Assembly: GCA_028875655.1 (NCBI GenBank)
Contig: JAPPCX010000068.1
Span: forward strand, 1-42,745
Direction: 5' to 3'
Origin: Chloroflexota bacterium
GTDB taxonomy: Bacteria; Chloroflexota; Dehalococcoidia; Lucifugimonadales; UBA3495
Length of the DNA stretch: 42,745 nucleotides
Shown here: positions 1-42,745 of the stretch, piece by piece
Layout of the letters: each line of letters opens with the position of its first letter
Position numbering within the stretch: position 1 is the first letter of the stretch
Notes under the pieces: model-generated
Databases searched by the model: none
The model's input: the letters and a program-made list of their open reading frames with translations, nothing else
Told to the model about the DNA's origin: nothing
Made by a program: the position numbers and the translations under genes

Positions 1-1
1 C

Positions 2-529
2 GAGTCGCCGGTTTTGATGACTGGGGTGCTGTCCGTGCTGGCGGTTCTTGCCGTGGGGTTCGGCTGGATCGCATTCAACTGGCCGGGAGCATTCGGCGGG
101 TTCGGCAGCTTTGTTTTCTACGACCATGCCGAAGGATTCCACTTCAATTTCTTGATCGCCGGGCTGTCCATCGTGCTCGCCGTTGCCGCGTTTGCGTTGG
201 CCTGGCTGGTGTACGTGCGGCGCGGCTGGTCCCACGAACCGCTGCGCGCCAGGTTCGCCCCGGTTTTGCGCATCGTGGAAAACCGCTACTACGTTGATGA
301 GACGTACCAGTGGGTCATTGACCGGGTAGTCCTGACGGTGTCGGCGGCGTTGGCGTTTTTCGACCGGGCGGTGGTCAACGACGTGGGAATCAACGGCCCG
401 GGCGACGTAGTGCGTAAGGTCGGCGTCGCCCTGCGGCTGCACGTCACCGGCCACGTGTATTCGTATGCGCTGGTGGTTGCCCTCGGCGTAATTGCGCTGG
501 CGATTTTCTGGTGGCTACGGTCGGTGTAG
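2..529 (+). CDS. nuoL: NADH-quinone oxidoreductase subunit L, C-terminal part (partial)
   Basis: Only the C-terminal ~175 residues are present; the reading frame is open to the left edge of the window. NuoL is the distal antiporter-like membrane subunit of complex I. What is seen is an ESPxxM-type entry into a hydrophobic helix, two further membrane segments, an amphipathic stretch rich in charged residues (including ENRYYVDETYQ, typical of the lateral-helix region of NuoL) and a final transmembrane helix ending in WWLRSV. It is followed by nuoM and nuoN on the same strand, the normal order of the membrane arm. The family call rests mainly on this order and on the C-terminal pattern, since the antiporter core lies outside the window. 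Confidence 0.85.
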   Translation, partial: ESPVLMTGVLSVLAVLAVGFGWIAFNWPGAFGGFGSFVFYDHAEGFHFNFLIAGLSIVLAVAAFALAWLVYVRRGWSHEPLRARFAPVLRIVENRYYVDETYQWVIDRVVLTVSAALAFFDRAVVNDVGINGPGDVVRKVGVALRLHVTGHVYSYALVVALGVIALAIFWWLRSV

Positions 530-559
530 GTTTTGTTCGCGTTGTGCAAAATAACTATC

Positions 560-639
560 CCGTCATTCCCGCGGAAGCGGGAATCCAGAACGTCTTTGCA
601 GCATGGCGCCCTGGATTCCGGCTTTCGCCGGAATGACGG
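560..639. repeat. 80-bp palindromic repeat element (family A, copy 1)
   Basis: Two 29-bp inverted arms (560-588 and 611-639) match at 26 of 29 positions and enclose a 22-bp loop that begins AACGTCTTTG. The outer ends read CCGTCATTCC and GGAATGACGG. A second copy with the same first loop bases lies at 9765-9843 inside a coding region. It sits between nuoL and nuoM, and its right arm supplies an open frame (PWIPAFAGMT) fused in frame upstream of nuoM, which can mislead start-codon prediction. Likely a non-autonomous palindromic element of the REP/MITE kind; no transposase is nearby. Confidence 0.9.
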
Positions 640-653
640 TTTTACTTCTGACA

Positions 654-2168
654 ATGGCTAATTTCGACCAGGTATCGCTGCTACTGCTCGTCCTCGTGCC
701 GCTGGCCGGGGCAGTGCTGGCGATGTTTTTGCCGAAGGACCGGCCCCGGGACGTCTGGCAATTCGCCATCTTCGTCGCGGCAATATCCTTCGTGCTGTCC
801 GTCATCGTATTCCTCCGTTACGACTACGCCGACGGTGGGGTTCAGTTCCAACGCGCCTACGACTGGATTGACGATCCCCTGAACATCAGCCTGCACTTCG
901 GGCTGAACGGTATCGGCGCCCCGCTGGTACTGCTCAACGGCATCGTGCTGCTAGGCGCGGTGCTGATCAGTCAGACTATCACCCGGCGCAGTCGTGACTT
1001 CTTCGTGTTGCTGCTGGCGTTGGGATCCGGCGTGTTCGGCGTATTCATCGTCCGAGACCTGTTCTTCCTGTTCTTCTTCTACGAGTTGGCCGTGCTGCCC
1101 ATGTACCTTCTCATCGGCGTTTGGGGCAGCAGCACCGATTTCGGCACGTTCCTGCGCACGAAAGAGTATGGGGCGATGAAGCTGATGCTGGTGCTGGTGG
1201 CGGGCAGCGTGCTCATCTGGATAGGAATCCTTGCGCTCTACGTGGCATCGTCCCAGGCTGGGAACCCCACGTTCAACATCGACACGCTGGCGCAACTGCG
1301 AGAGGGCGGCGCGTTCTCCCGAACCCTGGAATTGTGGGTGTTCCCGCTGTTCGCCGTCGGCTTCGGCATTCTGGCCGGCCTGTGGCCGTTTCATACCTGG
1401 TCGCCCGACGGCCACGTCGCCGCGCCCACCGGCGTCAGTATGCTCCACGCCGGCGTGCTGATGAAGCTGGGCGCCTTCGGAATCATCCAGGTGGGAATGA
1501 TCCTGACACCTACGGGCGCGGAAGTTTGGATGCCAGTGTTGATTGGTTTGGGCACCGTCAACGTAATCTACGGGGCTATCTCGGCGCTGTCCCAGAACGA
1601 CTTGAAGTATGTCATCGGCTATTCCAGCGTCAGCCACATGGGATACGTGCTGATGGGCATTGCGACGTTGCACCCGGTGGGTCTGGCCGGCGCCGTGTTG
1701 CAGATGTTCTCCCACGGCATAATGACGGCCCTGATGTTCGCCATGGTCGGCGCGATTTACGAGCGGGCGCACATCCGCGATTCGTTCATCCTCAACGGCC
1801 TGATCAAGCGCATGGGGGTGACCACGTTCTTCTTCGCCATCGCCGGTCTGGCGTCGCTGGGCTTGCCCGGGCTCAGCGGGTTCATTGCCGAGTTCATGGT
1901 GTTCACCGGGGCGTTCCGCACCTACCTGCCGCTGGCAGTCTTGGGAGTCATCGGCGCGGCCATCACCGCCGTGTACATTCTGCGCCTGCTGGCCCGCTCA
2001 TTCTTCGGCGAGGCGGACCCGCAGTGGGAGCACCTTACCGACGCCAGCCCGGTTGAGAAAGCAGTTGGCGGCGCGTTCGTCATTATCCTGATAGCCGTGG
2101 GCGTCTGGCCGGCGCCGCTGCTCAACGTCATCAACACCGGCGTGGAGAGCGCCCTGTCCGTGTTCTAA
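654..2168 (+). CDS. nuoM: NADH-quinone oxidoreductase subunit M
   Basis: Antiporter-like proton-pumping subunit of complex I, about 504 residues with some 14 predicted membrane helices. Seen in the sequence are the FFFYE motif, whose Glu falls at residue 144 from the chosen start (the position of the essential Glu144 in E. coli NuoM), the WPFHTWSPDGHVAAPT signature, and the Lys of GVLMKLG near residue 271. The start at 654 (MANFDQVSLLLL) was chosen because the in-frame ATGs upstream (603, 633) lie in a palindromic repeat and would add a repeat-encoded peptide. No strong Shine-Dalgarno site is visible. Length agrees with the family. Five bases separate it from nuoN. Confidence 0.95.
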   Translation: MANFDQVSLLLLVLVPLAGAVLAMFLPKDRPRDVWQFAIFVAAISFVLSVIVFLRYDYADGGVQFQRAYDWIDDPLNISLHFGLNGIGAPLVLLNGIVLLGAVLISQTITRRSRDFFVLLLALGSGVFGVFIVRDLFFLFFFYELAVLPMYLLIGVWGSSTDFGTFLRTKEYGAMKLMLVLVAGSVLIWIGILALYVASSQAGNPTFNIDTLAQLREGGAFSRTLELWVFPLFAVGFGILAGLWPFHTWSPDGHVAAPTGVSMLHAGVLMKLGAFGIIQVGMILTPTGAEVWMPVLIGLGTVNVIYGAISALSQNDLKYVIGYSSVSHMGYVLMGIATLHPVGLAGAVLQMFSHGIMTALMFAMVGAIYERAHIRDSFILNGLIKRMGVTTFFFAIAGLASLGLPGLSGFIAEFMVFTGAFRTYLPLAVLGVIGAAITAVYILRLLARSFFGEADPQWEHLTDASPVEKAVGGAFVIILIAVGVWPAPLLNVINTGVESALSVF

Positions 2169-2173
2169 CCGCT

Positions 2174-3730
2174 ATGCCCACCGAACTGACTTCAAACCTG
2201 CACCTGCTGACGCCGGAGTTTGCGCTGACGGCGCTGGCCTTCCTGGTGTTCACGGTGGATTTGTTCCTGCCGGAGCGCAGCAAGGAGTGGCTGGCTGGCC
2301 TGTCCGTAGTCAGCCTGGTGGCCGTAATGGTGGTCGCGCTGGTGATGCGGCCGGCCGGCAGCGTCGAGCTATACGGCGGGCTGATTGTGGTGGACGACTT
2401 CGGGCTGTTCTTCAAGATCTTCTTCCTGGGGATCGGAGTGGGAATCGTCGCCCTGTCGTGGGAGTATGCGCGGGACCGTCTACAGCACCGAGGCGAGTTC
2501 TACGGGTTGCTGCTGTTCTCCATACTGGGCATGAACCTGCTGGCGATGTCCCGGGAACTGCTGACCGCGTACATCTCCCTGGAACTGCTGTCGTTCAGCC
2601 TGTACGTGATGGTTGCCTATGGACTGCGAGAGGCGCGCTCCAACGAGGCCGGCATCAAGTACATCATCATCGGCATCCTGTCGTCGGCCATCATGTTGTA
2701 CGGTTTGAGCAATATCTACGCAGCGTTGGGCACGACCTACTTCTCCGGCATCGCCGCTGAGTTGGCGTCTCCGGCATCGGCCAGTCCCGTGCTATGGATT
2801 GGCGTGGCGCTGCTGGTGGTGGGCCTGGGATTCAAGCTGTCCGCCGTGCCCTTCCACATGTGGGCGCCCGACGCCTACGAGGGCGCTCCCCTTCCCGTCA
2901 CTGCATATCTCGCCATCGGCTCCAAAGCGGCAGCGTTCGCTTTGACCCTGCGGCTATTTGCAGAGGCCATCGTTCCGGCGGTCAACCTGTGGGGCGAGTG
3001 GCAGCTGGTCATCGCCGTCCTCGCCGCCATCACCATGCTGTTGGGGAACCTGGTGGCGCTGGCCCAGCGCAACCTGAAACGCCTGATGGCCTACAGCAGC
3101 ATCGGACACGTGGGCTACGCGCTGGCCGGCGTCGCCGTGCTGGGCAGCGACTTCGCGCTGGCGGCCAAGGGCGTGATTTTCTACCTGGTGGTGTACGCGG
3201 TGACCAACCTGGTGGTGTTCGCCGGCATCACCGCCTACTACAACCGGGAGGGCAAAGACGATATCGCGGACCTGGCCGGCCTGGCGGACCGGCAGCCCTT
3301 TACGGCGGCGGCCATTGCCATCGGGCTGTTCTCGCTGGCCGGACTGCCCATCTTTGCCGGGTTCACCGCCAAGTTCTACCTGTTCGCGGCGGTAGCCGAC
3401 GGCGGGATGCTGTGGCTGGCCGGCGTTGCCATCTTCACCAGCCTGGTATCCCTCTACTACTACCTCCAGGTAATGCGCCAGATGTACATCGAGTCGCCCG
3501 CTCACGATAGCCACGACGCGGCGGCGCACCAGGCCCACGACGAGCACGAGGACATTCACCAGCACGCCGCCCACGACGAGCCGCCGGTTTCGCCATTGCA
3601 ACGCCCGTCGTGGCTGCTGGCCGGCACCATGGGAGTCGGCCTGCTGGTGGTGACCTGGCTGGGCGTCTATCCGAGGCCGCTGCTGGGGTTGATTGAGATG
3701 GCGAGCGCGGCGATTGTGCCGCTGGGATAA
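2174..3730 (+). CDS. nuoN: NADH-quinone oxidoreductase subunit N, with histidine-rich loop
   Basis: Third antiporter-like subunit of the complex I membrane arm, 518 residues. Recognisable features are the FKLSAVPFHMWAPDAYEGAP signature in the middle, the conserved KRLMAYSSIGHVGYAL segment and ~14 hydrophobic helices. The start five bases after nuoM suggests translational coupling. Unusual is a hydrophilic segment at about residues 437-476, between the last membrane helices, with many His, Asp and Glu (for example DSHDAAAHQAHDEHEDIHQH). It could bind metal or simply be a low-complexity loop; the sequence alone does not decide. The downstream palindrome at 3764-3789 probably marks the end of the nuo transcript. 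Confidence 0.95.
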   Translation: MPTELTSNLHLLTPEFALTALAFLVFTVDLFLPERSKEWLAGLSVVSLVAVMVVALVMRPAGSVELYGGLIVVDDFGLFFKIFFLGIGVGIVALSWEYARDRLQHRGEFYGLLLFSILGMNLLAMSRELLTAYISLELLSFSLYVMVAYGLREARSNEAGIKYIIIGILSSAIMLYGLSNIYAALGTTYFSGIAAELASPASASPVLWIGVALLVVGLGFKLSAVPFHMWAPDAYEGAPLPVTAYLAIGSKAAAFALTLRLFAEAIVPAVNLWGEWQLVIAVLAAITMLLGNLVALAQRNLKRLMAYSSIGHVGYALAGVAVLGSDFALAAKGVIFYLVVYAVTNLVVFAGITAYYNREGKDDIADLAGLADRQPFTAAAIAIGLFSLAGLPIFAGFTAKFYLFAAVADGGMLWLAGVAIFTSLVSLYYYLQVMRQMYIESPAHDSHDAAAHQAHDEHEDIHQHAAHDEPPVSPLQRPSWLLAGTMGVGLLVVTWLGVYPRPLLGLIEMASAAIVPLG

Positions 3731-3763
3731 ACTGTCTTAGTAACTCCTAGCAATGAAGAGATT

Positions 3764-3789
3764 TAGGGGCGAATAACCATTCGCCCCTA
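3764..3789. repeat. Short palindromic repeat (GGGGCGAAT family, copy 1)
   Basis: Perfect 11-bp arms TAGGGGCGAAT and ATTCGCCCCTA around a 4-base loop. The same core recurs as a perfect palindrome at 12806-12833 and as a single arm at 14498-14509. It lies between nuoN and the next gene. It could fold as a transcript-end hairpin, though no T-run follows, so it is annotated as a repeat and not as a terminator. Confidence 0.85.
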
Positions 3790-3803
3790 TGCGGTAAAAA
3801 GCC

Positions 3804-3814
3804 GGAGGTATAAT
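3804..3814 (+). promoter_or_regulatory. Overlapping Shine-Dalgarno and -10-like motif before the LOG-family gene
   Basis: GGAGGT (3804-3809) is a good ribosome-binding site nine bases before the ATG at 3819. Its last T starts a perfect TATAAT (3809-3814). The -10 hexamer could only serve a leaderless transcript starting near the ATG, and no convincing -35 was found; the ribosome-binding reading is preferred. Confidence 0.5.
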
Positions 3815-3818
3815 CCCT

Positions 3819-4349
3819 ATGATCATCGCGGTAATCGGCAATTTTGATCCCCCGCCCCATGTGTATGGCCTGGCCGAACAGGTTGGCAAGGAACTGGCCC
3901 GGCGAGGGATGACGGTGGTTTGCGGCGGCTTGACCGGAGTGATGGAAGCGGTTTGCAAGGGCGCCAAGTCGGAGGGCGGAACTACCATCGGGATTCTGCC
4001 GAGCGGGTCGCCGCATACGGCCAATGAGTACGTCGATATTCCCGTGGCCACCAACATGGGATACGCTAGAAACGTGGCGGTGGTCAGCACGGGGCGCGCG
4101 GCCATTGCCGTTGGCGGCGCGTTTGGCACGCTATCGGAAATCGCCTACGCGCTGAGCTACGGCATTCCGGTGGTGTCGCTGAACAGTTGGCCCCTCACCG
4201 TGCGGGGCGACGGCCTGCCCGTGGGCGACGGCTACATCGTCGCCGACAACCCGTTGGACGCCGTGGACAAGGCCATCGCCGCTGCCGAAGCCCGCACCGA
4301 ACCCACCGGCACCGTTCAGTTCACGAATCCCATCAGCGGAGAAGCCTGA
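3819..4349 (+). CDS. TIGR00725/LOG-like Rossmann-fold nucleotide-binding protein
   Basis: A 176-residue single-domain protein of the SLOG/lysine-decarboxylase-like superfamily. It begins with a beta-strand and glycine motif (IIAVIGNF), then [14 protein letters not shown], and carries the phosphate-binding [15 protein letters not shown], which corresponds to the PGGxGTxxE motif of LOG proteins. LOG proteins release cytokinin-like bases from nucleotide monophosphates; the TIGR00725 branch is mostly uncharacterised and includes nucleotide- or molybdenum-cofactor-binding members, so no substrate is assigned. The start has a GGAGGT site. Its TGA overlaps the enolase ATG by one base (TGATG), implying coupled translation with eno. 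Confidence 0.85.
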
Positions 4350-5647
4350 TGCCTGAAACCACCATCGCCTCCATCACTGCCCGCGAAGCCCTGGATTCCC
4401 GCGGCAATCCCACCGTTGAGGCCGAAGTCGCTCTCACCGATGGCAGCGTCGGCCTGGCCCTGGTTCCGTCCGGGGCTAGTACCGGCAGCTACGAGGCGCT
4501 GGAACTCCGCGACGGCAATGCAGCGCGGTTCGGCGGCAGCGGGACGCTGACCGCCGTTGCCAACGTCAACGACCGTATTGCGCCGGCGTTAACCGGCGTG
4601 TCGCCTTTCGAGCAGGCCGACGTTGACCGCCTGCTGAACGAACTGGACGGTACGGACGACAAGAGCGGCCTGGGCGCCAATGCCGTCCTCGCGGTCTCCA
4701 TGGCTGTCGCCCGCGCCGCTGCCGTTTCAGGTTCCGGAGGCTCACTGTGGCGGCACCTGTCGGCAGGCGGAGAGGTCAGCCTACCGTTGCCGCTGCTCAA
4801 CATCCTCAACGGCGGACGGCACGCCTCCAACTCTGCCGACGTGCAGGAGTTCATGGTCGCGCCCGCCGGTTTCGACCGTTTCAACGACGCGCTAAGGGCC
4901 GGCGTGGAGATTTACCAATCGCTGAAATCCATCCTGCGCCAGGGCGGGCACAACCTGAACGTGGGCGACGAGGGCGGCTTCGCTCCGTCCCTGCCGTCCA
5001 ACCGCGACGCCATCGAGGTCGTCCTGCAAGCCATCGAGACCGCCGGCTATCGACCGGGTGAGCAGGTGTATATCGCGCTGGACGTGGCAGCCTCCGAGCT
5101 GTGGAATGCTGACACCTTTCAGTATGATCTTGAACGGGAAGGCGTTTCCCTAACCGCCGCCGAACTGGTGGACCTGTACGCCCAATGGTGCGCCGAGTAT
5201 CCCATCATCAGCATCGAGGACGGCCTGTTTGAGGATGACTGGGTTGGCTGGGCCACCATGACCCAACGGCTGGGCAGCTCCGTGCAACTGGTGGGCGACG
5301 ACCTGCTGGTGACCAACATAGAGCGTTTGCAACGAGGCATCGCAGAGTCTGCCGGCAACGCGATCCTGCTCAAGCCCAACCAGATCGGCACGCTGTCCGA
5401 AACCCGCGCGGCCCTGGATACGGCCCGTAGCGCCGGCTGGACCGCGGTGATGAGCCACCGCTCGGGTGAAACCGAGGACACCACCATCGCCGACCTGGCC
5501 GTGGCGTGGAACGTCGGCCAGATCAAGACGGGCGCGCCCGCCCGCTCCGAGCGCGTCGCCAAGTACAACCGGCTACTACGGATCGAGGCGGAGTTGGGCA
5601 GCGCGGCGCGGTACGCGGGGATGGAGGTGTATGCCGGGTTAGAGTGA
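4349..5647 (+). CDS. eno: Enolase (phosphopyruvate hydratase)
   Basis: Interconverts 2-phosphoglycerate and phosphoenolpyruvate in the cytoplasm; 432 residues, normal length. Seen are the N-terminal [14 protein letters not shown] signature, SGASTGxxEA, the metal-binding segment [11 protein letters not shown] and GDDLLVTN, the catalytic Lys in LLKPNQIGT (residue 342), [18 protein letters not shown], and the second active-site Lys in [12 protein letters not shown] (residue 393). The start at 4349 overlaps the preceding stop by one base and gives the standard N-terminus ([19 protein letters not shown]); longer upstream starts would run through the previous gene. The gap gene follows, so two glycolytic steps are neighbours, although gap has its own -10 box. 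Confidence 0.98.
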
Positions 5648-5699
5648 TACCAGCGGATGGACTACATTGCCGAACCGTCCCGTCCTGCCGTTGCGGTGG

Positions 5700-5705
5700 T
5701 ATAAT
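5700..5705 (+). promoter_or_regulatory. Putative -10 box (TATAAT) of the gap promoter
   Basis: A perfect TATAAT lies 77 bases before the gap start, in the 135-bp gap between eno and gap. No good -35 hexamer lies 16-18 bp upstream, so this is a candidate only. Confidence 0.5.
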
Positions 5706-5782
5706 CGCCACCGCCAGGCGCACTGGGTCTCGCCTGTCCACTAGCAATTGGCCATTACTGAACTGACGGGAGGCACACCGAG

Positions 5783-6793
5783 ATGGCGACGCGCATCGGT
5801 ATCAACGGTTTTGGCCGCATCGGGCGGCTGGTGGCACGCGCGGCCCTTTCCGACACTTACCAGGACCGGCTGGACTTGGTGGCGGTCAATGGTACCGGAG
5901 ATACCGATACCGCTGCCCACCTGTTTAAGTACGACAGCACCTACGGCCCCTACGCCGGAACAGTGGGCACCGACAACGGCAACCTCGTCCTTGACGGCAA
6001 GACCATCCGCAAATTTCAGGAACCCGACCCGCACAACATACCCTGGTCGGAGATGGACGTTGACATCGTGGTGGAATGCACCGGGGTCTTCACCGATGCC
6101 GCCAAAGCCGCCGCGCACATTGACAGTGGCGGCGCGAAAAAGGTCATCATCTCGGCTCCGGCCCGGGGCGCGGATGCGACCATCGTGTTGGGCGTCAACG
6201 ACGAGGTGTACCAGGGCGACGAGCACCGCATCATTTCCAACGCCTCATGCACCACCAATTGCTTCGCGCCCATGGTCAAGGTGCTGCACGACGCGTTCGG
6301 GGTCGAACGAGGGCTGATGTCCACCATCCACGCTTACACCAACGACCAAAGCATCCTGGACCGCAACCACCGGGACCTGCGCCGGGCCCGCGCGGCCGCC
6401 CAGAACATCGTGCCCACCAGCACCGGGGCGGCCCGTTCCGTGGGCGTGGTGCTCCCTGAGTTGGAAGGCAAGCTGCATGGCATCGCCTATCGAATCCCCA
6501 CCTCCGTGGGATCCGTGACCGACTTCGTAGCCGACCTGAAGCAGAACGTTACCAAGGATGACATCAACTCCGCGTTCAAGACGGCGGCGGAAAGCTCCCT
6601 GAGGGGCATCCTGGAGTACACGGAAGACCCCATCGTCAGTTCCGACATTCGTGGCAACACTCATAGCTGCATCTTCGATGGTTTGAGCACTATGGTGCTG
6701 GACGGCAACATGGTCAAGGTCATGGGCTGGTACGACAACGAGTGGGGCTACTCCTGCCGCACCGCCGACCTTTGCTGCATGGTGGGCGGATAG
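5783..6793 (+). CDS. gap: Type I glyceraldehyde-3-phosphate dehydrogenase, predicted NADP-capable
   Basis: Phosphorylating GAPDH of 336 residues with the N-terminal Rossmann motif INGFGRIGR, the catalytic Cys156 in SNASCTTNC, and the HAYTNDQ...DLRRARAAAQNIVPTSTGAA and WYDNEWGYS signatures. Three positions that set cofactor choice are atypical. The Asp after VN that grips the NAD ribose is Gly (VNGTGD), and the usual Leu-Pro of the LDLPH segment is Arg-Asn (LDRNH). In B. subtilis GapB and in cyanobacterial/plastid enzymes, loss of these residues goes with NADP use, so an anabolic or dual-cofactor role is inferred. Start ATG 5783 is preceded by GGGAGG. Confidence 0.97.
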   Translation: MATRIGINGFGRIGRLVARAALSDTYQDRLDLVAVNGTGDTDTAAHLFKYDSTYGPYAGTVGTDNGNLVLDGKTIRKFQEPDPHNIPWSEMDVDIVVECTGVFTDAAKAAAHIDSGGAKKVIISAPARGADATIVLGVNDEVYQGDEHRIISNASCTTNCFAPMVKVLHDAFGVERGLMSTIHAYTNDQSILDRNHRDLRRARAAAQNIVPTSTGAARSVGVVLPELEGKLHGIAYRIPTSVGSVTDFVADLKQNVTKDDINSAFKTAAESSLRGILEYTEDPIVSSDIRGNTHSCIFDGLSTMVLDGNMVKVMGWYDNEWGYSCRTADLCCMVGG

Positions 6794-6817
6794 GTCACAC
6801 CGCCCGGGGTAAACGCA

Positions 6818-9800
6818 TTGAACGCGCTCCGGTTCCGCATACCAGGCCCCCTGCGTCATTTGTGGGGGGCCAATTTTTTGCTGGTGGCGCTACTGGCGGT
6901 TGCGCTGGCGTTGCGCCTTTACGGGATCGACTGGGATGACGGCCACGGTTTCCATCCCGATGAGCGGTCGTTCTACATGCGCGCCGGGGATATGCTGTGC
7001 CTGCTCACGGCCGGCCCTGATGCCGACGGCCCCTACTGCTCGGCGGCGCACCTCCGCTCTTTGCTGGCCGGCGACCAATTCCAGGGGATAGAACCGGGGC
7101 TGCCCGATCTGGAAACTGTGCTGTCCGCCGAGCGCAGCCCGCTGAATCCCCGCTGGTTCCCCTTGGGCAGCGCGCTCATTTACGCGCTGGTGTTGCTCCG
7201 CACCCTGCTGGAGCCGTTCGTAGATTGGGGCGTAATGGAGCTCAGATTCGCGGGGCGCACGCTGGCCGGCCTGGCCGACGTGGGTTCGGTGTGGCTGCTC
7301 TACCTCATAGGGCGGCGCATGTACGGGCGGTGGACGGGCATTCTGGCCGCCGGGTTGACCACCTTCGCCGTTATCCACATCCAGCACGCACATTTCTATC
7401 GCCCGGAGCCGTTCACTGTGTTGGCATCGCTGGGCGCGTTGTGGGCGATGTTGCGATTTATCGACTCCGGCCGTGCCCGGGACGGCGCGCTGCTGGGAGT
7501 GCTGGTGGGACTGGCGATGGCGCCCAAGGTGTCGGTCGCGCCGATTCTGGCGCCCCTTGTGCTCACGTTCCTGTGGGTTGCCAAGGATCGCGCCCAACGG
7601 GAGTGGGCGCAGTTGAGTCCCGGCGACATCGCGCGTGTTGTCCCGGTAGCCGCGTTGGCCGGCGTGGCAGCCCTGGCGACATTTTTTATCACCACGCCCT
7701 ATGCTTTCCTGGACTTCGCTAATTTCATCGGCGACATACGCGAGCAGGCCGGCATGGCCGGGGAGGCTGGACGGTTCCCGTTCACCTGGCAGTACGCCGA
7801 CACGCCAGTTTTCCTGTACCAGATTCGTCAAACGGCGGTTTGGGGACTTGGGTTGCCGTTGGGCATTGTCGCTTGGGTGGCGGCTCCGGTAACGGCGTGG
7901 TTCGCCTGGCGCGGCGGAATCACTCAACGCTCCGACCTGCTGCTGTTGGCTTGGGCGGTTCCCGCTTTAGTATTCCTGGAACTGTTCGAGGTCAAGTTCC
8001 TGCGCTACGTGTTTCCGCTGATGCCGTTCTACATCCTGATGGCGGCGCGGATGCTGGTGGCTTTTGTCATCTGGGCCCGGAACCGTCGCCGGGCGGTCGC
8101 GGGGAGTGCTGAACCGCCGCCGGACGACGCGCCGTTCTCGGAAGAGTGGCACGCCACGCCGCCTACCGTGGGTGACGATCTGATCTTCGACGAGCCGCTG
8201 TTTGGCGATGAGCCGTTCCCGGACGCGCCGTACTCGGAGGAATGGCACGCGACACCGCCGCTGGCCGGCGCAACTGTCGCTGCCAATACAGCGCGGCAAA
8301 CCCCCTCACCGGTCGTTGATAGCGCAGCATGGCGGTCCCGTTGGAATGGCGTAGGTTCTCTCATCAACCGCTATGCCTATCCCATTAGCGTCGCTACCGT
8401 AGCCATCGTCTTGATGGCGACCGTCCTATACGCCATCGCGTTTGTTGGCGTCTATGGCCGTACTCACACAGCCATTGCCGCCTCGGACTGGATCAACAAC
8501 AACGTTCCTCGCAATGCGTCCATCATCAACGGCGGTTCCTATTGGGACGAGCAGATCCCCAACCTGCGCGGCTACGACGTCTGGACGTTTCCCGCCTATC
8601 ATCCGGATCGGGATCTCAACAAAATCCCCGAGCTGATTGAGCGGCTGGCCGACGCCGACTACGTAACTTTCTACTCCAACCGCGCCTATGGCTCCGTCGC
8701 CCGTCTGCCCGATGAGTTCCCGCAGAGTTCTACGTTCTACCGCCTGTTGTTTTCGGGAGATCTGGGCTATCAAATGGAACGGGCATTCACCTCGTACCCG
8801 ACACTGGCCGGCGTTCACCTGCGGGACGATCCATACGGGCGGGCCGGGCTGGCAACGCCGCCCATCGCGCCGGGCGGCGACGGCGGGCAGCCGGACGGCA
8901 TAGTAATCAACCTGGGCTACGCCGACGAAAACGTAATCGGGTACGACCATCCCCAAGTGTTGATTTTCCGCAACGTGGAGCGGCTGGCGGAGCGGCAGAT
9001 ACGGGAAAGCATCAACGCGGCAGCCGAGTCCACCGCATCAACCGGCGGTTCCCTGATGCTGTCGCCGTCCGCGCTGGACGCGCAGCAATCAGGCGGTACC
9101 TGGCCGGAACTTTTTCACCGGGACGGTTGGGCCAATCGTGTGCCCTGGCTGTCGTGGCTGCTGGTGATCGAGCTGATCTGCCTGATCGCCTTTCCGTTCA
9201 CCTGGTGGTTGATGCGACCATTGCCCGACCGGGGCACCTTGTTTGCCCGGGTGCTGGGCTTGCTGCTGGTGGCGTGGGTAGCGTGGTGGCTGGTCAACGC
9301 CGGCGTGTTGCGTTATTCGGCGGAGGCGTTGTGGCTGGCGATGTTCGTCGTTGCTATACCGTCCGCCGTTGTCCTCTGGCGACAGTGGCGACCGATGCTG
9401 GGTTGGCTGCGTGAAAAATGGCGCTTGGTGCTGACTGCCGAGGCGTTGTTCCTGCTGGCCTATCTCGCGTTCGTACTGATACGCGCGACCAATCCGGACC
9501 TGTGGCACCCTTGGCGTGGCGGCGAAAAGCCCATGGAACTGGCTTACTTTACGGCAGTCGCCCGTTCTTCGGTATTGCCGCCATATGATCCGTGGTTCAG
9601 CGGCGGTTATCTGAACTATTACTACTGGGGATATTTCATCCTCTCGGTTCCCGTGCGACTCACTGGCATCCCGCCGGCCGCCGCGTTCAACGTCGCTGTG
9701 CCTCTGCTGTTTGCGTTGACGGCAACGGGCGCCGGCTCGCTGGTGTACAACCTGGTAGCGGTCTCGTCATTCCGGCGAAAGGCGAAATCCAGAACGTCTT

Positions 9801-11659
9801 TGTCGCGGGGGATCCTGGATTCCCGCTTTCGCGGGAATGACGGTGAGGTACACGGGAATGACAGGAAGGCGCCAGGGAGTGTCGGTTGGCAAGTGAGGAA
9901 GTGGATTCCCAGCGGAGGGGCCCTTGCCGGTGTTGCCGCCGCCGTCATGGGTACTGTGGCGGGCAATCTCGACGGCGTTATGCAACTTGCGGGAATGGGG
10001 CAGCGTAAATTGGAAGGCATGACCGCTCCGCTCTCAAGCTTTGATTTCTGGCGCAGCAGTCGCGCGATTCCGGAAACCCCGGAATTTGAGCCGTCCCGAC
10101 TGACCCCCTGGCTTGAAGCGGACAATTTTGTCGAAACGGGATTTCACATCACCGAGTTTCCGTTCTTCACTTTTCTCTTCGCCGACCTCCACGCGCACAT
10201 GATGACCATGCCCTTCGCCGTCCTGGCGTTGGCGTTGGGCTTTGCCCTGCTGGTTGGCTTGAGCCGGGTGTCGTTCCGCGCCCCATGGCCTTGGGTCGTA
10301 GTCTTCGTGCTCGCCCTGGCGGTGGGCAGTCTGTGGACGATCAATTCGTGGGAGTACCCGGCCTATGCTCTGCTGATGATCGGAAGCGTTGCCGGAGCTG
10401 CGTGGGTAACGCCGGGGTCGCTCAGGACTCGCTTTTCCGTTGTGGTTTTACTCGGCTTGTTGGCCCTGGCGGGGAGCTATCTCGCTTTTCAACCGTTCCA
10501 TGCCGCCAACGAGACCTTCGGGACGGGCATCGAACCCACCCGCTGGCGCACGCCCATATCCAATTACCTGCTGATCCACGCCTTGCCGCTGCTGACCGCC
10601 GCTTGCCTGCTGTTCGCCACGCTGCCCCGCGCCGTCGCTCCGGTTCTGGCGCGCGTAAAACTACGTCGACCGCTGCCGTCATTAGACCAATGGCTGTTGA
10701 GCGGCGTGGTCCTGGGCCTGCTCTTGGCGTGCTACTTCTGGGCGGCCGGCTTTATCACCGTTGGATTCCTTACCGTCGCGCTCACGCTCACCGCCTGGGC
10801 GTTGGTGACCTCCCTGGCATCTGAAGACTATCCGGAGCGTTGCGCCGACCTGATGGCGCTGGGAATGCTGGCGATGGCTCTGGCTATCGGGATTGGTGTT
10901 GACCTCATCCGCGTCGAGGGGGACATCGCCCGGATGAACACGCTGTTCAAGTATTACCTGGTGGCGTGGCTGTTGTTCGCGGCGTCCGGCGGGTACGGGT
11001 TTTGGCGGGGCTGGACGGCTGCTGCGACAAGCGGAAGGTTCGTGCGCAGCACGCTCAGGTGGATGGCGGCCTGCGTCGTTCTGGCCGTCTTTGCCGGCAC
11101 TTTGGTCTATCCGGCGCTGGCTACGCCGGTTCGCATCGCTGATCGATTCCATCCTCTGCCGCTGACGCTGGACGGGGAGGCGTGGATGCAGAGCGCCGTC
11201 TATCACCCACCCGACTGGTGCTCTGAGCGCGCGCTGGAGCCCATCGAAATCAGCCGGGATTACGATGCTATCCGTTGGCTCCAGGACAACGTTTCTGGAA
11301 CGCCCGTCGTGCTGGAAGGCCACGGCGTCCAGTATTGCTGGAACTCACGCATCTCCCAGTACACCGGTCTGCCTACCGTTCTGGGCTGGCCCTGGCACCA
11401 GCATCAGCAACGCGGCGACGGCGAAATCGTGCGACGACGCGCCCGGGACGTGGAGACCATGTACAGCACGCCCAGCCACGACCGTGCGCTGGAGTTGCTG
11501 GAGGAATACGGCGTTGAGTACATCGTCGTCGGGGCTTTAGAACGCGGATACTACGGCGAGCGGGGGATCGCCAAGTTCGATGCCATGGTCGAAAAGGGTT
11601 CGTTGACCCTGGCTTACGGCAACGATGGCACGCGCGTCTATCGAGTGCGGCGCAATTGA
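6818..11659 (+). CDS. Giant GT39-like / DUF2298 (YYY-type) fused membrane glycosyltransferase
   Basis: A 1613-residue polytopic membrane protein made of two halves. The N-terminal half resembles GT39/ArnT-type lipid-linked sugar transferases, with the acidic catalytic-type motif HPDE (Asp48, Glu49) in the first outside loop and about ten helices. The second half has the hallmark NYYYWGYF (residues 933-940) of the Chlor_Arch_YYY (DUF2298) family. An acidic loop holds two copies of a 12-residue motif, AP(F/Y)SEEWHATPP, at 438-449 and 470-481. A palindromic repeat is inserted in frame at residues ~983-1009. The only usable start seen is TTG 6818, 24 bases after gap, without a clear Shine-Dalgarno site. 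Sugar donor and acceptor are unknown; a role in surface glycan or protein glycosylation is inferred. Confidence 0.88.
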   Translation: MNALRFRIPGPLRHLWGANFLLVALLAVALALRLYGIDWDDGHGFHPDERSFYMRAGDMLCLLTAGPDADGPYCSAAHLRSLLAGDQFQGIEPGLPDLETVLSAERSPLNPRWFPLGSALIYALVLLRTLLEPFVDWGVMELRFAGRTLAGLADVGSVWLLYLIGRRMYGRWTGILAAGLTTFAVIHIQHAHFYRPEPFTVLASLGALWAMLRFIDSGRARDGALLGVLVGLAMAPKVSVAPILAPLVLTFLWVAKDRAQREWAQLSPGDIARVVPVAALAGVAALATFFITTPYAFLDFANFIGDIREQAGMAGEAGRFPFTWQYADTPVFLYQIRQTAVWGLGLPLGIVAWVAAPVTAWFAWRGGITQRSDLLLLAWAVPALVFLELFEVKFLRYVFPLMPFYILMAARMLVAFVIWARNRRRAVAGSAEPPPDDAPFSEEWHATPPTVGDDLIFDEPLFGDEPFPDAPYSEEWHATPPLAGATVAANTARQTPSPVVDSAAWRSRWNGVGSLINRYAYPISVATVAIVLMATVLYAIAFVGVYGRTHTAIAASDWINNNVPRNASIINGGSYWDEQIPNLRGYDVWTFPAYHPDRDLNKIPELIERLADADYVTFYSNRAYGSVARLPDEFPQSSTFYRLLFSGDLGYQMERAFTSYPTLAGVHLRDDPYGRAGLATPPIAPGGDGGQPDGIVINLGYADENVIGYDHPQVLIFRNVERLAERQIRESINAAAESTASTGGSLMLSPSALDAQQSGGTWPELFHRDGWANRVPWLSWLLVIELICLIAFPFTWWLMRPLPDRGTLFARVLGLLLVAWVAWWLVNAGVLRYSAEALWLAMFVVAIPSAVVLWRQWRPMLGWLREKWRLVLTAEALFLLAYLAFVLIRATNPDLWHPWRGGEKPMELAYFTAVARSSVLPPYDPWFSGGYLNYYYWGYFILSVPVRLTGIPPAAAFNVAVPLLFALTATGAGSLVYNLVAVSSFRRKAKSRTSLSRGILDSRFRGNDGEVHGNDRKAPGSVGWQVRKWIPSGGALAGVAAAVMGTVAGNLDGVMQLAGMGQRKLEGMTAPLSSFDFWRSSRAIPETPEFEPSRLTPWLEADNFVETGFHITEFPFFTFLFADLHAHMMTMPFAVLALALGFALLVGLSRVSFRAPWPWVVVFVLALAVGSLWTINSWEYPAYALLMIGSVAGAAWVTPGSLRTRFSVVVLLGLLALAGSYLAFQPFHAANETFGTGIEPTRWRTPISNYLLIHALPLLTAACLLFATLPRAVAPVLARVKLRRPLPSLDQWLLSGVVLGLLLACYFWAAGFITVGFLTVALTLTAWALVTSLASEDYPERCADLMALGMLAMALAIGIGVDLIRVEGDIARMNTLFKYYLVAWLLFAASGGYGFWRGWTAAATSGRFVRSTLRWMAACVVLAVFAGTLVYPALATPVRIADRFHPLPLTLDGEAWMQSAVYHPPDWCSERALEPIEISRDYDAIRWLQDNVSGTPVVLEGHGVQYCWNSRISQYTGLPTVLGWPWHQHQQRGDGEIVRRRARDVETMYSTPSHDRALELLEEYGVEYIVVGALERGYYGERGIAKFDAMVEKGSLTLAYGNDGTRVYRVRRN
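9765..9843. repeat. 79-bp palindromic repeat (family A, copy 2) inside a coding sequence
   Basis: Same architecture as 560-639: left arm 9765-9792, right arm 9815-9843, loop again beginning AACGTCTTTG, ends reading CGTCATTCC and GGAATGACGG. It is read through in frame within the GT39-DUF2298 gene and encodes a basic, Ser- and Arg-rich peptide between two membrane segments. A further arm-like fragment (CACGGGAATGACAGG) follows at 9851-9865, hinting at a nested or imperfect insertion. Confidence 0.9.
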
Positions 11660-11664
11660 CCGTT

Positions 11665-11693
11665 TTGACCGGTCCCAACCCTTACCCTATAAT
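11665..11693 (+). promoter_or_regulatory. Sigma-70-type promoter of the Gfo/Idh/MocA gene
   Basis: TTGACC (11665-11670), a 17-bp spacer and perfect TATAAT (11688-11693), beginning five bases after the stop of the glycosyltransferase gene. The start codon is at 11745, so the leader would be roughly 45 bases. Confidence 0.85.
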
Positions 11694-11744
11694 CGCGTTC
11701 GCTGCGCCGCTGCTGACAATCCTGCCGGCGCTGGAGGTACAACT

Positions 11745-12779
11745 GTGGCAATCGAATCCGTCCGCGTCGGTCTGATCGGCGCCGGCCGCAACACCCGAGA
11801 CCGGCACATTCCCGGTTTCAACGATACTCCCGGCGTCGAGATAGGCGCCGTGGCCAACCGCTCACGTGAGTCCGGCCAGCGGGTCGCTGACGCTTTTAAC
11901 ATACCAACGGTGTACGACAGCTGGGAAGAGTTGTTGGAGGATGAAAGCCTGGACGCCGTTTGCATCGGCACCTGGCCCTACATGCACCGCACGCTGACCA
12001 CTGCTGCGCTGGCCGCCGGCAAGCACGTCCTTTGCGAAGCGCGCATGGCGATGAACGCGGCCGAGGCCCACGAGATGCTGGCCGTGTCGCAGCAGACCCC
12101 CGGGTTGGTGGCCCAGATCGTGCCGTCTCCTATGAGCTTCGGCATTGACGACCTGCTGATCCGCCTCATATCCGAGGGTTTTTTGGGGGAACTGGTATCG
12201 GTGGACGTGCAGTCCCAGACCGGGTTCGCCGACCGCGATTCGACCATGCACTGGCGACAAGACCGGGACCTCAGCGGTTTCAACATCCTGAACATGGGCA
12301 TCTGGTACGAGGCCATGATTCGCTGGGTGGGTCGCGCCACCCAGGTGATGGCCATGAGCAAAATCTCGGTGCCTCATCGCAGGGATGACGATGGCAACTG
12401 GCGTTCCGTTACCATTCCCGATACCGTGGACATCCTTTGCCGGTTGGCTAACGGGGCCAACGCTCACCTGCGGTTCAGCGCCTGCGCCGGCCTGTCGCCC
12501 GGGAACTCCGTGTGGCTCTACGGCACTGAAGGCACGATCCACGTTGACAACCGGATGCGGGTTTTTGGCGGCAAGCGTGGCGACTCCGAGTTGCAGGAAA
12601 TCGCCAACCCGCCGGAAGGTCGCTACTCCTGGTCGGTGGAGCAGGAATTCATTGCGTCCATCCGCGACGGCGCGCCCGTGATGCGAACCCCGTTCAACAT
12701 CGGCGTACACTACATGGAGTGGACGGAAGCCGTAACCGTCAGCGCCCAAACCGGGGAGGCTGTGTATTTGCCGCTGTAG
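11745..12779 (+). CDS. Gfo/Idh/MocA-family oxidoreductase
   Basis: A 344-residue NAD(P)-dependent sugar or cyclitol dehydrogenase-type protein. The N-terminal Rossmann domain begins with RVGLIGAGRNTRDRHIPGF (glycine motif at residues 9-14), and the C-terminal alpha/beta domain follows from about residue 125. GTG 11745 was chosen because GGAGGT stands six bases upstream and the protein then starts directly with the first beta-strand. The Lys of the family's CEKP motif, usually catalytic, is replaced: the segment reads CEARM with Ala at residue 99. It may therefore work by a different mechanism or be non-catalytic. The gene has its own strong promoter. Substrate unknown. Confidence 0.88.
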   Translation: MAIESVRVGLIGAGRNTRDRHIPGFNDTPGVEIGAVANRSRESGQRVADAFNIPTVYDSWEELLEDESLDAVCIGTWPYMHRTLTTAALAAGKHVLCEARMAMNAAEAHEMLAVSQQTPGLVAQIVPSPMSFGIDDLLIRLISEGFLGELVSVDVQSQTGFADRDSTMHWRQDRDLSGFNILNMGIWYEAMIRWVGRATQVMAMSKISVPHRRDDDGNWRSVTIPDTVDILCRLANGANAHLRFSACAGLSPGNSVWLYGTEGTIHVDNRMRVFGGKRGDSELQEIANPPEGRYSWSVEQEFIASIRDGAPVMRTPFNIGVHYMEWTEAVTVSAQTGEAVYLPL

Positions 12780-12805
12780 TTCACACGAACTGGAAGGTAA
12801 CGACG

Positions 12806-12833
12806 TAGGGGCGAATCATGATTCGCCCCTACA
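12806..12833. repeat. Short palindromic repeat (GGGGCGAAT family, copy 2)
   Basis: A perfect 28-bp palindrome with half-site GTAGGGGCGAATCA, sharing its core with the element at 3764-3789. It sits between the convergent ends of the oxidoreductase gene (+) and the UGSC selenoprotein gene (-) and could end transcripts from both sides, though there is no T-run. Confidence 0.85.
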
Positions 12834-12855
12834 ATCTTTGCGGTCGCCGTCTCGA

Positions 12856-13398
12856 CTACCGGTCCACCAGGCAGGCGATCACTTGGGGCACTGCGGTTGC
12901 TGCCCGTTCCGACAGCTCGCCGTCGTTGAGGGTGACGATGGGGTGCTCGATGATGGCCAGGCCGTACTCCGGGTCGCCGCGCATTCGGGACATGGCGTGG
13001 GCCTGGCTGATGAAGGGGCGGGTGGTCAGGACGGTTGAGGGTATGCCCAGGAGGTCGGTTTCCATTGCGTCGTGCACACTGCACGCGGTGCAGGACCCTC
13101 ATTCAGCGGTGGCGTGTATTGCCACGTCGATGCTCTTGGCGGTGCGCTGCAAGTCCTCGATGCGGGCCGGCCACTGCCAGCCGCCCTTGTTGTGCTCAAC
13201 GGTTCCCTTGATGTCGTACCGCTCGCCGATGATGGCGGCAATGCGCCGCAGCAGGTCTTCAGAGTGGGGCTTGTTGTTGGCGAACAGGCCGATGACCTTG
13301 CCGTCCAGCGTCGCCGGCCGCTGCGCCAGACGCGCCGGAGCCTGCGGCCCGTCGTCGCGGGGATCCATTGTGATGATTGAGGCGCCGTTTATGGTCAT
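12856..13398 (-). CDS. UGSC-family selenoprotein (in-frame TGA read as selenocysteine)
   Basis: A 180-residue protein if the TGA at 13101-13099 (minus strand) is decoded as selenocysteine 100. The frame continues without another stop for 80 codons to TAG. Around the TGA the protein reads HATAE-U-GSCTACSVHD, the U-G-S-C motif that names the UGSC (seleno)protein family, with further Cys at 103 and 106. Start ATG 13398 has a strong AAAGGAGG site. A hairpin lies 14-28 nt after the TGA (13071-13085). UGSC proteins are thought to be thiol/selenol redox enzymes, but I know of no established reaction. The gene follows a conserved partner on the same strand 43 bases upstream. A standard caller would report two fragments or a truncated protein. 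Confidence 0.88.
13071..13085 (-). promoter_or_regulatory. Bacterial SECIS-like hairpin of the UGSC gene
   Basis: Read on the minus strand, nucleotides 14-19 after the TGA (CGUGCA) pair with 23-28 (UGCACG), leaving the loop GUG at 20-22. The loop falls where the GGUC loop of the E. coli fdhF SECIS falls (about nt 19-22). An alternative 6-bp hairpin (CUGCAC/GUGCAG) starts nearer the TGA. The same geometry is repeated after the TGA of the glutaredoxin-like gene at 40604. Confidence 0.7.
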
Positions 13399-13441
13399 TA
13401 CATAACCTCCTTTATTCTCTCCCAAGTCCTGTAGTAATAAG

Positions 13442-14440
13442 CTATGGCAATTCCACCCGGCGCGTTACCGAGCGGCTGCTGCCCCAGGTGCTGATTAGGC
13501 TGACGAATCCGCCGGCCATGCCGCCGCCGGGCAGCACGGTGATGCGGTCGGCATCGGCTACCACCGGAACCATGCGGTCGTGGTCCAGCTCGTGGCCCAT
13601 GCGGTGCCAGCGCATCCACTCGGCTACCGGCAGCTGCGCCTTGTCGTGCAGAAACTCGGCAACCTGCCGCCGGCTCCAACCGGCAGCGGCGATATGCAGC
13701 ATCGCCTCCGGGCTGATTACGCAGATTATCTCCGGCATTCCGGGGCCGAAAGCCAGCATGGCGTGGGCTACGGTGGTCAGGAAGTCGGCCGGATCCCGGT
13801 CCCCGTGCAGCGTCACCTGCAACGGGCCCAGCGTCGCGTAAGCGGTGACTATCGTGGCGTCGTCGCCGTAGCCCAGCTCCGAGGCCAGCGACGGCCAGGG
13901 GCTGACGGCCAGGTTTTCCGGGAAGCAGAAGGTGATTTTGCCCGGATGCCCGAAAGTGCTGTTGTCCATCACCACCGGAACGGAACCGTAGAAATTCGCC
14001 TTGAACAAGTTGACCGCCCGGCCGATGGCGGCGTTGGCCCGGCTGCCGTTGCCCATCATCTCCACGCCCGGATTCATGCCGATGGCGTCGGCGTAGGGGC
14101 CGCTGACCATGGTGAGCACGGTCACGCCGTTGGTGGAGGTGCTGCTGGCGTGGAGGTTGAACGAGCGGTCGGCGATGGCGGACAGCGAAGCCAGCACTAC
14201 CGGAAAATGCTCGGGGAGGCAGCCGGCCATCACCGAGTTGACCGCCGCTTTGCCGGCCGTGAACCGCTTTTGCCGGATCACCTCGGTGCCCAGGTCGTGC
14301 TCGGCGGAAACGCCGGCGTAGTCCAGCATCGCCTGCACGCGCTCCGGCGTAGGCGGCACGATGGGCAAGCCGTCGGTGAGGCCATTGTCAAAGTAGTAGT
14401 CCTGGGCGGCGCTCCAGTCGTTGAAACTGTGTGTGGTCAT
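13442..14440 (-). CDS. Conserved protein of unknown function, partner of the UGSC selenoprotein
   Basis: A soluble protein of 332 residues from ATG 14440 (a GTG at 14452 is an alternative; neither has a strong ribosome site). I do not recognise a characterised family. Near the N-terminus it has TDGLPIVPPTPERVQAML, later MGNGSRANAAIGRAVNL, then GHPGKITFCFPEN. There is no signal peptide, membrane helix or CxxC motif. It is transcribed toward the UGSC gene, with 43 bases between its stop and that gene's ATG, so the two probably form one operon and perhaps two subunits of one selenoenzyme. A weak CATAAT (14479-14484) could be the -10 box. Confidence 0.75.
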   Translation of the reverse strand: MTTHSFNDWSAAQDYYFDNGLTDGLPIVPPTPERVQAMLDYAGVSAEHDLGTEVIRQKRFTAGKAAVNSVMAGCLPEHFPVVLASLSAIADRSFNLHASSTSTNGVTVLTMVSGPYADAIGMNPGVEMMGNGSRANAAIGRAVNLFKANFYGSVPVVMDNSTFGHPGKITFCFPENLAVSPWPSLASELGYGDDATIVTAYATLGPLQVTLHGDRDPADFLTTVAHAMLAFGPGMPEIICVISPEAMLHIAAAGWSRRQVAEFLHDKAQLPVAEWMRWHRMGHELDHDRMVPVVADADRITVLPGGGMAGGFVSLISTWGSSRSVTRRVELP

Positions 14441-14497
14441 GTGGTCAAGCACTCACTGGTTGTGGAATGGTAGTTGGGATTATGCCATTGTTTCACC

Positions 14498-14785
14498 GTA
14501 GGGGCGAATAATAATGTGGGTTCGAGTTCTCCTTTTGCCTGCCAGAGGTGAGGGTTTCCGATGGTCGTTGTCAGCCCACGGCCGGGGGTTTTACGCATAG
14601 TTTTTGACGCTGTCGTTCGCGCCCGACGGAGCCTTGCGGCGATGCCGGATGCCAGCGCTGCGCCAGACGCTGTGCCGTTGGGACCCCGCCGGGTAAGCAT
14701 TGGCCGGACGCGGGTCTTGCCGAGCATTTGCGATTTTTACTGACTGGCCGTTACGACCGAATGGTTGGGTTCACCTCTGGCAGGC
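14498..14785. repeat. Gene-free 422-bp gap with a repeat arm and a 249-bp segment bounded by perfect inverted repeats
   Basis: Between the UGSC cassette and the DnaC-like gene (14453-14874) no convincing gene is seen. It holds one unpaired arm of the GGGGCGAAT repeat (14498-14509), and then GCCTGCCAGAGGTGA (14537-14551), whose exact inverse complement returns at 14771-14785. The inside shows no transposase and no tRNA-, tmRNA- or RNase P-like signature. A 12-bp palindrome GACCAATTGGTC lies at 14806-14817. It may be a MITE-like remnant; a short minus-strand frame crosses it but lacks a ribosome site and good codon structure. Confidence 0.55.
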
Positions 14786-14874
14786 GTTGGGATTGGGAAT
14801 TGCGGGACCAATTGGTCTTTCACGTGATGAGACTATGATAGAACGTGCGTTTTGGCGGCGTCAATGGGCGGGTG

Positions 14875-16290
14875 TCATCGTTTGGGGGATTGTCGTCCAC
14901 CCTGGCGGTAATCGGGCGCTTCAATTGGCCACTCGGTCACCACCAGTGGGTCTTGCAGGCGGGAGGCGATGCGTGGGCGGGTGGCGGCGATGTCCTCAAT
15001 TCTGTGAGATGTAGTGATGATGGTGGGGAGTCTTTCTTCGTAGCGGTAGCCCACAATCTGAAACAGCTTGTCCTCGGCGAACGGAGTGCTCCGTTCCGCT
15101 CCCATGTCGTCCAGCACCAGCACGTCGGCGGTTCTGATGCGGTCCAGCAGGTCGTCGTGGGCGATTGGGCTGTCGGGCGCAAAGGTGGAGCGGAGATAAT
15201 CGAGCAAATCCGCCACCGTCGCAAAGAATACCTCGTCCCCCTGATCTTCCCGTTCAGCGGCGGCAGCGACAGCAAGATGCGTTTTGCCCACACCGTAAGG
15301 CCCATGCAAGCTGAGCCAACCGTTAGGATTGTTCGACCAACGCTGTACGTAGGATTTAGCCGACCGGAGACTGCTCTTTTCGTGTTCTGCCAGCCCGCCG
15401 TTGCCTTCCGGGTTGAAAGCTTTGAACGTCATGCGTTCTCTCATGTTGGCCGGTATCATTCCAATCGTCCGGCCCGACATTCCGCTGACTCTTCCCAGAC
15501 GATAGAGCCGGCCAGACCCGTCTGCCGACTCCAGCCGGGTACGCAGGAAATCGTCCAGGTGGCCGGGGTCGCCTCTCAGGGTGACTACCGTCGGCAATTG
15601 CTGGGAGTGCCGCCAGGCCAGCAACTGGAATAGACGCTCCTGGCCCCAGGGGCTGGATGGCCGCGCCGGCAAGTCGTCCAGTACCAGCAACTCGGCTTCC
15701 CGCACCTGGTCGAAAAGGTCAATGAAACCCATTTCGGAATCGTCGTCAAACCCGCCGCGGAGGTAGTCCAGCAAATCCGCTGCGGTGATAAACAGCGCCG
15801 GGTTCCCCAACTCAATGCGCCGGTTGGCGATGGCGGCGGCCAGGTAAGTCTTGCCGCTACCGCTGGGGCCGGCAAAAGTAATCCAGCCCGACGGATCATC
15901 AGCGTATTTGGCGGCGTAGATACGAGCGTCGGAGAACGCCTTGCGACCCGCCGGGTCATTGCTCAACCCGCTGGGATCGGCGTTGGCAAAAGTAGCCAGC
16001 TTCAGTGCGCCGAGGTTGCTGTATCGCTCCAACGCCTCCGTTCGCCGTGCCCGGTCAGTGGCCGACCCCTGGCACGGGCACGGAATCACTTTGCCGAAGT
16101 CGGGATGCTCCACCGGAACCGGCGCGGCAAGCCAGCCGGCGCCGGCGCACATCGCGCAACTTTCAACTGCCCTGCCGTTCGTCTGCGTCGTCAGACTCCC
16201 ACGGTAGTCGTCCGTGTCGCCGTCGGTAGCTCTCCAGGTACCCCGTGCGGCGATCCGGCGGAGTATCGTGCCCAGGCTTTCCATCGTCAT
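14875..16290 (-). CDS. Tandem double-AAA+ DnaC/IstB-like helicase-loader ATPase
   Basis: A 471-residue protein with an N-terminal zinc-binding-like cluster (Cys45, Cys48, Cys71, Cys73) and two DnaC/IstB-type ATPase modules in a row. Module 1 has GPSGSGKT (141-148), LLVLDD (201-206) and RTRLES near 251. Module 2 has GPYGVGKT (330-337), LVLDDMGAE (391-399) and RIASRL (440-445), a likely arginine finger. Known loaders (DnaC, DnaI) have one such module. It is last in the rplI-dnaB-dnaD operon, which supports a role in loading DnaB. The start (ATG 16290 or 16284) lies inside the DnaD gene, overlapping it by 128 bases in another frame; starting later would lose the first Cys pair. Confidence 0.85.
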   Translation of the reverse strand: MTMESLGTILRRIAARGTWRATDGDTDDYRGSLTTQTNGRAVESCAMCAGAGWLAAPVPVEHPDFGKVIPCPCQGSATDRARRTEALERYSNLGALKLATFANADPSGLSNDPAGRKAFSDARIYAAKYADDPSGWITFAGPSGSGKTYLAAAIANRRIELGNPALFITAADLLDYLRGGFDDDSEMGFIDLFDQVREAELLVLDDLPARPSSPWGQERLFQLLAWRHSQQLPTVVTLRGDPGHLDDFLRTRLESADGSGRLYRLGRVSGMSGRTIGMIPANMRERMTFKAFNPEGNGGLAEHEKSSLRSAKSYVQRWSNNPNGWLSLHGPYGVGKTHLAVAAAAEREDQGDEVFFATVADLLDYLRSTFAPDSPIAHDDLLDRIRTADVLVLDDMGAERSTPFAEDKLFQIVGYRYEERLPTIITTSHRIEDIAATRPRIASRLQDPLVVTEWPIEAPDYRQGGRQSPKR

Positions 16291-16990
16291 GGCTTTGGTC
16301 TCTTTGCCGCCCTGTCATCGCAGATGAGGCCGTAGGTTTGCCTTCTTGCAGCCAGCGCCGCAGGATAGCATTAACGTAACCCCAGCTACGCGCGTTTTGT
16401 TGGGAGGCAATTGCGAAAGCGTCTTCAACCCAGCTTGCCGGGTATTCTTCCTCCGCGGCCCGCAGCTGTTCCGCCGTGCCATGGCCGAACGTGCCGATGT
16501 GCCGCTCGTACAGCGCGAATATGTTAGCACGCGGAGGTGTCGCCGGCACCGGCCGCTGGACTTCCGGCGCCGTCGGCCGGACAGCGCCGGCGCCGGCAAT
16601 CTCGGCCGGCGTCAGCGGCGCCGATCCCGTTTCGGCCAGGTACTCCCGCGCCCGCTCATCGTTGCTCAGCAGCCGCACGTCTCCGCCGACGCGAGCGGCG
16701 AGCAGCGTTTCCCGGCTCAAAGCGGCTGCCAGCGCTTTGCGGATGGTGTCGTCGCTGCCCAACTCGGTCGCGCGCCGCAGGGCCCCGTCATCCAGCAGAT
16801 CGTCCAATGACAGCGACGGTGGCGTTGCACCTCTTGCGGGTTCCGCCGCCAGCATTGCCACTAACCGGAGGGTTACTTTCAATTCCCCCGGATCATCGAT
16901 CTCCGCCAGCCATTGTTCCAGCGCGGCAGCCGGCACTGGTATCCGCCGGGCGTCTCTCGGCAGTGATCGCGTACGCCCGGGCTGCGCCAT
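16163..16990 (-). CDS. DnaD-domain replication initiation protein
   Basis: A 275-residue protein. Residues ~156-216 match the DnaD/DnaB C-terminal (DDBH2) domain: LYERHIGTFGHGTAEQLR, then EYPASWVEDAF, and the conserved YVNAILRRWL. In Firmicutes such proteins help open DNA and recruit the helicase loader. Here the gene stands directly between the replicative helicase and a DnaC-like loader, as expected for a primosome unit. Its ATG follows the dnaB stop with no gap (TAAATG), and its 3' end overlaps the DnaC-like gene by 128 bases. The N-terminal half is alpha-helical and not clearly assignable; the C-terminal tail is charged and ends with RLPWESDDADERQGS. Confidence 0.85.
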   Translation of the reverse strand: MAQPGRTRSLPRDARRIPVPAAALEQWLAEIDDPGELKVTLRLVAMLAAEPARGATPPSLSLDDLLDDGALRRATELGSDDTIRKALAAALSRETLLAARVGGDVRLLSNDERAREYLAETGSAPLTPAEIAGAGAVRPTAPEVQRPVPATPPRANIFALYERHIGTFGHGTAEQLRAAEEEYPASWVEDAFAIASQQNARSWGYVNAILRRWLQEGKPTASSAMTGRQRDQSHDDGKPGHDTPPDRRTGYLESYRRRHGRLPWESDDADERQGS

Positions 16991-18376
16991 TTACGCCACC
17001 GATTCTTCGTAGCGCATCAACTCGTCAAATCGCATCAGGGTGTCGCGGAAGTACAGGTGGAGGCTGCCCGTAGGGCCGTGGCGGTGCTTGGCGACGATCA
17101 GTTCCGCGATGTTGCGGGGGTACGGACGGCCCGGGGCGTGCTGCTCCCATTCCTCTTCCGTGAAGTTCCGGTCCTCGCGGTAGATGAACATAACCACGTC
17201 GGCGTCCTGCTCGATGCTGCCGCTGTCGCGCAGGTCGGACAGTTGGGGGCGATGCCCCGGGCGGTTCTCCACCACGCGGCTCAGCTGGGAGCAGGTGAAC
17301 ACGGGCACTTCCAGGTCCCTGGCCATCGCTTTCAATGAACGGGAAATCTCGCTGATTTCCTGCACCCGGTTCTCTCCGTAGCCGCGCCGGCTGCCCTGTC
17401 CCTGCACCAGTTGCAGGTAGTCCACCACCAGGAAATCCAGGCCGCGCTCCAGCTTCAGCCGCTGGGCCTTGCTTCGCATTTCCATGGCAGTCTGAAACGG
17501 GGTGTCGTCGATGTAAATCGGAAGGTCCGAAAGCACGCCCACCGCGTTAATGATGATGTCTTCTTCCTGCTCCGACAGGAGGCCCAGGCGCAGGCGGTGA
17601 GAATCCACCCCGGATTCCGCCACCAGTATGCGCATCGCCACCTGTTCCCGGCTCATCTCCAGGCTGAAAATCCCGCACACCTGGCCGCTTTTGGCGGCGT
17701 TCACGCAGATGTTCAACGCCAGGCTGCTCTTGCCCAGGCCGGGCCTCGCGCCAACGATCAGCATGTCCGAGCGCTGCATCCCGCCCAGCAAACTGTCCAG
17801 GTCGCTATACCCGCTCTGCAGCGGAGGCGCGTCAGTGAGGGTTGCATCTCCGATGTCGCCCTGCAGGTACACGTTGAGGACAGAGCCCAGCGGAATGAAG
17901 CCCCGTTCCGTGTTGGCCGGCTGTACGCTGAACAGCACGTCCACCGCCTGACGCATGGCGTCCTCGGCGTCGTCCGAGTCCTCGAACCCGATTTCGGCGA
18001 TACGGTTGCCGGCCGCGATGATCCGCCGCTTGGCCGCGGTATCGGCGACGATGCCGGCGTAATACTCCACGTTCACCGACGTGGGAGTGTCGGCGATCAG
18101 CTGCCCCAGGTATGGTAGGCCGCCGACTTCTTCCAGGCGGTCCCGTCTCTGCAACTCCCGCGCCACCGTGATCTGGTCAATGGCTTCGCCGCGCTGCGAC
18201 ACCGAGACGCAGGCCTCGAAGCAGAACCGGTTGCGCGCCCGGTGAAAGTCCTCCGCCTTGATCAGTGGCAGCACCCGGTGCAGCGCGTCGCCGTCGATCA
18301 GCAGCCCGCCCAGCACCGCCGCCTCTGCGTCAAGATCGTGCGGTGGCTGTCGCTCGGTGTATTGGGCGACGACCAC
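16991..18376 (-). CDS. dnaB: Replicative DNA helicase DnaB
   Basis: Hexameric RecA-fold helicase at the replication fork, 461 residues. The N-terminal primase-binding domain starts PPHDLDAEAAVLGG. The C-terminal domain has Walker A GARPGLGKSS (209-218), the Walker B-type LVVDYLQLV, SLKAMARDLEVPVFTCSQLSR, and LSDLRDSGSIEQDADVV, with the arginine-finger region near AKHRHGPTG. No intein is present. GTG 18376 is chosen because GAGGAG stands about nine bases upstream and the N-terminus then matches the family length. Six bases separate it from rplI, and its stop abuts the DnaD-domain gene, so the four genes form one operon. Confidence 0.97.
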   Translation of the reverse strand: MVVAQYTERQPPHDLDAEAAVLGGLLIDGDALHRVLPLIKAEDFHRARNRFCFEACVSVSQRGEAIDQITVARELQRRDRLEEVGGLPYLGQLIADTPTSVNVEYYAGIVADTAAKRRIIAAGNRIAEIGFEDSDDAEDAMRQAVDVLFSVQPANTERGFIPLGSVLNVYLQGDIGDATLTDAPPLQSGYSDLDSLLGGMQRSDMLIVGARPGLGKSSLALNICVNAAKSGQVCGIFSLEMSREQVAMRILVAESGVDSHRLRLGLLSEQEEDIIINAVGVLSDLPIYIDDTPFQTAMEMRSKAQRLKLERGLDFLVVDYLQLVQGQGSRRGYGENRVQEISEISRSLKAMARDLEVPVFTCSQLSRVVENRPGHRPQLSDLRDSGSIEQDADVVMFIYREDRNFTEEEWEQHAPGRPYPRNIAELIVAKHRHGPTGSLHLYFRDTLMRFDELMRYEESVA

Positions 18377-18382
18377 GGTTGA

Positions 18383-18832
18383 TTACTCCTCGATGGACGC
18401 GATGACGTTCACCGTGGCCCTGATTTCGCTGGACAGGTTGAGGACGACTTCGTACTCGCCCGGTTCGCGGATCGGCTCCACCGAATTGGTGATGCGGCGG
18501 TCGATATCCCGCTCCAGCAGCTCGCCCAACGCGTCGGCGATGCGAATGCCGCTGATCGCGCCGTAGTACCGGCCGGTGGGAGTAACCCGGCCCTCGATGG
18601 TCACGGTGAGGTTATCCAGGGCCTCGGCCAGCTCTTCGACCACCTGGGTCTCCCGCGCCCGTTCTGCGTCGCCCTCTGCCTTCACCTTGTCCAGGCGCTT
18701 GAGGGTTTCGTCGGTGGCGATCTCCGCCAATCCCTTGGGCAGCAGGTAGTTGCGGGCGTAGCCCCGGGAAACCCGCCGCACTTCTCCCGCGCGCGCCTTG
18801 TCGGGAACGTCCCGCAAAAACAACATCAACAT
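18383..18832 (-). CDS. rplI: 50S ribosomal protein L9
   Basis: bL9, 149 residues, binds 23S rRNA and helps frame maintenance. The N-terminal RNA-binding domain shows LRDVPDKARAGEVRRVSRGYARNYLLPKGLA, followed by the long connecting helix and the C-terminal domain. ATG 18832 aligns the first strand with the family (MLMLFLRDV against MKVIFLKDV); the ATG at 18826 would shorten it. It heads the rplI-dnaB-dnaD-dnaC operon, preceded by a leader of ~90 bases that contains a strong hairpin. Confidence 0.96.
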   Translation of the reverse strand: MLMLFLRDVPDKARAGEVRRVSRGYARNYLLPKGLAEIATDETLKRLDKVKAEGDAERARETQVVEELAEALDNLTVTIEGRVTPTGRYYGAISGIRIADALGELLERDIDRRITNSVEPIREPGEYEVVLNLSSEIRATVNVIASIEE

Positions 18833-18853
18833 AATTTAACAGCCTCTTCGTTG

Positions 18854-18884
18854 GTCCGGCGCAGGACGCGGTCTTGCGCCAGAC
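18854..18884 (-). promoter_or_regulatory. Hairpin in the rplI leader
   Basis: Arms 18854-18863 and 18875-18884 form a 10-bp stem (one G-U pair) around an 11-base loop, 22 bases ahead of the L9 start. There is no T-run, so it is more likely a leader structure than a terminator. Whether it regulates L9 or DnaB levels is unknown. Confidence 0.5.
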
Positions 18885-18927
18885 GCAAATTTTTCAGGAT
18901 TCATCAGGCCGCCGGCGGCCACACTGA

Positions 18928-18958
18928 ATTATAGACTACCGGGCGATGGCAATGGCAA
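18928..18958 (-). promoter_or_regulatory. Putative promoter of the rplI-dnaB operon
   Basis: Minus-strand TATAAT (18933-18928) with TTGCCA 19 bp upstream (18958-18953). The spacing is one or two bases longer than ideal. The start codon is ~95 bases downstream. Confidence 0.45.
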
Positions 18959-18991
18959 CCGCCGGCGGTCACCATCTCCGAGCCGGCGGGA

Positions 18992-19921
18992 TTAGACCAT
19001 GAACACCGGGGCGTCATCCCGGTTGATGCGGTTTTCGCCGGCGATTCCCTCGCGGATGTGGCGGGGCAGCGTGAACATGGCGGCGTGGCTTTCGCCGTCG
19101 TAGTGCCGGAGCCGTTTGGCCACCCGTTCCCCGGCGCGGCGGTCTATTTCTTCCGGCGTCAGCTGAGGCAGCGGCGAGTCTGACGCCACGGTGAATCCCC
19201 ACAGGGTTATGAATGACGGTACGTGCGCTTGATACGTCAGAGCATGGGAAAAAATGCTGTCCAACGTGTTGAAAATCGTGGTGAAGCATTCGTGAAGACT
19301 GAGGTATCCGGCCGGCCCCGACTGCGTGACCAAGATACCGCCCGGTTTCAAACGGGCCCGGGCGATGTTGTAATACTCCTCGGTGTACAGGAGATACGCC
19401 GGGCCGCCCTCCAGCGGGTCCACCAGGTCCATGATCATCACGTCGTATTGGCTGCGGTCGGTTTCCAGAAACTTGCGGGCGTCGTCGTGCACCAGCGTGG
19501 TGCGGGCGTCGTCGAAGGCTCCCTGGTGATGCTGCGGCAGATGCTCGCGGCAAAGCTCCACCACCTGCCGGTCCAGGTCAACCATCACCACCTGCTCCAC
19601 CGTGCGGTGCGCCAGGGTCTCCCGCAGCGTTCCGCCTTCGCCGCCGCCGCCGATGAAAACGGTGCGCGGATCGGGGTGCGTCAGCATCGCCGGATGCACC
19701 AGGGACTCGTGGTAGATGTGCTCATCCCGCTCGGTGGATTGGGTCTTGCCGTCCAGCAGCAGGCTGCGGCCGTACACCTGGGAGTGGACCACTTCCACCC
19801 GTTGGTAGCCCGTATGCCCGGAGAACAGCACGTCATCGACCTTCAGCATGATCGCCAGGTCCGGCATCACGGTTTCTATCACCCACTTGCCGGTGATTTC
19901 TTCCATTGGATAGCTGGCCAC
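18992..19921 (-). CDS. speE: ACL5-like aminopropyltransferase (spermidine/thermospermine synthase family)
   Basis: A 309-residue cytoplasmic enzyme that would transfer an aminopropyl group from decarboxylated SAM to a polyamine. The dcSAM-binding GGGGEGGT is at 91-98. The segments LLDGKTQSTERDEHIYHESLVHPAML and DLVDPLEGGPAYLLYTEEYY (from 165), then VTQSGPAG and QAHVPSFITLWGF, follow plant ACL5 (thermospermine synthase) more closely than E. coli SpeE, where the loop reads D-S-T-D-P-x-GPA. Product identity (spermidine, thermospermine or other) cannot be fixed from sequence. GTG 19921 is the likely start; an ATG at 19906 is possible. It lies nine bases after speD, which makes its co-substrate. 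Confidence 0.88.
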   Translation of the reverse strand: MASYPMEEITGKWVIETVMPDLAIMLKVDDVLFSGHTGYQRVEVVHSQVYGRSLLLDGKTQSTERDEHIYHESLVHPAMLTHPDPRTVFIGGGGEGGTLRETLAHRTVEQVVMVDLDRQVVELCREHLPQHHQGAFDDARTTLVHDDARKFLETDRSQYDVMIMDLVDPLEGGPAYLLYTEEYYNIARARLKPGGILVTQSGPAGYLSLHECFTTIFNTLDSIFSHALTYQAHVPSFITLWGFTVASDSPLPQLTPEEIDRRAGERVAKRLRHYDGESHAAMFTLPRHIREGIAGENRINRDDAPVFMV

Positions 19922-19930
19922 GAACGAATC

Positions 19931-20311
19931 CTAGAGCGTGGCCTGGAGCTCGGCGACGCGGGTTCCGCTGAGCCCGCGCCGGATCCGGGTAACCTGGGGA
20001 TTACGGCACCGGAGCGCTGCGACTATAGATTCCGTTGCCTGTTCCGGCATGGTCTGGTCGCCGCAAGTAAAAATATCCGCCGCCGCGTAGCCCAGTTCCG
20101 GCCAGGTGTGAATGGAGATGTGGGATTCGGCGATGGATAGAATGCCAGTGACGCCCTGGGGGGCGAACTGGTGAAACGATTCCCCGACTACGTGCGCGCC
20201 GACCTGTGCCGCTGCGGTCAGCAATTCCTCTCGGATGTAGTCCAGATCGTCAAGTAGTTCGGGGTCGCAATCTCTGAGTTCCAGCAGCACGTGCGTACCT
20301 AGTACATTCAA
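19931..20311 (-). CDS. speD: S-adenosylmethionine decarboxylase proenzyme
   Basis: Small bacterial-type AdoMetDC, 126 residues, supplying decarboxylated SAM for the aminopropyltransferase next to it. The self-cleavage site is AESHISIHTWPE: the chain should be cut between Glu62 and Ser63, Ser63 becoming the pyruvoyl cofactor. GYAAADIFTCG follows, as in the family. The start is TTG 20311 (NVLGTHVLLEL follows directly), preceded by GGAGGAAAGGG. A TTGAAT-17-TAAAAT promoter and a leader able to fold lie upstream. speD and speE form one transcription unit. Confidence 0.94.
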   Translation of the reverse strand: MNVLGTHVLLELRDCDPELLDDLDYIREELLTAAAQVGAHVVGESFHQFAPQGVTGILSIAESHISIHTWPELGYAAADIFTCGDQTMPEQATESIVAALRCRNPQVTRIRRGLSGTRVAELQATL

Positions 20312-20335
20312 TCACCCTTTCCTCCGTTTGAATTG

Positions 20336-20399
20336 GCCATTTCCGAGGCAACCCAATCAAGTTCGCGCTGCAATCAAGTTTTCCTTGCAGGGAAATGGC
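20336..20399 (-). promoter_or_regulatory. Foldable speD leader with nested inverted repeats
   Basis: In the speD 5' leader, GCCATTTCC (plus strand 20336-20344) and its exact inverse complement (20391-20399) enclose a second pair, CTGCAA/TTGCAG, and two direct copies of AACTTGATTG. The outer 9-bp stem ends about 25 bases before the start codon. It may be a cis-regulatory RNA controlling polyamine synthesis; I do not recognise it as a described riboswitch. Confidence 0.45.
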
Positions 20400-20407
20400 A
20401 GACAACG

Positions 20408-20436
20408 ATTTTACTCAAACTAGCGCACCGATTCAA
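20408..20436 (-). promoter_or_regulatory. Sigma-70-type promoter of speD-speE
   Basis: On the minus strand TTGAAT (20436-20431), a 17-bp spacer and TAAAAT (20413-20408). This gives a leader of about 90 bases before the TTG start of speD. Confidence 0.7.
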
Positions 20437-20477
20437 GCGCGAGCTCCTGATCCGCAGCCTGCTCCCTTTCAATCTGA

Positions 20478-20590
20478 GCTTGTTGCAGGCTGAACTTGTT
20501 GCAGGATCGTCACCATTCCCGAATTCTTGGAAAACCGGGCCTTGAAAACCGAGTGTAAACGGTACTTGCGGCTTACCCTTGTTGTATAAT
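20478..20590 (+). promoter_or_regulatory. Divergent intergenic region: tandem CTTGTTGCAGG repeats and a TATAAT box
   Basis: Two direct 11-bp repeats CTTGTTGCAGG (20478-20488, 20494-20504; 16-bp period) stand ahead of a perfect TATAAT (20585-20590) facing the radical SAM gene. No good -35 hexamer was found. The repeats could be an activator site for the radical SAM-fabF-recJ unit; that is a guess from spacing only. Confidence 0.4.
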
Positions 20591-20702
20591 GTGGCCAACA
20601 CTACGATAGCCTAGCATGAAGCCCCACCTATCCCGCTGAATGCGATGGCCGTTATCCTTGGCAGGATCGCGGCCCGCGCCGGCGCTTGGAGGACGTGAGC
20701 TG

Positions 20703-22547
20703 ATGAGCGTTATACCGTTGCTCGACGAAAAATTTGACGGCACCCCTTCTACCGTTTCGCCCGTCTCCATCCAACCCCAGGGTGACCGCACCCGTCGCGT
20801 CATGATGGTGCAGCCGGCCTCCGCCGGCGGCAACTTCGAATACATCGCCATCCCGCGCCAGGGCATGCTGTTCCTGTCGGGAGCGCTTGCTCAATGGGAA
20901 GGCCCCTACGTGTACGAGCGCGATATCTGGTTCGAGGACCGGCTGGGGCGCATGGACCCCGACCGGGACCTTGACGGCGTGGACATCCTGATGATCACAT
21001 CCCTGATCAACGAGACGCCGCGCGCATACGAAATCGCCCGCCAGGCCCGCGAGTTCCACCCCGAGCTTGTCATCCTCGGCGGCGGGCCTCAGATGAGCCC
21101 CCTGGCCGAAGAAGCCTTTGCCCGAGGCGGTTTCGACGTTATCGTCAACCGCGAGGGCGAGGATATCATCGGCCAGCTGTGCGACATCCTGCTAACCTGG
21201 AAAGACGACCGCAAGTACCAGTACCTGGAACGGGTCGCCGGCATTTCGTACATGCAGGACGGTCACCTAGTCGTCACGCGGCGCAAGGGCCTGGTTTCGC
21301 CCGACTTTGTTGAGCTTCCCGACTTCCGTTCCATTCGCGGGCTGTCGCCGGGGAACCCTATGGCCGGCGGCGTCCTTGAAACCGTGCGCGGATGCACGGA
21401 GAACTGCTCCTACTGCCAGGTCATTCAGCAGTTTCTGGGTTACCGCCTCATCAGCCGGGAAACGGAGTTCAAGCGCCTGGAGCAGCTGGAAGATCTGGCT
21501 GCCGACGGCCTGATCCATACCGGTCGCAATGGCAAGTTCAACGTTTTCATCTCCGACGACCTGCACACGCCTCCGCTGCGGGCGGTCAAGTTCCGCAACG
21601 AGCGTCTGGAACGGCTGCAGGGTTGGCGCGGCCGCACCGATTCAATGAACATGATCTGCCAGGCCAGGGCCGAAATCGGACAGGACGACGAGTTGGCCGA
21701 TTCCCTGCTGGCTGCCAACATCAAGATGCTCTATCTGGGCGTGGAATCCAACAACGCCGAGAGCCTGGCCGCCGTGCGCAAGCGGCAGGAACCCGGCCAG
21801 ATGGAACGCGACCTGGTTCATCTCAACGAAAGCGGCTTTTCGGTCGTGGCCATGACCATCATCGGCCTGCCTTACGACACGGAAGAGTCCATCATGACGC
21901 TGGCCGACTGGGTGACCCAGCACAGTCGCTACCAGACCGCCAACCTGCTCACTCCCTTGCCCGCCACGTCCAACTGGAGCCTCAGGCCCCTGGACGGCGA
22001 CGGCCAGCCGTTGCAGGAAGGGGAAATGCGCCCCTACGAACTCTATACCGGCCGCCAGTTCGTCCACGAGGATGAACGCTGGACCATGGCCGAGAGCAGG
22101 GAGTTGTTCGACAAGTACAATTCCAAGCTCACCTCCATCGACGACCTTTACGGTCGCATCTTCCGCATCCTGGGCAACTACCGCATGCGCCAGGCGCGCA
22201 GCGTACAGGACCTGTCCGAAACCACCGAGACCATGCGCGCCTGGTCGCACCAGGTCCAGCAGGCCGGCAAGGAATTTGAGGAGAATATCCACGGCAAGGT
22301 CACCGAAATGGCCGATACGCTCCGCTCCGTGAGCCAGCCTCTCTCCAACATGGGCGCCGACTTCATGGACAACCTGAGGACCCGGATCAACGAGACCTCC
22401 GAAGCGTTGCGAAACTACTCCGAGCGGGCCGACGCCGGCAGCAAGGACGTCGCCGCCAGCATTACCGCCCGCATCGGCGAAGTGACCGAGATGCTGAACG
22501 GCGTGCTCGATTCGCACCAGCGCCGCAACCCCAACCGGGCCCGCTAG
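20703..22547 (+). CDS. B12-binding-domain radical SAM protein with C-terminal helical extension
   Basis: A 614-residue protein. The N-terminal part has a cobalamin-binding-type Rossmann domain (VDILMITSL, then PELVILGGGPQMSPLAEE). The radical SAM core has the 4Fe-4S motif Cys231-x3-Cys235-x2-Cys238 (RGCTENCSYC). After the core, from about residue 490, a long charged helical region without Cys (SETTETMRAWSHQVQQAGKE and onward) looks like a coiled coil and is unusual for the family. GGAGGA stands nine bases before the ATG. It is followed after one base by fabF, suggesting a lipid-related substrate, but none can be assigned. Confidence 0.88.
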   Translation: MSVIPLLDEKFDGTPSTVSPVSIQPQGDRTRRVMMVQPASAGGNFEYIAIPRQGMLFLSGALAQWEGPYVYERDIWFEDRLGRMDPDRDLDGVDILMITSLINETPRAYEIARQAREFHPELVILGGGPQMSPLAEEAFARGGFDVIVNREGEDIIGQLCDILLTWKDDRKYQYLERVAGISYMQDGHLVVTRRKGLVSPDFVELPDFRSIRGLSPGNPMAGGVLETVRGCTENCSYCQVIQQFLGYRLISRETEFKRLEQLEDLAADGLIHTGRNGKFNVFISDDLHTPPLRAVKFRNERLERLQGWRGRTDSMNMICQARAEIGQDDELADSLLAANIKMLYLGVESNNAESLAAVRKRQEPGQMERDLVHLNESGFSVVAMTIIGLPYDTEESIMTLADWVTQHSRYQTANLLTPLPATSNWSLRPLDGDGQPLQEGEMRPYELYTGRQFVHEDERWTMAESRELFDKYNSKLTSIDDLYGRIFRILGNYRMRQARSVQDLSETTETMRAWSHQVQQAGKEFEENIHGKVTEMADTLRSVSQPLSNMGADFMDNLRTRINETSEALRNYSERADAGSKDVAASITARIGEVTEMLNGVLDSHQRRNPNRAR

Positions 22548-22548
22548 A

Positions 22549-23808
22549 ATGACCGTCAACGGCTCCTCCGGCCAAAAGGTGGTGGTGACGGGCCTGGGTA
22601 TGGTCAGCCCGTTGGGGCTTAACAGCTCCGATAGCTGGGATGCCGTATCGGCCGGCAGGTCGGGCATCGACTACATCACCAGCTTTGACGCCGAAACCTT
22701 CGACACTCGCTTCGCCGCGGAGGTCAAGGGCTTCGATCCGGAAAACTACCTGGAGCGGAAAGACGCCCGGCGAATGGACCGGTTTGCCCAGTTTGCCGCG
22801 GTGGCCGCCCAGGAAGCATGCCGTCAGGCCGATTTGGAGCCCCGCGAGATGGACCGCTACAGTGTCCACGTGATCATTGGCAGCGGAATCGGCGGCCTGT
22901 CCACCCTCACCGAGCAGCACCAGGTGCTGCTGGAGCGCGGCCCCCGGCGCGTTTCTCCCTTCCTCATCCCCATGATGCTGGCCGACATGGGTTCCGCGCA
23001 GGTTTCCATGGTGACCGGAGCCATGGGCGCGAACTATTGCATCACGTCTTCATGCAGCAGCGGCGCCGATGCCATCGGAGCCGGCTGGGAACTTATCAGC
23101 AAGGGCCGAGCCGACGTCGTCCTCGCCGGCGGCGCCGAGGCGCCCATAACCCCCCTGGGCGTGGCGGGATTCAACGCCCTGCGCGCCCTGTCCCGGCAGA
23201 ACGACCATCCCCAGCGCGCCAGTCAACCTTTCAACCGGAGCCGCGACGGTTTCGTGCTGGCCGAAGGCGCGGCGGTACTGGTCCTGGAAAGCGCCGACCA
23301 CGCGGCGGCCAGAGGAGCCGAGCCCTTGGCCGAACTGCGCGGTTACGCCGCTACCAGCGACTCGCATCACCTCACCGAGCCGAACCCCACCGGCCAGAGC
23401 GCCGCCGCCGCCGTGACCGCTGCCCTGGACGCCGCCCAACTTTCGCCATCCGATGTTGACTATCTAAATGCCCATGGCACCTCGACTCCCCTGAACGACT
23501 GGCACGAAACCAAGGCGTTGAAGCTGGCTCTGGGCGACCAGGCGTATCGCATCCCGGTGAGCAGCACCAAGAGCATGACCGGGCATCTGCTGGGAGCCGG
23601 CGGCGCGCTGGAGGCTGCGCTGTGCACCGTCGCCCTCGGCAACGGGATTATGCCCCCGACCATCAACCTGGATGACCCCGACGACGAATGCGACCTGGAC
23701 TACGTGCCCAACGCCGCGCGTCCGGCGGATCTGAACGTCGTGCTCAGCAACTCCTTCGGGTTTGGTGGCCACAATTCGGTGATAGTCCTGACGCGCTCCG
23801 GCTTGTGA
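22549..23808 (+). CDS. fabF: Beta-ketoacyl-ACP synthase II (FabF-type), copy 1
   Basis: Condensing enzyme of fatty acid elongation, 419 residues. Active-site Cys169 is in TSSCSSGAD; the catalytic His residues are in NAHGTSTPLND and SMTGHLLGAGG; the C-terminal LSNSFGFGGHN is conserved. The ATG lies one base after the radical SAM stop, and recJ starts inside its stop codon (GTGA), so the three genes are tightly coupled. A second, diverged FabF is at 32569. No acyl carrier protein or other fab gene is near, so this could also be a dedicated ketosynthase working with the radical SAM enzyme. Confidence 0.93.
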   Translation: MTVNGSSGQKVVVTGLGMVSPLGLNSSDSWDAVSAGRSGIDYITSFDAETFDTRFAAEVKGFDPENYLERKDARRMDRFAQFAAVAAQEACRQADLEPREMDRYSVHVIIGSGIGGLSTLTEQHQVLLERGPRRVSPFLIPMMLADMGSAQVSMVTGAMGANYCITSSCSSGADAIGAGWELISKGRADVVLAGGAEAPITPLGVAGFNALRALSRQNDHPQRASQPFNRSRDGFVLAEGAAVLVLESADHAAARGAEPLAELRGYAATSDSHHLTEPNPTGQSAAAAVTAALDAAQLSPSDVDYLNAHGTSTPLNDWHETKALKLALGDQAYRIPVSSTKSMTGHLLGAGGALEAALCTVALGNGIMPPTINLDDPDDECDLDYVPNAARPADLNVVLSNSFGFGGHNSVIVLTRSGL

Positions 23809-25502
23809 CGACGCAACCGACGAGTCCGCCTCCAAAACGGTGGCTACCGCCCCCTCCGGCGGACGGCCACAGGTTGCCCCCAGACCTGCCCGCTCCCGCC
23901 GTTCAGTTGCTCCTGTCCCGCGGCATCGGGACCCGCCGCGCCCTGGAGCAATTTGTTGACCCGGCCGGTCTGCCGCACCCGGCCAACTTGCTGGCCGGCA
24001 TCGACGCGGCCCTGCCCCGGTTGGCCGCCGCCACACATGCCGGCGAGACGGTGGCGGTATTCGGAGATTTTGACGTTGACGGCATCACCGGTACCGCGAT
24101 ACTTACCGAAACATTGAACCGGCTCGGTGCAAACGTCATCCCGTATTTGCCGCATCCGGTGAATGAAGGACACGGCATGACGCCGACCGCCGTTGAGCGA
24201 TTGGTTGGTCAGGGAGCCACCCTCATCGTGACCGTTGATTGCGGAGTCAGCGACGCCGACGAAATCGCTGATGCCATGCGGTCCGGCGCTGACGTCATCA
24301 TCACCGACCACCATACTCCGCCCGAACGCAAACCCGATGCCCTCGCCATCGTGAACCCTAGGATGCCGGGCAACACTTACCCTTTCCCAGAGCTTTGCGG
24401 GGCCGGCATTGCCTACAAGTTGGCCAGCGCCTTGCTGGACTACGTGGGTCATGCGGGGGACCCGTCACTGCTGGAGCTGGCCGCCCTCGGCACTGTCGCC
24501 GATTTGGTTCCCCTGCGAGATGAGAATCGCTACCTCGTGCAGCGTGGACTGGCGACCCTGGGCGGAACCCGTCGCCCCGGCCTGCGCGCTTTGCTCCGCC
24601 GGGTCAACCTGGAGGGCCGCCAGGTTCGCGCTGAGGATGTCTCCTTTCGAGTCGCTCCTCGCCTCAACGCGTCGGGACGAATGGCGCACCCGGAAACTTC
24701 CCTGAAGTTGCTGTTGACTCAGGATGCGAGCGAAGCCGAAGACCTGGTCGCGCAACTCGAAAAATACAATAGCCAACGGCGCGACCTCACGGATCGCGCT
24801 TGTGAAATCGCCATCGACCGCGTCCTCGGCCAGGGTTCCATCCCCGCCATCATTATCTCCAGCGACGACGCATACACACCCGGCATCAACGGCCTGATCG
24901 CCGGACGACTGGCCGAAACCTTTAACCGTCCCGCAGTGGCCCTGGCCCGCGCCGATGCCGGCCATCTGGTTGCCAGCGCCCGCAGCCCCGGCACCTTCAA
25001 CCTCATCGAAGGCATATCACGATGCCGCGATCTACTTGTCCGCTATGGTGGACACGCCGCCGCCGCCGGTTTCACGGTACGCAATGAGCAATTAGAGCAG
25101 GTAGCCGAGCGCCTCCAGGAAATCGCCAGGTCGGACATGGGATTGTTCGCACCCGAACCGGTGCTGGAAATCCACGCCGAAGGCGGTCTGGACGAGCTGC
25201 TGAGTCCGCAACTGGCTGGGCTCTGCGCCCAGCTGGAACCATTTGGCAAAGACAACCCCACTCCCGTTTTCCTGACTCGTCGCGCCCAGGTGCTGAACTG
25301 GGGGTACGTGGGCGCCCAGGGTCAGCACCTCAAGCTGAATGTGTCCAGCGGCGGCCGCAGCGTGGATGCTTTGTCGTGGAACCACGGGGCCGATTGGGGC
25401 GGGTATCACGCCGTGGACCTGGTGTTCCAACTCGCTGAGGACAGGTATCGCGGTGAGAGCCGAACCTATCTCCGCATCGAGGATCTGAGGCCGGCGGTAT
25501 AA
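23805..25502 (+). CDS. recJ: Single-stranded-DNA-specific exonuclease RecJ
   Basis: 5'-3' ssDNA exonuclease of the DHH family, 565 residues. Motif I is FGDFDVDG (Asp88, Asp90, Asp92), then TVDCG, and the DHH motif TDHH (Asp168-His169-His170). The DHHA1 motif RYGGHAAAAGF lies near residue 415, and a C-terminal OB-like domain follows. GTG 23805 overlaps the fabF TGA by four bases and is preferred; longer in-frame starts would lie well inside fabF. The N-terminal ~20 residues are Pro-rich. Confidence 0.95.
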   Translation: MTTQPTSPPPKRWLPPPPADGHRLPPDLPAPAVQLLLSRGIGTRRALEQFVDPAGLPHPANLLAGIDAALPRLAAATHAGETVAVFGDFDVDGITGTAILTETLNRLGANVIPYLPHPVNEGHGMTPTAVERLVGQGATLIVTVDCGVSDADEIADAMRSGADVIITDHHTPPERKPDALAIVNPRMPGNTYPFPELCGAGIAYKLASALLDYVGHAGDPSLLELAALGTVADLVPLRDENRYLVQRGLATLGGTRRPGLRALLRRVNLEGRQVRAEDVSFRVAPRLNASGRMAHPETSLKLLLTQDASEAEDLVAQLEKYNSQRRDLTDRACEIAIDRVLGQGSIPAIIISSDDAYTPGINGLIAGRLAETFNRPAVALARADAGHLVASARSPGTFNLIEGISRCRDLLVRYGGHAAAAGFTVRNEQLEQVAERLQEIARSDMGLFAPEPVLEIHAEGGLDELLSPQLAGLCAQLEPFGKDNPTPVFLTRRAQVLNWGYVGAQGQHLKLNVSSGGRSVDALSWNHGADWGGYHAVDLVFQLAEDRYRGESRTYLRIEDLRPAV

Positions 25503-25503
25503 T
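25498..25503 (+). promoter_or_regulatory. Putative -10 box (TATAAT) of the Uma2-family gene
   Basis: A perfect TATAAT overlaps the recJ stop codon and precedes the Uma2 gene by 30 bases; no clear -35 box. Confidence 0.5.
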
Positions 25504-25533
25504 GGGCCACGGCAGGCAGAAGGAGGCGCTCCC

Positions 25534-26118
25534 ATGACACAGCCCAAGGCAAAGCCGCGCGCCAAGCTGACCAACGCGGACTATATCGCCATGACACCGC
25601 CGGAAAATTCCGGGCCGCGCTACCAACTCATCAACGGAGAGCTCGTTCAGATGGCTGGAGCATCCTTGCGACATCAGATTTTTTTGGGAGGAATCTATCT
25701 CCAGATGGCGCGCCAGGTGGAATACCTCCAAATCGGGCTGGTCCTGTTTGCGCCATACGACGTGCATATTGACCTGTTCAACACCTACCAGCCCGACCTG
25801 CTTTTCGTCTCCAACGCGCGGCAGTCGATTCTGGAATCCCGCGGCATCACGGGCGCTCCCGACCTGGTGATGGAGATACTATCGGAATCAACCCGGCGTC
25901 GAGATTTCAACGAAAAGCTGCCGGTGTATGCTGCCAACGGGGTCAGAGAGGTTTGGATAGTCAACCTGGAAGACGCGACGATAAGCGTTTATTCAACCGG
26001 TGAACACGGCGCAACATTGGTTGGTGAGTTCACCGCCAATGATATGCTTACCTCGGAAGTAATGGCTGGTGTCGCCATTGAGCTGGGGCCAATCTTCGCC
26101 CGTGCAGCGAATGCGTAG
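25534..26118 (+). CDS. Uma2-family (DUF820) PD-(D/E)XK nuclease-like protein
   Basis: A 194-residue protein with the Uma2 layout: YQLINGELVQMAG near the N-terminus, then the nuclease-like core YQPDLLFVSN, APDLVMEILSESTRRRDFNEKLPVYAANGVREVWIVNLE. These are the candidate metal-binding Asp/Glu and Lys residues of a restriction-endonuclease fold. Uma2 proteins are abundant in Cyanobacteria and Chloroflexota, often in several copies and without known biological role. GGAGG lies nine bases before the ATG. It converges on lgt; a 7-bp inverted repeat (26119-26142) separates the two genes. Confidence 0.88.
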   Translation: MTQPKAKPRAKLTNADYIAMTPPENSGPRYQLINGELVQMAGASLRHQIFLGGIYLQMARQVEYLQIGLVLFAPYDVHIDLFNTYQPDLLFVSNARQSILESRGITGAPDLVMEILSESTRRRDFNEKLPVYAANGVREVWIVNLEDATISVYSTGEHGATLVGEFTANDMLTSEVMAGVAIELGPIFARAANA

Positions 26119-26142
26119 GCGGGAGGAGTGATTTACTCCCGC
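26119..26142. repeat. Inverted repeat between convergent Uma2 and lgt genes
   Basis: GCGGGAG (26119-26125) and CTCCCGC (26136-26142) around a 10-base loop; the right arm includes the last codons of lgt. It lacks a T-run, so terminator function is uncertain. Confidence 0.4.
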
Positions 26143-27026
26143 GTTGCCCGTTCCCTCCGCGCCGGCCTCTCCAGGCGCGCCCGGTAAATCAGCAGGGGAA
26201 CCGTCACCAGCATTATCACGAGGGCCACCAGTTGCGCCTCGTTGAATCCGAAGATGTACGTGTTCTGCTCTTCGCGCAGGAACGATATGAAAAACCGGCC
26301 TGCTGAGTATCCCGCGAAGAACAGGGCAAACAGCATCCCCCGGGGCCGGATACGGTCCCGCATCAGCCAGAGTACGCCCGCCCAGACCAGGCAGAAGATC
26401 AGTTCATAGGCTACCGCCGGGTGCGAAGCGGGCCGGCCGTAGCCCAAACTTTCCGGGTGAGTGTACACCCAGCCCCAGGGCAAGTCGGTGAAGCTTGACC
26501 AGTGCTCGCCGTTGATGACGTCGCCGATGCGCCCGATGGCCAGCGCGATCAGCAGGGCCGGCGACGCGATGTCGGCCAGGTGCGCTACGGAGGGGATTTG
26601 TGGAAACGGGCGATGCAGACCCGCCCACCGCAGCCCGCTGTTGTCGCACACCCGATGCAGCCACGCGGCGTTCCGCGTCGTGATGTAGGTGGCTCCGCCG
26701 GCGAACCCTCCCAGGTACGCTCCGAAGATGGCAATTCCGCCGTTCCAGACATAAAGAATCCGTTGCGGATTGTACTGGTAGAAGTCGTTCCAGAAGTCAA
26801 TGACGTGGAGCACACGCGCCCCGATGATGCCGCCGACGATGCACCAGACGGCCACCGATAGAATGGCGTCGCCATCCAAGCCGTCCTGGCGGCCCCAGCG
26901 CCAGGTGAGATAGACGGCGACGGCTACCGCGACGATAGTAAAGAACCCGTGCCACGACAGTTTGAATCCCCATCCATCTATGATGTTCGGGGAGAACGGT
27001 ACGTTGATTACGGCGAGTATGTCCAT
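26133..27026 (-). CDS. lgt: Prolipoprotein diacylglyceryl transferase
   Basis: Inner-membrane enzyme that attaches diacylglycerol to the lipobox Cys of prolipoproteins; 297 residues, about seven membrane helices. Seen are GFKLSWHGFF near the N-terminus, GGIAIFGAYLGGFAGG (the HGGL-type region, with Phe where E. coli has His103, as in several non-proteobacterial enzymes), and the family signature IGRIGDVINGEHWS. AGYSAGRFFISFLRE follows near the C-terminus. An insertion of about 25 residues before the signature (HRVCDNSGLRWAGLHRPF) is not usual. It is downstream of ispE with a 34-base gap; no strong ribosome site is visible. Confidence 0.92.
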   Translation of the reverse strand: MDILAVINVPFSPNIIDGWGFKLSWHGFFTIVAVAVAVYLTWRWGRQDGLDGDAILSVAVWCIVGGIIGARVLHVIDFWNDFYQYNPQRILYVWNGGIAIFGAYLGGFAGGATYITTRNAAWLHRVCDNSGLRWAGLHRPFPQIPSVAHLADIASPALLIALAIGRIGDVINGEHWSSFTDLPWGWVYTHPESLGYGRPASHPAVAYELIFCLVWAGVLWLMRDRIRPRGMLFALFFAGYSAGRFFISFLREEQNTYIFGFNEAQLVALVIMLVTVPLLIYRARLERPARRERATRE

Positions 27027-27060
27027 GAAATCCGGTTCCAGGTAAATTTTGGCGTCAACA

Positions 27061-27936
27061 TTATACTGCTTGCGCCGGGATTATCGTTCGTACCAGGTAC
27101 GCGGTTGCCCCGGTATTCTGCAACGCCGCTTCAACTTTCACGTGTTCGGTTTCATCCGACGGCATGCAGAAAAACGCCGGCCCAGCGCCCGAGAGGCGAG
27201 GAGGGAACCTGGTTACTGCCGCGACGCTTTCCCATACGTCGCTGAGGCCCGGGAAGATTTCCAATGCCGCTCGCGTGAACACGTTGTGGCATGAGTCGCT
27301 GGTGAGGGTCGCAGTTACAAGGGCGGCTGAGTCCGCCAGCCGGCGGGTTTGCGTTCCGTCGGAGTAGTCATCCGGGGTCAGCGCGCCGTAGAGCGTCGGC
27401 GTTTTCCTGGAGATTGTTCCACCCGGCGCCACCAGCAACAGGCAGGTGGTTTCAACCGCCGGCAATTGCTGGAGTTGGTCGCCCCGGCCGGTGCCCAGCG
27501 CAGCCCCTCCCGTCAGCAGAAACGGCACGTCGGAACCCAGGCTCGCTGCCACCGAAGCCAGGTCCTCGCCTGGCAGGTTCAATCCCCACAGTACGTTCAG
27601 GCCGCGCAGGGACGCCGCCGCGTCCGCCGATCCGCCGCCAAGCCCGGCCGCCACCGGGATTCGTTTTTCGATCCCGATGCAGGCATCAGGAGGGACGCCG
27701 GCGTGCTTTGCCAGGGCAACGGCGGCGTTCCAAACGATATTGTCCTCCCCGGACAAGGTTGCGTCATCGCACGTAACGGTCAGGCCGTCCGCTGGCCTCA
27801 AGGTTACCGTGTCGGCCAGGTCAACCGTCTGCAGGATGGTGGCTACCTCGTGATAACCGTCATCCCGGCGCCCGATCACCTCCAGCGACAGGTTGATCTT
27901 CGCGTATGCCGGAATGGACAGCGTATCGGCCGCCAT
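27061..27936 (-). CDS. ispE: 4-diphosphocytidyl-2-C-methyl-D-erythritol kinase
   Basis: GHMP-family kinase of the MEP isoprenoid pathway, 291 residues. It starts with PAYAKINLSLEVIGRRDDGYHEV, has the ATP-binding glycine-rich loop PVAAGLGGGSADAAA and the C-terminal PPRLSGAGPAFF. All three GHMP motifs are present. Its ATG overlaps the rsmA stop by one base (TAATG), so translation is coupled. The rsmA-ispE pairing is common in bacteria. Confidence 0.96.
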   Translation of the reverse strand: MAADTLSIPAYAKINLSLEVIGRRDDGYHEVATILQTVDLADTVTLRPADGLTVTCDDATLSGEDNIVWNAAVALAKHAGVPPDACIGIEKRIPVAAGLGGGSADAAASLRGLNVLWGLNLPGEDLASVAASLGSDVPFLLTGGAALGTGRGDQLQQLPAVETTCLLLVAPGGTISRKTPTLYGALTPDDYSDGTQTRRLADSAALVTATLTSDSCHNVFTRAALEIFPGLSDVWESVAAVTRFPPRLSGAGPAFFCMPSDETEHVKVEAALQNTGATAYLVRTIIPAQAV

Positions 27937-28778
27937 TAACTGGACCTGCTGCGCGGCGCGTCCGGCGGCCAGACGGCATCAAGCTTGCCCCATTCGGCGA
28001 TGGTAAGCGTCGCCGGCCGTCGAGTCTCGTCGATACCGGCATCGTCCAGCGTCGCGCTCACCGTCTCAGTGGGAGCGCCGGTGCCCTGGGCCAGGGAGTT
28101 GCGCAGTTGCTTGCGCGGCGCGGCGAACCCGGCCCGAACCAACGCGAAAAACCTTGACACGTTCTCAACCGTAACCGCCGGCCTACCGAGAACGCTCAGC
28201 TTCACCACAGTGGATGACACCTTAGGCGGCGGGCGAAAGGCGCGCGCCGGCACCTGCGCCACCACCGACGCTTTCGCGTAGAACTGCGTTGCCACCGACA
28301 TCAGCGTCAGCGCTCCGGGCTGGGCGGTCATCGCCTCTCCGACCTCCCGCTGCACCATGACCACCATCACGTCGGGGGGTTGCTCCGATTCCAGGAACCG
28401 CCGGATGATGGGCGCCGCCGCGTAGTAGGGCAGGTTGGCAACCAACTTGTACTGCTGTCCTGCCCCGGCCAACTCGCTGATCGACACCTGCCGCGCGTCT
28501 GCATTGTGAACGACCAGGTTCGGGGGTTCGCCCAGCCGGGCCGGCAACTCCGCTGCTAACCGTTGGTCCAATTCCACCGCCACCACGCGCCCGGCATGTT
28601 CCAGCAATCTCCGGGTCAGCACACCGTTGCCCGGGCCAATCTCAACTATCGTATCCGTCGCTGTTGGCTGTGCGGCGGATACGATCCGGTTGGCAACCCT
28701 GGCGTCAACGAGAAAATGCTGCCCCAGAGACTTGCGCGGCCGGCGTTTGGTGGTTAGCGTTGTAGGTTGGGCGGACAT
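27936..28778 (-). CDS. rsmA: 16S rRNA (adenine1518-N6/adenine1519-N6)-dimethyltransferase
   Basis: KsgA/RsmA dimethylates two adenines in the 3' terminal helix of 16S rRNA; 280 residues. Seen are the N-terminal KSLGQHFLVD, SAM-binding EIGPGNGVLT, VVAVELDQRL and the catalytic NLPYY motif, then the FRPPPKVSSTVVKL region. It lies ~45 bases downstream of the SRP RNA gene on the same strand and begins the rsmA-ispE-lgt run; no clear ribosome site is seen upstream of ATG 28778. Confidence 0.96.
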   Translation of the reverse strand: MSAQPTTLTTKRRPRKSLGQHFLVDARVANRIVSAAQPTATDTIVEIGPGNGVLTRRLLEHAGRVVAVELDQRLAAELPARLGEPPNLVVHNADARQVSISELAGAGQQYKLVANLPYYAAAPIIRRFLESEQPPDVMVVMVQREVGEAMTAQPGALTLMSVATQFYAKASVVAQVPARAFRPPPKVSSTVVKLSVLGRPAVTVENVSRFFALVRAGFAAPRKQLRNSLAQGTGAPTETVSATLDDAGIDETRRPATLTIAEWGKLDAVWPPDAPRSRSS

Positions 28779-28824
28779 GGAACGGAAAAGTGGCCGAGCA
28801 CCTCCCGTTGACTACAGCCTGGGG

Positions 28825-29060
28825 GCATATCGTCGGGACTGGCTCGGGCCGGGCACTCCCACGGCGCCCGCGGGACATCGCTTACCGTTGCTGCCGTCAA
28901 GCCCTGGCGGAGTTCGCGAGCCTGCGCCGCGTGGGACCCGGCCGTCAACGCCACTCCCTGGGAAATTGGCCCTTGCGCCTTGCCGAGGGGAGGAATTCCA
29001 CCCCGCTGTGGCGGGTTGCGGGTATAGGGCACCGCCAGCTCCCCGTGTAGCACGACCACT
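28825..29060 (-). ncRNA. ffs: Signal recognition particle RNA, large (Alu-domain-containing) type
   Basis: On the minus strand the 5' part GUGCUACACGGGGAGC, then GCGGUGCCCUAUACCCGCAA, follows the Alu domain of the Bacillus scRNA. GGCGUUGACGGCCGGGUCCC matches its GGUGUUGACG segment. Long helix 5 can form: GGCCGGG pairs with CCCGGCC and UCCCACG pairs with CGUGGGA. The domain IV tip has CAGG ... AGCA, the SRP54-binding symmetric loop, but the apical tetraloop is not the usual GGAA. A consensus promoter ends seven bases before the assumed 5' end. The 3' end is approximate. The short open frames crossing this segment are not genes. Confidence 0.88.
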
Positions 29061-29066
29061 GCAAAC

Positions 29067-29095
29067 ATGGTATGCGGCGAACCCCCAGGTGTCAA
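29067..29095 (-). promoter_or_regulatory. Consensus promoter of the SRP RNA gene
   Basis: Perfect TTGACA (29095-29090), a 17-bp spacer and TACCAT (29072-29067) on the minus strand; the predicted start is at 29060 or 29059. It is the best -35 hexamer noticed in the window, as suits a stable RNA gene. Confidence 0.88.
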
Positions 29096-29127
29096 ACAGG
29101 CCCGCCAACCCGGTAGGGATCGTCCCG

Positions 29128-30090
29128 CTACCGTCCCTGGAAGTGCGGCACGATGTCCTTGGCGATCACTTCCAGATGTCGCCGCCGGTCCTCCCGGGGC
29201 GCCGCGATGCTGAACACGATGTACCGCGCGCCGGCATCGATGTATTCCTGCAGCCGGTCAATGCACATTTTCGGCGTCCCCAGCAGGCAGTAACGCCGCA
29301 CGATGTTGATGAACTCGCCGCCGTAGAGGTACTGGTTCCCCAGGGCTTCCGCCGCCGTCCTGGCCGCCTGCTCCTCAGTGGGCGCGATGTTGATGTACGG
29401 GAAAAACGCCCACTGAAAGCCCGACAGGTCGCGTCCTTCCTCGGCGGCGAACTCGCCAATCTTAGCCACGCTGTCCCGGTAGCGCTCGGGGCTGTAAAAG
29501 TATGGCAGCCACCCGTCTCCATAGCGCACCGCTCGCCGCATCGCCGCATCCCGGCGTCCGGCCACCCACACCGGTGGGTGCGGCTTTTGCGCCGGCTTGG
29601 GGTTGATAGCCGCCTCATCCAGCGTGTAATGCCGGCCGCGCATCGTCACGTCGTCCTCAGTCCAGAGGCGTCGCAGCGCGTCCAGGCATTCGTCCGTCCG
29701 CCGGCCCCGGCCACGCAGGTCGATGCCGGCGTTCTCGTATTCCATGGGGAACTCGCCGCCTACGCCCACGCCCAGCGTCAGCCGGCCACCCGAAGCGATG
29801 TCCAGCGTCGCCGTCATGCGCGCCAGCATCAGCGGATGGTAAAAGGGGGCGAGGGCTACCGAGGTCAGGATCCGGATTCTTTCCGTGGCCCCGGCCGCCA
29901 CCGCCAGCAGGGGAAGGGCAGCGTGGGTCGGCCCCGGCGGCCGGCCGCGCATGAAGTGCTCGCCGGCGCCCATGAACTCAAAGCCCAGGTCTTCCATCAA
30001 CCGCGCCTGTTCCACGGTGCGGTCGGCCGGCAGCGCCATGCTGGCCCCGAAGTGAAGTTGGATGCTGTCTCTCGCTGTATCTGATGCCAT
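29128..30090 (-). CDS. LLM-class (F420-dependent type) flavin oxidoreductase
   Basis: A 320-residue luciferase-like TIM-barrel protein. Recognisable segments are EDLGFEFMGAGEHF, ATERIRILTSVALAPFYHPLMLARMTATLDIASGGRLTLGVGVGG, and PPVWVAGRRDAAMRRAVRYGDGWLP, typical of the F420-dependent group. ATG 30090 is chosen over a start 20 codons upstream because the barrel's first strand begins soon after and GGTGGA lies just ahead. The substrate is unknown; such enzymes act in redox conversion of alcohols, ketones or cofactors. It is divergent from the NDUFA9-like gene. Confidence 0.88.
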   Translation of the reverse strand: MASDTARDSIQLHFGASMALPADRTVEQARLMEDLGFEFMGAGEHFMRGRPPGPTHAALPLLAVAAGATERIRILTSVALAPFYHPLMLARMTATLDIASGGRLTLGVGVGGEFPMEYENAGIDLRGRGRRTDECLDALRRLWTEDDVTMRGRHYTLDEAAINPKPAQKPHPPVWVAGRRDAAMRRAVRYGDGWLPYFYSPERYRDSVAKIGEFAAEEGRDLSGFQWAFFPYINIAPTEEQAARTAAEALGNQYLYGGEFINIVRRYCLLGTPKMCIDRLQEYIDAGARYIVFSIAAPREDRRRHLEVIAKDIVPHFQGR

Positions 30091-30227
30091 ATTCCACCTG
30101 TGTTTCCCGGCGAGGGTTCCGGTTAGTCCGATTTGGTCACTATATCCCAACCGGCCCGGTTACGGGGCAATGCTATACTTGAACCACCACATCATCCGTC
30201 GATCTCCAACGCCCAGCGAGCATCCTT

Positions 30228-31157
30228 ATGACCGTCCTCGTAACCGGCGCCACCGGGTTTTTGGGCCGCCACGTGGTCCAGCAGTTGCTTGAGACGAACC
30301 ACGAAGTGCGCGTCATGGTTCGCAGCCCGGGCAGCGAGAGCGTCCTGCAGACGCCTCCTACCGACGTCTGCTACGGCAACGTCACCGACCCGGATGCATT
30401 GGCCGAAGCCTGCCGCGGCATCTCCGAGGTGATTCACCTGGTGGCGGTCATCCGCGGCGGCTCACGCCGGTTCGAGGCGATCAACCGTCAGGGAACCGCC
30501 AACGTCGTTGCGGCGGCCCGGGAAGCCGGCTCCGTTCGTAGGTTCGTGCATCTCAGCGCCGTGGGCGCCGCCAACGTTCCCCACCTGCGCTACCTTCATT
30601 CCAAATGGCTGGGCGAGCAGGAGGTCGTTAACGGCGGCCTGCCCTACACCATCATCCGCCCTTCGCTGATTTTCGGGCCGGGCGATGAATTTACCAACGC
30701 AATCGCCGCGCTGGTTCGCTCTCTCCCGATTACGCCGGTGATCGGCTCCGGCAACAATCGCTTGCAGCCAATTCACGTTGAAGACGTGGCCCGGTGCGTC
30801 GCCCTTTCGTTGAGCGGCAACATACGGGGCAACCGCACCGTGGAAATCGGCGGCCCGGAACAGCTGTCGTATAACGAGATCATCCGCGTGGTAGCGCGGG
30901 TAATGAGCCGCCGGCGACTCCTGGTGAATGTCCCGCTGTGGAAAATGCGTCTTCCCATTGCCATGATGGAGATGCTGACGCCGCGAGCGCCCATCAACCG
31001 CGCCATGTTGCAACTGATTACCCTGCGCAACGTCGCCGAACCTGACTCCGTGGAGCGCGTTTTTGGGTTCCGTCCCAGGACGTTTGCCGGCAACATCGAC
31101 CACGTCAGGACCATGACTTTCGGTCAAGCCTTGCGCGCGAATCTTGGACTGAGTTAG
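30228..31157 (+). CDS. NAD(P)-binding protein, complex I NDUFA9-like atypical SDR
   Basis: A 309-residue extended/atypical short-chain dehydrogenase. It has the N-terminal TGATGFLGRHVV dinucleotide-binding motif, HLVAVIR, and HLSAVGA, where the catalytic Ser-Tyr-Lys set is partly replaced (Tyr-x3-His-Ser-Lys at YLHSK). RPSLIFGPGDEF follows. These features match the NDUFA9-like group, which includes a complex I accessory subunit and quinone-related proteins. Possible -10 TATACT at 30174-30179. folC begins eight bases after its stop. Function is unassigned; a link to the nuo genes 27 kb away is only a family-name association. Confidence 0.82.
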   Translation: MTVLVTGATGFLGRHVVQQLLETNHEVRVMVRSPGSESVLQTPPTDVCYGNVTDPDALAEACRGISEVIHLVAVIRGGSRRFEAINRQGTANVVAAAREAGSVRRFVHLSAVGAANVPHLRYLHSKWLGEQEVVNGGLPYTIIRPSLIFGPGDEFTNAIAALVRSLPITPVIGSGNNRLQPIHVEDVARCVALSLSGNIRGNRTVEIGGPEQLSYNEIIRVVARVMSRRRLLVNVPLWKMRLPIAMMEMLTPRAPINRAMLQLITLRNVAEPDSVERVFGFRPRTFAGNIDHVRTMTFGQALRANLGLS

Positions 31158-31165
31158 CTGCTCCC

Positions 31166-32539
31166 ATGAACTACCAGGATTCCATCGCCCGTCTCCTCTC
31201 TCTCGTTGACCACGAACGCAGCGCTCCCGTCCTGCCCCGCCAGAAGCGCATCTACGACCTGCGCAACGTCGGTCGTTTGCTGGGGCGCATGGACAACCCC
31301 CATCGGCGCCCGGGGATAGTTCACGTCGCTGGCACCAAGGGCAAGGGAAGCACCGCCGCGATGATCGAAGCGATTCTGCGCGCCGCCGGCTATTCCACCG
31401 GGTTTTATTCTTCCCCGCACCTGCACTCGTTTTGTGAACGCATCCGCCTTGACGGCGAACCAGTTTCACCCGCCACGTTCGCGGAATTGACCGCCTCCGT
31501 CTGGCCGAACCACCTGGCCAACGCCGCTGACCGGGAGGCTGGCCCGGCAACCCTCTTTGAGTTCCTGACCGCCATGGCTTTCCGCTGTTTTGCGGATAGC
31601 GACACCGATTTCAGCGTCATCGAGGTGGGCTTGGGCGGCCGCCTGGACGCCACTAACGTCGTAACCCCTGCGGTCAGCGTCATCACCCCGGTCAGCCTTG
31701 ACCATACCGCCATTCTCGGTGACACCATCGCGGAGATCGCCGCCGACAAGGCCGGCATCATCAAGCCGAGCGTTCCGGTGATTGTCGCTCCGCAGTTTGC
31801 CGACGCGATGGCGGCCATCAAGGACGCCGCTACCGCGCAGTCCGCGCCGCTAGTAGCTGTAGCCGATGCAGCGAGCTGGGATGTTGGATCGGTGTCCGCC
31901 GCCGGCCAGGACATAACGATTCGCACCGGCCGCGACACCTACAACCTGCTGCTGCCCCTGCTGGGCGATTTCCAGTGCGCCAATGCTGCCGTTGCGGTAA
32001 CCGCCGTGGAGACCCTGGCCGATGCCGGGTATGGGATCGGGTGGGACGCCATAGTTTCCGGCCTGTCTTCCGTGCGATGGCCAGCCCGTCTGGAAGTTCT
32101 GCGCCGCAACCCGGTGATCGTAGCCGACGGCGCACACAACGACCACTCCGTCGCCACCGTCCTGGCGACCCTGAAAAGCAGTATTCCCCACCAAAAGTTG
32201 ACCATCGTGGCCGGTTTCTCCCGGGACAAGCGCGTATGCGCCATGGTCGAGCTGCTGGCCCAACGCGCCGACCGAGTGATTGCCACCCGCTCGCGCCATC
32301 CCCGTTCCATGCGTCCCGCCGAAATCGTGGACGAGTTTGCGGCCCATGACTATCCGGCAAACCGCATTACCCACTCCGATTCCGTTGACGCAGCAATCGA
32401 CGCTGCAGTTGGCGACGTCGGCGAAAACGATCTGGCGCTGGTCACCGGCTCCCTCTTCGTTGCCGCTGAGGCCCGCGAAGCGATTCTCGGTATCGAACCT
32501 GAAACCTACCCCGACCTGCTGCCGCCCGACCTGCGTTAA
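31166..32539 (+). CDS. folC: Folylpolyglutamate synthase / dihydrofolate synthase
   Basis: Mur-ligase-family enzyme adding glutamate to (dihydro)folate, 457 residues. Seen are the P-loop HVAGTKGKGSTAAM, FYSSPHLHSFCERIRLDG, the DFSVIEVGLGGRLDATNVV segment, SLDHTAILGDTIAEIAADKAGIIK, and VADGAHNDHS in the C-terminal domain. All are standard for FolC. The start eight bases after the previous stop suggests one operon with the NDUFA9-like gene. Confidence 0.95.
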   Translation: MNYQDSIARLLSLVDHERSAPVLPRQKRIYDLRNVGRLLGRMDNPHRRPGIVHVAGTKGKGSTAAMIEAILRAAGYSTGFYSSPHLHSFCERIRLDGEPVSPATFAELTASVWPNHLANAADREAGPATLFEFLTAMAFRCFADSDTDFSVIEVGLGGRLDATNVVTPAVSVITPVSLDHTAILGDTIAEIAADKAGIIKPSVPVIVAPQFADAMAAIKDAATAQSAPLVAVADAASWDVGSVSAAGQDITIRTGRDTYNLLLPLLGDFQCANAAVAVTAVETLADAGYGIGWDAIVSGLSSVRWPARLEVLRRNPVIVADGAHNDHSVATVLATLKSSIPHQKLTIVAGFSRDKRVCAMVELLAQRADRVIATRSRHPRSMRPAEIVDEFAAHDYPANRITHSDSVDAAIDAAVGDVGENDLALVTGSLFVAAEAREAILGIEPETYPDLLPPDLR

Positions 32540-32555
32540 CGCGTGTCGTCGGATG

Positions 32556-32561
32556 TAAAAT
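32556..32561 (+). promoter_or_regulatory. Putative -10 box (TAAAAT) close to the second fabF start
   Basis: GATGTAAAATAG places TAAAAT seven bases before the ATG. The same sequence, GATGTAAAATAA, stands five bases before the ymdB ATG at 35972. If these are -10 boxes, the mRNAs would be leaderless or almost so. No -35 box was found for either. Confidence 0.4.
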
Positions 32562-32568
32562 AGCCTCC

Positions 32569-33819
32569 ATGACTGATAACCAACGCCGCCGCGTGGTCGT
32601 CACTGGCCTTGGCGCAATCACCCCGCTCGGCCTCACCGCTGACGAGTTCTGGGACAACCTGGTAGCCGGAAAGTCCGGTATCGGTCCCATGACCCTGTGC
32701 GACCCAACCGACTATCCTTGCCAGATCGCCGGTCAAGCCGACGACTTCAACCCTAACGATTACATCGGCAGTCGTGAGGCTCGCCGCATGGCCCGCTTCT
32801 CCCAGCTAGCCGTAGCCGCAGCCATGCAGGCCGTCGCAGATGCGGCCCTGGACATCGCCGGTGAGGACCCCTACCGTGTCGGGGTTCTGCTCGGCAATGG
32901 CAACGGAGGTTTCCCAACCCTGGAAGAAAACTGCCGCATCCTGGCCGATCGCGGCGGTATGCGGATGTCGCCCTTCTTTTTCCCCATGGTCCTGCCTAAC
33001 ATGGCGGCGGCTAACGTCAGCCAGTACGTAGGGGCGCACGGTTACAATTCCACCGCTACCACCGCCTGCGCCGCGTCCAATAACGCCATTGGCGAGGCAT
33101 TGCAGGCCATCCGCCACGGCCTCGCCGACGTGATGCTGGCCGGGGGAACCGAAGCCGGCATCAGCCAGCTTGGTCTCGCCGGCTTTGCCGTCATGCGCGC
33201 CCTCAGTACCCGCAACGACGAACCCCGGCGCGCCAGCCGGCCCTTCGACGCCGAACGCGACGGCTTCGTACCGGCGGAGGGCGCCGGCGTGCTGGTGCTG
33301 GAGGAGCGGGAGCGCGCCATCGCGCGCGGAGCTTCCATCTTGTGTGAGCTTTCCGGGTTTGGGGCAACCTCCGACGCCGGCCACCTGGTCCAGCCCCAGG
33401 AATCCGGCGCCAGCGCCGCCCGCGCCATGGCCAACGCCATCAGCGACGCCGGACTGGTTCCCTCAGACGTGGGCTACATCAACGCGCACGGCACTTCAAC
33501 TCCCTTGAACGACGCTGTCGAAACCGTGGCGGTCAAGCGCCTGTTCGGGGACGACGCTTACCGCATCCCGATCAGCAGCACCAAGAGCATGATCGGCCAT
33601 TCCCTGGGAGCATCCGGCGCGCTGGAAGCCATCGCCTGCGTCAAGACCGTCGTTGACCGGAAAATCCACCCCACCGTCAACTATGAGTACCCGGATCCCG
33701 AGTGCGACTTGGACTACGTTCCCAACGTAGCCCGCAGCGCGGATGTCTCAACGGCGCTGTCCAACGCCTTCGGATTCGGCGGCCAGAACGCCTGCCTGAT
33801 TTTCCGCAAGCATCCGTAA
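32569..33819 (+). CDS. fabF: Beta-ketoacyl-ACP synthase II (FabF-type), copy 2
   Basis: A 416-residue condensing enzyme. Active-site Cys167 is in TTACAASNNAIG, the His residues in NAHGTSTPLND and SMIGHSLGASG, and the C-terminal LSNAFGFGGQN is present. It differs from the copy at 22549, most clearly in the nucleophile loop (TACAAS, the common FabF form, against SSCSSG). It is probably the housekeeping enzyme, with the other copy specialised. It ends at a strong bidirectional terminator-like hairpin. Confidence 0.95.
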   Translation: MTDNQRRRVVVTGLGAITPLGLTADEFWDNLVAGKSGIGPMTLCDPTDYPCQIAGQADDFNPNDYIGSREARRMARFSQLAVAAAMQAVADAALDIAGEDPYRVGVLLGNGNGGFPTLEENCRILADRGGMRMSPFFFPMVLPNMAAANVSQYVGAHGYNSTATTACAASNNAIGEALQAIRHGLADVMLAGGTEAGISQLGLAGFAVMRALSTRNDEPRRASRPFDAERDGFVPAEGAGVLVLEERERAIARGASILCELSGFGATSDAGHLVQPQESGASAARAMANAISDAGLVPSDVGYINAHGTSTPLNDAVETVAVKRLFGDDAYRIPISSTKSMIGHSLGASGALEAIACVKTVVDRKIHPTVNYEYPDPECDLDYVPNVARSADVSTALSNAFGFGGQNACLIFRKHP

Positions 33820-33837
33820 CCCGTCTGGCGTAAAACG

Positions 33838-33867
33838 ACGCCGAGGTTCTTTGGAACCCCGGCGTTT
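33838..33867. terminator. Bidirectional terminator-like hairpin between fabF copy 2 and the SWIM gene
   Basis: Twelve-base arms (33838-33849 and 33854-33865, one mismatch) around TTTG. On the plus strand TT follows; on the minus strand the stem is followed by CGTTTTACG. It sits between convergent genes. Confidence 0.75.
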
Positions 33868-33896
33868 CGCAAACGAATCGGTCAGCCCGTATCGGA

Positions 33897-34154
33897 TCAG
33901 ATGGCCGCCTCTTCGTGTTCCGCCTGCCGCGCCAACATCTCATCGAGCATACGCTGCAAGGCCATGATGTGGCTGCACACCCCACGGGTTGCGAAAAACG
34001 CGCATTCGCATTGCCATTCGCCGTTGTGATATTTCACTCGGTACGTGTTGTGGTTCCCGACGAACGACGCTTCAAACGTGTGAATATTCACCCGGTCCGG
34101 TTCCTCGGCGTACTTGCGCGCTTTATCGACCTTGCCAATGTAGCTCGAACTCAT
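33897..34154 (-). CDS. Small SWIM zinc-finger protein
   Basis: An 85-residue protein whose C-terminal half carries the SWIM signature C-x-C-x(n)-C-x-H: Cys49, Cys51, Cys60 and His62 (CECAFFATRGVCSHIMAL). SWIM domains bind zinc and take part in DNA or protein contacts. The N-terminal 30 residues are polar and include KARKYAEEPDRVNIHTFEASF, as in several small stand-alone SWIM proteins. GGGGTAGAG precedes the ATG. It is a single gene, convergent with fabF and divergent from rny. Function unknown. Confidence 0.82.
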   Translation of the reverse strand: MSSSYIGKVDKARKYAEEPDRVNIHTFEASFVGNHNTYRVKYHNGEWQCECAFFATRGVCSHIMALQRMLDEMLARQAEHEEAAI

Positions 34155-34258
34155 CTCTACCCCCGCGGTATTTTCAGGCGGCCGATTTCATCGCCGCCCG
34201 TGACAGGAATGTTACCGGCATCCGACGCTAATGGCAAATGAAACGTGATTCCCCTTCC

Positions 34259-34287
34259 TTGACTTTGCCCGTCGTCAACACTACGAT
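34259..34287 (+). promoter_or_regulatory. Sigma-70-type promoter of rny
   Basis: TTGACT (34259-34264), a 17-bp spacer and TACGAT (34282-34287), 51 bases before the rny ATG. The ribosome site GAGGAGG is close to the start codon. Confidence 0.75.
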
Positions 34288-34338
34288 AAATGCAGGGCAA
34301 AAATCCCGGGCATTGCCCGGACGGACTGAGGAGGTTCC

Positions 34339-35871
34339 ATGATAACCGTTATCCTGTCCGTCCTGGCGGCCGCAGGGTTGGCAACAGGCATAGCAGCGGT
34401 GGTTTGGCTGCTGCTATCTACCAAAAAGGACGGTAACAAACTCCAGCGCAGCCGAGAGGAGGCTGCATCTACCATCAACCAGGCCGAGGAAGAAAAGCGC
34501 AACATCCTGCTCCAGGCCCAGGAAGAGGCTCTCAAGATTCGTGAGGCCGGAGATAAGGAAATCCAGGAACAACGGCGCGAGCTCAACCGCATGGAGCGCC
34601 GCTACATTCAGCGGGATGAGCAACTGGATCGCAAATCCGAGTCACTGGAGCACCAGGAGACCGAACTGCAACAGCGCGAATCCGAAGCCGAATCAGCTTT
34701 GGAAAAAGCCGATGCGTTGAAACACCAGCATACGCAGGAACTCGAACGCATCGCATCCCTGAGTACCCAGGAAGCGCGTGAAATCGTGCTCAAACGTGGC
34801 GAAGAGGAGGCTACGCACGAACTGGCTCGCCGTTACTACGAGCTGGAGAAGGACCACCAAACCCGGGCGGATGAAAACGCCCGTCGCATCCTCACACTCG
34901 CCATAAACAGGCTCGCTACCGACGTCGTGTCGGAAAGCACCACATCTGTTGTTTCCCTGCCCAATGATGAGATGAAAGGCCGTCTCATCGGCCGCGAAGG
35001 ACGTAATATCAGGGCTCTCGAAGCCCGAACCGGCGTTGACATCATCGTTGATGACACCCCCGGTATTGTCACCCTCTCCTGTTTCGACCCGGTTCGCCGG
35101 GAAATCGCGAAACTGGCACTTACCCAACTGGTCAAAGACGGACGGATCCAACCCGCCCGCATCGAGGAGAGCGTCAACCGCGCCATCCGAGACATCGACG
35201 AAACCATCTGGCGCGCCGGCGAAGAGGCTACTTTCGAGGTTGGCGTGAGCGGACTTGACCCTGAGCTGATCCGTCTGCTCGGTCGTTTGAAGTACCGGTA
35301 CAGCTACGGTGAAAACGTGCTGACCCACTCCATTGAGGTGGGCTTGCTCGCCGGTATGCTGGCGTCTGAAGTAGGCGCGAACGTGCAGATTGCCCGCGCC
35401 GGTGGACTGCTCCACGACATCGGCAAGGCCATGACTCACGAGATACCGGGCCCCCATGCGGAAATCGGCTATGATCTCACCAGCCGCAACGGCGTTGGTC
35501 CGCTGGTGTGCAGCTGCGTCCGGGAGCACCACGACGACGATCACTCCAGCATCGAGTCTTTCCTAGTCGCCGCCGCCGATGGCATCAGCGCCGCCCGCCC
35601 CGGCGCGCGCAAGGAGTCCATCGAGCAATACACCCGGCGTCTGCGTGAATTGGAAGACACTGCTAACAGCTTTGATGGCGTGCAGCGGTCTTTCGCGATT
35701 CAGGCCGGCCGCGAGGTGCGCGTCATGGTCAGTCCCGAGGACGTGGACGACGTGGCCTGCGCTACCCTCGCCCGCGACATCGCCGGCAAGGTTTCCAAGG
35801 AGCTCCAGTTCCCGGGTCAAATCAAGGTCACGGTGATCCGTGAAACCCGCGAGGAGAGCATTGCCCGGTAA
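34339..35871 (+). CDS. rny: Ribonuclease Y
   Basis: Membrane-anchored endoribonuclease that starts mRNA decay, 510 residues. Order: one N-terminal membrane helix (residues 1-26), a long Glu/Arg/Gln-rich coiled coil to about 180, a KH domain (GRLIGREGRNIRALEARTGVD), and the metal-dependent HD domain with HD at His359-Asp360 (GGLLHDIGKA). The C-terminus has KVTVIRETR. Length and architecture are standard. ymdB follows, as in many Gram-positive-type genomes, but the 100-bp gap has a palindromic repeat and a -10-like motif. Confidence 0.97.
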   Translation: MITVILSVLAAAGLATGIAAVVWLLLSTKKDGNKLQRSREEAASTINQAEEEKRNILLQAQEEALKIREAGDKEIQEQRRELNRMERRYIQRDEQLDRKSESLEHQETELQQRESEAESALEKADALKHQHTQELERIASLSTQEAREIVLKRGEEEATHELARRYYELEKDHQTRADENARRILTLAINRLATDVVSESTTSVVSLPNDEMKGRLIGREGRNIRALEARTGVDIIVDDTPGIVTLSCFDPVRREIAKLALTQLVKDGRIQPARIEESVNRAIRDIDETIWRAGEEATFEVGVSGLDPELIRLLGRLKYRYSYGENVLTHSIEVGLLAGMLASEVGANVQIARAGGLLHDIGKAMTHEIPGPHAEIGYDLTSRNGVGPLVCSCVREHHDDDHSSIESFLVAAADGISAARPGARKESIEQYTRRLRELEDTANSFDGVQRSFAIQAGREVRVMVSPEDVDDVACATLARDIAGKVSKELQFPGQIKVTVIRETREESIAR

Positions 35872-35906
35872 CCCGTTGTTGATACCAACGGCACGGCGAA
35901 TGTGCA

Positions 35907-35929
35907 GGGGCAACCCTCGTGGTTGCCCC
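35907..35929. repeat. Short palindromic repeat between rny and ymdB
   Basis: GGGGCAACC and GGTTGCCCC around the loop CTCGT, followed by GTCTTTCT. It resembles the other GGGG-rich palindromes of the window but with a different arm sequence. It may attenuate or end the rny transcript. Confidence 0.7.
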
Positions 35930-35971
35930 GTCTTTCTATCTCGCGCCCGGCCCATAGATGTAAAATAAGCT

Positions 35972-36745
35972 ATGCGAATCCTGATGATCGGCGACATAAT
36001 CGGCAAACCGGGCCGGCAAACCCTGGCGCGCCTGCTGCCGCAACTGCGCAGCGAGCTCAACATCGACCTGGTAACCGCCAACGCGGAGAACACCGCCGGC
36101 GGCTTTGGGCTCACCCTCAAAACCGCCCGCAACCTCCTGGACGCCGGCGTTGACGTGATGACCTCCGGCAACCATATCTGGGACAAGAAGGACATTCTGC
36201 CCCACATGGACGAATTGCCGCTGCTCCGGCCGGCCAATTATTACGGCGCGCCCGGCCGGGGTTGGATGATGCTCGGGGACGTCATGATCCTAAACCTGCA
36301 GGGCCGCGTCTTCATGCCGCCCATTGACTGCCCTTTCCGAGAAGCCGATAAGCGACTCGCTGAAGCTGAAACCGAACTGGGCTCCCCTCCTCACCTCGTC
36401 GTAGTCGATTTCCACGCCGAAGCGACCTCCGAGAAGCAGGGCCTCGGCTGGTATCTTGATGGCCGCGTCAGCGCCGTGGTCGGCACCCACACCCACGTTG
36501 GAACTGCCGATACTCGGCTGTTGCCCGGTGGCACCGCCTACGTCAGTGACCTCGGCATGACCGGCCCATTGGACTCCGTGATCGGCACCGAGACCGCCCC
36601 GGTTCTTGAGCGTTTTCGCACCGGCCTTCCCCAACGCTTCAAACCCGCGGACGGCCCCTGCGTCCTTAATTCAGTACTCATCGACATCGACTCCGAAACC
36701 GGCCACGCCACCGAAATCGTCCGCATCGACCGCACTGTTGACTAG
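35972..36745 (+). CDS. ymdB: YmdB-family metallophosphoesterase (TIGR00282)
   Basis: A 257-residue phosphodiesterase-fold protein. Metal ligands are visible in order: MIGDIIGKPG, NAENTAGG, SGNHIWDKK, VVDFHAEATSEKQGLG, and GTHTHVGTADTRLLPGGTAYVSDLGMTG. B. subtilis YmdB hydrolyses 2',3'- and 3',5'-cyclic nucleotides and affects RNase Y-linked gene expression. Its position directly after rny fits that partnership. TAAAAT stands five bases before the ATG, so it may have a leaderless transcript besides read-through from rny. Confidence 0.93.
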   Translation: MRILMIGDIIGKPGRQTLARLLPQLRSELNIDLVTANAENTAGGFGLTLKTARNLLDAGVDVMTSGNHIWDKKDILPHMDELPLLRPANYYGAPGRGWMMLGDVMILNLQGRVFMPPIDCPFREADKRLAEAETELGSPPHLVVVDFHAEATSEKQGLGWYLDGRVSAVVGTHTHVGTADTRLLPGGTAYVSDLGMTGPLDSVIGTETAPVLERFRTGLPQRFKPADGPCVLNSVLIDIDSETGHATEIVRIDRTVD

Positions 36746-36763
36746 CCCAAAACCGGAGCCCCA

Positions 36764-37636
36764 ATGCCTGTAACCGTTGACCTCCACCTCCATACCACTG
36801 CCTCCGACGGAAGGCTGACTCCCACTGAGTTGGTCGAACTGACAGCCTCCAAGGGCCTCCGTACCATCGCCATAAGCGACCACGATACCACCGCCGGCCT
36901 CGCCGAAGCCCAACGCGCTGCGGACAAAATCCCCGGTATGCGCCTGATACCCGGCATCGAGCTTAGCTGCGACGTGCCCGGCGGCGAAGTCCATATGCTC
37001 GGGTACTTCATGGACACCAGCGACGCTGGGTTCCAGCGAACCCTGGAGGTATTCCGTGAAGGGAGGTTGGCTCGCGGCGAGGGAATGGTGCAGAAATTGG
37101 CCGAGTTTGGCCTGCACATCGAGTGGGAGCGCGTGCTGGAGATCGCCGGCGATGCCTCCGTGGGCCGGCCGCATGTGGCCCAGGCTTTGGTCGAAGCCGG
37201 CTACTTTTCGGAACCTGCTGAAGCCTTCCGGGAATACCTGGGGCGCAACGGCAAGGCTTACGTGGAGCGCGCCAAGCTCACGCCTCCCGACGCTGTGAAA
37301 ATGCTCAACGACGTGGGCGGCGTCGCCGTATTCGCCCACCCCTGGTTCGAGCGGCGTGGCGGCGAGCCCGAGCCTGAGCAATCCCTCATCGAGACCGTGG
37401 AAGAACTGAAAGCCGCCGGCCTTCACGGCATGGAAGTACACTACGCCATGTACGACGAGGCCACCGTGGATTGGCTTGCCGATCTGGCCCGCGCCTACGA
37501 CCTCATACCCTGCGGCGGCAGCGACTATCATCATAGCGGCAATTCCCGCGAACCTCTTCCCGGCGTCAACGGCCCGCCAATGGAAACCGTGGAGCGTCTA
37601 GAAGCCGCCGCCCGCCAACTCGTCGCAAGTCAATAG
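36764..37636 (+). CDS. PHP-domain phosphoesterase (YciV/RNase AM-like)
   Basis: A 290-residue PHP protein with all expected metal-site motifs: DLHLHTTASDG at the N-terminus, ISDHDTTAGL, PGIELSC, HMLGYF, FAHPW and the C-terminal GGSDYHHS. Relatives act as 3',5'-nucleotide bisphosphate phosphatases or 5'-3' exoribonucleases on short RNA (RNase AM). Next to rny and ymdB this suggests a role in RNA turnover or removal of its end products, an inference from context. GGAG lies seven bases before the ATG; 18 bases separate it from ymdB. Confidence 0.88.
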   Translation: MPVTVDLHLHTTASDGRLTPTELVELTASKGLRTIAISDHDTTAGLAEAQRAADKIPGMRLIPGIELSCDVPGGEVHMLGYFMDTSDAGFQRTLEVFREGRLARGEGMVQKLAEFGLHIEWERVLEIAGDASVGRPHVAQALVEAGYFSEPAEAFREYLGRNGKAYVERAKLTPPDAVKMLNDVGGVAVFAHPWFERRGGEPEPEQSLIETVEELKAAGLHGMEVHYAMYDEATVDWLADLARAYDLIPCGGSDYHHSGNSREPLPGVNGPPMETVERLEAAARQLVASQ

Positions 37637-37651
37637 ACAATTTGCAGGGCC

Positions 37652-38368
37652 ATGCTCGACCAGACCTTGCCGCTCTTTGTCGCTCTGTGGGCAGCCGCCT
37701 ACTTGATCGGAGCAACCCCCGTTTCCTACTTCATGGGTCGGGCCTTCGGCGGCATAGATCTGCGCCGCCACGGCAGCGGCAACGTGGGCGGCAGCAATCT
37801 CGCCAGTCAATTGGGCCGGCGCTGGCTGCCCGTCGTAGTTGTCATCGACCTAGCCCGAGGCGCCGGTCCTGTCTTGATCGGCCAGTTCGCGCTGGGTTTG
37901 GGCGAACATCCCTGGTTGCTCGTTGCGACTCCGCTGTTCACCTTATTGGGCAACGCCTGGTCTCCCTTTCTGCGATTCACCGGCGGTCGCAGCGTGGGAG
38001 TTTGGGCCGGCGGCATAGTGGGCATTTCACCGTCTCTTTTCCTGGCTGCCCTTGCGACGTACCTTTGTGGCTGGTTGGTGTCCCGCCGTTCGGCGGAATC
38101 TCTCCTGGTAATCATGATCCTCTTGCCGCTGGTTTGCCTGGCCTGGCCGGATGCCTGGTTGCTGTTGGCTTCGTCCACTCAATACGCCGTTTATGCCGCA
38201 GCCGGGGCCGTGTTTATCCTTGTGAAACGGGTAGTATCCAACGGCGGCCCCATGCCCGACGGCGTGCCACGCAACACTGTGCTGATGAACCGCCTGCTGC
38301 GGGACCGGGATATCGCTGACCGGCGAAAGTGGCTCTCCCGCGTCGCCGACCGTACCGCCGATTTCTGA
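37652..38368 (+). CDS. plsY: PlsY-like glycerol-3-phosphate acyltransferase, divergent
   Basis: A 238-residue integral membrane protein with the PlsY layout: GSGNVGGSN (motif 1, residues 41-49), DLARGAGP (motif 2 region), and GNAWSPFLRFTGGRSVG (motif 3 region, 100-116). In PlsY, which acylates glycerol-3-phosphate from acyl-phosphate, motif 3 is normally GHxxxxFxxFxGGKG. Here the His is Asn101, the GKG is Gly-Arg-Ser, and the Lys of motif 2 is Arg. The fold is kept but catalysis is doubtful. The C-terminal ~40 residues form a soluble tail rich in Arg/Asp. Its stop overlaps the next ATG by one base. Confidence 0.8.
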   Translation: MLDQTLPLFVALWAAAYLIGATPVSYFMGRAFGGIDLRRHGSGNVGGSNLASQLGRRWLPVVVVIDLARGAGPVLIGQFALGLGEHPWLLVATPLFTLLGNAWSPFLRFTGGRSVGVWAGGIVGISPSLFLAALATYLCGWLVSRRSAESLLVIMILLPLVCLAWPDAWLLLASSTQYAVYAAAGAVFILVKRVVSNGGPMPDGVPRNTVLMNRLLRDRDIADRRKWLSRVADRTADF

Positions 38369-38871
38369 TGGCCGAACCGCAGACCGGACCTCACACCGTT
38401 ACCTGCCATTGGCATCCCACCGTGCCTACCGGGCTGTCTTGCGGGCAGTGCCGGCGATCCATCTGCACCGAGTGCATGGTGCAGGTTCCGGTTGGCATCC
38501 GGTGCCGCGAGTGCGGGCGCGCCCAGCCCTTGCCCACTTTCGATGTCCGCCCGGCTAACTACGCCCGCGCCGCCATTGTTGCCGTAATCATCGGAATCGC
38601 CGGGGTCGTCCTGACGGTCCTGCTGGCCCTCTACCTCGGCGGCCTGGCCTTCGTCGTCATGCCCCTGGGCGTGGGCTACGTGGCCGGCGAAATAATCAGC
38701 CGGGTGGTCAACCTCAAGCGCAGCCGCGGCCTCATGTACATCGCCGGCGGAACCGTTGTAGCCACGGTGATCATCTCGCTTTTCCTGCTCGATTATCGCC
38801 TGCTGGGACTATGGGGCATCCTTGCCACCGTGGGCGGCGTACTCATCGCGATAGCCCGCGTCCGGCTCTAG
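38368..38871 (+). CDS. B-box-type zinc-ribbon membrane protein
   Basis: A 167-residue protein. Residues 13-49 have a two-site zinc cluster: Cys13, His16, Cys25, Cys28, Cys33, Cys36, Cys46, Cys49, in the pattern CHxH-CxxC-CxxCM-VGIRCxxCG seen at the N-terminus of rhomboid-like proteins of Actinobacteria and Chloroflexota. Three to four hydrophobic helices follow. There is no rhomboid catalytic Ser or His motif, so it is not a protease. Start ATG 38368 overlaps the plsY stop (TGATG). Its stop overlaps the convergent recX stop by four bases. Function unknown. Confidence 0.8.
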   Translation: MAEPQTGPHTVTCHWHPTVPTGLSCGQCRRSICTECMVQVPVGIRCRECGRAQPLPTFDVRPANYARAAIVAVIIGIAGVVLTVLLALYLGGLAFVVMPLGVGYVAGEIISRVVNLKRSRGLMYIAGGTVVATVIISLFLLDYRLLGLWGILATVGGVLIAIARVRL

Positions 38872-39353
38872 CCTTCTCCAGCTCCGTATTCCTGCCATAG
38901 GCGCGCCGTCGTGTCTCCAGCCACGCCGCTGCCGAACCCCCGCCGGCGCAGGAAGTCCCACATCTTGCGGCGGAACGTATGGTAGTCCATTTCCCCGCCC
39001 GTAAGCCATTGTCGCGCCCGCCGCTCACCGGCCCGGTACGCGCTGCTGGACTCATCCAGGCTTTCCAGCGTGGCGTCGATGATGCCGTCCGCGATGCCTT
39101 TGGCCCGCAGTTCCCGCCGCAGCGCGAACCGCCCTCGCGGTCTGCGCCGTTCCCGGCTGTCCCGCCAGCGTTGCGCGAATTCGGCGTCGTCCAGATACCC
39201 GTAACGGCTGAGCGAGGCCAGCACTTGCTCAACGACGGGCTGGGAAAACTCTTTCCCAACCCGTCGGCGCACTTCGGTTATTGATCTCTGCCGGAAACTG
39301 ACGTAGCGCAGCGCGACTTGCAGCGCCCGCGCATAGTCATCGGATGCGTCCAT
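38868..39353 (-). CDS. recX: Regulatory protein RecX
   Basis: RecA modulator of 161 residues made of three-helix repeats: ALRYVSFRQRSITEVRRRV, SRYGYLDDAEFAQRWRDSR and RRELRAKGIADGIIDATL are typical. The ATG overlaps the recA stop by one base (TGATG), the usual recA-recX coupling. Its stop codon lies within the stop of the convergent membrane-protein gene, so the transcripts overlap. Confidence 0.93.
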   Translation of the reverse strand: MDASDDYARALQVALRYVSFRQRSITEVRRRVGKEFSQPVVEQVLASLSRYGYLDDAEFAQRWRDSRERRRPRGRFALRRELRAKGIADGIIDATLESLDESSSAYRAGERRARQWLTGGEMDYHTFRRKMWDFLRRRGFGSGVAGDTTARLWQEYGAGEG

Positions 39354-40468
39354 CAGTTGAGGCTGACCCGGTCCGCGCTGGCGAGGTGTGGCGCGTCACC
39401 GTTCCCTGCCGCCAGCCCGTAGCCGTTGCCAACCCCGTCCGGGTCGATTCCGTCGGGGTCGTCTTCGCCCCGGATCAGCGCCTCAATGGTGCCCGATATC
39501 TCGGGGTGTTCGCTCAGGAAATTCTTGGAGTTTTCCCGGCCCTGTCCCAGTCGGGTCTCTCCGCAGGAGTAGAAAGACCCGGCCTTCTTGATGAAACCTT
39601 GGTTCACGCCGATGTCCAGCAGGTCGCCCATCTTGCTGATGCCCTGGTTGAACATGATGTCAAACTCGGCCACCCGGAACGGCGCAGCTACCTTGTTCTT
39701 GACGATCCGCGCCCTGACCCGGTTGCCGATAATCTCCGAACCTTGTTTCAGAGATTCAGTACGGCGCAGGTCGATTCGCACCGAGCTGTAGAATTTCAGC
39801 GCCCTCCCGCCGGGCGTAACTTCGGGGCTCCCGTAGGTGACGCCTATCTTTTCCCGGATCTGGTTGATGAAGACCACCGCCGTCCGCGACCGGTTGATCG
39901 TGGACGTCAGTTTCCGCAGGGCTTGCGACATCAGCCTCGCCTGCATCCCCACGTGGATGTCCCCCATGTCGCCTTCGATTTCGGCCTGTGGAACCAGCGC
40001 GGCGACGCTGTCGATTACTACGGAATCCACCGCGCCGCTGCTGACCAGCTTTTCGGTGATGTCCAGGGCCTGTTCCGCTGAATCGGGCTGAGAGATGAGC
40101 AGATTATCCAGGTCCAGCCCGCAGTTGGCCGCGTATTGCGGATCCAGCGCGTGCTCGGCGTCGATGTATGCCGCCAGCCCGCCCTGTCTTTGCGTTTCGG
40201 TCATGATGTGGATCGCCAGGGTGGACTTTCCTGCCGACTCCCCGCCGTAGATTTCGGTCACCCGGCCCCGGGGCAGCCCGCCTACGCCCAGCGCAAGGTC
40301 CAGAGACAGCGAACCCGTCGGTATGACGTTGGTGATCAAGTGGGCCACCTGCTCGTCGCCCCGCATCACGGCGCCCTTGCCGTGGTCTTTCTCAATGCGG
40401 CCCAGCGCTATTTCCAGGGCCGCCAGCTTGTCCTTGTCCAGATTTAGAGTTTCCGGGTTAATCGCCAT
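39353..40468 (-). CDS. recA: Recombinase RecA
   Basis: Strand-exchange and SOS co-protease, 371 residues. Walker A is GGESAGKS (75-82; GPESSGKT in E. coli). [48 protein letters not shown] and the C-terminal acidic tail are all present; no intein. ATG 40468 is chosen over an in-frame GTG at 40480 because GTGAGG then serves as ribosome site and the N-terminus matches the family. The promoter upstream has a LexA-box-like sequence in its spacer. Confidence 0.98.
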
Positions 40469-40505
40469 ATCGAACCTCACACGCTGTTACGATTTATTCG
40501 CGACG

Positions 40506-40534
40506 ATATTAGCACGTGCGTTCCGGCAATGCAA
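40506..40534 (-). promoter_or_regulatory. recA promoter with candidate LexA box in the spacer
   Basis: Minus strand: TTGCAT (40534-40529), 17-bp spacer, TAATAT (40511-40506). Inside the spacer GAACGCACGTGC (40523-40512) differs at one base from the GAAC-N4-GTTC half-site pattern of Bacillus-type LexA boxes. The promoter is well supported; the LexA site is a candidate. Confidence 0.7.
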
Positions 40535-40575
40535 CACCCAATTGTCGCCTTTTTGAAAACTTCCCAACGTTAAAC

Positions 40576-40590
40576 GGGGCGCACGGCCCC
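40576..40590 (-). promoter_or_regulatory. Bacterial SECIS-like hairpin of the UXX-star gene
   Basis: On the minus strand, nt 14-18 after the TGA (GGGGC) pair with nt 24-28 (GCCCC) around CGUGC, which places GUG at nt 20-22, exactly as in the UGSC hairpin at 13071-13085. It lies after the TAG, so it need not encode protein. It could instead be a terminator stem, but only GTTTAAC follows. Confidence 0.6.
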
Positions 40591-40594
40591 TGCT

Positions 40595-40834
40595 CTAAAA
40601 GTCTCAAAACCCTCCCTCGAACCCAATCGTCACCACGCCGTTCTCCACGATTATGGGCGTAATGCGCTCCCCGCCCGAAAGCTCCAGCAGGGCCGGAATC
40701 TGGTCCGGCTGCTTGGACACGTCAATCTCGGTGTATGCCACCCGCTGCCGTCGATAGTGCATTTTGGCTTGAGCCGAGAACGGGCAATCAGGGTGGGTGT
40801 AAAGGACGATTTCGGTCTGCTCTGCGGTGGTCAA
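40595..40834 (-). CDS. UXX-star-type glutaredoxin-like selenoprotein (C-terminal TGA as selenocysteine)
   Basis: A thioredoxin-fold protein of 79 residues if TGA 40606-40604 is selenocysteine 77; it then ends U-D-F-stop (TAG at 40597-40595), the U-x-x-stop ending that names the UXX-star (seleno)protein family. The body is glutaredoxin-like: EIVLYTHPDCPFSAQAK (Cys17, second Cys replaced by Ser), ITPIIVENG, and VTIGFEGGF just before the TGA, much like the GFGG ending of that family. The start is TTG 40834, with AGGAG six bases upstream; an ATG at 40864 has no ribosome site. Promoter at 40884-40912. If the TGA is a true stop, the protein is 76 residues. Likely a redox protein with a Cys17/Sec77 pair. 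Confidence 0.78.
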
Positions 40835-40883
40835 AATAGTCTCCTGAACCGGGTTCTGCTTCATGTCTTGATGGGATTGCCCA

Positions 40884-40912
40884 ATTTTACGTAGCCGGGT
40901 CACATAACGCAA
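40884..40912 (-). promoter_or_regulatory. Sigma-70-type promoter of the glutaredoxin-like gene
   Basis: Minus strand TTGCGT (40912-40907), a 17-bp spacer and TAAAAT (40889-40884). The leader to the TTG start would be about 45 bases. Confidence 0.6.
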
Positions 40913-40923
40913 CGCCGCCACGC

Positions 40924-40953
40924 CCGTTCATCCTGAGCCTGTGGAAGGATGAC
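40924..40953. repeat. Short palindromic repeat (TTCATCCTGAG type)
   Basis: TCATCCT (40928-40934) and AGGATGA (40946-40952) around an 11-base loop (GAGCCTGTGGA). It lies between the MoxR gene and the glutaredoxin-like gene. Palindromes of this kind are common intergenic repeats in bacterial genomes of this type, as far as I recall. Confidence 0.7.
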
Positions 40954-40983
40954 ACTTGCAAAATTGTATCCGGGCGCGCTCTG

Positions 40984-41937
40984 TCATATCGGCACGGGCT
41001 GCTGTTCCAGCAAGTCCCCGATGACCGACTCCTGGGTGCGCTCCCGCAGACGCGCCATGCTTTTCAGGATGATGCGATGGGCCAGCGCCGGTCTGGCCAG
41101 CGCCTTGATGTCGTCCGGCGTAACATAATCTTGCCCCCGGATTGCCGCCAGCGCCTGCGCGCAGCGGTAAAGTCCCAAGGTGGCCCTCGGGCTCGCTCCC
41201 AGTTCAACGTCGGGGTGGTCGCGCGTCGCCCTGACCAACTGCACCAGGTATGTCCTCAGCACCGGGCTGATGTACACCCGTCGCACCATGTCCTGTATCC
41301 GCAACACTTCCTCCGCCGATGCCACCGGTTTGAGCTCCGCCAGCGGGTTAGCGTCTTCAAACCGCTCCACCATGGCCTCTTCGTCGTCTTCCGACGGATA
41401 GCCCAGGCTCAGCCGCAACAGGAAGCGGTCAATCTGCGCTTCCGGCAACGGAAACGTACCTTCCAGCTCAATCGGGTTCTGGGTCGCCAACACCAGGAAC
41501 GGCGCCGGCAATTGCACCGTGTCCTGGTCAACCGTTACCTGCCGCTCTCCCATCGCTTCCAGCAGGGCCGATTGTGTCCGGGGCGTCGCGCGGTTGATCT
41601 CGTCGGCCAGCACCACCTGCGAAATCACCGGACCCGGGCGAAACTCGAACTGCCCGCTCCGTTGGTTGTAGTAGTTGATGCCGGTGATGTCCGAGGGCAT
41701 CAGGTCGGGCGTGAACTGTATCCGTCGGAATTCGCAGTCCAGCGAGTACGCCAGCGAGCGCGCCAGCGTCGTCTTGCCGATGCCGGGAACATCCTCAACG
41801 AGGATGTGTCCGGCGCTGAACAACGCCGCCAGGGTGAACTCGATCACGTCACCCTTGCCGACGATGGCCCGCTGGATGTTGTCCCGGATGGCCCCGGCCG
41901 TGTCCGCAATCTGCTGTGTTGCCTGAGAACTTGTCAA
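40984..41937 (-). CDS. MoxR-family AAA+ ATPase
   Basis: A 317-residue AAA+ chaperone-like ATPase. Walker A is EDVPGIGKT, Walker B VLADEINRATPRTQSALLEAMGE, sensor 1 LATQNPIELEGTFPLPEAQIDRF, sensor 2 region GASPRATLGL. MoxR proteins usually act with a DUF58 protein and a von Willebrand factor A partner; neither is next to it here, which is a little unusual. The start is TTG 41937, overlapping the stop of the upstream nucleotidyltransferase by four bases (TTGA), with AGGATG upstream. The two genes form one operon. Confidence 0.92.
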   Translation of the reverse strand: MTSSQATQQIADTAGAIRDNIQRAIVGKGDVIEFTLAALFSAGHILVEDVPGIGKTTLARSLAYSLDCEFRRIQFTPDLMPSDITGINYYNQRSGQFEFRPGPVISQVVLADEINRATPRTQSALLEAMGERQVTVDQDTVQLPAPFLVLATQNPIELEGTFPLPEAQIDRFLLRLSLGYPSEDDEEAMVERFEDANPLAELKPVASAEEVLRIQDMVRRVYISPVLRTYLVQLVRATRDHPDVELGASPRATLGLYRCAQALAAIRGQDYVTPDDIKALARPALAHRIILKSMARLRERTQESVIGDLLEQQPVPI

Positions 41938-42665
41938 GAAAGCATCCTGTCTGCAGCCGTCGTGAAGCCCCCGGCCAGGCGCTCTTCGACCTCCCGCAGA
42001 TCCTTGAGCGAATCGACGCTGCGCCAGAACTCGTTGGTCTGCACTGCCGACATCCTTCCCGCCGCGGCCAGTTCCGGGAAGGTCGTCGTTTCGTGGTCAC
42101 CCCGGTCCGGAAGCAACTCCCGGATGCCGGGATCCAGCGCGTACATCCCACCGTTGATCAAGTACGGCAGCGGGATTTTCTCGCGAAATTGACGCACCGT
42201 CCCGCCGGCGCACGCGTCAACGATTCCGTACGGACTTACCATCGGCACGGTGAGGATGCTGGCGGCGTGGGACGGATTCTCGCCCTGTCGCCGTCGGTAA
42301 TCCGCGACCAGCCGGCCGGCGTCCGCGTCGGTGATTACGTCTCCGTTGGTGGCGAGCACCGGTCCCGCAACCTCGCCCAATGCGGCAAAGCCCTTTTTCA
42401 ACGCGCCGCCCCGGCCCAGCGGGCTGTCTTCACGACTGTAATGGGCGCGGATTCCGAACTCCTTCCCGTCACCGAAGTATTCCTCCACGACTTCGCCGAG
42501 GTACCCTACCAGGAACACCACGTCCGTTACCCCGGCGTCTGCCAATCGCCGCACCTGATGCCAGAGAATGGGCCGCCCGCTTACTTGCACCATCGGTTTC
42601 GGGACTTCGTCCGTGAGCGGCCGTAGCCGCTCACCCTTGCCTCCGGCCAGAATCAGCGCGTACAT
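41934..42665 (-). CDS. Sugar-1-phosphate nucleotidyltransferase (NTP_transferase family)
   Basis: A 243-residue nucleotidyltransferase with the signature LILAGGKGERLRPLTDEVPKPMVQVSGRPIL, then ATNGDVITDAD (metal/nucleotide site) and LINGGMYALDP. It resembles heptose- or mannose-1-phosphate guanylyltransferases and glucose-1-phosphate thymidylyltransferases, without the C-terminal acyltransferase domain of GlmU; the base and sugar cannot be told. ATG 42665 was chosen because it starts directly at the first strand (MYALILAGGKG) and a promoter lies 11 bases upstream, leaving almost no leader and no ribosome site. Confidence 0.88.
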   Translation of the reverse strand: MYALILAGGKGERLRPLTDEVPKPMVQVSGRPILWHQVRRLADAGVTDVVFLVGYLGEVVEEYFGDGKEFGIRAHYSREDSPLGRGGALKKGFAALGEVAGPVLATNGDVITDADAGRLVADYRRRQGENPSHAASILTVPMVSPYGIVDACAGGTVRQFREKIPLPYLINGGMYALDPGIRELLPDRGDHETTTFPELAAAGRMSAVQTNEFWRSVDSLKDLREVEERLAGGFTTAADRMLS

Positions 42666-42675
42666 GGTAGCCGGT

Positions 42676-42704
42676 ATCCTAACGCCGGCCCGTTGGCAGG
42701 TCAA
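42676..42704 (-). promoter_or_regulatory. Sigma-70-type promoter of the nucleotidyltransferase-MoxR operon
   Basis: Minus strand TTGACC (42704-42699), a 17-bp spacer and TAGGAT (42681-42676), ending ten bases before the ATG. The predicted mRNA start is only a few bases ahead of the start codon. Confidence 0.7.
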
Positions 42705-42710
42705 CAAAGA

Positions 42711-42739
42711 CGCCACCGCCCGGAAATGAGGCGGTGGCG
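42711..42739 (-). terminator. Terminator-like hairpin for a gene beyond the right edge
   Basis: Ten-base perfect arms (42711-42720 and 42730-42739) with a 9-base loop; on the minus strand the stem is followed by TCTTTGTT. It probably ends a minus-strand gene whose coding part lies outside the window. Confidence 0.6.
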
Positions 42740-42745
42740 CTGTTC

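Follow-up and report, generated by a model that had tools for sequence, protein, structure and literature searches.

The two hairpins that follow in-frame UGA codons in the 42,745-nucleotide stretch of Chloroflexota DNA analysed here (the window), one within a UGSC-family gene and the other behind a UXX-star gene, are almost certainly ordinary bacterial SECIS elements, and the geometry they share would stem from a general rule on UGA-to-loop spacing and loop sequence rather than from a recognition loop specific to this lineage. Numbered from the first base 3' of the UGA (nt 1), both hairpins occupy nt 14-28 after minus-strand UGAs (13099 and 40604), with a 5-bp stem formed by nt 14-18 and nt 24-28, GUG at nt 20-22 and the same distance of 18 nt between the UGA and the apical loop. 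Counted over both strands, the window holds 1150 TGA triplets, of which 10 are followed by five pairs at these positions if G-U is allowed and three if all five must be Watson-Crick pairs; the combination of five Watson-Crick pairs and GUG is found exactly twice, at the two selenoprotein UGAs, so that the matching hairpins described in a first-pass annotation of this DNA are borne out. The features concerned are collected in Table 1.

Table 1. Coordinates of the two selenoprotein genes, their predicted selenocysteine codons and SECIS hairpins, and the adjoining recA gene (positions are those of the window).
Feature	Position	Strand	Basis and remarks
UGSC-family selenoprotein gene	12856..13398	-	Read through one in-frame UGA; MTINGASI...ATAEUGSCTACSVHDA...; start codon inferred
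UGA predicted as selenocysteine (U of UGSC)	13099..13101	-	TGA at the same codon in relatives' UGSC genes
UGSC SECIS hairpin (almost certain), CGUGC-AGUGU-GCACG, nt 14-28, within the coding sequence	13071..13085	-	Conservation, covariation, covariance-model match
Conserved loop G20-U21 of the UGSC SECIS	13078..13079	-	GU in 57/57 class genes and 80/82 across phyla
UXX-star (seleno)protein family 2 gene, glutaredoxin-like, ending ...GGF-U-D-F-stop (UAG)	40595..40864	-	NF041211; start codon inferred
UGA predicted as selenocysteine in the UXX-star gene, followed by two more sense codons and the stop	40604..40606	-	Translation, NF041211 match
Real stop UAG between the Sec UGA and the hairpin (nt 7-9)	40595..40597	-	Translation; relatives' stops
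UXX-star SECIS hairpin (almost certain), GGGGC-CGUGC-GCCCC, nt 14-28, entirely past the stop codon	40576..40590	-	Conservation, arm permutation, covariance-model match
Conserved loop G20-U21 of the UXX-star SECIS	40583..40584	-	G-U start at nt 18-21 in 46/50 relatives, nt 20 commonest (29/46)
recA, next downstream gene; the UXX-star SECIS falls between the two	39353..40480	-	Pfam RecA, E 6e-124

UGSC proteins have been known as selenoproteins since the Global Ocean Sampling study of 2008 (PMC2398784). The window gene scores 139.6 bits against Pfam PF24696 (cut-off 25), which places it in the family, and it resembles the described members in its UGSC motif with Sec as U (residues 109-112 of the translation) and in having multiple paralogues; it differs from them in carrying AEU instead of GDU/ADU, and at 107.2 bits it remains under the cut-off (125) of the stricter NCBIfam equivalog NF041046. 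All eight UGSC genes of this 3.45-Mb genome (L045, L103-L109) contain one in-frame TGA each, and some relatives hold at least 13 such paralogues. UXX-star families 1 and 2 appear in a 2026 review (PMC13188914), and our literature search found no description of a UXX-star SECIS and little on UXX-star beyond table entries. Glutaredoxin-like and ending in U-x-x-stop (FUDF-stop), the second window gene belongs to family 2, scoring 110.3 bits against NF041211 (curated cut-off 100). In this Dehalococcoidia family the gene lies directly upstream of recA, both in the window (39353-40864, minus strand) and in 28 of 30 family loci (L073-L102), the exceptions being L086, a second copy in genome G256, and L091, which lies at a contig edge. 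This confirms, in a genus rich in UGSC paralogues, two selenoprotein genes which automatic annotation would shorten.

The same genome encodes the full Sec machinery, comprising tRNA-Sec, selA, selB and selD, the last with its own in-frame UGA. The C-terminal domain of SelB from the same genus aligns with Moorella SelB structures, the last segment (SRKYVLPLLEYLDQ..TRRVGD.RV) being near-identical, and nothing in the conservation of this winged-helix domain points to a new mode of recognition. We infer that SelB binds the two hairpins and that selenocysteine is actually inserted: SelB carrying Sec-tRNA-Sec would use its C-terminal winged-helix domain to bind the G-U loop at the apex while the upstream UGA, 18 nt ahead of the loop, occupies the ribosomal A site, and the UGA would then be decoded as selenocysteine. 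The UGSC hairpin is made of coding sequence, with a Ser codon kept as AGU and wobble bases kept complementary. In the UXX-star gene, where the UGA comes third-last among the sense codons, the hairpin therefore lies after the real stop and evolves free of coding.

Among UGSC genes of the class, the hairpin with its GU is present in 55 of 57, as against a mean of 1.4 and a maximum of 6 in shuffled sequences. A wider set of 82 UGSC genes from many phyla shows all five pairs in every gene and GU in 80, the search pattern having fixed CAY-GAY (nt 25-30) and left nt 10-24 free, so that partial preselection applies to four of the five pairs but spares nt 14-18, nt 24 and the loop. Within this set 81 of the 82 genes have G as the wobble base at nt 15 (background 39%), and wherever nt 19-21 encode Ser (68 cases) the codon is AGU, although AGU makes up 6% of the Ser codons in the same genes. 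Furthermore, UGG at nt 16-18 is always accompanied by NNC at nt 22-24 (34/34) and UGC always by NNG (48/48), raw counts that overstate independence because the C-G/G-C switch at nt 18/24 arose only about twice on the UGSC gene tree. Covariation score and changed cells in the UGSC alignment (A2) both exceed all 500 shuffles, and paired changes in the class set include GGCC/GGCC in L047, where they accompany amino-acid changes, GCGC/GCGC in L055 and GAGC/GUUC in L041. With its wobble bases tracking the stem, the UGSC hairpin is, on the evidence of these alignments, under selection.

In predicted folds, the outcome for the UGSC RNA varies with the stretch that is folded. An alternative pairing wins when the RNA is folded as nt 1-31 to 1-40 (hairpin probability at most 0.1), and the hairpin dominates (at least 0.92) with a fold start at nt 8-13, as would be the case when the ribosome covers the first bases, and reaches 0.86 in a 45-nt fold. 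In a group of UGSC loci (L060-L067), nt 3-30 after the UGA could form a longer alternative hairpin of 10 bp (GUCGUGCACG...UGUGCACGAC), which would mask the SECIS loop and is possibly a by-product of codon choice.

For the UXX-star hairpin, protein constraint offers no explanation because the hairpin follows the stop codon. Of 50 distinct UXX-star sequences from class relatives, 41 have five or more stem pairs and a loop G-U at nt 19-21 (dinucleotide shuffles: mean 0.46, maximum 3). Equally good hairpins after unrelated TGA stops, which the first-pass annotation had regarded as speaking against its own proposal, were found by the same test in only 4 of 208 other long open frames, a count that includes a further UXX-type TGA (L023), compared with the 41 of 50 UXX-star and 55 of 57 UGSC genes. 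Pair counts in the raw UXX-star alignment (A1) are blurred, with 3/5-nt and 4-nt loops sitting in different registers. As related sequences inflate counts, one sequence per genus was taken, each was split at the loop G-U and the 3' arms were exchanged between sequences: two of three draws gave 18 complementary natural arm pairs out of 19, and the remaining draw 16 out of 17, while 2000 such exchanges averaged about 6 and never exceeded 13. Every pair level of the stem occurs as several pair types. In addition, the hairpin is present in none of the five Cys-type UXX-star homologues caught by the search pattern. Taken from this comparison of arms and homologues, the UXX-star hairpin is under selection, and some 50 UXX-star SECIS elements free of coding constraint reveal what is kept, namely a short stem, the loop G-U and the spacing.

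The shared GUG had led the first-pass annotation to propose a lineage-specific SelB recognition loop, N-GUG-N, which in its strong form would be fixed at nt 20-22 and coevolved with a divergent SelB. Both window hairpins do carry GUG at these positions, and GUG is the commonest triplet among the UGSC genes of the class (44/57), but only G20-U21 is conserved. Across the 82 UGSC genes, nt 22 is G in 35, C in 18, A in 15 and U in 14, and it can be any base because it opens a Val, Leu, Met, Ile, Phe or Thr codon and follows the encoded amino acid; other UGSC genes of the same genome have GUA (L108), GUC (L105) and GUU (L104). Among UXX-star relatives nt 22 varies freely, with GUG in 11, GUU in 11 and other triplets besides. 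The relatives thus yielded one half of what the annotation had expected of them, complementary and covarying stems (18 of 19 UXX-star arms; UGSC alignment A2), and not the other, a conserved GUG. GUG is not conserved within the genome or the class, and the GU is not confined to them, since the same G-U loop recurs in Pseudomonadota, Acidobacteriota, Actinomycetota and a Neobacillus, again in UGSC genes. Nor is the UGA-to-loop spacing constant across the genome, since the UXX-star loop slides by one or two bases among relatives and since the selD of this genome has, after its UGA, the hairpin GGACCUG-GGU-CAGGUCC, a probable SECIS with its GGU loop at nt 28-30. A loop specific to the lineage is therefore very improbable, and the common bacterial rule remains our preferred account of both hairpins.

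Two further readings would remove the SECIS function altogether. Conserved residues of the motif TxCSVHD do account for some of the UGSC stem, and the UXX-star hairpin, rich in GC, sits just past a stop codon, so that the former might be a by-product of protein motif and codon bias and the latter a product of chance or an intrinsic terminator; the likelihood of this combination is nevertheless slight. On the UGSC side nt 15, 21 and 24, all wobble positions, are constrained far more strongly than codon usage would explain, on which ground a coding by-product is rejected, and amino-acid changes come with paired base changes, as in L047; on the UXX-star side there is no U-run (TTTT within 8 nt in 1 of 50 sequences), a terminator scan finds none, and the Cys homologues are without the hairpin. 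Least probable of all is that the UGAs are ordinary stops of frameshifted or decayed genes with no selenocysteine inserted. UGA is a stop in most contexts and the case made here rests on sequence, yet each of the eight UGSC paralogues has its single in-frame TGA, the downstream frame is conserved in Dehalococcoidia and in other phyla, and the genome holds the complete machinery; judged by conservation, the UGAs would not be plain stops. Compensatory change, wobble constraint, absence from Cys homologues (0/5) and the full Sec machinery together support the view, already taken in the first-pass annotation, that the hairpins are SECIS elements.

Both hairpins conform to what is known of bacterial SECIS (bSECIS), for which the consensus allows loops of 3-9 nt on upper stems of 4-16 bp, a UGA-to-loop distance of 16-37 nt and an energy of -7.5 kcal/mol or lower; within its first two positions the loop has a G, usually with G or U as the next base, and its flanking bases N1/N2 often pair (PMC13188914). 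The UGSC hairpin has 5 bp plus an A-U pair and, depending on whether the latter is counted, a loop of 3 or 5 nt (AGUGU, in which A and U can pair), while the UXX-star hairpin has 5 bp and a 5-nt loop (CGUGC, with C opposite C and no pairing). Their spacing of 18 nt falls within the consensus range, and the UXX-star stem alone, at -10.1 kcal/mol, is stable enough; the UGSC stem is marginal, its five pairs alone giving -7.2 kcal/mol and adjoining pairs bringing this to between -7.6 and -9.0. The Sec machinery is likewise present in the same genome. No difference in kind separates these elements from bSECIS or from the E. coli and Moorella SECIS-SelB systems, the winged-helix domain at the C-terminus of SelB being found here as well. 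The one departure concerns location: bacterial SECIS elements are placed in coding regions by one review (PMC13188914) and often so by another source (PMC10778597), whereas the UXX-star copy lies entirely past the stop codon. Engineered proteins with C-terminal Sec, such as rat thioredoxin reductase produced in E. coli, use a bacterial SECIS in the 3'-UTR (PMC10778597, PMC3834832); they resemble the UXX-star gene in having Sec near the C-terminus and the SECIS past the stop, but their arrangement is artificial and that of UXX-star natural.

The stop codon that separates the UXX-star UGA from its hairpin adds a further aspect. At nt 7-9, the 50 UXX-star relatives have UAG in 23, UAA in 17 and UGA in 9, and in the nine UGA-ending genes (L073, L082, L084, L092, L102, L144, L147, L009 and L012) two UGAs six bases apart precede a single hairpin. 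Since UAA and UAG take this place in other relatives, the second UGA appears to be a true stop; SelB would then recode the first UGA and not the second, which would be consistent with the spacing rules. For the UXX-star genes that adjoin recA in this Dehalococcoidia family, we give roughly even chances to the reading that the SECIS is a natural untranslated-region element past the stop and that one such element recodes a UGA about 18 nt away while sparing a UGA 9 nt closer, about 10 nt from the loop. If that reading is true, these natural double-UGA genes offer a test of how strictly SelB measures distance.

A covariance model built from both families was run over the whole 3.45-Mb genome, and seven of the eight UGSC genes together with the UXX-star gene took the top ranks, a result that is only partly independent, as exact copies of three of the eight (the two window genes and L108) had gone into training and a fourth hit is identical over the 38 modelled bases. 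The window hairpins match the model with 41.9 bits (UGSC) and 38.9 bits (UXX-star), both sequences having been used in training. The next hits genome-wide, with E-values of 1.9 and 3.0, come without a supporting selenoprotein gene, and the scan gave no further convincing selenoprotein.

Several neighbouring and related genes deserve mention. Upstream of the UGSC gene and on the same strand lies a 336-aa open reading frame (13442-14452, minus strand) with no Pfam match at 1e-5. Near a dnaB-like gene, a 471-aa open reading frame (14875-16290, minus strand) carries IstB/DnaA-type AAA domains in its C-terminal half, preceded by a second AAA-like stretch, and possibly encodes a helicase loader. Among class relatives, a further set of loci (L152-L177) encodes glutaredoxin-like proteins whose active site, T-x-x-U-P-Y-C, includes Sec.

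Follow-up and report, generated by a model that had tools for sequence, protein, structure and literature searches.

The thioredoxin reductases that end in Gly-Cys-Sec-Gly carry their selenocysteine (Sec) on a flexible tail where it pairs with a Cys, a likeness to the UXX-star proteins, to which these large flavoproteins are otherwise unrelated. In ordinary glutaredoxins the glycine-rich loop that follows the fourth strand is the place where glutathione binds. UXX-star family 2 is listed in a 2026 review (PMC13188914), in which it is attributed to Haft and Tolstoy 2025. No function is known for this named family, and the role proposed below is one deduced from sequence. The locus considered here lies in a stretch of 42,745 nucleotides from an uncultured Chloroflexota bacterium of the Dehalococcoidia type (the window), and its small glutaredoxin-like gene is one that routine annotation cuts short at its most reactive residue.

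The gene occupies the minus strand, which the original prediction had left unstated, from 40834 to 40595 and comprises 79 codons, from a TTG start to a TAG stop. Its reading runs from the TTG through MTTAEQTEIVLYTHPDCPFS...VTIGFEGGF-U-D-F, with the UGA at 40606-40604 followed by GAC, TTT and TAG (40597-40595, minus strand), so that, with the TGA read through, the product of 79 residues is MTTAEQTEIVLYTHPDCPFSAQAKMHYRRQRVAYTEIDVSKQPDQIPALLELSGGERITPIIVENGVVTIGFEGGF-U-DF. The TGA-GAC-TTT-TAG ending announced in the original prediction is thus present, and so is the start at 40834 that it implied: TTG is found in 13 of 13 close sequences, each with a GGAG-type site just upstream, which in the window is AGGAG at 40841..40845 (minus strand). 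The program-listed open reading frame begins instead at GTG 40921, upstream of the supported start. The active-site motif CPFS (Cys17 to Ser20; 40775..40786, minus strand) contains a Cys that is invariant in 27 aligned relatives and falls within the glutaredoxin profile PF00462.

With the TGA read through, the protein scores 111 bits against NF041211, ‘UXX-star (seleno)protein family 2’ (curated cut-off, 100), covering the profile over its full length (1-71), and 103.7 bits without read-through. The family to which the gene had been assigned is therefore upheld by the profile, and the Sec or Cys that in family 2 is followed by just two more residues is found both in the window, as UDF-TAG, and in all 117 distinct relatives. 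NF041114 (UXX-star family 1; 64.4 bits, cut-off 72), NF047338 (family 3; 67, cut-off 97) and TIGR02181 (glutaredoxin 3, GRX_bact; 38.4 bits, cut-off 90) were not passed. By these matches the gene joins an already named family. UXX-star genes are present in 105 of the 147 genomes of the window's order and are rare elsewhere in the phylum, the genomes compared being mostly metagenome assemblies; most of the order-wide profile matches span the full profile across one in-frame TGA.

An ending of the U-x-x-stop type is by itself weak evidence. Among the TGA-ended frames of at least 100 residues in the window, 2 of 85 have a second stop three codons after the TGA, namely this gene and a chance case on the plus strand at 11657, and the corresponding rate in the loci of relatives is 2.9%, a value raised by homologues of the gene itself. 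The pattern therefore arises by chance in about 2-3% of TGA-ended frames, and outside, comparative evidence is needed for Sec. If the TGA were an ordinary stop, the protein would end in GGF and the second stop would be a coincidence; the base rate just given leaves room for it, and NF041211 is passed even without read-through. However, the sequence TGA GAC TT(T/C) stop is found in 13 of 13 close sequences (the window's and those of twelve relatives, which come from genomes of Dehalococcoidia, SAR202 and further Chloroflexota), which differ only synonymously behind the TGA, the TGA itself being unchanged throughout. Ten of them finish with TAG, two with TGA and one with TAA. In the two cases (L011, 3253-3264; L015, 3241-3252) the true stop is a TGA three codons after the Sec-TGA, and a single gene would thus use a first UGA for Sec and a second for termination.

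The search for TGC or TGT at the TGA position, proposed along with the original prediction, revealed Cys in eight distant relatives (L044-L046, L048, L050-L052 and L057). The distant Cys forms keep the short tail, as C-x-x, zero to two further residues and the stop (GIGCAF, GRGCFI, NVGCVC and GIGCTF at the very end). TAA or TAG at the Sec codon, which would have spoken for a plain stop, was found in none of the 117 distinct relatives, all of which have Cys or Sec there. In the 27-sequence alignment only C27 (the first Cys of CxxC/S), G65, P70 (the cis-Pro) and C/U87 (alignment numbering) are invariant. By taking into account the conservation, the Cys swaps, the hairpin described below and the full set of sel genes, the ordinary-stop reading was rejected, and we regard it as highly improbable. 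The comparative evidence for Sec decoding of the window's UGA is decisive: the codon at 40606-40604 is almost certainly read as Sec77 with the help of a SECIS hairpin that closely follows the stop codon, and the product ends in U-D-F.

The candidate hairpin, GGGGC-CGUGC-GCCCC (40576..40590, minus strand), lies wholly beyond the stop codon. Its 5 bp stem starts 13 nt after the UGA and places the apical loop, CGUGC, at 18 nt, in agreement with the bacterial SECIS rules published in PMC13188914. In most UGA forms the hairpin behind the UGA has an energy between about −8 and −16 kcal/mol, as compared with a median of −1.6 for ordinary TGA-ended genes used as a control, and in seven Cys forms, with energies of 0 to −5.1, the bacterial SECIS hairpin is absent. 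In distant UGA forms the stem sequences are very different, but the loops are of the G type and keep a similar spacing. Weaker hairpins were calculated for two UGA forms (L040, −6.4; L049, −2.9), and a third (L021) escaped the strict scan because of one mismatch. The window's hairpin is not more stable than its shuffles (z about −0.25), so that stability was rejected as a proof of SECIS; double-sided covariation in the stem was not found within the close clade, and in the Rfam search at gathering cut-offs none of the window's matches was to a SECIS family. Support for the predicted SECIS is conservation, together with the contrast with the Cys forms.

The window's genome holds selA (553 bits), selB (361 bits), selC, as a tRNA-Sec with a UCA anticodon, and selD, which itself carries an in-frame TGA. 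The sel status of the genomes compared fits the Sec or Cys form loosely, with selA over the cut-off in 8 of 10 Sec-form genomes versus 5 of 8 Cys-form genomes. Two genomes of about 95% completeness (G018 with L040, G041 with L043) have a UXX-star gene with UGA and no SelA match; the former has SelB and the latter SelB fragments only, and the missing SelA may reflect incompleteness. Two redoxin-like genes of the window's genome (L190 and L192) have an in-frame TGA in the motif WAPWUPHC and are thus further likely selenoproteins. The window itself contains a second predicted selenoprotein gene, of the UGSC family (12856-13398, minus strand), with the UGA at 13101-13099 in the context TAEUGSCTACS; it scores 140 bits with PF24696 and 107 bits with NF041046, just under the cut-off of 125, starts at ATG 13398 behind a good ribosome-binding site and lies directly downstream of the open reading frame 14452-13442. 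A bacterial large SRP RNA (RF01854, 138 bits) is found at 28794-29055 on the minus strand.

The lack of the second Cys in CPFS had led to the proposal that a selenol at the C-terminus stands in for the absent redox partner, and this is only partly supported by the sequences. Within the family-2 clade of the 117 distinct relatives, CxxS accompanies Sec in 81 of 81 Sec forms, and 26 of the 27 Cys forms have CxxC (17) or CxxT (9); the sole CxxS Cys form, L050, ends in GCVC, with an extra C-terminal Cys. What does not hold is the need for such a replacement, since family-1-like relatives pair CPYC with Sec and Sec alongside an intact CxxC would not be required merely to replace a second Cys. Six Sec/Cys changes suffice by parsimony, and the coupling of Sec with CxxS is represented by three independent pairs on supported branches, or six on all branches, too few for significance. 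At six loci (L150, L151, L157, L159, L163 and L164) of families f147 and f168, two UXX-star genes of the Cys form stand in tandem, the one with CxxC and the other with CxxT.

The glutaredoxin-like body recognized in the original prediction is borne out by PF00462 (37 bits) and by an AlphaFold2 model built from 15 sequences (pLDDT, 91.8; average of the last residue block, 93), for which the nearest solved structures by Foldseek/VIA are glutaredoxins, NrdH and a Prx5-fused glutaredoxin. The structure matches stop at residues 74-75, in the glycine-rich loop, and Sec77 comes directly after. DSSP analysis of the model gives residues 58-59 (beside cis-Pro60) and 77-78 as bridged; if these are bridged to each other, Sec77 would lie at the active site. 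The most likely reading, to which we give somewhat better than even chances, is that of a thiol/selenol redox pair in which Cys17 of the CPFS motif works with Sec77, carried at the very tip of the C-terminal tail. The tail comes after the fourth strand, at the place of the glutathione of ordinary glutaredoxins, so that Sec77 could reach Cys17. The selenolate would attack a disulfide, a sulfenate or a glutathione adduct, Cys17 would resolve the selenium intermediate as Cys-S-Se-Sec, and the bond between Cys17 and Sec77 would be reduced again by a low-molecular thiol or by thioredoxin. As a small thiol/selenol oxidoreductase the protein would then maintain the proper redox state of thiols, probably in the setting of copper or oxidative stress because of the gene neighbours in related lineages.

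In the window the gene is flanked downstream by recA (39353..40480, minus strand), conserved in the close clade and followed by recX (38868-39353), and upstream by a gene for a MoxR-type AAA ATPase (40984..41937, minus strand), found in most close relatives. As functional partners recA and MoxR were rejected, since the arrangement is confined to the family of the window; they are probably only chromosomal context. In four other families (f2, f9, f155 and f167) a copper P-ATPase (CopA) and a YHS protein are encoded directly upstream of UXX-star, the ATPase scoring above the TIGR01511 (copper ATPase) cut-off and the YHS protein being so named from its sequence pattern, DPVCGM...YYFCGPGC. The order CsoR-CopA-YHS-UXX on one strand is found in f2, f9 and f155, for Sec and Cys forms. 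About 12 families have, 75-200 nt downstream of UXX-star, a ResA-like, cytosolic-looking redoxin with the motif WASWUxCR, itself a predicted UGA selenoprotein resembling NF041054; in a genome without selA (G157) UXX-star and this neighbour are both Cys forms. Both linkages are always on the same strand as UXX-star, and CopA, YHS, the CsoR-type repressor and the redoxin occur all together in f2 and f9. Chance adjacency with a copper ATPase is estimated by us at about 0.3% per genome, for windows of 8 kb and a single copper ATPase in each genome, so that coincidence is a very unlikely cause of the linkage. The neighbours in related genomes thus point, by gene order, to copper and thiol redox handling. 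However, the WASWU redoxin was not found in f1, the family of the window, whose genomes, two of them in a single contig, have UXX-star, which rules it out as an obligate partner there, and the CopA-YHS pair of the window's genome is on another contig than UXX-star; for these reasons the neighbourhood evidence is not directly applicable to the window's copy.

The same neighbours sustain the main rival of the Cys17-Sec77 redox pair, namely that the two residues form mainly a soft-metal site from which Cu(I) (or Hg, As) is handed to CopA or YHS without disulfide chemistry. Thiol chemistry is the commoner activity of glutaredoxin folds, the redoxin is a more widespread neighbour than CopA (about 12 families versus four), and the window's copy adjoins recA; we consider a metal site less likely than the redox pair, even by taking into account the recurrent CsoR-CopA-YHS-UXX order in Sec and Cys forms alike, the ATPase score above the cut-off of its copper model and the suggestion in PMC13188914 that Sec in UXX-star proteins may be a metal ligand. 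A broader proposal, in which UXX-star 2 would act in redox or metal transfer linked to copper and be encoded with CsoR, CopA, YHS and the WASWU redoxin, is tentative; within it the C-terminal selenol would replace the second thiol of the active site in its function, as the second CxxC residue and the C-terminal residue change together.

Clearly less probable than either is that UXX-star 2 serves as dedicated electron donor of the adjacent WASWU redoxin, in the way of the glutaredoxin and peroxiredoxin halves of the Haemophilus hybrid Prx5. Such a role would agree with the close spacing on one strand in about 12 families, with the selenoprotein nature of the redoxin and the Cys forms of both neighbours in the SelA-less genome, and with the hybrid Prx5 (1nm3) being at the top of the VIA-align list, tied with many others; since f1 has UXX-star without such a redoxin, the protein must here have some role besides electron donation to it. 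The thiol/selenol pair of Cys17 and Sec77 is retained as the preferred reading, and the order-wide Sec/Cys swaps tied to CxxS/CxxC, along with the CopA-YHS and Sec-redoxin linkages, provide leads on partner and substrate.

When set beside known systems, the window protein is not distinct from the other members of family 2 as defined by NF041211, CPFS and the UDF ending being typical of its close relatives. With UXX-star families 1 and 3 it shares the fold and the C-terminal U/C-x-x-stop, the family-1-like relatives found here differing in having CPYC and GGGUxx rather than CPFS. Classical glutaredoxin 3, NrdH and the YruB glutaredoxins have in common with it the fold, the Cys of CxxC/S and the cis-Pro region; however, they run on into a third helix and lack the C-terminal Sec or Cys.
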